From an uncultured Methanobrevibacter sp. (GTDB taxonomy: Archaea > Methanobacteriota > Methanobacteria > Methanobacteriales > Methanobacteriaceae), in assembly GCF_947169325.1 (NCBI RefSeq), contig NZ_CAMVPN010000016.1, forward strand, positions 1-36,401: 36,401 bases of DNA, written 5' to 3'. A model generated the notes under the pieces. That model worked only from the letters and a program-made list of their open reading frames with translations, was not told where the DNA came from and ran no database searches. Shown here one piece after another: positions 1-36,401 of this stretch. The translations under genes were made by a program, and so were the position numbers. Position 1 is the stretch's first letter, and the number at the start of each line of letters is the position of its first letter.

Positions 1-40
1 TATAAATATCTAAACTGCGTAATTTTGAAACTTCTACCAT
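1..40 (-). CDS. N-terminal start of a probable PRC-barrel protein (partial)
   Basis: An ATG on the minus strand at 40 opens a frame that runs off the left edge after 13 codons, reading MVEVSKLRSLDIY. A GGTGT ribosome-binding element lies just upstream (about 45-50), and a TATA-like TTTTATATT lies further upstream. The short N-terminus resembles archaeal PRC-barrel proteins, which often begin with a V-S-K-L-x-x-L-D-I/V-Y strand. That identity rests on 13 residues only, so the product is tentative. The gene start itself is better supported than the name. It is divergent from the tRNA-binding protein gene at 198. Confidence 0.5.
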   Translation of the reverse strand, partial: MVEVSKLRSLDIY

Positions 41-197
41 TTTTACACCACAATATAAAATAATAATTAAATAAATATGTATTATTTTATTTAATTGTTA
101 ATATAAATACTTTATGTTTTTTAATCGGCTTTTATCGACAAAAAATTTATTAAATCATAAAATTAAAATAATATTTAGATAAAAAGGGGACTTTAAA

Positions 198-920
198 TTG
201 TGGGATACAAGTAAAGATTATAGAATTTTAGTAGCAAGCAAGGCAAGAGAAAACTATCTGAATCTCATTCCAACAGCTTCTTTTAGAGGAAGCTGGAATA
301 AAAAACAGGCAATTGATATGGGAAAGCAGATGAACAGTGACTTTCAATCATTAATATACTCCTATTTAGAAGGGGATGATTTGGTCAATTCTCCAGATGT
401 TGCTGCCTTGAAAGAAAAAGCTTTAAAGATTATTGAATATTTAGGTGGAGAAGATTGGAACAAGAAATTCCTGAGCAACGCTCCGAAGGAAGATAGGGAA
501 AAAACCCAGGAAAACATTGCCAAAGTGAGATTTTTCCTTGATACAATCATCGGCCTTAAAGACCGTCTGGCATTAGGCCCAATCAATGATCCGATCATGG
601 GCGTTGACATTAAGGTCGGCGAAGTCATGAGCGTTACAAAACATCCGAAAAATGAAAACTTGATGCTGTGTAACGTAAACCTTGGAAAACGTGCAATAAC
701 TGTTGTAACCAACGATTTAAATGTTAAAGATGACAATAATGTCGGAGTCTCCTTGCTTCCCCCACAATCATTCGGAGACATCGTCAGTGAAGGAATGTTT
801 TTAGGAATGAACGGAAGCATCCTCAAAGATGTTGAAGGAGAGCTTGGCCAAATGCCTAAAGGAATTCCAATGGAATCCCTGAATGAAACCCGTAACCTTG
901 TTGAAAACTATTTAAAATAA
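198..920 (+). CDS. tRNA-binding (EMAP/CsaA-like) domain protein
   Basis: The 240-residue protein has a helical N-terminal half (1-130) and a C-terminal OB-fold region (about 133-240) of the tRNA_bind type. The key stretch is I-K-V-G-E-V at 138-143, followed by H-P at 149-150 and L-x-x-C-N-V-x-L-G at 155-163. This fold binds structured RNA in CsaA, EMAP-II and the methionyl- and phenylalanyl-tRNA synthetase appendages. No synthetase catalytic domain is present, so a free-standing tRNA- or RNA-binding chaperone is the likeliest role; the N-terminal half is unassigned. The start is TTG at 198, chosen because AAAGGGGA ends 7 bases upstream; no in-frame ATG fits as well. The gene is convergent with the aldehyde dehydrogenase gene and shares a hairpin with it. 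Confidence 0.8.
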   Translation: MWDTSKDYRILVASKARENYLNLIPTASFRGSWNKKQAIDMGKQMNSDFQSLIYSYLEGDDLVNSPDVAALKEKALKIIEYLGGEDWNKKFLSNAPKEDREKTQENIAKVRFFLDTIIGLKDRLALGPINDPIMGVDIKVGEVMSVTKHPKNENLMLCNVNLGKRAITVVTNDLNVKDDNNVGVSLLPPQSFGDIVSEGMFLGMNGSILKDVEGELGQMPKGIPMESLNETRNLVENYLK

Positions 921-921
921 G

Positions 922-947
922 TTTAAGATAGATTATTCTATCTTAAA
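922..947. terminator. Perfect hairpin between convergent genes
   Basis: An 11-bp perfect inverted repeat (TTTAAGATAGA, loop TTAT, then its complement) lies at 922-932 and 937-947. It sits between the stop of the tRNA-binding protein and the last codons of the aldehyde dehydrogenase, whose stop is inside the right arm. It probably ends or stabilises transcripts from both sides. The T-richness that follows is modest on either strand. Confidence 0.6.
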
Positions 948-2350
948 TTCAATCCTATTAATTTTGTTTTTGTCATTTCTTCTACAGCATATTTTATTCC
1001 TTCTTTTCCAACACCACTGCTTTTAAAACCGCCAAAAGGCATGTTATCTGTTCTGAATGTGGACTGCTTGTTTACAAAAACTGTTCCCGCTTCAATTTCA
1101 TTGGCACACCTCATTGCTGAGGAATAATCTGAAGTGAACACCCCTGCCTGAAGACCATATTCCGTGCCATTTGCAACTTCAATAGCTTCATCCAGTGAAT
1201 TCACATGAATTATTGGTGCGACAGGTCCGAAAGTTTCATTTACTACCAAATCCATATCAGGAGTGACATTATCAATGACTGTGGCCTCATAAAATGCCTC
1301 GTCACGGACTCCTCCAGTCAATATCTTAGCGCCATTGTGAACTGCATCACTTACTGCCTGTTCCACTTGAAGTGCGGCCTTTTCTGATATCAGTGTCCCA
1401 AGGGTTGTTTTTTCATCCAAAGGATTTCCCCTGACAATCTTTTCAGTTTCCCCAACCAATTTTTCACTGAATGCCTTGGAAATTTCCTCTTGGACAATTA
1501 TTCTTTTGACACCCATGCAGACCTGACCTGCATTTAAAAATGCCCCGTTGATGACTCCCTTTACTGCCTTATCGATATCCGCATCATTAAGCACAATCAG
1601 CGGGTCATTACCACCAAGTTCAAGAGTAACCTTTTTCATTCCTGCCTTTTGAGATATCATAAGTCCGGTCGTTACGCTTCCGGTAAATGATATTTTATTG
1701 ACTTCAGGAGATGTCACCAAATAGTCCCCAACTTCAGAGCCATAACCTGTCAATGTGTTAATTACACCGTCCGGAAACTCTTCATTAGCAAGTTCTGCAA
1801 ATTTCATGACAGTTAGAGGAGCCTCGGTTGGTGGCTTTATGATTACAGTGTTTTTGCATGCAATGGCGGGAGCGATTTTGTGGATAGTCAGATTCAGAGG
1901 ATAGTTGAAGGGGGTGATTGCTGCTACAACACCCAATGGAACCTTTTGTGTGAATGCAAAAAATCCCTTTCCATTCAAACCGGCATCCAGCGGTACGCTT
2001 TCGCCATAGATTCTTTTGGCTTCCTCCGCAGCAAGCTTCAATGTTTCGATGGACCGGTCAAGCTCAACCAATGATTCGTTGATAGGCTTTCCAACCTCCA
2101 ATGTCAATAGCTCTGCGAAATCATTGCGATTGTCTTTTAACTTTTCAACAATGTTGAACAATTTATTTGAAACCTTGAATGCAGACATTTCCTGAATGGA
2201 TTTCTTGGCCTTGTTTGCCTCATCAATTGCAAGTTGTGCAGTTTGCAGATGTGCAATCGGCACAGTATCTATTACTTCACCGTTGTATGGATTTTTAACC
2301 TCTTCCAAATCGTCACTTGATATGTGCTTTCCGCCTATTAGCATGTCCAT
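938..2350 (-). CDS. NAD(P)-dependent aldehyde dehydrogenase, lactaldehyde dehydrogenase type
   Basis: This is a full-length 470-residue aldehyde dehydrogenase superfamily protein. Visible landmarks are P-F-N-Y at 147-150 with the oxyanion Asn149, the F-T-G-S nucleotide-binding turn at 222-225, the general base Glu244 in L-E-L-G-G-N, and the catalytic Cys278 in G-Q-V-C. It most resembles the methanogen lactaldehyde dehydrogenase group (CofA/MJ1411 type), which supplies L-lactate for the side chain of coenzyme F420. A succinate-semialdehyde or glyceraldehyde-3-phosphate (GapN-like) role cannot be excluded from sequence alone. The ATG at 2350 follows AGGTGATAAG, a strong ribosome site. The gene lies 30 bases downstream of the pilin-like gene and probably has its own signals. 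Confidence 0.88.
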   Translation of the reverse strand: MDMLIGGKHISSDDLEEVKNPYNGEVIDTVPIAHLQTAQLAIDEANKAKKSIQEMSAFKVSNKLFNIVEKLKDNRNDFAELLTLEVGKPINESLVELDRSIETLKLAAEEAKRIYGESVPLDAGLNGKGFFAFTQKVPLGVVAAITPFNYPLNLTIHKIAPAIACKNTVIIKPPTEAPLTVMKFAELANEEFPDGVINTLTGYGSEVGDYLVTSPEVNKISFTGSVTTGLMISQKAGMKKVTLELGGNDPLIVLNDADIDKAVKGVINGAFLNAGQVCMGVKRIIVQEEISKAFSEKLVGETEKIVRGNPLDEKTTLGTLISEKAALQVEQAVSDAVHNGAKILTGGVRDEAFYEATVIDNVTPDMDLVVNETFGPVAPIIHVNSLDEAIEVANGTEYGLQAGVFTSDYSSAMRCANEIEAGTVFVNKQSTFRTDNMPFGGFKSSGVGKEGIKYAVEEMTKTKLIGLNLR

Positions 2351-2380
2351 CTTATCACCTAGATATTATTTATTGAATAA

Positions 2381-2563
2381 TTATTTAAAATATTTACCTA
2401 AAGCATTTAACTCATTGTTGAACTCATTTACTTCTTTTGATGCAATTTCGCCGCTTAAATCAGCAATGTAATTATTGTACATGTAAATTGCCAGTAAAAC
2501 CACAACGATTATTCCTCCAAAGAGCAAGATGAATTCTGCTGATGCCTGTCCTTTGTTATCCAT
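2381..2563 (-). CDS. Class III signal peptide (pilin-like) protein
   Basis: The product is a 60-residue protein. It begins with a short charged leader, K-G-Q-A-S-A-E-F, followed directly by about 20 hydrophobic residues (I-L-L-F-G-G-I-I-V-V-V-L-L-A). This matches the archaeal class III signal peptide family (DUF361), cleaved by EppA-like prepilin peptidases before assembly into type IV pilus-like structures. The ATG at 2563 is preferred to a TTG one codon upstream because it follows GGGGGGAT and overlaps the TGA of the upstream TadC-like gene as TGATG. That overlap implies translational coupling with the TadC-like protein. The mature part is short and lacks a large head domain, so it could be a minor or adaptor pilin. 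Confidence 0.85.
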   Translation of the reverse strand: MDNKGQASAEFILLFGGIIVVVLLAIYMYNNYIADLSGEIASKEVNEFNNELNALGKYFK

Positions 2564-3489
2564 CAAAATCCCCCCATAAGTAAAGTGCTGCCGAATGTCG
2601 AAATGAAATAGAATATTCCAAAAGCCGCCGTTGCAAGAGGAAGGGAAAACTTAACCCCTTTCTTAAGGTTGCCATCCATGATTATGCTGATTATAAAAGC
2701 CACCAAGGCAGAATGAATTATTAAATAGATTTCCCCCGCCAGAGGTGCCGTTAGGATAATGTCGGATTCCATTCCGTAGCTTTGCATGAACTGGGAATAA
2801 ACTCCCACCATCCCTATTGCAAAAGGCGTTGCAATGACTGCTGAAATCAGAAGGAACATTACCGACATCATGACTGAAGATTTTCTCTCCCGTTTAAGAG
2901 CCATCAAATCTCTTAAATCATCAGAAACATCTTCGAGTACATTTGAAATACTTGATCCGCTTTTACGACCATCCAAAATAATTCCAAAAATTCTCTCCAG
3001 TTCCTTTGATTTTAAACGTTTGCTCATCGCCCGCCATGCTTCATCAAAATTGCGACCCATTCTAATTTCAATTAAAGTCCTACGCATCTCATCGTAGAGC
3101 GGCCCATCAGAGTACTGCGCCATGTCCTCCATTGCGTTTTCGAAGCTGAGACCTACCTGCAGCATACTTGAAAGCTGTCTTAAAAAGTCAGGTGCTGATT
3201 TTTCAATTTCCTGTGCTCGACGTTCCTGTACAACGACAACATATGTGAAAAGACCCGGAATGATAAAAAGGGGCAAAATTAACATTGACAACGGCAGATT
3301 CAGAACCGTTAATGTCAATGCCAATGCAATTTCACTTGCTAAAATGAAAATTATCAAGATAGCTAAAACTTTACTTGCCTCTGTGAAAATGCCCCCACTA
3401 AGCAAAAATTCCTGGAACTTGGATAAATACTTTTCAGGCATAATATTGTCTAAAAATATAGATAAATCATTGATTATTTTAAATTTCAT
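2563..3489 (-). CDS. TadC-like type II/IV secretion system F-domain membrane protein
   Basis: The product is a 308-residue inner-membrane platform protein of the GspF/TadC/FlaJ class. It has two N-terminal membrane segments (about 41-62 and 64-87), a cytoplasmic T2SSF helical domain (about 98-205, starting D-F-L-R-Q-L-S-S-M-L-Q-V-G), and three C-terminal membrane segments (about 206-232, 250-271 and 281-302). Family members couple an ATPase to pilin extrusion. Here the only adjacent partner is the pilin-like gene downstream, joined by a one-base stop/start overlap. No TadA-type ATPase is visible within the window, so the motor is presumably encoded elsewhere. No ribosome site is seen, and a TATA box about 27 bases upstream suggests a leaderless transcript. 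Confidence 0.85.
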   Translation of the reverse strand: MKFKIINDLSIFLDNIMPEKYLSKFQEFLLSGGIFTEASKVLAILIIFILASEIALALTLTVLNLPLSMLILPLFIIPGLFTYVVVVQERRAQEIEKSAPDFLRQLSSMLQVGLSFENAMEDMAQYSDGPLYDEMRRTLIEIRMGRNFDEAWRAMSKRLKSKELERIFGIILDGRKSGSSISNVLEDVSDDLRDLMALKRERKSSVMMSVMFLLISAVIATPFAIGMVGVYSQFMQSYGMESDIILTAPLAGEIYLIIHSALVAFIISIIMDGNLKKGVKFSLPLATAAFGIFYFISTFGSTLLMGGF

Positions 3490-3503
3490 GAAATAAAATT
3501 AGA

Positions 3504-3520
3504 CTTTATAGAATATAAAG
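3504..3520 (-). promoter_or_regulatory. Palindromic TATA region upstream of the TadC-like gene
   Basis: The sequence CTTTATA-GAA-TATAAAG is a 7-bp inverted repeat with a 3-base centre. On the minus strand it contains TTTATATT centred about 27 bases from the ATG at 3489, as expected for a TATA box driving a leaderless mRNA. The dyad could also be an operator. Confidence 0.45.
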
Positions 3521-3642
3521 TGTTTGTTGCCTTCAAAAGCAATTTTAGAAGGTAAAATCAATAGTTATGTTAATATGAAAAAATGAATTTTAAAATACTG
3601 ATAGAAACCCAAAATACCATATAATTTCCAAAAATAGGGCGT

Positions 3643-3835
3643 TTACTCATCTTTACATTTAGAATATTTCATCCTAACAATGTTAAAAGCGATTACAATT
3701 ATTAACAAGACGACACACCAATACCAAGCCACTGGAGCGAAAAGCAAGCAGTAAAGTAGAATTACCCCTACAATACCATGAGTAAGGAGATTTTTCCAAT
3801 CAGTCAAATACAATTTCAGCGTCTGCGATTTTCAT
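3643..3835 (-). pseudogene. Small two-helix membrane protein, apparently frameshifted
   Basis: On the minus strand a GGTG element (3840-3843) precedes an ATG at 3835 that reads MKIADAEIVFD and then stops. A second frame, open from 3813 (TTG) to the TAA at 3643, encodes 56 residues. It carries a hydrophobic stretch (G-I-V-G-V-I-L-L-Y-C, then W-C-V-V-L-L-I-I-V-I) and a basic tail, typical of a small integral membrane protein. The frames meet at TGACTGAT, and removing one 4-base TGAC/TGAT unit would fuse them into a 62-residue protein reading through V-F-D-W-K-N. I infer a 4-base tandem duplication. Alternatively the 56-residue frame is expressed from TTG. Function is unknown. The remainder of 3490-3930 holds only a promoter dyad and a terminator. 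Confidence 0.4.
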
Positions 3836-3845
3836 TCTACACCAG

Positions 3846-3882
3846 AAAATAAAAAAAAAGATGTAGATGCTAAAGCACCTAC
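3846..3882 (-). terminator. Hairpin plus T-tract after the Ig-like membrane protein gene
   Basis: Read on the minus strand, GTAGGTGC-TTTA-GCATCTAC forms an 8-bp stem (one G-U pair). ATC and nine Ts, then further Ts, follow. It lies about 50 bases beyond the stop of the gene at 3931 and is well formed for an intrinsic terminator. Confidence 0.7.
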
Positions 3883-3930
3883 TTAAATATTGTTACGTTA
3901 CATATGATTATATTTTAATCTGTGATTGCA

Positions 3931-4542
3931 CTAATATCCAACCCAATGCCCTGCATCATCATATCCCGGCTCGTCCATGTCGATATATCCATTGTCACCC
4001 ACATGGTAATCCACCAAACCGTATTTATTATACATGTATTGATTAACTTCAGCCTGACTGTACATCGGTGTTCCGTCTGACTTGTATGCGTAAGCGGATT
4101 GTGAACTGGAAGATGATGAGGATGATGAGGATGATGAAGCTTGTGCTTCCTCTTCTTTTTCCTTAATAGTTATTTTTTTAGTGGCATTAGAACCTTGATA
4201 CTTATCATTTCCACCATAAACAATCGTAACCGTGTATTTGCCGGCATCCTTGTCTAATTTTAAGGTCCCTACACCATTTTCATTAGTTTCTACAGAATGG
4301 TAATCATTTGAATTCTTCTTATCTGTAATTGTAATATTCACTGTTTGACCAGCCAATGTATTTCCATTAGCATCAGTCAAGAGGATTTTAATGGAACCCC
4401 CTTCATCAATGTTAGAACTGCCTTTAAATGTTAATTTTGTATCCTGTTTTGTAAAGTTTGGCATCATCATTGCAACCACACCCACCAAAAGAGCAACTAT
4501 GATTACAATTAAGGCCACAATAATAATTTGATTTTTCTCCAT
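3931..4542 (-). CDS. Membrane-anchored Ig-like protein with poly-Ser linker
   Basis: The 203-residue protein starts MEKNQ. A single long hydrophobic segment follows (about 5-28, I-I-I-V-A-L-I-V-I-I-V-A-L-L-V-G), consistent with an N-terminal anchor. An Ig-like beta-sandwich module comes next (about 33-127: L-T-F-K-G...G-K-Y-T-V-T-I-V-Y-G-G-N-D-K-Y), of the kind repeated in Methanobrevibacter adhesin-like proteins. Then come a 12-serine linker and an unassigned acidic C-terminal tail rich in Tyr, Asp and Gly that ends in W-V-G-Y. I chose the ATG at 4542 because AGGTGAT ends four bases upstream; the frame stays open 31 codons further but without a ribosome site. The likely location is the outer face of the membrane or the cell wall. 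It shares strand and topology with the TIR gene upstream. Confidence 0.75.
   Translation of the reverse strand: MEKNQIIIVALIVIIVALLVGVVAMMMPNFTKQDTKLTFKGSSNIDEGGSIKILLTDANGNTLAGQTVNITITDKKNSNDYHSVETNENGVGTLKLDKDAGKYTVTIVYGGNDKYQGSNATKKITIKEKEEEAQASSSSSSSSSSSSQSAYAYKSDGTPMYSQAEVNQYMYNKYGLVDYHVGDNGYIDMDEPGYDDAGHWVGY
4111..4137 (-). repeat. Serine-codon microsatellite
   Basis: Within the Ig-like membrane protein gene, a nine-base unit of three serine codons (TCATCATCC on the minus strand) is repeated about three times. It forms most of the 12-Ser linker (codons 4102-4137). Slippage here would change the linker length by whole codons. Confidence 0.6.
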
Positions 4543-4668
4543 ATTATCACCTGAATCAATTATATTGTATGTTCCAAATGTATTAAAAATGTTATCATTT
4601 GCATGCAATAATGAGTTGAAAATTGAATAATACATTATTAAAAATATACATAATTAAGATTAATTTCA

Positions 4669-4717
4669 AAAAAAAATAATAAAAAAAGAAGAGAGAATTA
4701 AAGAAAATTCAATTCTC
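4669..4717 (-). terminator. Terminator after the TIR-domain gene
   Basis: Minus-strand GAGAATT and AATTCTC (4711-4717 and 4693-4699) form a 7-bp stem overlapping the TGA stop. TCTTCTTTTTTTATTATTTTTTTTT follows in two blocks of Ts, a typical archaeal oligo-T stop. It separates the TIR gene from the Ig-like gene, so the two need not share one full-length transcript. Confidence 0.65.
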
Positions 4718-5699
4718 AGACATATGATATCTCAGTCCCATTGCATTCAGCCAATACAGTACCTTTACTACTTTTAAGCTGCAATGAAACCTTTTCAACG
4801 ACGTCAGAACCTGTGCTTGCAGAGGCCAGTATGCTGGAGCCGTTAATGTCTTTTCCAGCAAACACTTTCTGATCCGTGCAAACAACATCGTCGTATCCGT
4901 CATAAAATTCCGAATAAACCGTATAATCCTTGGACGGATTTATAATACCTGAAAGGGTTCCAGATACATTATATGAATAGTTCCACGGATAATCACTATC
5001 CTGTTCGACCTTAAATGAATCTATCGTCATTTCAATATTGCCCACAACATCATCTGAATCATCCCCACCGAAACCAACCAAAGCAACCACTGCAATAATT
5101 GCAATCAATATGACTGCACCGATTATAATATGGGGCATTTTAATATTCAAATTAGACATGTTGAATTTAGAAGGTTTTTCAGGTTCATAATGAGCTCTTG
5201 GGACCGGTTTAGTGTATGTTACCGTACCATCGGAAATATCAAAACCGTTTTGCCTGAATGCTTTTTCACACCTGAAATGATATTCCTTTTCATCCATGCT
5301 ATACTTCAGGATAGCCTGCAGAGAACCCATACCCAGTTTAAGTCCAGGCGGCAACTCGGTTTCTTCAAGATATATGGCAAGAAAATGTTTTTTCTCATGA
5401 AGCGCATAATTAATTTCATTTCTAACATTGATTGACTCTGCTGATGTGCGTGAAATGAAAACAATAAACAACGAACATCCGTCAAGAGCCTCTCCAATCT
5501 CTTCAGTCCATTCATTACCCGGTGCAATACCCTGATCATACCAGATATTTAATCCCAAATCATTCAGCCGTTTTAGCTCTGGAAACACCATGTGCGCATC
5601 CGCATGAGCATAACTGGCAAAAATGTAAGGTTCATCACCTTCATAAGCATGAAATGGAGCTTCTTCAACAAAAGGCATTTTAGTAACTTTTTCTAACAT
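4716..5699 (-). CDS. Membrane-anchored TIR-domain protein
   Basis: The protein has 327 residues. Residues 24-135 form a TIR_2-type domain: Y-I-F-A-S-Y-A-H-A-D at 25-34, W-Y-D-Q-G-I-A-P-G-N-E-W at 53-64, and L-F-I-V-F-I-S-R-T-S-A-E-S at 77-89. Next is V-R-N-E-I at 92-96, where Glu95 occupies the usual NADase catalytic position. A flexible stretch precedes one transmembrane helix (about 190-210). Residues 211-327 form a predicted exported beta-rich domain with N-x-S/T sites. TIR domains either cleave NAD+ or act as protein-protein adaptors; the intact Glu allows the first. The architecture suggests an outside-in sensor rather than a soluble defence effector, but no partner is visible. AAGGAG lies 6 bases before the ATG. 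Confidence 0.85.
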   Translation of the reverse strand: MLEKVTKMPFVEEAPFHAYEGDEPYIFASYAHADAHMVFPELKRLNDLGLNIWYDQGIAPGNEWTEEIGEALDGCSLFIVFISRTSAESINVRNEINYALHEKKHFLAIYLEETELPPGLKLGMGSLQAILKYSMDEKEYHFRCEKAFRQNGFDISDGTVTYTKPVPRAHYEPEKPSKFNMSNLNIKMPHIIIGAVILIAIIAVVALVGFGGDDSDDVVGNIEMTIDSFKVEQDSDYPWNYSYNVSGTLSGIINPSKDYTVYSEFYDGYDDVVCTDQKVFAGKDINGSSILASASTGSDVVEKVSLQLKSSKGTVLAECNGTEISYV

Positions 5700-5979
5700 T
5701 TTTATACTCCTTATTAATTAACAAAACTAGGTTTAATTAACTAATATTCTGCATTCGCCAATTTTTAATAATCTTTAAAGTAGAAAGTACGATGATAAAT
5801 TTTATTACCAATTATATATATTTTCATTATACTATTTAATATATTGTCAAGGCAATCCCCCAATTTTAATATAAAAAAATAACATTTTATCCAAATTAAA
5901 AAATAATATATATCAAACAACACTTAAAACTATATGATGATTAAATTCCTTTTAAAATAATTATTGATGGTGAAAAATC

Positions 5980-7218
5980 ATGTTGATGAATGAACAGGAA
6001 AAACTAGATAAACAGCACTATAGGATTTTTGGCCTAAGTTGGGCGGGTTGGGTTTTTGATTTCTATGATTTGGTTTTATTTACTTTTTTAGTATCCCAAC
6101 TACAAACAAGCCTGAATTTTTCAGCAGAAATGCTATCAGTATGTTTGGGAATATCCTTGTTTGCCACAGGTTTAGGAGGAATTATTTTTGGAGCATTGGG
6201 AGATAAATACGGTCGTAAAACAGTATTGCAATGGACGATTATTGTTTATTCGATAGGTACACTATTATGTGCATTTTCATGGTCATTCTATTCACTTGTA
6301 ATCTTCAGATTCATCACAGGTTTAGGTGTTGGTGGAGAATGGGCTACCGGTCAGATTTACATTAACGAAACATTCCCTGACCATCTAAGAGCCAGATTTG
6401 GAGCATTCATGCAGTCCGGAGCTCCTGTGGGAGTTATTTTAGCTTCAATAGTTGGAGGGATGGTAAGCCCAGTCATCGGTTGGAGACTGACATTTCTAGT
6501 TTCAATCATCCCTGCAATTACTGTTATCATCATAAGAAGATACCTTAATGAATCAGATGTTTGGCTTGAAAATAAAGACCAATACGTAAACAAAAGCATT
6601 TTCCAAGAGTTTAAGCAGTTGATTACCAAAGAACACCGTAAAATATTCATCATATCATTGATTTTGTGCATATTCGGTATGTCCGCATACTGGTACACAT
6701 ACTCATGGCTGCCGACATACCTTGCAAAGGAAAGAGGTCTGGCGGCAATCGGATCCACATTCGGAATCGTGCTAATCCAATGTGGTGACTTTATAGGATA
6801 CACAAGTTTCGGTTTTGTAGCTGAAAAGCTTGGAAGGCGTCCTGCATTTACGATATACAGTTTCATCATGGCCTTCGGCATTGCAATGATTACCCTTTGC
6901 TGGAATCAAATTGTCGCAGTTCCTGATTTGATTTTTGTATTCATGTTCCTGACAGGTTTTGGAACAGGATACTTCGGAGGATTTGGAGCGTTATTCTCAG
7001 AACTGTTCCCTACAAAAATCAGAAATACTGGTGTTGGAACCGTGTTCAACCTTGCACGCGGAGCCCAATTCGTAACTCCCGTAATAATAACACTTGTAGC
7101 AACATACTTTGATTTAAGCTACGGCATTGCAATTGCTGCAATATTCGCATTGCTTGTGGGAATATGGATTTGGGTATTCCCTGAAACCAAAGGAACCGCA
7201 ATAAACGAATTGGATTAA
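5980..7218 (+). CDS. MFS transporter, metabolite:H+ symporter-like
   Basis: This 412-residue major facilitator has about twelve hydrophobic segments. Signature loops are visible: G-D-K-Y-G-R-K-T between helices 2 and 3, R-F-I-T-G-L-G-V-G-G-E-W in helix 4, E-K-L-G-R-R-P between helices 8 and 9, and P-E-T-K-G-T at the C-terminus. The N-terminal G-W-V-F-D-F-Y-D motif is shared with sialate, lactate and aromatic-acid symporters, so an organic anion is a reasonable guess; the substrate cannot be fixed. GGTGA lies 6 bases before the ATG at 5980. A TATA-like AATATATAT near 5907 is the probable promoter. It stands alone between divergent and convergent genes. The family is mainly bacterial, so transfer into the archaeon is possible. 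Confidence 0.85.
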   Translation: MLMNEQEKLDKQHYRIFGLSWAGWVFDFYDLVLFTFLVSQLQTSLNFSAEMLSVCLGISLFATGLGGIIFGALGDKYGRKTVLQWTIIVYSIGTLLCAFSWSFYSLVIFRFITGLGVGGEWATGQIYINETFPDHLRARFGAFMQSGAPVGVILASIVGGMVSPVIGWRLTFLVSIIPAITVIIIRRYLNESDVWLENKDQYVNKSIFQEFKQLITKEHRKIFIISLILCIFGMSAYWYTYSWLPTYLAKERGLAAIGSTFGIVLIQCGDFIGYTSFGFVAEKLGRRPAFTIYSFIMAFGIAMITLCWNQIVAVPDLIFVFMFLTGFGTGYFGGFGALFSELFPTKIRNTGVGTVFNLARGAQFVTPVIITLVATYFDLSYGIAIAAIFALLVGIWIWVFPETKGTAINELD

Positions 7219-7231
7219 AAAACAATTTATA

Positions 7232-7272
7232 GATGGATATGTTCCATCCATCTTCTTTTTTATTTATTTTGA
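7232..7272 (+). terminator. Terminator after the MFS gene
   Basis: GATGGA (7232-7237) pairs with TCCATC (7243-7248) across a 5-base loop. Two more CATC-type bases extend alternatives, then CTTCTTTTTTTATTTATTTT follows. It lies between convergent genes; on the minus strand a seven-T run also follows the peptidase stop, so both genes may end here. Confidence 0.6.
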
Positions 7273-7283
7273 AAAAAATCAGA

Positions 7284-8300
7284 TTAATCTATCATTAACG
7301 GCAGGTCGCCAATAACATTAGCTTTTTTATAGATTGCAACAGTATCCTCAAGCCTTACACCAAATTCTCCCTCAAGATATATTCCCGGCTCGACAGTGAT
7401 TACCATTCCCTCTTCGATTACCGTTTCATCACGAATGGAAAATCCCGGAGTTTCATGAATGTCAAGACCCAGACTATGGCCAGTTGAGTGAATGAATCTG
7501 TCTCCATAACCATAATCAGTGATGATGTCTCTTGCAACCTTGTCGACTTCAATGCATTTTAGACCGGGCCGGATTGCTTTGATTGCCTTGTCATGTGCTT
7601 CAGCCACAATATCCCAAATTTCATGTTGGGCTTCCGTATAGACCATAGTTCTAGTATTGTCCGAACAATATCCTTCAAAAATGGCCCCCCAATCAATTAA
7701 AATCGGTTTTTCCAATTGTTTGGCTTCCGGAATTGCATGAGGCAGGCTTGAACTGGCTCCACTTGTGACGATTGTATCAAATGATTCCTTATCCGCCCCG
7801 TTTTCAATCATCAGCCTTACAAGATCAAAAGCTATTTCCTTTTCAGTGTTTTGATTATTTAAAATATCCAGTTGTAAAAAGGATTTTTGAGCAATTTCGG
7901 TTGCTTTTGTAATCTTTTCTATTTCCTGAGGCGTTTTAATCATCCTCTGTTTGTCAACGTATGTTTTTGAAGTTATTGTAAAATCATCCCTAAGCTTTTC
8001 ATAGCTGCTGAATGGCAGTGTCGGCTCGATGGCCAGACTGCTGATTCCTTCTTCTTTAAGTTCCCTTAGCATCACTTCAAAGGATTCATATTCCTTAACC
8101 TCAATTGTTGAATTGTTTTTTGCAATCTCCATGTCCATGCTGGATGCATAAATAATCGGATTTTCCTTTATTATGCAAAACGCAAAGCTGGTCGGTTTGT
8201 AATTGGAGATATATTCAACATTTGTAAATTTTGTAAGCAAATAAGCCTGAATATCATCTTCATCCATATCTTTTAAAATGTTGTCCAAATGTGAGTCCAT
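7284..8300 (-). CDS. M24 family metallopeptidase (Xaa-Pro dipeptidase/aminopeptidase type)
   Basis: The 338-residue protein has an N-terminal creatinase-like domain (about 1-118) and a C-terminal pita-bread catalytic domain (about 125-338). All five dimetal ligands of the family are present: Asp203 (I-D-W-G), Asp214 (S-D-N-T-R), His275 (S-T-G-H-S-L-G), Glu304 (V-E-P-G-I-Y) and Glu318 (R-L-E-D-T). The family releases N-terminal residues next to proline or cleaves Xaa-Pro dipeptides in the cytoplasm. Length and domain order fit PepQ/PepP-like archaeal enzymes. No ribosome site precedes the ATG, while TTTTATAATA is centred about 25 bases upstream, so the mRNA is probably leaderless. It is divergent from the adhesin gene. 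Confidence 0.9.
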   Translation of the reverse strand: MDSHLDNILKDMDEDDIQAYLLTKFTNVEYISNYKPTSFAFCIIKENPIIYASSMDMEIAKNNSTIEVKEYESFEVMLRELKEEGISSLAIEPTLPFSSYEKLRDDFTITSKTYVDKQRMIKTPQEIEKITKATEIAQKSFLQLDILNNQNTEKEIAFDLVRLMIENGADKESFDTIVTSGASSSLPHAIPEAKQLEKPILIDWGAIFEGYCSDNTRTMVYTEAQHEIWDIVAEAHDKAIKAIRPGLKCIEVDKVARDIITDYGYGDRFIHSTGHSLGLDIHETPGFSIRDETVIEEGMVITVEPGIYLEGEFGVRLEDTVAIYKKANVIGDLPLMID

Positions 8301-8320
8301 ATTTTATTATTTAAAAAAAG

Positions 8321-8330
8321 TATTATAAAA
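8321..8330 (-). promoter_or_regulatory. TATA box of the M24 peptidase gene
   Basis: Minus-strand TTTTATAATA is centred about 25-26 bases before the ATG at 8300. Archaeal TATA boxes sit about 26 bases before the transcription start, so transcription should begin at or next to the ATG. Confidence 0.5.
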
Positions 8331-8468
8331 AAATAATCTTGTCAAAACACCAAAACAGTAAAAAACCCCATAATTAAACAATAGATTAATATAACTAAAC
8401 ATGAATAAATGATTAATGATATATCAAAATAATATTATCATTTTAATTCAAAAAGGGATGGGAAAATA

Positions 8469-10928
8469 ATGTATAAGAAATTATTCTGCATTGCATTATT
8501 CGTAATCATATTCACTAGCATGGCTTGCATATCCGCAAGTGAAGATTTGAGTACGGACAATAATGCAATGGCCAATATTGATGAAAGTGAGTTGATATCA
8601 TCATCGATGGATGATGTGAATAACGACTTAAGTACAGATGACGATAATGAGATACTTGCAAATCAATCCAGCGAAAATACTGCAAGATTAAATCCTAATC
8701 TGGATGCAACTATCGAAACAGACGATGAATACATAACAATTACAAGTACCGTGAATGAAAAAGCGACAGGAAACATTTCAATCCAGATTACAAAACTCAA
8801 TGACGGAAGCTACCAGTTCAACGGCACCACCGTTGAAATTGAAAACGGAACCGCAACCTGGGCAGAGATGATTGCATTTGACAAAGGAGACTATATTGTA
8901 AGCCTAGGGTATTTGGGAGATGCCAATTATAATCCGACTTCCATTTTAAAAGTATTCGCAATACAAAAATACATTCCGGATTTCAAGGTGGAAATTACCC
9001 AGAATGATGAATTTGTAACAATCTCAAGCATTCTCAATGAAGATGCGACAGGCAATGTCACAATCAGAATAAAAACATTCGAAGAGGAAAACTACACTGA
9101 ATTTGCAACCATTGAACTTGAAAACGGTGCTGCAACATGGGCGGACCAAATACCGTTCAACAAGGGAGACTATGTGGCATACACAACATACAACGGAGAT
9201 AAAAAATACTTCAAAAGCGGCAACATTCAGACATTCACAATCGAAAAGGAAATACCTTCCTTTAATGTGAACATCACAACCGATGATTATTTCGTTGTTT
9301 TGAATGCGACACTTCCTGTGAATGCAACCGGTAATGTGGCAATCAGAATCAAGAGCGTTGATGAAGAAAACTACACAGAATTTGCAACCATAGAAGTGGA
9401 AAACGGAACTGCAATATGGAGCGAGTTTGTGCCATTCAACAAAGGAGAATACGTAGCATACACAACATACAGTGGGGATGAAAACTACTTCAAAAGCAGC
9501 AATATCCAAAACTTCACAATCGAAAAGGAAATAACTGACTTCAACGTGACCGTTACTGTCAATGACTATCTCATAACCATTAATGCAACACTGCCTGTGA
9601 ATGCAACAGGCAATGTCACAATCAGAATTAAAACCTTCGAAGATGAAAACTACACAGAATTTGCAACCATAGAAGTGGAAAACGGAACTGCAACCTGGAC
9701 CAGTCCAATTCCATTCATCAAAGGAGACTATGTGGCATACACAACATACAATGGAGATGAAAACTACTTCAAAAGCAGCAATATCCAAACATTTACAATC
9801 AAGAAGGACATCCCTGACTTTGACATCAATATCACAGTCAATGATTATCTCATAGTTTTGAATGCAACACTTTCTGTGAATGCAACAGGTAATGTGGCAA
9901 TCAGAATCAAGAGCGTTGATGAAGAAAACTACACAGAATTTGCAACCATAGAAGTGGAAAACGGAACTGCAATATGGGGCGACTTTGTACCATTCAACAA
10001 AGGAGATTATTTAGTGCTTGCAGTGTACAGTGGGGATGAAAATTATTTCAAATCTGAAAATACCGGATCATTTACAATTGAAAAACAAGTTCCTATCATG
10101 ATAATCAACAGCACACGCAACGCTACAAGCATTACCATTAAAATTACATTGCCTGAAAATGCAACAGGCCTTGTTAGATTAACAAATAACCAGACAGGCG
10201 AAATAAAAAATGTGACCTTGAACGGAACTGCAATTGAATTCAACGAAACCCTCCAGTACACATACAACATATTCCTGATTGAATATTCCGGAGATGACTA
10301 CTACTTCAAAATCAGCAATATTTTTGTTGAACCTCTGAAAATAGAGACCAGTTTAAGCATTAAAAACAGCGTGAGTGTCATTTACATGAACACCGCTAAA
10401 ATCACCGTCAAATTAGATATGGCGGAGGAATCAGGCAACTTTACAGCTGACGGTGAAAAAGTCACCATCACAGTCAATAATAAAGAATATACTGGAACCT
10501 TGAAAAACAATACTGTAACCATCAGCATCGCTGCAAACAGCGCAAATAAATTCATTCCAAAAAGCTATGCTGCAGCAGTCATATTTAATGGCAATGACCT
10601 GTTTGAAAATGCTTCTGCAAGCTTTACATTTGTCGTTAAAAAGGGAACACCTAAATTAACTGCTAAAGCAAAAACATTCAAAGTAAGCACCAAAACCAAA
10701 AAATACACAGTTACTTTGAAAGACCACAAAAACAAGGTGATGAAAAATACCAAAGTCACAGTAAAAGTGAACGGTAAAACTTTCAAGGCAACCACAAATT
10801 CAAAAGGCCAAGCCACCTTTAAAATCACCAATTTAAAGAAAAGGGCAAAATATCTTGCAGCAGTTAAATACGGAGGCAGCAAATACTACAATTCAATAAC
10901 CAAAAAAATAAAAATTACAGTTAAATAA
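8469..10928 (+). CDS. Secreted adhesin-like protein with tandem Ig-like repeats
   Basis: The 819-residue protein has a signal peptide (about 1-24, ending A-C-I-S-A-S) and an acidic Ser/Asp-rich spacer to residue 78. Ig-like units follow: one of 94 residues (79-172), four of exactly 93 (173-265, 266-358, 359-451, 452-544), a diverged sixth (545 to about 630) and a seventh. The C-terminal module (about 735-819) is lysine-rich (K-L-T-A-K-A-K-T-F-K-V) and is the module that ends many Methanobrevibacter adhesin-like proteins. Typical unit motifs are N-A-T-G-N-V-x-I-R-I-K, E-N-G-T-A and Y-x-G-D-E-N-Y-F-K-S. There are many N-x-S/T sites. No C-terminal membrane helix is seen, so wall association through the basic module is inferred. 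GGGATGGG precedes the ATG. Confidence 0.85.
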   Translation: MYKKLFCIALFVIIFTSMACISASEDLSTDNNAMANIDESELISSSMDDVNNDLSTDDDNEILANQSSENTARLNPNLDATIETDDEYITITSTVNEKATGNISIQITKLNDGSYQFNGTTVEIENGTATWAEMIAFDKGDYIVSLGYLGDANYNPTSILKVFAIQKYIPDFKVEITQNDEFVTISSILNEDATGNVTIRIKTFEEENYTEFATIELENGAATWADQIPFNKGDYVAYTTYNGDKKYFKSGNIQTFTIEKEIPSFNVNITTDDYFVVLNATLPVNATGNVAIRIKSVDEENYTEFATIEVENGTAIWSEFVPFNKGEYVAYTTYSGDENYFKSSNIQNFTIEKEITDFNVTVTVNDYLITINATLPVNATGNVTIRIKTFEDENYTEFATIEVENGTATWTSPIPFIKGDYVAYTTYNGDENYFKSSNIQTFTIKKDIPDFDINITVNDYLIVLNATLSVNATGNVAIRIKSVDEENYTEFATIEVENGTAIWGDFVPFNKGDYLVLAVYSGDENYFKSENTGSFTIEKQVPIMIINSTRNATSITIKITLPENATGLVRLTNNQTGEIKNVTLNGTAIEFNETLQYTYNIFLIEYSGDDYYFKISNIFVEPLKIETSLSIKNSVSVIYMNTAKITVKLDMAEESGNFTADGEKVTITVNNKEYTGTLKNNTVTISIAANSANKFIPKSYAAAVIFNGNDLFENASASFTFVVKKGTPKLTAKAKTFKVSTKTKKYTVTLKDHKNKVMKNTKVTVKVNGKTFKATTNSKGQATFKITNLKKRAKYLAAVKYGGSKYYNSITKKIKITVK
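8985..10100 (+). repeat. Four tandem 279-bp coding repeats
   Basis: Four in-frame units (8985-9263, 9264-9542, 9543-9821, 9822-10100) encode 93 residues each in the adhesin-like protein. Units 2 and 4 of this set are identical over 90 bases (9330-9419 and 9888-9977), including synonymous sites, while the intervening unit is not. That points to recent recombination or gene conversion between alternate units. Confidence 0.85.
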
Positions 10929-10959
10929 GGAGATTCAAATCTCCTAAACTATTTTTTTT
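10928..10959 (+). terminator. Terminator after the adhesin-like gene
   Basis: AGGAGATT and AATCTCCT form a perfect stem right after the stop codon. AAACTA and eight Ts follow, giving a strong intrinsic terminator shape. Confidence 0.75.
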
Positions 10960-11049
10960 AAATCCCCAACATCCATCCATTTCTTCTTTTCATATTTTCT
11001 TATCAAAAAAAGATAATTTTATTAAAGTCAAATTAGATATTTTAACATT

Positions 11050-11691
11050 ATGTTTAAATTTACAAGTAGTGAAGTACGAGATTTGATAATTGCATTCATC
11101 GTGATTTCCCTATGTTTCGGAATTGCAAATACAGGAAGGGACATGAATGCGTTGGTTCAAATACTTCCAATGATTATGGTGGGTGTAGGAGCAGGTTTTA
11201 TCCTTCACGAACTGGGACATAAATTCGTGTCAATGAAGTATGGATACTGGGCTGAATTCAAGTTATGGCCACAAGGATTGTTATTTGCGCTTGTAACTTC
11301 ATTTTTCGGATTCGTATTTGCAGCACCCGGTGCAGTCTACACCTATGCAAATTACATGACTGATGAAATCAACGGAAAAATATCCGTTGCAGGACCTATT
11401 GTCAATATAATCCTTGCAATAGTCTTTTTAGTAATTGCCGCACTCGTTTATCGATCAGCATTTACTTCCGAAGTTGCACTGACAGTATTTTTTGTATGTG
11501 CATTAGGCTATTCAATCAACAGTTTTTTGGCCGTGTTCAATTTGCTTCCAATTGGAAACTTGGATGGATCCAAGGTATTGAGATGGAATGCGGGAATTTG
11601 GATAATTACAATAGCCATTGCAGGCATAATGACATTGGCATCCCATACAATCGGTGTTGAAAATATCGTTAGAATGATTATAGGATTTTAG
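11050..11691 (+). CDS. Site-2 protease-like M50 membrane metallopeptidase
   Basis: The 213-residue polytopic membrane protein carries the zinc motif H-E-L-G-H (His53, Glu54, His57) inside a hydrophobic segment. The third ligand motif N-L-L-P-I-G-N-L-D-G lies at 164-173, with Asp172. About five or six membrane segments are visible; no PDZ or CBS domain is attached, making it a minimal M50 core. Family members cleave transmembrane substrates inside the bilayer, often releasing regulators. The next gene, ycaO, starts 3 bases after its stop, so the protease is most likely transcribed with ycaO and tfuA. No clear ribosome site precedes the ATG; a TTTTATTAA element near 11016-11024 could give a short or absent leader. 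Confidence 0.85.
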   Translation: MFKFTSSEVRDLIIAFIVISLCFGIANTGRDMNALVQILPMIMVGVGAGFILHELGHKFVSMKYGYWAEFKLWPQGLLFALVTSFFGFVFAAPGAVYTYANYMTDEINGKISVAGPIVNIILAIVFLVIAALVYRSAFTSEVALTVFFVCALGYSINSFLAVFNLLPIGNLDGSKVLRWNAGIWIITIAIAGIMTLASHTIGVENIVRMIIGF

Positions 11692-11694
11692 AAA

Positions 11695-12897
11695 ATGGTA
11701 GAAGAGATTACATATTTTAAAGGAACTCATAGAGTTATTGCTCCAAGCAAAACTATTGAAATCAATCAGGACAAGCTTAAAACAGCAGGAATCACACGTA
11801 TTGCAGACATTACCGATTTGGATAGAATCGGCCTTCCGATTTATACTGCAATCAGACCTACAGCTGAAGAAGGCAGCGTCAGCATCTATGGCGGGAAAGG
11901 AATATCAAAAGACCATGCAAAAGCATCAGCAATGATGGAAGGTTTTGAGAGATATTCCGCAGAAAGGCAAAGCAGTGATAAGACCATCAATGCCAGCTTA
12001 TCTGAAATTTCCGACTACGGAGAATTCATTGAACCGAAATTATTGAACCTGCCAAAGGAATTTGAAAAACAGGATATTGATGATTTGAACTTGGAGTGGA
12101 GCATTTCCCATGACATAATTTCCGGAAATGACTATTACGTTCCTACAAATGCAGTCTTTCACCCATACAATAACGAAAGTAATGTAAACAAGCTATTTAA
12201 ATCTAACACCAACGGCCTTGCTTCAGGAAATATTTTAGAAGAAGCCATTCTTCACGGAATGCTTGAAGTTATCGAGAGGGATGCATGGAGCATTTTTGAG
12301 CTGACCCATAAAAATTATGCCCAGATTGATTTAAGCAGCATTGAAAGCGATTTAATCAATGGCATCATCGACAAATTTGAATCAGAAGGCATCAAGATTA
12401 AATTGATGGACTTTACTGCCGATGTTAAAATTCCTACAATAGCTGCTTCCGCTGATGATACAGTAACAAAGGATGCAGGATTATTGACTTTGGGAATGGG
12501 AACACATCTTGACCCAGAAGTTGCAATACTCAGAGCATTAACTGAAGTGGCACAAAGCAGGGCAACTCAAATCAATGGTGCACGTGAAGATACCGTGAGA
12601 GCGGATTTTGCCCGTGAAGCAGGCTATGAACGCATGAAACGAATTAACAAATTCTATTTCAGACAAGAAGAGAATCAGATTTCTCTTTCAGACATTGAAA
12701 ATAAAAGTACAACATCAATTACAGAAGACATTGAGATTGTTAAAAATGAATTGATGGCCAACGACATTGAAAAAATATTATATGTTGACCTGACACGTCC
12801 GGAGCTTGACGTGAGCGTTGTACGGGTGATAATTCCTGAAATGGAAATTTATGCAATTGACCAAAGCCGTGCGGGATATAGATTTTTAAGAGTTTGA
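11695..12897 (+). CDS. ycaO: YcaO-domain ATP-dependent cyclodehydratase/thioamidation protein
   Basis: The 400-residue YcaO-fold protein has the acidic ATP/Mg motifs of the family: A-S-A-M-M-E-G-F-E-R-Y-S-A-E at 77-90, E-E-A-I-L-H-G-M-L-E-V-I-E-R-D-A-W at 182-198, and a later A-L-T-E-V-A-Q-S-R-A. YcaO enzymes activate a backbone amide with ATP. Paired with TfuA in methanogens, they convert a glycine of the methyl-CoM reductase alpha subunit to thioglycine. The tfuA gene starts 4 bases downstream, which supports that role. It is not part of a RiPP cluster: no precursor peptide or dehydrogenase is nearby. It is probably co-transcribed with the M50 protease gene; a frame from the ATG at 11695 gives the full N-terminus. 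Confidence 0.9.
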   Translation: MVEEITYFKGTHRVIAPSKTIEINQDKLKTAGITRIADITDLDRIGLPIYTAIRPTAEEGSVSIYGGKGISKDHAKASAMMEGFERYSAERQSSDKTINASLSEISDYGEFIEPKLLNLPKEFEKQDIDDLNLEWSISHDIISGNDYYVPTNAVFHPYNNESNVNKLFKSNTNGLASGNILEEAILHGMLEVIERDAWSIFELTHKNYAQIDLSSIESDLINGIIDKFESEGIKIKLMDFTADVKIPTIAASADDTVTKDAGLLTLGMGTHLDPEVAILRALTEVAQSRATQINGAREDTVRADFAREAGYERMKRINKFYFRQEENQISLSDIENKSTTSITEDIEIVKNELMANDIEKILYVDLTRPELDVSVVRVIIPEMEIYAIDQSRAGYRFLRV

Positions 12898-12901
12898 TTA
12901 A

Positions 12902-13555
12902 ATGGTTAAGATTATAATTTATACCGGTCTGTCACTTCCTTTTGATGAGGCAAAAGAAATTCTGGATTCACATGATGACGTTAATGTAGTCTATAAAAGA
13001 CCTATCCAGAGAGGGGATTTGTCACTTGCATTAAAGGAAAATCCAGACATCATTGCAATAATCGATGGAGTATTTCACCAAAATTCCGCTGTCGGACACA
13101 AAGAAATAATCAATGTCATGGATCATGGAGTAAAAGTCTATGGTGCTTCAAGCATGGGTGCATTGAGAGCATCAGAACTTGATTCACTTGGAATGGTTGG
13201 AGTAGGTTACTGTTACAACCAATATGCCAATGGTAATGTCGACAGTGACGATGAAGTTGCAGTAATGCTCGATTCAGAGACTTTAGAGGCTCTTTCTGAA
13301 CCGTTAATCAACATGAGATATGTTTTCACTAACGCTGAGGATGAAAACATCATTACCGAAAGCGAAAAGGACGAACTGATCGGCATTGCCAAAAGGACTT
13401 ATTATCCTAAAAGAAATTACGGAAAAGTTTTGGCCGAATCTGACCTGGACAGTGACAAAAAAGACAATCTCATCAACTTTATCAGGGAATCAAAAGACAT
13501 CAAAAAAGAGGATGCCAAGAATCTTCTCAAGCTAATCAAATCACAGTCAGATTAA
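12902..13555 (+). CDS. tfuA: TfuA-like partner protein of YcaO
   Basis: The 217-residue protein has the TfuA-like core: I-I-Y-T-G-L-S-L near the N-terminus, I-I-D-G-V-F-H at 52-58, the G-A-S-S-M-G-A-L-R-A-S-E motif at about 80-91, and G-V-G-Y-C-Y further on. In methanogens TfuA is thought to deliver sulfide, or help position the substrate, for YcaO-mediated thioglycine formation in McrA. The gene is 4 bases after ycaO. No strong ribosome site is visible, suggesting coupling to ycaO translation. A T-rich stretch (about 13577-13591, TTTATTATTTTTTG) follows the stop and probably ends the operon. The 217 bases before the next gene hold nothing else I can assign. Confidence 0.9.
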   Translation: MVKIIIYTGLSLPFDEAKEILDSHDDVNVVYKRPIQRGDLSLALKENPDIIAIIDGVFHQNSAVGHKEIINVMDHGVKVYGASSMGALRASELDSLGMVGVGYCYNQYANGNVDSDDEVAVMLDSETLEALSEPLINMRYVFTNAEDENIITESEKDELIGIAKRTYYPKRNYGKVLAESDLDSDKKDNLINFIRESKDIKKEDAKNLLKLIKSQSD

Positions 13556-13772
13556 CACTTAAAAAACATCGAATTTATTATTTTTTGTAAAAGTGATATA
13601 TACCCACATTAACGCCTTTTAAAAATTATCGCCAACTATTAATTAAAATACAGCAATACTCAATTAAATGATATGGTAATGTGAAAACTATAATTTTAAT
13701 TTATGATAGAATCAATATAATCAATGCAACATATGCTGCGATTTTTGAATTAAAAAAAGGAAATATAGAAAC

Positions 13773-14231
13773 TCACTTGTTCATCTCTTGGTATTTTTTC
13801 AAAACAATGTCTGGAGTTTCAATAGTTTTTTCAAAAGTTTCGACAAATTCATTTGATTGGTGATCATCTGCTGTTTTTGAAAGGCCTTTTAAAACCAGTT
13901 GCTTACCGTCAATCTTAAAGCCCGTTTCGTCAGCTTCCATTTCAATTAGATTTATCTCAAGCTCAGAAGCATTTTCCAAATCGTCATCAGCCTTAACCTC
14001 ATATTTAATTTTCAGATATTTATGAGGCATCAACTCGTTGACAGTCCTTTTTATAACTGATTCGAAAAGTTCCAGAAATTTTACAACAGGCGGCAAATTA
14101 TTAGCCTGCCAATAAGTAAGTACAGAGTTGAGAACTATTTCGTGTTCAACAAAATCATCATATAATCTTGCCCGAACACCAATAGCACTGTCACCAACTA
14201 CTTTAATCACCAATACGGGACTAACAGCCAT
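13773..14231 (-). CDS. Conserved-looking protein of unknown function
   Basis: I do not recognise this 152-residue protein. It has no signal peptide or membrane helix. An N-terminal region reads M-A-V-S-P-V-L-V-I-K-V-V-G-D-S-A-I-G-V-R, then comes a predicted helix with W-Q-A-N-N-L-P-P-V. The second half is acidic (E-I-N-L-I-E-M-E-A-D-E-T-G) and alternates strands and helices. The ATG follows GTGATATA and starts 10 bases after the stop of the four-CBS gene, so the two are probably co-transcribed. A link to adenine-nucleotide sensing through that neighbour is only a guess. Confidence 0.7.
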   Translation of the reverse strand: MAVSPVLVIKVVGDSAIGVRARLYDDFVEHEIVLNSVLTYWQANNLPPVVKFLELFESVIKRTVNELMPHKYLKIKYEVKADDDLENASELEINLIEMEADETGFKIDGKQLVLKGLSKTADDHQSNEFVETFEKTIETPDIVLKKYQEMNK

Positions 14232-14241
14232 TATATCACAG

Positions 14242-15081
14242 TTATTCGACTAATGCTCTAATTAAATCACTAGCTCTAACAAGACCGACCAGATCACCTT
14301 CAACACCGATGACAGGAATCTGTTCAATGTTTAAGGATTTCATTTTTTTAGCACAATCGGAAACTTTTGTTTTGGAGTTAGCTACTTCAACATTGCCAAC
14401 TGCAACATCACGTACTACTTTGTCTGTGAATTTTAAACTGTTTTTCTCAATGTACAATACGGAAGTACTGTCCCAAGACCATTTATCCCCTTCAGTACCT
14501 ACAGTGGAACTGTGTTCGCTTCTTTCAGAGATAATTTCAATTTCAGAGATGAAATCGGTTTCGGTTAAAATGCCTGACAATTTGGCATCGTCATCTAAAG
14601 CCAAAACGGATTTTAAACCGAATTGATTCATGGTTTCAAAAGCAACATTCAATGGAGCTTTTTCCCAAGTGGTCGGAACTGTAGTAATCATATAATTTTC
14701 AACAGCGTCATCTATTGTGAGTTTAGTTAAAGCTTTGGAAACCAAATCGAATGATGTGATAATTCCAACAAGTTCCCCTTCCTCATTTATAACAGGAACT
14801 CTTCTTACATCATTTTCCATCATCTTGCGGGCAGCAACTGTTACGTCGTCGCCAGGATTAACTGTAACTAAATTTCTACTCATCAACATTGCAATTTGTT
14901 CTTCATCAGGATTATTAATTAAATCAGAACGAGTTACTAGTCCTACTAAAATGTCAGTGCCTTCTTTTACAACAGGAAGCACTGCTTTTTTCTCTTTTCT
15001 CATTAAGTCTAAAACTTTTTCTCTGTTACCTGGAACGGAAACACTAACAACATTTTTAGACATTGTTCTTTTAACTAACAT
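14242..15081 (-). CDS. Four-CBS-domain protein
   Basis: The 279-residue cytoplasmic protein is made of two CBS pairs: about 5-58 and 65-118, then 127-180 and 222-279. Each ends in the typical G-x-V/I-T-x-x-D or V-R-A-S-D-L segment. CBS pairs bind AMP, ATP, SAM or similar nucleotides and act as energy or metabolite sensors. No catalytic domain is attached, so it should act through a partner. An insertion (about 181-221, E-R-S-E-H-S-S-T-V-G-T-E) separates the last two repeats. I start it at the ATG at 15081 because AGGTG precedes it at the right distance; the frame remains open upstream into the uspA-like gene but without a ribosome site. It sits 44 bases downstream of that gene. Confidence 0.88.
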   Translation of the reverse strand: MLVKRTMSKNVVSVSVPGNREKVLDLMRKEKKAVLPVVKEGTDILVGLVTRSDLINNPDEEQIAMLMSRNLVTVNPGDDVTVAARKMMENDVRRVPVINEEGELVGIITSFDLVSKALTKLTIDDAVENYMITTVPTTWEKAPLNVAFETMNQFGLKSVLALDDDAKLSGILTETDFISEIEIISERSEHSSTVGTEGDKWSWDSTSVLYIEKNSLKFTDKVVRDVAVGNVEVANSKTKVSDCAKKMKSLNIEQIPVIGVEGDLVGLVRASDLIRALVE

Positions 15082-15125
15082 AAAAACACCTATATTAACA
15101 AATATAATAATAAAATGACAATACC

Positions 15126-15551
15126 TTAGTGAATAATGAGCACAGCACATTTGGCCGAATTAACAACCTTATCCGCTACACTGCCCATAATAAATCTATC
15201 GAAGCCGGATTTACCGGAACTACCCATAACTATTAAATCAACATCTTCATCCTTTGCCACTTCTAAAATACATTTAGCCGGAGACCCTTCTTTTATCACG
15301 TGAGTGATTTTTAAATCGTCTTCATTAAGTTTATCAAATTCTTTAAGGTTTTCTTCGGATCTCTCTTTCAAGATTTGATTTAATTGGTATACTTCGTCGT
15401 CTAATGGAAGTCCATTAACAAAATTGTTTTCTGTGACAGTCACAGCAACTATTTCAGCTCCGGTGACATTCGCCAAAAATAACGCATGCTTTTGAGCTTT
15501 TTTTGCAAATTCAGATCCATCGGTAGGGACCAGTATTTTTGTATACATCAT
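15126..15551 (-). CDS. Universal stress protein (UspA) family, ATP-binding type
   Basis: The 141-residue single-domain protein has the Usp fold: Y-T-K-I-L-V-P-T-D-G-S at the N-terminus and the ATP-binding G-S-S-G-K-S-G-F-x(5)-G-S motif near residues 113-126. It probably binds ATP and dimerises in the cytoplasm; precise roles of archaeal Usp proteins are mostly unknown. The start is set at the first of two adjacent ATGs (15551) because GGGAG ends 7 bases upstream; a TTG two codons earlier lacks spacing. The small dyad ATAGAT-TTAT-ATCTAT (15570-15585) lies in its leader and may be regulatory. The CBS protein gene follows, giving a plausible nucleotide-sensing operon. Confidence 0.9.
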   Translation of the reverse strand: MMYTKILVPTDGSEFAKKAQKHALFLANVTGAEIVAVTVTENNFVNGLPLDDEVYQLNQILKERSEENLKEFDKLNEDDLKITHVIKEGSPAKCILEVAKDEDVDLIVMGSSGKSGFDRFIMGSVADKVVNSAKCAVLIIH

Positions 15552-15589
15552 TAACAACTCCCATAATATATAGATTTATATCTATGATA

Positions 15590-16744
15590 TTATACAATAC
15601 TTCTTTTGTTAATGCTATATAATATATTTTTCGTTTCACAGCGATTGCATATATTAAGATATGGATTTTTAGAAAAAGATTTAAAAATATTACATTCTAT
15701 GGAATTACCCTCTTCAATGCATGATTTTCCAATTACATTGTTGATGTTATGGGCGCAGACATTGGTTGTTGCCATCTGCAGCAGCTTTGCCGGGTCAATG
15801 TAACTCTTATAATAAACTGACATCAACTTTAAGCTGAATTCCAACTCCCTTAGCATATTTGGAGAGTTCAGCATCACATTATCAGATCCAATCAACGGTT
15901 TCATACCCATGTCCAACATTTCGTTGAGTCGGGCAACACCGACATTTAGAGTGGCATTGGCTCTTGGACAGACCACAACATTTGACTGTGAGTTTCTAAT
16001 CAGCTCCAAATCATCATTTTTGGGATTGGTAATGTGGACCAGCTGGTCAAAGTTATTGTCAAGCCCTTTTTCGATTTCAGTCTTGTTGAATCTCTCCAAT
16101 GATTCCATCTGATTGGATTCTGATTCAGCAACATGAATTGAAGAAATTTTGCCCTGTTTACTGCATTCTTCAGTGATTAGATTTGCAACCTCTTCAGTGA
16201 TTTCGCCAAAACCGCTTGGGGCGATACCGTCGGCAATGCCAAGTATTCTTTTAATTGCCTTTTTAACTTTAGCCAAATCCGGATCATCACCATAGAAGTT
16301 ATCGTCACGGCCCAAGATAATCGGTTTGATGGGGATGTCTTTGGAAGCTTCCTTTAAAAGTTTAATCCCTTTAATTCCTCCTTCACGATAGTCAATGAAA
16401 TGGGTTGTGCCTGATTCGACCATGTCCCACATTGATGATTTCATGGCTTCAATCAGCTCATCATCCTCTGCATTTGCCAAAGCCTTATGCTTAACACCAT
16501 TTGGAGGCTTTACCATTTCACTTAATGAGAGACCATATCCCTCATCTTTAATGATGGAGTCTCCAATGTGCATATGGCCGTTGATAAATGACGGGCAAAC
16601 CACTGCACCATCCACATCTATGATCTTGCCTTCTTTTGCGTCCTTGGCAATTTCAATGATTTTAGCATCATCAACGACGATATTCTCTTTGGATGCAACT
16701 AAATCTTGACCCTTTAAAATGATTCCGTTTGCTATAGTAAACAT
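15590..16744 (-). CDS. Amidohydrolase-family deaminase/hydrolase
   Basis: The 384-residue protein has the small beta-sandwich plus TIM-barrel layout of the metal-dependent amidohydrolases. Metal-site residues are His57 and His59 (N-G-H-M-H-I-G-D), His204 with Glu207 (S-I-H-V-A-E-S), His237 and Asp288 (I-G-S-D-N). The C-P-R-A-N motif at 259-263 is shared with S-adenosylhomocysteine, methylthioadenosine and guanine deaminases, so a nucleobase- or nucleoside-like substrate is plausible. The exact substrate cannot be assigned. The last 40 residues are unusually polar and Cys-containing. No ribosome site precedes the ATG at 16744, and a TTTTAATA element about 27 bases upstream suggests a leaderless start. 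The uspA-like gene follows after 38 bases. Confidence 0.82.
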   Translation of the reverse strand: MFTIANGIILKGQDLVASKENIVVDDAKIIEIAKDAKEGKIIDVDGAVVCPSFINGHMHIGDSIIKDEGYGLSLSEMVKPPNGVKHKALANAEDDELIEAMKSSMWDMVESGTTHFIDYREGGIKGIKLLKEASKDIPIKPIILGRDDNFYGDDPDLAKVKKAIKRILGIADGIAPSGFGEITEEVANLITEECSKQGKISSIHVAESESNQMESLERFNKTEIEKGLDNNFDQLVHITNPKNDDLELIRNSQSNVVVCPRANATLNVGVARLNEMLDMGMKPLIGSDNVMLNSPNMLRELEFSLKLMSVYYKSYIDPAKLLQMATTNVCAHNINNVIGKSCIEEGNSIECNIFKSFSKNPYLNICNRCETKNILYSINKRSIV

Positions 16745-16792
16745 TAATCTAGAATCTAATTTTTTTTATTAAAATAATTTTTCATTCATGTG

Positions 16793-16866
16793 AAATAACT
16801 GACATTAACAATCGATTTGAAGCTATGGGACTCATTTAATCAGTTATTTGAAAAATTAGCCGATTG
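16793..16866. repeat. Interleaved inverted repeats in an intergenic region
   Basis: AAATAACTGA at 16793-16802 is complementary to TCAGTTATTT at 16840-16849. CAATCG at 16809-16814 is complementary to CGATTG at 16861-16866. The two pairs interleave (A-B-A'-B'), the order of an H-type pseudoknot, or they could be two operator dyads. They lie in the 266-base divergent spacer between the amidohydrolase and the Ntn-hydrolase-like gene. No other feature is seen there apart from promoter-like AT-rich stretches. Confidence 0.35.
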
Positions 16867-17010
16867 AACCATTTTAAATTTTTACATGCAAAACTAAATA
16901 TTTCATTAAACTCGTTAATTTACAATTTTAAATCAATATGAAATTTTATTTGTTGAAAACTTAAATATAATGAGGTTAAAGATAATTTTAACAAAATTTA
17001 GAGGATTATT

Positions 17011-18114
17011 ATGACAGTACAATTCAGTATAATCAATTCAAGAAGACATATTTTTGCAAGCGACGATGGGATTACAACACCTGACGGTAAAAAATATGAC
17101 GGCATGCAGAAAATTTTCAAATTGTCAGACATCCATCCTGCCCAAATGATGATTAATGGATGCATGGAATTTGAAGGCATCCCTATGGAGACCATTATTA
17201 ACGAATTTGTTAAAAAGACCAAATTAAAAGAGTTAAAAAATATTGAAGACATTAAAAACGAATTGATAAATTTTTTAGCCAGATATACTCCAAAATCATC
17301 TGGAGATGAGTACATTCAATATGCGGTTGAAAACTTCAAAGAAAATATAATTCTAGAGATTAACGAAAATGGATTTGACAAAGCGATCGAAACTAGAAAA
17401 AAGAAAAAGATATATCCTTTCATTAGAAAATATTCTAGATTTAAAAATGAGTTTGACGAAATTATCCCCGAAGATAAAGATTGCAAAAAATATTCTAAAA
17501 TACTCTGGGAGATATTTTCATATGAACTTAGATATGAAGGAACAGGAGTTATAATTTCCGGACATAATATTGGAAGTCCATATCCTTCATTCTTTGAAAT
17601 CAATATCCATTGCAATAGTGGTGGAAAAATCTTCTATGAAGAACTCGAATCAAAAATTGATTTTAAAGAAACAATCATGAGAGTTCATGCAATTAATGAG
17701 GAGGGTTATGCTTTTTTTACAGGAGTAAATGAGAATTTTGTACGGTTTATTGATAATTATATCAATGAAACCAACGAAATAATTTTACTAAAATTAAAAT
17801 CTAAACTAAAAAAAGAAAACATGACCGACGATAAATTTTTAAAAATTGTCGAAAAAATACTCCTCGAAGAGTATTCTGATGTCAATCATGAAATTAATAA
17901 TTTCAGATTAATTGGAATTAATGATACCTCCAAATCCATTGAATTCATACCCAACATATTACTTTGCATTTTAGCTGATGAAATAATTCGTTTAACTGCC
18001 TTAAAGCAGAAAATATCCTCTGAAGAGGAATATGTGAGTATGACCAGCCATATTTCATTAATGACAAAATCTCAAGGATTTAAATGGGTTAAATTCAATG
18101 ATGAAATCATTTAA
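17011..18114 (+). CDS. Stand-alone proteasome-like Ntn-hydrolase candidate
   Basis: The 367-residue protein begins M-T-V-Q-F-S-I-I-N. If the initiator Met is removed, Thr becomes residue 1. Then Asp falls at 17 (F-A-S-D-D) and Lys at 33 (M-Q-K-I-F-K), exactly the numbering of the 20S proteasome beta catalytic residues Thr1, Asp17 and Lys33, with no gap. A strand M-M-I-N-G-C-M-E-F-E-G follows, where the beta subunit has its Gly47 region with a 2-residue insertion. The remaining 300 residues are mostly helical, charged and unassigned. The likeliest reading is a distant Ntn peptidase or a homologous non-peptidase. AGAGGATT precedes the ATG. A 39-residue ORF follows 37 bases downstream. Confidence 0.7.
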   Translation: MTVQFSIINSRRHIFASDDGITTPDGKKYDGMQKIFKLSDIHPAQMMINGCMEFEGIPMETIINEFVKKTKLKELKNIEDIKNELINFLARYTPKSSGDEYIQYAVENFKENIILEINENGFDKAIETRKKKKIYPFIRKYSRFKNEFDEIIPEDKDCKKYSKILWEIFSYELRYEGTGVIISGHNIGSPYPSFFEINIHCNSGGKIFYEELESKIDFKETIMRVHAINEEGYAFFTGVNENFVRFIDNYINETNEIILLKLKSKLKKENMTDDKFLKIVEKILLEEYSDVNHEINNFRLIGINDTSKSIEFIPNILLCILADEIIRLTALKQKISSEEEYVSMTSHISLMTKSQGFKWVKFNDEII

Positions 18115-18151
18115 ATATAATGAAAAACAATTAATGATAAAAGGTGAAAAA

Positions 18152-18271
18152 ATGAATTTTGTACCAAAAGAAAGAGCAGAAGCTAGTATAAATAAGCTCC
18201 TTTCAGAACGCAGAAAACGTAAAATGAAAGAAATCGAAGAAATGAAAATAGAATATGAAAATTCTAAATAA
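18152..18271 (+). CDS. 39-residue charged helical protein
   Basis: A short frame starts at the ATG at 18152 after a textbook AGGTGA ribosome site (18142-18147) and ends at TAA 18271. The product is very charged, with a basic middle (S-E-R-R-K-R-K-M-K) and alternating Glu/Lys (E-I-E-E-M-K-I-E-Y-E), and is probably one amphipathic helix. It lies 37 bases after the Ntn-hydrolase-like gene on the same strand, so co-transcription is likely. Function is unknown; a regulator, inhibitor or substrate of the neighbour is possible. It could also be a fortuitous frame, but the ribosome site argues against that. Confidence 0.55.
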   Translation: MNFVPKERAEASINKLLSERRKRKMKEIEEMKIEYENSK

Positions 18272-18390
18272 AATCTAATGGATTTAACAAAACATTAACA
18301 AATCATTAGATTTTAAATCGCACCAAACACCACTTTTAAATACAGATTACTGTAAAACTTTTCTTTCAAAAATCACTTCAAAAAAAGTAA

Positions 18391-18422
18391 TATATAAAAA
18401 AAACTATATACTTACTATATAC
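18391..18422 (+). promoter_or_regulatory. Cluster of three TATA-like elements
   Basis: TATATAAAA at 18391 and two copies of ACTATATAC (18403-18411 and 18414-18422, 11 bases apart) precede the zinc-ribbon gene. The last is centred about 27 bases before the GTG at 18445, so it could drive a leaderless transcript. The direct repeat of the box, one helical turn apart, may also be a regulator site. Confidence 0.4.
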
Positions 18423-18444
18423 AAGACTGACATAACTTTTTTTG

Positions 18445-19038
18445 GTGATTTCCATTAACTCTCAAGAAATAAGATACTTCTACAGGAACATTGTAAAAAC
18501 TGGCGATGTATATAGAGTTAAACATAACAATAAAGATTATGGGGAGTTTTCTAAATTATCCGACGCATTATATGAAAGGGATGCTCTGTTTTTCTGTAAT
18601 TTTGACTATGACCTGCTTGTTGAATGCGATCTTGAAAACAAGTATGAAAACATGGAACTGCCACCATTTCCCGAAAAGAGACCTAAAGGACGTATAAAAG
18701 GAACAAAAGTCAACAAAAAGGAAAGGGAAGGGGAAATTCTTTTTGACCATAAGAAAAAAGGTTTTTTCATTAAAAGAATGGGTGAAATCATCGGCTATTA
18801 TGACACCATGACTGAAGCATTCTACTACAAAAAGCTTTTGATGGACAGCAACTGGGATAAAAGCGTCCTAAAAACAAACATCACACAAAAAATTGAAGTC
18901 AATATCGTTATCGATCAAAGCAAAGAGTATAAGGTTCAGCTTAACTTCTGTCCTAAGTGTAAAAGCAGGCTTAAAATCGGTGCGACAGAATGTCCTTCCT
19001 GCGGTATCAACATTGAAGAATACCTGTTCAATAATTAA
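18445..19038 (+). CDS. Zinc-ribbon protein with two AP2-like modules
   Basis: The 197-residue protein contains two similar modules of the pattern Y-R-V-K-x-N-x-K-x-Y-G-x-F-x-x-L-x-x-A-L-Y-x-R-D-x-L. They fall near residues 22-50 (Y-R-V-K-H-N-N-K-D-Y-G) and 106-134 (F-F-I-K-R-M-G-E-I-I-G-Y-Y). Each looks like three strands and a helix, as in AP2-like DNA-binding domains. A basic linker (K-R-P-K-G-R-I-K-G-T-K) lies between them. The C-terminus has a zinc ribbon C-P-K-C...C-P-S-C-G. A DNA-binding role is inferred, not shown. The start is uncertain: GTG 18445 (leaderless) or TTG 18442. The GGTGAT that could be a ribosome site overlaps both, and would only suit a non-standard ATT at 18454. Confidence 0.65.
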   Translation: MISINSQEIRYFYRNIVKTGDVYRVKHNNKDYGEFSKLSDALYERDALFFCNFDYDLLVECDLENKYENMELPPFPEKRPKGRIKGTKVNKKEREGEILFDHKKKGFFIKRMGEIIGYYDTMTEAFYYKKLLMDSNWDKSVLKTNITQKIEVNIVIDQSKEYKVQLNFCPKCKSRLKIGATECPSCGINIEEYLFNN

Positions 19039-19056
19039 AAAAAGGATGGAAAATAA

Positions 19057-22000
19057 TTATTCCCCATCAACATAGTCATTTAAAGATTTTACATTAATTT
19101 CACTATTTTGAACTGCAGCAATAGCATTTAAAGCTGCCCTTGCACCTGCTAATGTAGTAACATAAGGTATGCCGAGTTCAATAGCTAATCTTCTGATGAT
19201 ATAACCGTCTTTTGCAGATTGTTTACCTTCAGAAGTGTTAATGATTAAGTCAATTTCCTTGTTTAAGATTGCATTTCTGATGTTAGGTGAACCTTGTGAT
19301 ACCTTTTTGATTATTTCGATATCATCCAATCCGGTTGCTTCACCTGTACCTCCAGTTGCAGCAATTTTAAATCCTAAATTGGCTGCCTTTTCTGCAATTG
19401 GCCTGATTTTCTTCTTGTCCTGTTCTTTGACAGTAATGAATATTTTTCCTTCTTTAGGAAGTTCCATTCCTGCTGAAAGCTGGGATTTGTAGAATGCCAT
19501 TCCAAAGTTTTCGTCAATACCTATACTTTCACCTGTGGATTTCATTTCAGGACCTAAGATGGTATCGGATTCAGGAAGTTTCAGGAATGGGAATACAGAC
19601 TCCTTAACGGCAACGTGATCTATTTTGATTTCTTTTGTAAGGCCGAAGTCCTTCAATTTGGCGCCTTGCATAATCCATGTTGCAACTTTTGCAAGAGGCA
19701 CACCGATAGCTTTGCTTACAAACGGAACAGTCCTACTTGCCCTTGGATTTGCTTCAATGATGTAGACCATTTCCTCATCAAGCTTTACAGCATATTGGAT
19801 GTTCATCAAACCTTTGACGTCCAATTCAAGTGCCAATTTTGTGGAGTTTTCACGAATTGTGTCCAATATATGAGTCGGAATTGTCTGAGGAGGTATTACA
19901 CATGCTGAGTCTCCTGAATGAACACCTGCTTCTTCGATGTGTTCCATGATTCCTGCAATGAATACGTCTTCACCGTCACACAGGATATCGACGTCAAGCT
20001 CGATTGCATCTTCCAGGAACTTGTCCACCAAAATAGGATGGTCCGGAGATACCTTTACGGCCTCTTTCATATATTCCTCAAGCTCATGCATGTCATAAAC
20101 GATTTCCATTGCTCTTCCACCGATTACGTATGATGGACGTACAAGAACCGGGAATGTGATTCTCTCAGCAATTTCTTTTGCTTCATCAAATGAATTTGCA
20201 GTTCCGTATGGAGCTTGGTGAATGTGTAATTTTTCAAGAAGTTCTGCAAACAGTTCCCTGTCCTCTACCCTGTCAATGCTCTCATATGGAGTACCTAAGA
20301 TTTTAACTCCCGCATTTGCAAGAGGCACTGCAAGATTGATGGAAGTCTGTCCACCGAACTGCACAATGACTCCGTCAGGTTTTTCCTGTTCAATTACTCC
20401 CATCACATCTTCAAATGTCAACGGTTCGAAGAACAGCTTGTCTGAAATATCATAATCTGTACTTACGGTTTCAGGGTTGTTGTTGATTAGAATTGTTTCG
20501 ATTCCTTCCTCTTTTAAAGCAAGTGAGGAGTGTACACAGCAGTAATCGAACTCAATACCCTGACCTATTCTGATTGGACCTGCACCGAGAATGACAACTT
20601 TCTTTTTGGTGGTTGATGTCAGTTCGTTTCCAACATCATAGCTGCTGTAGTAGTATGGAGTTTTTGCCTCGAACTCTGCAGCACAGGTGTCCACCATCTT
20701 ATAGGACTGTTTGATGTTGTATCTTGAAAGCAGGTTTCTGATATACTCTTCAGTCTGGCCGGATAAATCTGCCAGTCTCTTATTTGAGAATCCTAACTGT
20801 TTTGCTTTTCTTAAATATGATTCGTCATTTAACTTTTCAGCAGTCACGTCGTTTTCGAAGTTGACGATGTTTCTGATTTTGTACAGGAAGAAATTGTCGA
20901 TTTTTGTAAGTTCTCTGATTTTGTCAATGTCCATTCCGTCCTTTATTGCGGAATAGATTTGGAAGTAGATTAAATCTGTTGGATTTGAAAGGTCCTCTTC
21001 TGACCATTCGACATATTCAAATCCGTCGAAGCCCATGTCAAGAGATCTTAATGCTTTCTGGAATGCCTCTTCAAAGGTTCTGCCAATTGCCATTACTTCT
21101 CCTGTTGCCTTCATCTGAACGCCGACCTGACGGCTGATTCCTTTAAACTTGTCGAAAGGCCATCTTGGGATTTTGATTACCACATAATCGATGGCAGGTT
21201 CGAATGATGCAGGAGTCTCTTTGGTAATGTCGTTTTTGATTTCATCCAAAGTCAATCCCAGTGCAACTTTTGATGAGATTTTAGCGATTGGATAACCGGT
21301 TGCCTTTGATGCAAGTGCACTACTTCTTGATACACGAGGGTTTACTTCAATGACTTTGTATTCATCGGTTTCAGGGTTTAATGCGAATTGGATGTTACAT
21401 CCTCCCCTGATTCCTAAAGCACGGATGATTTTAATGGATGCATCACGCATTTTCTGGATTGTTTCATCACATAGACATTGAATCGGAGCGACTACAACAC
21501 TGTCTCCTGTGTGGATTCCCATAGGGTCTATGTTTTCCATGGTACATACGATGATACATGTGTCTTCCTTATCCCTCATTACTTCAAACTCTATCTCTTT
21601 CCATCCGAGAACGGATTCGTCAATGAGAACCTGGTTGATGAAACTCATGTCCAATCCGTGAGTGGCGATTTCAATAAGTTCCTCTTCATTGTGGGCAATT
21701 CCTCCACCGGTTCCTCCCAATGTGAATGCAGGCCTGACAATTACAGGATAGCCGATGTCCTTAACTGCTTCAAGTGCCGCATCAACGCTTTCAACAGCCT
21801 GACATTTTGGAATTTCCTCACCAATCTCTTCCATCAGATTAGCGAATAAATCCCTGTCTTCCACATCCTTGATTGTCTGAACATCGGAACCTATGACTTT
21901 GATTCCTTCAAGTAATCCTAAATCTCCAAGTCCTGTTGCAATGTTTAACCCGGTCTGTCCACCCATGGTTGGTAAAATAGCATCAATTTCTTCTTCTTTT

Positions 22001-22233
22001 ATGATTTTTGCAACGACTTCAGGAGTTAATGGTTCGGTATAAACAGTGTCTGCCATACCCAGGTCTGTTTGGATGGTAGCAGGGTTACTGTTAACCAGCA
22101 CTGTTTCAATACCTTCTTCTCTTAATGATTTACATGCTTGTGAACCTGAATAATCGAACTCTGCAGCCTGTCCGATTTGAATAGGTCCAGAACCGATAAT
22201 CAATACTTTTTTAATATCCTTATCAACTGGCAT
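19057..22233 (-). CDS. carB: Carbamoyl-phosphate synthase large subunit
   Basis: The 1058-residue protein is full length for CarB. It has two tandem ATP-grasp halves: [15 protein letters not shown] near residue 9, and [15 protein letters not shown] near 547. A C-terminal MGS-like allosteric domain follows (from about 930: K-I-F-I-T-V-K-E...A-A-T-G-G-T-G). It uses ammonia channelled from CarA, bicarbonate and two ATP to make carbamoyl phosphate for arginine and pyrimidine synthesis. The ATG overlaps the last base of the carA stop (TAATG), so translation is coupled and subunits are made in equal amounts. No truncation or frameshift is seen. It is convergent with the zinc-ribbon gene. Confidence 0.98.
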
Positions 22234-23315
22234 TAGTAATCCTCCATCATCTGATTGAACTCATCAAATATGCTTCTTGTATCGTTTGGACCAGGACCCG
22301 CTTCAGGATGGTACTGTATGCATTTCAGAGGCAGTTCCTTGTGAGCGATTCCTTCAGGAGTTCCGTCATTTAAGTTAATTTGGGCCAAAAGCAAATCAGT
22401 TTCCTTAAGTGATTCCTTATCAATTGTAAATCCATGGTTTTGTGAAGTGATGAACACTTTTCCTGTTGCTAGGTCCTTAACCGGCTGGTTTTCACCACGG
22501 TGGCCGAATTTCATCTTATATGACCTTGCACCGAATGATTTGGCAATCAATTGCTGACCCATACAGATTCCAAAGATAGGTAATCTGTTGGATAATTTTT
22601 TCATAGTTTCAATAGTCTCTGACACTCTGTCAGGATTTCCCGGACCTGATGTAATCATCAGTCCGGAAGGAGAGTAGTCAAGAACGGTTTTATAATCAGT
22701 GTCATAAGGGAAGAGAACTACACCAATGTCCCTTTCCAAAAATGAGTTTATGATGTTTTTCTTTACGCCGCAGTCAATTAAAGCAACTTTCTTGTCTGCA
22801 TTTTCATTGAACACTTTAATTTCTTTTGTTGAAACCAAAGGAACTACATCGATATCCTCAATACTTGGCTGGGATTTTGCCATTTCAAGCAGTTTATCAT
22901 CATCAATGTCTTCAGTTGTTATTGCTGCTTTAAGTGAACCTCTCTCACGTATCTTGAGTGTCAGGTCACGAGTGTCGATTCCGCTTATTCCTGGAGTTTC
23001 AAACTCTTTTAAAAACTCGTCCAAAGTCTTTTGAGGTCCGAAATTGGAAAGTTCACGACAAACTTCACGACAGACAAAACCTTCAACCTGAACCTTGTCA
23101 GATTGATACCACTCCTCACTTACCCCATGGTTTCCCTCTAGAGGATAAGTGGACATTAATATTTCTCCTTTAAAAGACGGGTCTGTTAGGGATTCGGTGT
23201 ATCCCCCCATACCAGTGGAAAAAACAAGTTCTCCCAGTTTGGTGGTTTCATAACCGAAAGCTTCACCTTTTAAGATAGTTCCATCTTCCAAAGCTAATTT
23301 AGCTATTTTTACCAT
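22233..23315 (-). CDS. carA: Carbamoyl-phosphate synthase small (glutaminase) subunit
   Basis: The 360-residue CarA has its N-terminal CPSase_sm domain (about 1-130) and a class I glutamine amidotransferase domain (about 175-358). The catalytic triad is visible: Cys251 in F-G-I-C-M-G-Q-Q, and His336 with Glu338 in Y-H-P-E-A. It hydrolyses glutamine and passes ammonia to CarB, encoded directly downstream with a one-base overlap. GGTGATTTA immediately precedes the ATG at 23315, a strong ribosome site. A TATA-like AATATATATTA near 23357-23367 is the probable promoter of the carAB operon. The 213-base spacer to the divergent SNF2 gene shows no further feature. Confidence 0.97.
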
Positions 23316-23528
23316 TAAATCACCATCATAAAAAAATTATAACTCACTATCTTTAATATATATTATTTTACTATATTATTAAACTTTGTTTTTTGGCGAA
23401 ATTATTAATAAATTATAAAATAAAATTCAGAATTTGAAAAATTACTGGAAATATAAATGAATGTTTTACCAAATAATTTTTAATCAATAACACCAAAATT
23501 ATTACCATCAAAACTTGCGAGTAAAAAC

Positions 23529-25046
23529 ATGGCCAATGATCTTGAAAAGCTAGTCAAACCCCATTTAAGCAGCGACGATTACAGGAAATTCAAAAAGCTG
23601 ATAAATGAAACAAAAATCTACAATGCTCCAAAAACACTGACCGGAGAGCTGCGGCCTTACCAAAAGATTGGATACTCATGGCTCATTCAAAACACCCGAT
23701 ATAAGTTCGGAAGCATACTGGCCGACGACATGGGGCTTGGAAAAACAATACAGGTTTTAAGTACAATACTATTTTTAAAGGAGAACAATCGTCTGGAAGA
23801 TGAATCGACACTGATTATTGTTCCTCCAACGTTAATCTCAAACTGGGAAAATGAAATCAAAAAGTTCACACCAGAATTGACTTATTACATCTATCACGGA
23901 TCCAACAGGACATACCCTCTTGAAGAGTATGACATCATGCTGACCTCCTATGGAGTCGTCAGGCTTGATTTGGATATGTTTTTGGATAAGACCTGGAGAA
24001 TATGTGTTATTGATGAAGCGCAGAACATCAAAAATCCAAATACAGAACAGACAAATGCAATCAAAAGCATCAGGGCAGAGTCTAAAATTGCCCTAACCGG
24101 AACACCAATCGAAAACCGCCTGATGGATTACTGGTCAATATTCGATTTTACAAATAAGGGGTATCTCTCAACCAAGGATGATTTTAAAAGAAATTATGTT
24201 ATGCCAATTGAGAAACTGGAAGATGTGGATACCTTGAACAATTTAAAAACAATAGCAAAACCATTTGTCTTAAGGCGACTTAAAAGTGACGAGGACATCA
24301 AAAAGGAGCTGCCGGAGAAATTCGTCAACGACATCTATGCAACATTAAGCAAAAAGCAGGTGCGACTGTACAATGCGATTTTAGAAGAAATCTTCTTTGA
24401 TATTGAAAATTCAAAAGGAATTCAGAGAAAAGGGATAATTCTGAAAATACTTACCGCTTTAAAGCAAACCTGCAATCATCCTGCACAGTTTCTGGACATC
24501 AAAAAACCGACAATTAAGGAATCCGGAAAAATGGAGCTTTTAGTGGATATCCTGCAAAACATATTAGACATGGATGAGAAGGTCATAATCTTCACCCAAT
24601 ACGTTGAAATGGGCAAACTGATCCAACAGTTAATATCCAAGAAATTCAAAACTGAAGTGCTTTTCCTTCATGGCTCACAGACTCTTAAGGAAAAAAGCGA
24701 GATAATCAACAAGTTCCAGGAAGAGGAGGAGTATAAAATTTTTGTAGCTACCCTCAAAACCGGAGGAACGGGGTTGAATTTGACCGCTGCAAGCAATGTC
24801 ATCCATTATGATTTGTGGTGGAATCCTGCAGTTGAAAATCAGGCAACAGACAGGGTTCACAGGATAGGACAGGACAAAGACGTTATGGTTTACAGATTCA
24901 TTACAAAGGGAACTCTTGAAGAGGCAATTGATGCGATAAGCAAAAGAAAAACTGATTTATCCGAAAAAGCAATAAGCAATGATGAGACTTTCATCACCGA
25001 AATGAGTGATGAAGAATTAAGGAATGTGCTGGAATTAAGATTATAA
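23529..25046 (+). CDS. SNF2-family DEAD-like ATPase, short form
   Basis: The 505-residue protein contains both RecA-like lobes of a Swi2/Snf2 ATPase and little else. Motif I is D-D-M-G-L-G-K-T (66-73, Lys72), the Walker B is D-E-A-Q (162-165), and motif III is T-G-T-P-I-E-N. The C-terminal lobe has V-I-I-F-T-Q-Y, G-G-T-G-L-N-L, W-W-N-P-A and D-R-V-H-R-I-G-Q. Larger archaeal and bacterial relatives carry several hundred N-terminal residues, including SNF2-associated or SWIM domains. Those are absent here, and the upstream spacer is too short to hold them. It should translocate on double-stranded DNA; a role in repair or chromatin and nucleoid remodelling is inferred. The ribosome site is weak (GCGAG). 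Confidence 0.93.
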   Translation: MANDLEKLVKPHLSSDDYRKFKKLINETKIYNAPKTLTGELRPYQKIGYSWLIQNTRYKFGSILADDMGLGKTIQVLSTILFLKENNRLEDESTLIIVPPTLISNWENEIKKFTPELTYYIYHGSNRTYPLEEYDIMLTSYGVVRLDLDMFLDKTWRICVIDEAQNIKNPNTEQTNAIKSIRAESKIALTGTPIENRLMDYWSIFDFTNKGYLSTKDDFKRNYVMPIEKLEDVDTLNNLKTIAKPFVLRRLKSDEDIKKELPEKFVNDIYATLSKKQVRLYNAILEEIFFDIENSKGIQRKGIILKILTALKQTCNHPAQFLDIKKPTIKESGKMELLVDILQNILDMDEKVIIFTQYVEMGKLIQQLISKKFKTEVLFLHGSQTLKEKSEIINKFQEEEEYKIFVATLKTGGTGLNLTAASNVIHYDLWWNPAVENQATDRVHRIGQDKDVMVYRFITKGTLEEAIDAISKRKTDLSEKAISNDETFITEMSDEELRNVLELRL

Positions 25047-25068
25047 TTAGCCAACACTAAAAAAAAAC

Positions 25069-25893
25069 TTAATCAAATTTCAGGCTGAAATTCAGGCTTC
25101 TTGATGAATGTGTCAATGCCCCGATTGAGATGATGTCGACACCCAAACTGGCATAATCAACAATAGTTTCATCAGTTATCCCACCTGAAACCTCAATCAA
25201 TGAATTTTGACGGATACCAAGTTTTTCAAGCTCGCTAATGACTTCACCGACTTCCTTAGGAGACATGTTGTCAAGCATTACAATGTCAGCACCGTTTTTC
25301 ACACATTCCACAGCATCATCCAAACTTTCAACTTCAATCTCTATTTTTTTAGAAAAGCTGACGTTCTCCTTAGCCTTTAGCAACGCTTCCAGAGGAGTTC
25401 CGCAGGCGGCAATGTGATTGTCCTTGATTAAAACCATATCATCAAGCGCAAATCTATGCGTATCTGCACCTCCAACCTGAAGAGCATGCTTGTCGAATTT
25501 ACCGATTGCAGGCGAAGTCTTTCGGGTTCCGGCAACCCTGACATCATAATCTTCAACCAGATTAACATAATGGCCTGCTGCACTGGCCACACCACTCATC
25601 CTCATCATAAGATTAAGTGCTGTCCGCTCAAGAAGCAATATTGTCCTTGCATCCCCTTTAAGTGAGATTAACACATCACCATTGGAGATTTTGCTTCCCT
25701 CAGCAAGCCAGAATCCGACATTAACGCCGCACTCTTTAAATAAATCACGAATAATGTTAATTCCAGCTAAAATTCCTTCATCTTTTGAAACAATATATGC
25801 ACTAGCCTCTTTACCTTCTTCAACCACTGCGTTTGAGGTAATATCGCCAAAACCTTCATCTTCAGCCAGCATATATTCTATAATCCTATCCAA
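25069..25893 (-). CDS. nadC: Nicotinate-nucleotide pyrophosphorylase (quinolinate phosphoribosyltransferase)
   Basis: The 274-residue NadC has E-R-T at 89-91, T-R-K-T at 123-126 and H-R at 146-147. Lys157 lies in I-K-D-N-H, E-I-E-V-E further on, and the phosphate-binding S-G-G-I-T near the C-terminus. It converts quinolinate and PRPP to nicotinate mononucleotide in de novo NAD synthesis. The start is TTG at 25893, supported by AGGTGATTTT directly upstream; the next in-frame ATG (residue 8) lacks a ribosome site and would cut the conserved N-terminus. The gene is divergent from rnz. The partner quinolinate synthase is two genes away on the other strand. The enzyme that supplies iminoaspartate is not in the window. 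Confidence 0.96.
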   Translation of the reverse strand: MDRIIEYMLAEDEGFGDITSNAVVEEGKEASAYIVSKDEGILAGINIIRDLFKECGVNVGFWLAEGSKISNGDVLISLKGDARTILLLERTALNLMMRMSGVASAAGHYVNLVEDYDVRVAGTRKTSPAIGKFDKHALQVGGADTHRFALDDMVLIKDNHIAACGTPLEALLKAKENVSFSKKIEIEVESLDDAVECVKNGADIVMLDNMSPKEVGEVISELEKLGIRQNSLIEVSGGITDETIVDYASLGVDIISIGALTHSSRSLNFSLKFD

Positions 25894-25961
25894 AAAATCA
25901 CCTAAAAGTTAATAATTATTAAAAATATATAGTTATTGTATAATATAAATTAAGTGATTTT

Positions 25962-26864
25962 ATGGAAATTATATTTTTAGGAACATCATCTGCAGTTCAC
26001 TCAAAAGAAAGAAATCAGGCCTCAATTGCATTTAAGGGAATGGGAGAAGTATTTCTTTTTGACTGCGGTGAAGGAACTCAAAGGCAAATGCTCTCTACAC
26101 TGGTAAGTCCAATGAAGATATCCAAAATATTCATTACCCATTATCACGGCGACCATATTTTAGGCCTTCCGGGATTATTGCAATCCCTAGGTTTGCATGG
26201 AAGAGAGGAAAAGCTGACAATATATGGTCCAAGAGGACTTGAAAAGGTTAAAAATGCAATATACAATTTTGGATATAGTAAAATCGAATTTCCAGTAGAG
26301 TTCATTGAAATCGATAGCGGAATTGTAGAGGAAACCGAAGAGTATGTCATAAAATCACAAATGGTAAGACACAACGTTCCGAATCTTGCATATTCAATCG
26401 AAGAGAAAAAAAGGCCAAGGTTTTTAAGAGAAAAGGCCATTGAGCTTGGCGTTCCCGAAGGCCCATTATTCGGAAAGCTTCACAGAGGAGAGGAAGTGGA
26501 AGTTGACGGCAAAATCATAAAACCTGAACAGGTTCTTGGAGATCCTCGAAAAGGAATTAAAATCACATATTCCGGAGATTCAAGACCCTGCGAGGAGATG
26601 ATTGAGTTTGCAAAGGACAGCACTGTGCTTATCCATGAATCAACATTTTCCAAAGAGGACAATGAAAATGCCGAAGCACATGCACATTCCACATCAGTGG
26701 ATGCAGCATATATTGCAAAGCAGTCAAACAGCAAAAGATTAATACTGACACATTTAAGTACCAGATATGGTGAAAATTACACTAAAATCATTTTAAATGA
26801 AGCCAAGGAGATATTTGAGAATACTGAATTGGCTCATGATTTGGAGACTTTTGAAATAAGATGA
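25962..26864 (+). CDS. rnz: Ribonuclease Z (tRNA 3' endonuclease)
   Basis: The 300-residue short-form RNase Z has the metallo-beta-lactamase core. It starts M-E-I-I-F-L-G-T-S-S-A, with the zinc motif H-Y-H-G-D-H at 60-65, then S-G-D-S-R in the middle and H-E-S-T-F and H-L-S near the end. An exosite arm region (about 150-200, with the G-P-L-F-G-K-L motif) is present. It removes the 3' trailer from precursor tRNAs before CCA completion. A GTGAT element lies just before the ATG at 25962. The gene leads a probable three-gene operon with the MscS-type channel gene (4-base gap) and nadA. Confidence 0.97.
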   Translation: MEIIFLGTSSAVHSKERNQASIAFKGMGEVFLFDCGEGTQRQMLSTLVSPMKISKIFITHYHGDHILGLPGLLQSLGLHGREEKLTIYGPRGLEKVKNAIYNFGYSKIEFPVEFIEIDSGIVEETEEYVIKSQMVRHNVPNLAYSIEEKKRPRFLREKAIELGVPEGPLFGKLHRGEEVEVDGKIIKPEQVLGDPRKGIKITYSGDSRPCEEMIEFAKDSTVLIHESTFSKEDNENAEAHAHSTSVDAAYIAKQSNSKRLILTHLSTRYGENYTKIILNEAKEIFENTELAHDLETFEIR

Positions 26865-26868
26865 TACC

Positions 26869-27627
26869 ATGATTTTTCCAACATTTATTGAGAATTTCGC
26901 AATTGTTCCCGTTTATATATTAGTTATTATCCTACTGACCGCAATAATAACTAGGATAATTGCATCTTCAATGAATAAAATGAGCAGATTCAAAGAGGAT
27001 ATGACTGCAATCTATCTTATACGTGATATAATCAATTACATAATCTATTTCATTGCATTGATGATTATTCTGCAGATGTTTGGAATCAATCTTGCAGGAA
27101 CATTATTGAGTTTAGGTATTGTCGGTATTGCAGTGAGTTTTGCTGCAAAGGACATCATATCCAACCTGTTTTCAGGAATGATTTTGATTCTCGGAAAAAG
27201 TATCAGGGTAGGAGACACCATTGAGGTTAACGGCGAAAAAGGATATGTTGAAAGGATTTACCTTAGATCAACAGTCATCGTCGATGATTTTGGAGTTAAA
27301 ATCCATATTCCTAACTCAACATTAACAGATGACCATTATCTGCAGTTCAAATCTCCCGAAAAATATCGGGTCGACACAATTGTAGGATTGCCTTTGGATG
27401 TGGATGTTGAGAGATTCAGCAATGAGATTATTGAAAAAATAGAATCTTATGATGAAATTGCTGAAAATCCGAAACCAGAAGTCTTTTCAAAGGAAATAAA
27501 ATTTGAGGAAGTCAGAGTCAAGGTGTCCTTTTGGGTAAAAAATTTAAACGATAAAGACAAATATAAATTAAAAATCACAAATGATATCAGAAAATGCATA
27601 AAAAATATGGGTGAAAATAATGAGTAG
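26869..27627 (+). CDS. MscS-family mechanosensitive channel
   Basis: The 252-residue protein has three membrane helices (about 8-32, 46-70 and 74-110). The pore-lining helix reads L-G-I-V-G-I-A-V-S-F-A-A-K-D-I-I-S-N-L-F-S-G, with the small-residue packing typical of MscS. The beta domain (G-D-T-I-E-V-N-G-x-K-G-Y-V-E) and an alpha/beta C-terminal domain follow. It is somewhat shorter than E. coli MscS. It should open under membrane tension to protect against hypo-osmotic shock. It begins 4 bases after rnz and overlaps nadA by 8 bases, so the three are likely one transcript, although their functions are unrelated. The ribosome site is poor, suggesting coupling to rnz translation. Confidence 0.95.
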   Translation: MIFPTFIENFAIVPVYILVIILLTAIITRIIASSMNKMSRFKEDMTAIYLIRDIINYIIYFIALMIILQMFGINLAGTLLSLGIVGIAVSFAAKDIISNLFSGMILILGKSIRVGDTIEVNGEKGYVERIYLRSTVIVDDFGVKIHIPNSTLTDDHYLQFKSPEKYRVDTIVGLPLDVDVERFSNEIIEKIESYDEIAENPKPEVFSKEIKFEEVRVKVSFWVKNLNDKDKYKLKITNDIRKCIKNMGENNE

Positions 27628-28537
27628 TTCAATCCAAGAAGAAATATTGAAACTGAAAGACGAGAAGAACGCTATTATCTTAGCGCACAATTACCAACCT
27701 AAAGAAATTCAAGAAATTGCCGATTTCCTAGGAGATTCACTTGAATTATGTATTAAAGCTTCTGAAATTGATGATAAAGATTTAGTTATCTTTTGCGGTG
27801 TCGATTTCATGGCTGAAACTGCTTTTATTCTAAATCCTGATAAAAAAATAGTTATTCCAACCTTAGAAGCGGAATGCCCTATGGCACACATGTTGCCTGA
27901 AGAGGAACTTTTAAAAGCAAAAGAGGAACATCCTGATGCAGGAGTCATCCTTTATGTGAACAGTATTGCGGAAGCAAAACAGCACGCAGACACATTGTGC
28001 ACTTCAGCAAATGCAGTTAAAGTTACTGAAAGCCTACCTCATGATAAAATCCTGTTTGGACCTGATAAGAACCTAGGAACCCATGTTGCTGCAAAGCTTG
28101 ATAAGGAAATCATACCTGTCCCAAAGGACGGACACTGCTATGTCCACAGACTGTTCCATATTGAAGATGTCGAGCTTAAAAGGGAGCAGCATCCTAACGC
28201 TGAAATCATTTGCCACCCAGAATGTGACATCAAAGTCCAAAATGCCTGTGATAAGGTAATGTCAACCGGAGGAATGCTAAGATACATTGCCGAAAGTGAC
28301 CATGATGAATTTGTCATCGGAACCGAAATAGACATGATTACAAGAATAAATTCAGAAGTTCCAGGCAAAAAATTGTATCCTCTACTTGAAGGAGCAATAT
28401 GCGAAACAATGAAACTGCACACATTGGAAAAAGTAAGGGATTCATTAATTAATGAAGAACCACAAGTCGTGCTTCCAAAAGAAGTGGCAGACAAATCCAG
28501 AAAAGCCGTGGAGCACATGCTTGAGGCATCAAAATAG
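27620..28537 (+). CDS. nadA: Quinolinate synthase
   Basis: The 305-residue NadA condenses iminoaspartate with dihydroxyacetone phosphate to quinolinate using a [4Fe-4S] cluster. The N-terminal I-I-L-A-H-N-Y-Q motif is present, and three Cys suited to the cluster lie at 86 (E-A-E-C-P-M), 202 (C-H-P-E-C) and 261 (G-A-I-C-E-T). I start it at the ATG at 27620, which follows GGGTGAAAATA. A GTG three codons earlier is part of that ribosome site. The start overlaps the end of the mscS-like gene by 8 bases (ATGAGTAG). Its product feeds NadC, whose gene is divergently placed 1.7 kb away. Confidence 0.97.
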   Translation: MSSSIQEEILKLKDEKNAIILAHNYQPKEIQEIADFLGDSLELCIKASEIDDKDLVIFCGVDFMAETAFILNPDKKIVIPTLEAECPMAHMLPEEELLKAKEEHPDAGVILYVNSIAEAKQHADTLCTSANAVKVTESLPHDKILFGPDKNLGTHVAAKLDKEIIPVPKDGHCYVHRLFHIEDVELKREQHPNAEIICHPECDIKVQNACDKVMSTGGMLRYIAESDHDEFVIGTEIDMITRINSEVPGKKLYPLLEGAICETMKLHTLEKVRDSLINEEPQVVLPKEVADKSRKAVEHMLEASK

Positions 28538-28571
28538 CTAGTTCAACTAGCTTTTAACTTTTTTTATTTTT
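28536..28571 (+). terminator. Terminator after nadA
   Basis: AGCTAGT, loop TCA, ACTAGCT forms a 7-bp stem beginning at the nadA stop codon. TTTAAC, seven Ts and further Ts follow. It lies at the convergent junction with the first alpha/beta-hydrolase gene and extends into that gene's last codons. Confidence 0.75.
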
Positions 28572-29510
28572 AAATTGTTTTAAAAATGATATTATCTCAA
28601 AACCCATATCAGAATAATCTTCTTCATCATAATAATTTTCAGTTTTAGATGGGAATACAATAACCTTTGAATCATTAATTAAATCTGCTAAAGGGAGAGT
28701 ATCTTTTTGAGGATTGAAAAACAAATACCCTTCAACACCTAAAATTAATGATTTGGCTTTAACATTATGCAGTTTATCCTCAACATCAAATTTTAGCATG
28801 CAATCGTTTCTAGATTTAAAATCATGAATATCTATAAATAATCCATCATCAACATAATCTTCCATCAATGCGTCTATCTCATCATTAGACAGGTTTTCTA
28901 CAACATTAGTTGGAAAATAACCTGCAAATAACAATCTAAATAACGCAACAGACAACATGGAAAAAGAAGAACTGTAATTATCTGTGTAAAAATCCTCAGA
29001 GGATTCAATTATACTTTCAGCACATTTAACAAAAATATAACGATGAGCATATGTTTTAAAAGAGGAATTTAAAACTATAATGAATTCCATGTCATCAGGA
29101 TATTCGCAAGCCCAGGTAAATACTTCAAATCCACCAAATCCCTCTCCAATCAATCCTAAACAATTTTTAATATTGAATTTTTCGGCCAAAAACTGCCTTT
29201 TGAAATTTACACGATCCTTAAAAGTATAACTTGGAAAATTATATTTCAAACCGGTTGTTGATGGAGAACAAGACCCCGGAACTCCCAATGAGAAAATATT
29301 AATGAAAAAAAATTCATTCTTATCAAAATCCTGATTTCTAATTAAATCATGGTGTTTGGCTAAAATGGAACGCCCTCCATAAAGGTTGGGGCAATAAACA
29401 ATTGCATTTACAATGTTTCCATTCTCATCATATTTTGGGATTCCACTGACGCCATATTCAACATTAACGTTTTCAAGTATTTGACCTGACTCGAATTCAA
29501 AAGAATCCAT
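28554..29510 (-). CDS. Alpha/beta-hydrolase paralog lacking the catalytic triad (copy 1)
   Basis: This 318-residue protein is related to the homoserine O-acetyltransferase-like branch of alpha/beta-hydrolases and is a paralog of the genes at 29614 and 31023. The nucleophile elbow reads G-E-G-F-G-G (122-127), so the serine is Gly124. The acid position is Tyr and the histidine position is Asn when aligned with the copy at 31023 (S125, D263, H293). The core S-C-S-P-S-T-T-G-L-K and V-N-F-K-R-Q-F-L segments remain intact, so it looks like a folded pseudoenzyme rather than a decayed gene. Its closest relative is copy 2. The N-terminal M-D-S-F-E-F-E-S-G matches copy 3. No clear ribosome site precedes the ATG. 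Confidence 0.82.
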   Translation of the reverse strand: MDSFEFESGQILENVNVEYGVSGIPKYDENGNIVNAIVYCPNLYGGRSILAKHHDLIRNQDFDKNEFFFINIFSLGVPGSCSPSTTGLKYNFPSYTFKDRVNFKRQFLAEKFNIKNCLGLIGEGFGGFEVFTWACEYPDDMEFIIVLNSSFKTYAHRYIFVKCAESIIESSEDFYTDNYSSSFSMLSVALFRLLFAGYFPTNVVENLSNDEIDALMEDYVDDGLFIDIHDFKSRNDCMLKFDVEDKLHNVKAKSLILGVEGYLFFNPQKDTLPLADLINDSKVIVFPSKTENYYDEEDYSDMGFEIISFLKQFKNKKS

Positions 29511-29613
29511 AACATAAATGCCACTTTCAACATTAAATTTAGTATAAATAATACCACAACCATTTTAGAATACCAATAACATTTAAAATTAAATATCTGT
29601 GTGAAGAAACTGA

Positions 29614-30606
29614 TTATTCCTTAATGTCATTTAAAAATTCATTAAAATCATCCATTAAAGGAGTATAATCCACATAACCACTAGGATCTTTCTGTGATTC
29701 ATAAAGAAGAATTTTGGAATTTTCAATCAAATCTTCTAAAGGAACAGCATCATGCACAGGAGAAAAATATAAATGATCAGGTGAACTGATAATAAATGCC
29801 TTTGCCTTGATGTTTTTCAACTTGTCTTCAACATCATAATCTATTATACAGTCATTCCTGAATTTAAAGTCATAAATATCAGTGAATAAACCTTCATCCA
29901 CAAAATCATCCATCAAAACATCGATTTCATCATTTGACATTTCCTGAAAGATCTGCTTTGAAAAATGGTTTGAATAAAGCAACCTATAAATGGAAACCAT
30001 CATACGGGACAAGGTTTCACTGTAAATCTCATTATAAAAATCATCAGTGGATTCAATTATGCTGTCTATAGCTTTAGAGATAACATATCTATATCCATTC
30101 GTTTTAAAGGAACTGTCTCCTACAATGAAAAAATCCATTTCATCAGGATATTCGCAGGCCCATGTATAAATTTCATAACCTCCGACTCCACGGCCGGCAA
30201 GACCATGAACCCTATCCATATTGAACTTTTCTTTTAGGAATTGCCTTTTAAAATTGACCCTGTCCTTAAGAGTATAACTTGGAAAATTATGTTTAAGTCC
30301 TGTTGTTGATGGAGAACATGAATTTGGAAATCCCAAAGATGTAATAGATATAAAACAATAATCATTATAGTCAAAGGGTTCGCCTTCCCCCGTAAGATGA
30401 TATTCATCCAGATATGAAGAGTAGTTTCCATTGAATTTATGACAATATATGATTGCATTCGTTATTCTACCTTCATCATCATATTTTGGACTACCGTAAA
30501 CAGAATATTCTACTTCAACATTTTTAAGAACATCCCCATTTTCAAAAGAGAATTCGTCCATAATATGTCGGCCATAACCCAAAATAGACTCATCATCACT
30601 AAACAT
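29614..30606 (-). CDS. Alpha/beta-hydrolase paralog lacking the catalytic triad (copy 2)
   Basis: This 330-residue paralog has the elbow sequence G-R-G-V-G-G (138-143), with Gly140 in place of the nucleophile. By alignment the acid position is His and the histidine position is Pro. It is very similar to copy 1 in S-C-S-P-S-T-T-G-L-K-x-N-F-P-S-Y-T and V-N-F-K-R-Q-F-L, so the two probably arose by a late duplication after the triad was lost. It carries 15 residues before the M-D-E-F-S-F-E-N-G start equivalent. I keep this longer form because AGAGGT precedes the ATG at 30606, while the inner ATG has no ribosome site. Ligand binding or dimerisation with the active copy are possible roles. Confidence 0.82.
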   Translation of the reverse strand: MFSDDESILGYGRHIMDEFSFENGDVLKNVEVEYSVYGSPKYDDEGRITNAIIYCHKFNGNYSSYLDEYHLTGEGEPFDYNDYCFISITSLGFPNSCSPSTTGLKHNFPSYTLKDRVNFKRQFLKEKFNMDRVHGLAGRGVGGYEIYTWACEYPDEMDFFIVGDSSFKTNGYRYVISKAIDSIIESTDDFYNEIYSETLSRMMVSIYRLLYSNHFSKQIFQEMSNDEIDVLMDDFVDEGLFTDIYDFKFRNDCIIDYDVEDKLKNIKAKAFIISSPDHLYFSPVHDAVPLEDLIENSKILLYESQKDPSGYVDYTPLMDDFNEFLNDIKE

Positions 30607-30757
30607 AATTTACCTCTAAATATTCAATTTATTATCTAACATATATAAAATTACCCCATTAAAAAAATAGAGTATAACATTGTTTAAAAAATAGAGCCTA
30701 GTTTAATTCATGTGTAAAAAAAATAAAATAATAAATTAAAAATAATGCCAAAAAAAG

Positions 30758-31033
30758 TCACATGTCTTCTAAAAACCCTGACAGAAATACATTCATTTCA
30801 ATTTCCTCACGGGCTATGAAGTCATCCAATCTGATTTTGGCCACATCACTTTGAAATGGATATAACTCATCATCAAAATACATCCTCACTTGAAAAACCT
30901 CGCCGTTAATGTCAGTTTCCTCAACAAGATTTTCGCTTAGATACTCCATTTGCCCCTCTGACAGACCAGTCACATCATAGACAATGTAGTTTTTATCATC
31001 TATTCTCCCATAATCAACAATATTAACTATCAT
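30758..31033 (-). CDS. Small acidic protein of unknown function
   Basis: The 91-residue protein starts M-I-V-N-I-V-D-Y-G at the ATG at 31033, overlapping the end of the active alpha/beta-hydrolase gene by 11 bases. GGGG lies upstream as a possible ribosome site. It is acidic, with predicted strands and helices (Y-I-V-Y-D-V-T-G-L-S-E-G-Q-M-E-Y-L; F-Q-V-R-M-Y-F-D-D-E), and has no membrane segment. I do not recognise a domain. The overlap indicates coupled expression with the hydrolase at 31023, which makes an accessory role plausible. The 151 bases between it and copy 2 are AT-rich and carry two AAAAAATAGAG words. Confidence 0.65.
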   Translation of the reverse strand: MIVNIVDYGRIDDKNYIVYDVTGLSEGQMEYLSENLVEETDINGEVFQVRMYFDDELYPFQSDVAKIRLDDFIAREEIEMNVFLSGFLEDM

Positions 31034-31973
31034 CAAACTGCCCCAGGAAATCTTCCAGTTCATATGAAATGTTTTCAAGCTCGTTAAAGCACAGATGCCC
31101 CAATTCAGAGTCCATTATTATCAATTCGGAATCTTCAATCATTTCAGACATCGGGATTGCATCAAGTTCCGGCGGGAAATGCGGATCCTGCTTGCATGCA
31201 ACAATCAGCACTTTGGATTTGATTTTGTCCAAATCCGCTTCGACATTAAAGTTCATGCTGGCCCCATTGCAGTATTTCAAATCGTAAATGTCACTTTCAA
31301 TCATTTCATTTCCAAAATCCTCAAATTCAATTGCCAATTCTTCATTGGTTTTTGCCCTTAGGGCCTCTTTTGAAAGACCAAAATTGAATTCGGCGAGACT
31401 GGCAATTCTTAAGGTTCTGATTAGAGAATAAGTGAGTTCCCCTTTTGCATAGTCAGGGTCTGATGTGATGATCTCATCGACGAAATTTGATAAAATGAAA
31501 TCATGTCCTGCAACCTTATAGCTGCTTACGCCGCAAATGATGAAGTCCTGAAAGTCAGGATATTCAATGGCCTGAGTCAGACCGACAAAACCTCCCATTG
31601 AATTTCCAATTAATCCCAGTACATGCTCAATTCCAAATTTCTCGGCCAAAAACTGCTTTTGGAAATTCACAACATCTCTCATGGTATATTTTGGGAATTT
31701 ATTTTTAAGACCTGTCAATGAAGGAGAACATGATCCTGAGGAACCTAAAGCAGTCATGCTGATAAAGAAGTATTTTTCACCGTCAAACGGACAGCCTTCA
31801 AAGGTCAACGGCAATATCTTGTTGATTCCCATAAATGAGCCTAAAGAACCTGCACAATAAAGAATTGCATTTTTAATCAAACCGTTTTCATCATATTTTG
31901 GAGTCCCATAAGTCATATATTCGACTTTAACGTCCTTCAGCACTTCACCATTTTCAAATTCAAATGAATCCAT
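31023..31973 (-). CDS. Alpha/beta-hydrolase, homoserine O-acetyltransferase-like, intact triad (copy 3)
   Basis: The 316-residue protein has a complete alpha/beta-hydrolase triad: Ser125 in G-N-S-M-G-G (123-128), Asp263 in K-Q-D-P-H-F-P-P and His293 in E-L-G-H-L-C. Overall it resembles MetX-like acyltransferases, which use the same triad to acylate homoserine. It lacks enough family-specific residues for me to assign that reaction, so a hydrolase or acyltransferase of unknown substrate is the safe call. It is the only one of three tandem paralogs with the triad. The ATG at 31973 is weakly supplied (AAAGGAAAG 8 bases upstream) and overlaps the stop of a possible 19-codon leader ORF. The small acidic protein gene overlaps its 3' end. 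Confidence 0.82.
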   Translation of the reverse strand: MDSFEFENGEVLKDVKVEYMTYGTPKYDENGLIKNAILYCAGSLGSFMGINKILPLTFEGCPFDGEKYFFISMTALGSSGSCSPSLTGLKNKFPKYTMRDVVNFQKQFLAEKFGIEHVLGLIGNSMGGFVGLTQAIEYPDFQDFIICGVSSYKVAGHDFILSNFVDEIITSDPDYAKGELTYSLIRTLRIASLAEFNFGLSKEALRAKTNEELAIEFEDFGNEMIESDIYDLKYCNGASMNFNVEADLDKIKSKVLIVACKQDPHFPPELDAIPMSEMIEDSELIIMDSELGHLCFNELENISYELEDFLGQFDDS

Positions 31974-32032
31974 TACAAATTCTTTCCTTTCACCTTCAAA
32001 AAATTCCTCATCGAAAATATGAATTCCCCCAT
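31973..32032 (-). other. Possible 19-codon leader ORF before the active hydrolase
   Basis: On the minus strand AGGATTAT precedes an ATG at 32032 that encodes MGEFIFSMRNFLKVKGKNL and stops at TAA, overlapping the hydrolase ATG as TAATG. This arrangement would allow translational coupling or control. An alternative is that the same DNA, in the hydrolase frame, encodes an N-terminal extension (G-G-I-H-I-F-D-E-E-F-F-E-G-E), but no standard start codon is available for it. Confidence 0.25.
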
Positions 32033-32060
32033 ATAATCCTAATAACTAATCTAAAAAACA

Positions 32061-32077
32061 AATTATTTAAATTAAAC
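32061..32077. promoter_or_regulatory. Shared AT-rich core of a divergent promoter
   Basis: AATTATTTAAATTAAAC carries the near-palindrome TTATTTAAAT. It is centred about 27 bases before the nucS ATG (32095) on the plus strand and about 27 bases before the AGGA/ATG region on the minus strand (32040). One TATA element could therefore serve both directions. Confidence 0.4.
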
Positions 32078-32094
32078 TAAACAATGTTATTGTG

Positions 32095-32877
32095 ATGAAA
32101 TATAAAATTTTAGAAAAACCTAGTTGTGATGAGGCTTACGATTTGGTTCATGAAGCCTTAAGAAAAAAGGCAACAATACTCGTTTTTGCCTGCTGCAAAG
32201 TCAACTATGAAGGCCGTGCCATAAGCGAACTCAACTGGGGAGAAAGAATCATAATGATAAAGCCGGATGGATCATTTTTAATCCACCAAGAAAAGAAAGT
32301 GGAACCCGTCAACTGGCAGCCACCTAAATCACGAACAAGGACCTACATCAAAAACGACAATCTCTTTTTAGAAAGTCACAGAAGGACTCCCAAGGAATTG
32401 CTAACTGTCGAGATTAAAAAAATCCAGTTCATCAATTTTGCCAATATCGAGGACTTTGAAGAGCTTGAACAGGCAGGATATGAAAAGGACATGGGTGACA
32501 TGATAATGGACAAGCCACACCTGATTGAAGAAGGATTTACACCAACTGCAAGAGAATACAGTGTGGAGCATGGCTTCATTGACATTTTAGGAAAGGACAG
32601 TGACAATAACTTAATGATATTGGAGTTAAAAGCACGTAAGGCAGGCGTCAATGCAGTGAAACAATTGAAAAGATATATCATGGACTTTGAAAATACTGAA
32701 AATGATTACCTGAAAGACTGCAAGGCCCAAAAGAAAAAGATAAGAGGCCTTCTTGTTGCACCATCACTCATGGACGATGCTAAAGAGATGATTAACGAGG
32801 AAGGCATTGAATTTGTTGCAATAGAACCTCCTCGAGAGTTAAAAAGAGATAAAAAAGTAACATTAGATGCATTCTAA
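32095..32877 (+). CDS. nucS: Endonuclease NucS/EndoMS
   Basis: The 260-residue protein has the NucS layout: an N-terminal DNA-binding beta domain (about 1-110) and a C-terminal RecB-like nuclease domain. The nuclease motif is complete: Asp163 in G-F-I-D-I-L-G, and Glu177 with Lys179 in L-E-L-K-A-R-K. In archaea and actinobacteria the enzyme cuts both strands at mismatches, giving a non-MutS mismatch repair route. The last residues V-T-L-D-A-F resemble a degenerate sliding-clamp (PCNA) binding tail. I use the ATG at 32095; a GTG one codon earlier is possible. No ribosome site is present and the TATA position fits a leaderless mRNA. The 3' end overlaps the convergent neighbour by 4 bases. Confidence 0.93.
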   Translation: MKYKILEKPSCDEAYDLVHEALRKKATILVFACCKVNYEGRAISELNWGERIIMIKPDGSFLIHQEKKVEPVNWQPPKSRTRTYIKNDNLFLESHRRTPKELLTVEIKKIQFINFANIEDFEELEQAGYEKDMGDMIMDKPHLIEEGFTPTAREYSVEHGFIDILGKDSDNNLMILELKARKAGVNAVKQLKRYIMDFENTENDYLKDCKAQKKKIRGLLVAPSLMDDAKEMINEEGIEFVAIEPPRELKRDKKVTLDAF

Positions 32878-33350
32878 TCCAATGCATCCTCAATTTTTTT
32901 CAATTCCTGTTCATAGAATTTCTCAGTGAATTCATTGGCAGGAGTGGAAGTTGTAACATGGCACTCCTTTTGCAATTTGTAGATAAGATATTCTTCGCCG
33001 TCGAGAGGCAATGTGCCCTCGCTTATGACTTCAAGACCATCTAATTCTGAGGCAATATTGTCAAATTCAGTTTGCTCCAATTCAATGACCTCATCCAATT
33101 CCATATCCTGAACTTTGGGATTCAACTGCATTGCAATGGCTACAAATCCATTTACCTTTTTATCGGAAATTGAAAATTCAGAATTTCTTATTTCCTCCAT
33201 GGATGATTTGACATGTTTTAAAGTATTTTTTGTAACCGGAATTTCATTGGAAAGTCCAATCTGGTTAATTTCATAGTTGTTTTTCCAATTGCCTATCTTA
33301 TAAACCGCATAATTTATATCATCAACATCAATAATTTTATTATCTTCCAT
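32874..33350 (-). CDS. Protein of unknown function, cytoplasmic, acidic
   Basis: I do not recognise this 158-residue protein. It starts at the ATG at 33350, chosen because GTGATAAC lies directly upstream; the open frame continues 20 codons further without a ribosome site. It has no signal or membrane segment. The sequence is acidic and alternates strands and helices (Y-A-V-Y-K-I-G-N-W-K-N-N-Y-E-I; V-N-G-F-V-A-I-A-M-Q-L; C-H-V-T-T-S-T-P-A-N-E-F-T-E). Its stop overlaps that of nucS by 4 bases in convergent orientation, so sense-antisense contact between the two transcripts is possible. Confidence 0.7.
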   Translation of the reverse strand: MEDNKIIDVDDINYAVYKIGNWKNNYEINQIGLSNEIPVTKNTLKHVKSSMEEIRNSEFSISDKKVNGFVAIAMQLNPKVQDMELDEVIELEQTEFDNIASELDGLEVISEGTLPLDGEEYLIYKLQKECHVTTSTPANEFTEKFYEQELKKIEDALD

Positions 33351-33447
33351 GTTATCACACAGGTATAAATATATTTTTATAATAATAAAAACATTATTAT
33401 AAATATACATTAATTTTAATTATGTAAATTTCAATGGAGGTTAATCT

Positions 33448-34170
33448 GTGAAAAAATGTCCTGAATGTGGAAATCCTAGCTATGACGGTGCTCCAGTTTG
33501 TGGAAATTGCGGATATGTATTCCCAAAATCAAAACCTGTTGTTCAAAAGAGAAAAAGCATCTTTGAACAGAATCCTGAACAAATACCAAAAGAAAAACCA
33601 AAAGCAAACAAACCTTCCAATGAACCAAGTGTTATTGACATTATCAAAGAGAAAAAACTTCTTATTGGAGCGATATTGCTTGTAACTTTAATTGTAATCT
33701 GTGGTATTTTCATTACTGGGTCACACAATAACGACAGTAGCTCCGCAATCCAAACCGGAGATTTAGTTGAATACAGCGCAGGTAATTTCTCATTTAACTA
33801 CCCTTCAAGTTGGGAACAAGTAAATTTAACTGATGAAGACCGCGAAAATGCCATATTTTTCGAAACTGAAGATAATGTAACCGTTGAGCATTATAATGTC
33901 ACAAGTGAAGCCCTTTCACTAAAAGAAATAAATCAGGAAAGAATCGGATCTGCAGTTTATAATGGAGATTCAATTGAACTTTTAGAAACTATTTCAATAA
34001 ATGACGTAAATGCTTCAAACGTTATTATGGAAAGCGTTAATGGTGGATATGTCAGATATGTTTCAATGCTTGAAAATGGAGAATTATACGTTTTCAAAGT
34101 TACCGGAGATTCTATTGACTCCGTCACATCAGATTCCATCAACAGTATGATAAATTCCACCGTAATATAA
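33448..34170 (+). CDS. Zinc-ribbon, single-TM protein with PsbP-like extracellular domain
   Basis: The 240-residue protein has three parts. An N-terminal double-CxxC zinc ribbon (C-P-E-C-G...C-G-N-C-G, residues 4-22) is followed by a basic and Pro-rich cytoplasmic linker. One transmembrane helix lies at about 71-90. An exported domain (about 100-240) opens with F-S-F-N-Y-P-S-S-W-E-Q-V, typical of PsbP/DUF1795-like folds. The topology (metal-binding inside, sensory-type domain outside) suggests a membrane-associated sensor or assembly factor; no substrate is known. It starts with GTG at 33448, fixed by GGAGGT seven bases upstream. A strong hairpin terminator follows the stop. Confidence 0.8.
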   Translation: MKKCPECGNPSYDGAPVCGNCGYVFPKSKPVVQKRKSIFEQNPEQIPKEKPKANKPSNEPSVIDIIKEKKLLIGAILLVTLIVICGIFITGSHNNDSSSAIQTGDLVEYSAGNFSFNYPSSWEQVNLTDEDRENAIFFETEDNVTVEHYNVTSEALSLKEINQERIGSAVYNGDSIELLETISINDVNASNVIMESVNGGYVRYVSMLENGELYVFKVTGDSIDSVTSDSINSMINSTVI

Positions 34171-34203
34171 GTATGATTTACATCATACTTTTTCTATTTT
34201 TTT
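34171..34203 (+). terminator. Terminator between the zinc-ribbon and Nit2-like genes
   Basis: GTATGAT (34171-34177), loop TTAC, ATCATAC (34182-34188) form a perfect 7-bp stem. TTTTTCTATTTTTTTT follows directly. It begins right after the upstream stop and ends about 10 bases before the next start codon, leaving little room for an independent promoter. Confidence 0.75.
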
Positions 34204-34213
34204 AAGTGTTAAA

Positions 34214-35041
34214 ATGACTTCTGTTAAACTTGCTCTTTGTCAAATGAATGTTATTGATGACAAAAAAGAAAATCTAAAGACTGCCAGGTCAATGATAACC
34301 CAAAGCGTTAGCGAACATGCTGATTTTATAGTTTTGCCAGAGATGTTCAACTGTCCGTATTCCAATGACAAATTCATAGAATATGCAGAAAGCGAGGAAA
34401 ATAGTCCTACATTGGAGGAGATATCATCACTTGCCAGTGCCAATAATGTATATATCTTAGCGGGTTCAATTCCCGAAAAAGAAGATAATAAGTTATACAA
34501 CACATCATATCTCTTCAATCGAGAGGGTGAAATTATAGCCAAGCACAGAAAAATGCACCTTTTCGACATTGACGTTAAAGACAAAATTACTTTTAAGGAA
34601 TCTGACGTTCTGACTGCCGGAGACGAATTCACAATTGCCAAAACGGAATTTGGAAAAATCGGCATTGGAATATGCTATGACATCCGCTTTCCGGAACTTG
34701 CAAGAATAATGGTTGAAGAGGGAGCATTAGTCCTGTTTTATCCGGGAGCATTCAACATGACAACCGGCCCTGCACACTGGGAGCTGCTATTCCGGTCACG
34801 GGCACTGGATAACCAGGTGTTTTGCGTAGGAGTTGCTCCTGCACTGAATGAAGATGCAAGTTATCACAGTTACGGCAATTCAATCATTGCAAACCCCTGG
34901 GGAGAAGTAATTGCCCAAGCCGGTGAAAAAGAAGAGTTAATTATATCTGAAATAAATTTAGATGAAATAAAAAAAATAAGAGAAGAGCTTCCTCTTTTAA
35001 AAAATAAAAGAGAAGATCTCTACGAAGTTATCAAAAAATAA
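34214..35041 (+). CDS. Nitrilase-superfamily amidase, Nit2/omega-amidase-like
   Basis: The 275-residue protein has the Glu-Lys-Cys triad of the carbon-nitrogen hydrolases: Glu43 in L-P-E-M-F, Lys113 in H-R-K-M-H-L and Cys154 in C-Y-D-I-R-F-P-E. The stretch H-L-F-D-I-D-V-K-D-K-I-T-F-K-E-S is characteristic of Nit2-type enzymes. Those remove toxic alpha-ketoglutaramate and alpha-ketosuccinamate by hydrolysing the omega amide. The archaeal substrate may differ. Only about 10 bases separate the ATG from the preceding terminator, and no good ribosome site is seen, so read-through or a promoter inside the T-rich tract must be assumed. It abuts the convergent HEAT-repeat gene with no gap. Confidence 0.92.
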   Translation: MTSVKLALCQMNVIDDKKENLKTARSMITQSVSEHADFIVLPEMFNCPYSNDKFIEYAESEENSPTLEEISSLASANNVYILAGSIPEKEDNKLYNTSYLFNREGEIIAKHRKMHLFDIDVKDKITFKESDVLTAGDEFTIAKTEFGKIGIGICYDIRFPELARIMVEEGALVLFYPGAFNMTTGPAHWELLFRSRALDNQVFCVGVAPALNEDASYHSYGNSIIANPWGEVIAQAGEKEELIISEINLDEIKKIREELPLLKNKREDLYEVIKK

Positions 35042-35887
35042 CTATTTTAATTTAGCCAATCTTTTTGTGAAGTAATCAACTTTTTTAGTGCCGTCAAACA
35101 CTTCAATGGCTGTTTCTATGACCCGGACCTCATTGTCATAGTCATTTGCTTTTCTGTAAAGAACACATAATCTTTTATATGGAGCGTCCTTAGCCTGTTT
35201 TGCTTCGACATATCTTTCGTATTCCTTAATAGCTTTTTGAGGATTGGTTTTTTCCATTTCCTTAATTGTGCTCATAGGAATGACTTTGACAACTGATTCT
35301 CCTGAAGCTTTAGCCTTTTGTCTTTTTTGTGCTTTTTTAATGGCCTTGTTACAGGATTTCTTGAAGTCCTTATCGTCTTCACCTTTTCTTGCCTTTTTAA
35401 TCAAATCAATTGCATCATCAGTTGCAAGGTCACCCAAAGCCTGAATTGCAGCGAGTTTCACACCCCAGTCCTCATCCTCAAGACATTTTGCAATTGTATC
35501 CAATTCCTCATCGGCCTGAAGTTCTCCAAGGGATCTTACTGCAACCTTTCTGACTCCAAAGTCATCGTCATCAGTCGCTTCAACGAAATAGGGAATGACT
35601 TTCTCATCTTCAGTTTCTTTAAGTGCAAATGCAAGGAAACGTTTATCCTTACCTTCAGCATTTGTAAACTCTTCAATTAATCTATCGACAGCAACATCAC
35701 CCATGCTTCCTAAAATCTCCGCCGCTTTAAACCTTACCTGTGCATTTTCATCGGTAGTGGCTTTTATTAAAGGCTCAATTGCCTCCTCATCAGTGATTCC
35801 AACCAATGATTCAATAGCTTCTTTTCTAACTTTAACATCATCATTTGATAAATTGTTAATAGCTTCATCAAAACTTAAATTAGTCAT
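35042..35887 (-). CDS. HEAT-repeat (PBS lyase-type) scaffold protein
   Basis: The 281-residue all-helical protein has about five HEAT-like repeats between residues 1 and 175 (V-R-K-E-A-I-E-S-L-V-G; V-R-F-K-A-A-E-I-L-G-S-M-G; V-R-K-V-A-V-R-S-L-G-E-L; V-K-L-A-A-I-Q-A-L-G-D-L-A). A lysine-rich linker follows, then a C-terminal helical region with TPR-like character (A-I-K-E-Y-E-R-Y-V; Y-K-R-L-C-V-L-Y-R-K-A). Such proteins are scaffolds or adaptor subunits; no lyase activity is implied. The ATG at 35887 lacks a ribosome site and has TTTATATAAT centred 25 bases upstream, suggesting a leaderless mRNA. Its 3' end is back to back with the Nit2-like gene. Confidence 0.9.
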   Translation of the reverse strand: MTNLSFDEAINNLSNDDVKVRKEAIESLVGITDEEAIEPLIKATTDENAQVRFKAAEILGSMGDVAVDRLIEEFTNAEGKDKRFLAFALKETEDEKVIPYFVEATDDDDFGVRKVAVRSLGELQADEELDTIAKCLEDEDWGVKLAAIQALGDLATDDAIDLIKKARKGEDDKDFKKSCNKAIKKAQKRQKAKASGESVVKVIPMSTIKEMEKTNPQKAIKEYERYVEAKQAKDAPYKRLCVLYRKANDYDNEVRVIETAIEVFDGTKKVDYFTKRLAKLK

Positions 35888-35907
35888 GATAATAAGTTAG
35901 ATTTCAA

Positions 35908-35917
35908 ATTATATAAA
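35908..35917 (-). promoter_or_regulatory. TATA box of the HEAT-repeat gene
   Basis: Minus-strand TTTATATAAT is centred about 25 bases before the ATG at 35887, consistent with transcription starting at or beside the start codon. The rest of the 212-base spacer up to 36099 holds no gene, only the SDR terminator. Confidence 0.5.
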
Positions 35918-36055
35918 TATTCAAATTGACATTAACGACTGCAAATTGTGAATTTGAACCAAAAAATAAATGATGATATATATCCCCATACAAAAACAGA
36001 CACCAAAACCGAAAACATCAATGGTAATGTGAAAGACAATCAATCAAATGAAAAG

Positions 36056-36100
36056 AAAACAAAAAAAAAGTAAAAAAAATAAGAGAAAGATTTTCTTATT
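36056..36100 (-). terminator. Terminator after the SDR gene
   Basis: Minus-strand AATAAGA and TCTTATT (36094-36100 and 36078-36084) form a 7-bp stem across a 9-base loop. Long T runs interrupted by one AC follow. It overlaps the stop codon of the SDR gene. Confidence 0.7.
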
Positions 36101-36401
36101 TAAATTGCAGTCCATCCACCGTCAATACAGATTAATTGACCTGTACAGAAGCTGGATGCATCAGATGCAAGGTAAATTGCAATACCGTCCAATTCACCAG
36201 GTTGACCTAAACGGCCAGCAGGACAGTATGCAGCAATAAGGTCCATGAATCCTTCCATTTCAATGGAATCTACAGTCAATTCTGTTTCAAATACTGCAGG
36301 ACCAATTGCGTTTACAGTAATGTTGTATTTTGCCCATTCAACAGCCAAGTTTTTGGTTAAGTTCATTACTCCACCTTTAGCTGAGGAGTATGCACTAATT
36401 C
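36100..36401 (-). CDS. Short-chain dehydrogenase/reductase, C-terminal part (partial)
   Basis: The frame continues past the right edge; about 100 C-terminal residues are visible. The catalytic Y-x-x-x-K motif reads A-Y-S-S-A-K, just inside the window edge (about 36376-36393). N-A-I-G-P-A at the usual P-G position, then G-R-L-G-Q-P-G-E-L-D and C-I-D-G-G-W-T near the end complete a classical SDR C-terminus of the FabG/gluconate-5-dehydrogenase/glucose-dehydrogenase group. The NAD(P)-binding G-x-x-x-G-x-G half lies outside the window, so cofactor and substrate cannot be judged. An internal ATG at 36366 is not the start. A terminator hairpin overlaps its stop. Confidence 0.92.
   Translation of the reverse strand, partial: ISAYSSAKGGVMNLTKNLAVEWAKYNITVNAIGPAVFETELTVDSIEMEGFMDLIAAYCPAGRLGQPGELDGIAIYLASDASSFCTGQLICIDGGWTAI

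Follow-up and report, generated by a model that had tools for sequence, protein, structure and literature searches.

Fuchs, Alva and Lupas named 22 proteasome-like families in 2021 (PMC8665760), and those without known function were reported without informative gene neighbours. One of them is PMI-4 (proteasome homolog with multiple insertions 4), which is uncharacterised and for which no informative gene context was reported (PMC8665760). Only in PMI-3 and PMI-4 is a long insertion following H1/H2 accompanied by a second one that separates H3 from H4, and the occurrence listed for PMI-4, unlike that for PMI-3, takes in phages and a broad range of bacteria and Euryarchaeota (PMC8665760). Here we analyse a stretch of 36,401 nucleotides from an uncultured Methanobrevibacter sp. 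(the window) and describe a protein, P0001, that is very probably an N-terminal threonine hydrolase of the PMI-4-like branch of proteasome-like Ntn hydrolases, and that very probably forms a two-gene module with a small companion gene directly downstream.

P0001 (367 amino acids) is encoded at positions 17011–18114 of the forward strand, and its translation begins with MTVQFSIINSRRHIFASDDGITTPDGKKYDGMQKIFKL. Reading of the sequence also identifies AGAGGA, a ribosome-binding-like element on the same strand (17000–17005), 6–11 nt 5′ of the ATG. An earlier, sequence-only reading of this DNA had noted that, without the initiator methionine, Thr1, Asp17 and Lys33 fall into the gapless register of proteasome β-subunits, with FASD at 14–17 and KIF at 33–35. 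The translation bears this out: T2, D18 and K34 (forward-strand codons at 17014–17016, 17062–17064 and 17110–17112, respectively) stand in that register, the last two within F15-A16-S17-D18 and K34-I35-F36. The three residues coincide in 10 of 352 open reading frames (ORFs) from the window and related loci and, because all 10 begin like the P0001 family, the register is not due to chance. The lack of a propeptide is likewise true of the whole family, in which Thr directly follows Met. A strand with glycine had been placed near the S1 pocket; the glycine is present (G50, in strand 44–50), but it lies near the position of the oxyanion-hole residue Gly47, which among 57 homologs is occupied by Gly in 36/57 and by Asn in 15/57. 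At the positions aligned with proteasome Ser129, Asp166 and Ser169, P0001 has Ala-Gln, Glu and Val. Neither Ser129 nor Ser169 is conserved in the comparison of 57 homologs, and Glu340 (codon at 18028–18030, forward strand; Glu in 50/57 homologs), a candidate replacement for Asp166, may take over its role, to judge from the alignment. Most homologs carry a GGxxD motif that is absent from P0001, the GG having been lost in its clade.

The predicted fold is that of a proteasome subunit. An AlphaFold2 model of P0001 made from 10 sequences (pLDDT 86.6, pTM 0.80) has strands at residues 4–8, 12–18, 35–39, 44–50, 178–185, 192–203, 206–215, 222–226, 346–352 and 356–361, with helices between strands 44–50 and 178–185 and between strands 222–226 and 346–352, which is the strand and helix order of the proteasome β-subunit. 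All 50 PDB matches listed by Foldseek for this model are proteasome subunits (best E value 3.5e-6, probability 1.00), and the 50 listed for a model of a phage homolog (41 sequences, pLDDT 91.3) are proteasome or Anbu. Whole-chain superposition is poor (rmsd of about 13–23 Å, target-normalised TM score of 0.35–0.58); this is expected from the long insertions, yet it is not a clean match, and the modelled similarity is one of the core only. The insertion helices span approximately residues 98–157 and 241–310, and where precisely they stand with respect to H2 is uncertain. What had been described as a 300-residue helical extension is thus not one: the C-terminal part of the protein contributes the remaining half of the Ntn fold (strands 178–226 and 346–361), together with two helical insertions. 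Profile comparison with hhalign against archaeal β-subunits gave P = 7e-5, pairing T2 with T1, D18 with D17 and K34 with K33, and P = 2.3e-5 when the insertions were excised; in a separate hhalign stretch, the C-terminal VGGxxDVAxIxK motif of the homologs matches the final β-subunit strand.

Sequence searches alone place the protein less readily. Pfam, NCBIfam and PADLOC searches with P0001 returned nothing significant. Homologs give sub-threshold but in-register matches to PF00227, TIGR03634 and a PHROG HslV family; against the PF00227 gathering cut-off of 22.4 bits, one homolog (L026) scores 15.1 and P0001 has no match. Searches of PDB sequences with phmmer and a 10-row profile gave chance or weak matches only, the weak proteasome matches being in register. 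The phage protein family PHROG 5990, which carries no assigned function, matches all 10 archaeal homologs (best 3.5e-69), and its phage members match over their full length. Homologs were found in phages, plasmids, E. coli prophages and 142 viral contigs.

Across these homologs the predicted catalytic residues are the most stable part of the protein. Ten Methanobrevibacter homologs (23–45% identity) share only 10 invariant columns, T2, D18 and K34 among them, and Asp18 and Lys34 are invariant in our alignments A1, A2 and A4. Among 57 non-redundant homologs, Asp18 and Lys34 are each present in 57/57 and Thr2 in 56/57 (Ser2 in the remaining one, L114), counts that are partly circular when taken alone because the pattern used to gather the set required Asp and Lys and permitted Thr, Ser or Cys. 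An independent test comes from 80 viral-contig loci that were chosen by C-terminal patterns only: the N-terminal Thr/Ser/Cys...Asp...Lys pattern is present in 76, inspection added 3 more and in 1 the N-terminus was not found. The sequence-only reading had named in advance two findings that would count against its assignment to the Ntn-hydrolase superfamily, a fold lacking the αββα sandwich and homologs that do not conserve Thr2, the Asp and the Lys. Model and Foldseek instead predict a proteasome-like fold and the residues are kept in the family alignments and the 57-homolog set, so the assignment is supported. P0001 orthologs are under purifying selection (pN 0.16–0.21 versus pS 0.58–0.71); dN/dS-type ratios between P0001 and two orthologs are 0.09–0.22, at near-saturated synonymous sites.

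The description of P0001 as a PMI-4-like proteasome homolog and predicted N-terminal threonine hydrolase draws on translation, alignments, AlphaFold2 with Foldseek, and hhalign. The earlier view of the protein as unrecognised therefore stands as far as Pfam and NCBIfam are concerned, but P0001 fits PMI-4 as well as matching PHROG 5990. It shares with PMI-4 the Thr1/Asp17/Lys33 register, the missing propeptide and both long insertions, one following H1/H2 and the other separating H3 from H4; its family shares the distribution of PMI-4 over Euryarchaeota, many bacterial phyla and phages. The fit to PMI-4 (reference sequence HDY66466.1) is one of architecture and distribution. With the 20S proteasome β-subunit P0001 has in common the catalytic triad register, the predicted fold and the C-terminal strand motif; it differs in having no propeptide, two long helical insertions, a small companion gene and neither Ser129 nor Ser169. 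Connectase is also an archaeal monomeric Ntn relative without a propeptide, but it lacks H1/H2 and has a two-helix S3/S4 insertion, and P0001 shows neither trait: its model has H1/H2-type helices and no helix between residues 18 and 58. PHI shares the insertion after H1/H2. Archaeal relatives of about 308 amino acids that start with MT resemble PHI; they form a separate clade (100/99) and, by length, have no H3/H4 insertion. In the tree, P0001 belongs to a four-member Methanobrevibacter clade (100/100) within an archaeal clade (100/100) that is nested in the phage family, and the relatives of about 308 and 270 amino acids from the same archaea fall outside. These propeptide-free, MT-starting proteins of the same archaeal family (PHI-like ones of about 308 amino acids and others of 267–287; L235–L237, L241, L243 and L238–L240) carry ASDS/ATDS and GGxxDVA motifs.

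The family placement and the two-gene module are additions to the sequence-only reading, which had missed the downstream companion. This small, charged gene (18152–18271, forward strand; 39 amino acids, MNFVPKERAEASINKLLSERRKRKMKEIEEMKIEYENSK) starts 37 bp past the P0001 stop codon; translation from an alternative in-frame ATG (18098) would yield 57 amino acids. Counting as a companion any ATG-initiated ORF of 34–100 amino acids that starts within −45 to +70 of the protease stop, we found one after the protease gene in 48/51 non-redundant homologs, compared with 42/194 control genes at the same loci (Fisher P = 3e-22) and with about 8/51 expected from local composition. Two further family members have a companion with a GTG start. 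At PHI-like and smaller relatives, no companion ORF was present in the flanks examined. In close pairs, pN of the companions is below pS, indicative of purifying selection, and their rate of evolution is some two- to threefold that of the protease. Their composition is charged (34% KRED). Motifs are common only within subfamilies (ELREWQKxFNPS in one phage group and MxFVPKExA in the clade of P0001); between subfamilies the sequences differ greatly, and they do not by themselves point to a single origin for all companions. A companion profile of the P0001 clade gave 11 strong matches among 18 genomes, in five of them and sometimes in tandem, and each of the 11 shares its locus with a P0001-type protease or a remnant of one. 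Many companions of gammaproteobacterial phages (for example, L052, L057, L099 and L104) end in an aromatic motif such as YFNW, FSFSW, RSFTW or LFCW, and these C-termini might serve for docking into the enzyme. In several annotated records, companions are already entered as hypothetical proteins, and we found no published description of the gene. PMI-4 as published is without informative gene context, whereas here a small companion gene is seen.

P0001 and its companion lie on a segment (approximately 16788–18430, forward strand) that is missing in relatives. The flanking amidohydrolase and Zn-ribbon genes are 106–208 bp apart in 15/16 relatives without the P0001 gene; because these core genes adjoin there, we conclude that the two-gene segment was inserted. 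Orthologs in two genomes (G018 and G022) occupy the same place and both are frameshifted. Most relatives lack the gene and several hold frameshifted or fragmentary copies. Assembly error alone does not account for these lesions, as some copies (L003 and L022) have stops and deletions, and at least these two look like real decay. The genome of the window itself contains two more damaged copies, at C40:1917-3013 (L183), with an open companion ORF downstream, and at C1:44069-44580 (L190), a remnant with a shorter companion-like match. The Zn-ribbon gene (18442–19038) can be dismissed as a partner: it belongs to the core of the genus, being present in 25/25 genus genomes searched, with the protease or without it. 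Elsewhere in the window, inspection by eye suggests an N-terminal TIR-like domain (FASYAHADAH...) with a membrane segment (4716–5699, reverse strand), a YcaO- and TfuA-like gene pair (11695–13555, forward strand) and three related α/β-hydrolase-like genes in a row that resemble homoserine acetyltransferase (28554–31973, reverse strand).

In other genomes the protease gene is cargo of mobile elements. In streptococcal phage satellites it is one of the final cargo genes. It occupies two different sites in E. coli lambdoid prophages (once opposite to the direction of its neighbours), and in other phages adjoins lysis genes or stands at the end of the prophage; it also occurs on plasmids. Archaeal copies adjoin a terminase and an integrase. 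One archaeal copy (G128) adjoins the PglZ–BrxL genes of a BREX system and another has a PADLOC defence-candidate neighbour, although clear defence neighbours are present at only a few loci. At L196:162-10642, a PMI-4 homolog lies downstream of PglZ and of a BrxL fused to DUF4145 and DpnI_C domains; on a Rhizobium plasmid island (L234:9699-13484), a PMI-4 homolog and an integrase have multiubiquitin and ThiF genes nearby. Searches of the literature turned up nothing specific that links proteasome-like proteins to defence.

Computation shows the predicted fold, the conserved active site, the linkage of the companion, the insertion and the cargo context, and we propose a model for how the pair might work. 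Removal of Met would expose Thr1, the predicted nucleophile, which would attack an amide bond with the help of Lys33 and Asp17. Assembly into a proteasome-type ring is probably blocked by the two helical insertions, one ahead of strand S7 and the other separating H3 from H4; by the steric argument of Fuchs et al. (PMC8665760), P0001 would form no rings. The charged partner of about 39 amino acids encoded just downstream would bind the hydrolase and work with it, as inhibitor, as presenter or as substrate. The two genes would constitute a mobile cassette, inserted between core genes here and travelling elsewhere as cargo of prophages, phage satellites and plasmids, the likeliest use of which would be conflict between mobile elements or against phages.

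Other functions of the hydrolase have to be weighed against this model. A housekeeping or stress peptidase that supplements the 20S proteasome of the archaeon, without any link to mobile elements, would suit a locus among core chromosomal genes and the purifying selection on the orthologs. We consider it quite unlikely: most relatives manage without the gene, the site is empty in 15/16, many copies are frameshifted or fragmentary, homologs are cargo of phages and satellites, and the host has its own 20S α- and β-subunits. Still less probable is a catalytically dead structural or binding protein on an Ntn fold. The missing equivalents of Ser129 and Ser169 and the loss of the GG motif in the P0001 clade are consistent with such a protein, but Thr2, Asp18 and Lys34 are the best-kept positions of the family, even in this diverged clade.

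Two further alternatives, each of which we regard as unlikely, give the companion a defined part. If the free hydrolase were harmful and the companion neutralised it, the pair would resemble a toxin–antitoxin system, as the two-gene layout, the mobile location and the small, charged, fast-evolving partner might suggest. The companion is also open at most loci at which the protease is broken; however, it has about one-eighth of the length of the protease and by our estimate its survival there is no better than chance, so we do not read toxin–antitoxin logic from it, and it is located downstream rather than upstream. Alternatively, P0001 could be a protein ligase or modifying enzyme like connectase, with the companion peptide as its specific substrate. 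Companions almost always co-occur with the protease, sometimes as tandem copies, which would agree with a dedicated substrate, but neither model has the two-helix insertion between S3 and S4 by which connectase is recognised, and no recognisable motif is common to the companions. A role of the cassette in conflict or defence, to which gene context points, is our preferred reading, and we hold it tentatively.

We suggest, equally tentatively, that PMI-4-type homologs and their companions constitute an undescribed two-gene, protease-based conflict module of phages, satellites and archaea, in which a proteasome-derived Ntn enzyme would work free of rings, regulated by a dedicated peptide or acting on it. 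The near-constant companion and the habit of travelling as mobile cargo provide a concrete handle on the function of one of the largest families described in 2021, and suggest that relatives of the proteasome serve in phage–host conflict. With members in archaea, phages and E. coli prophages, the function of the family is testable.
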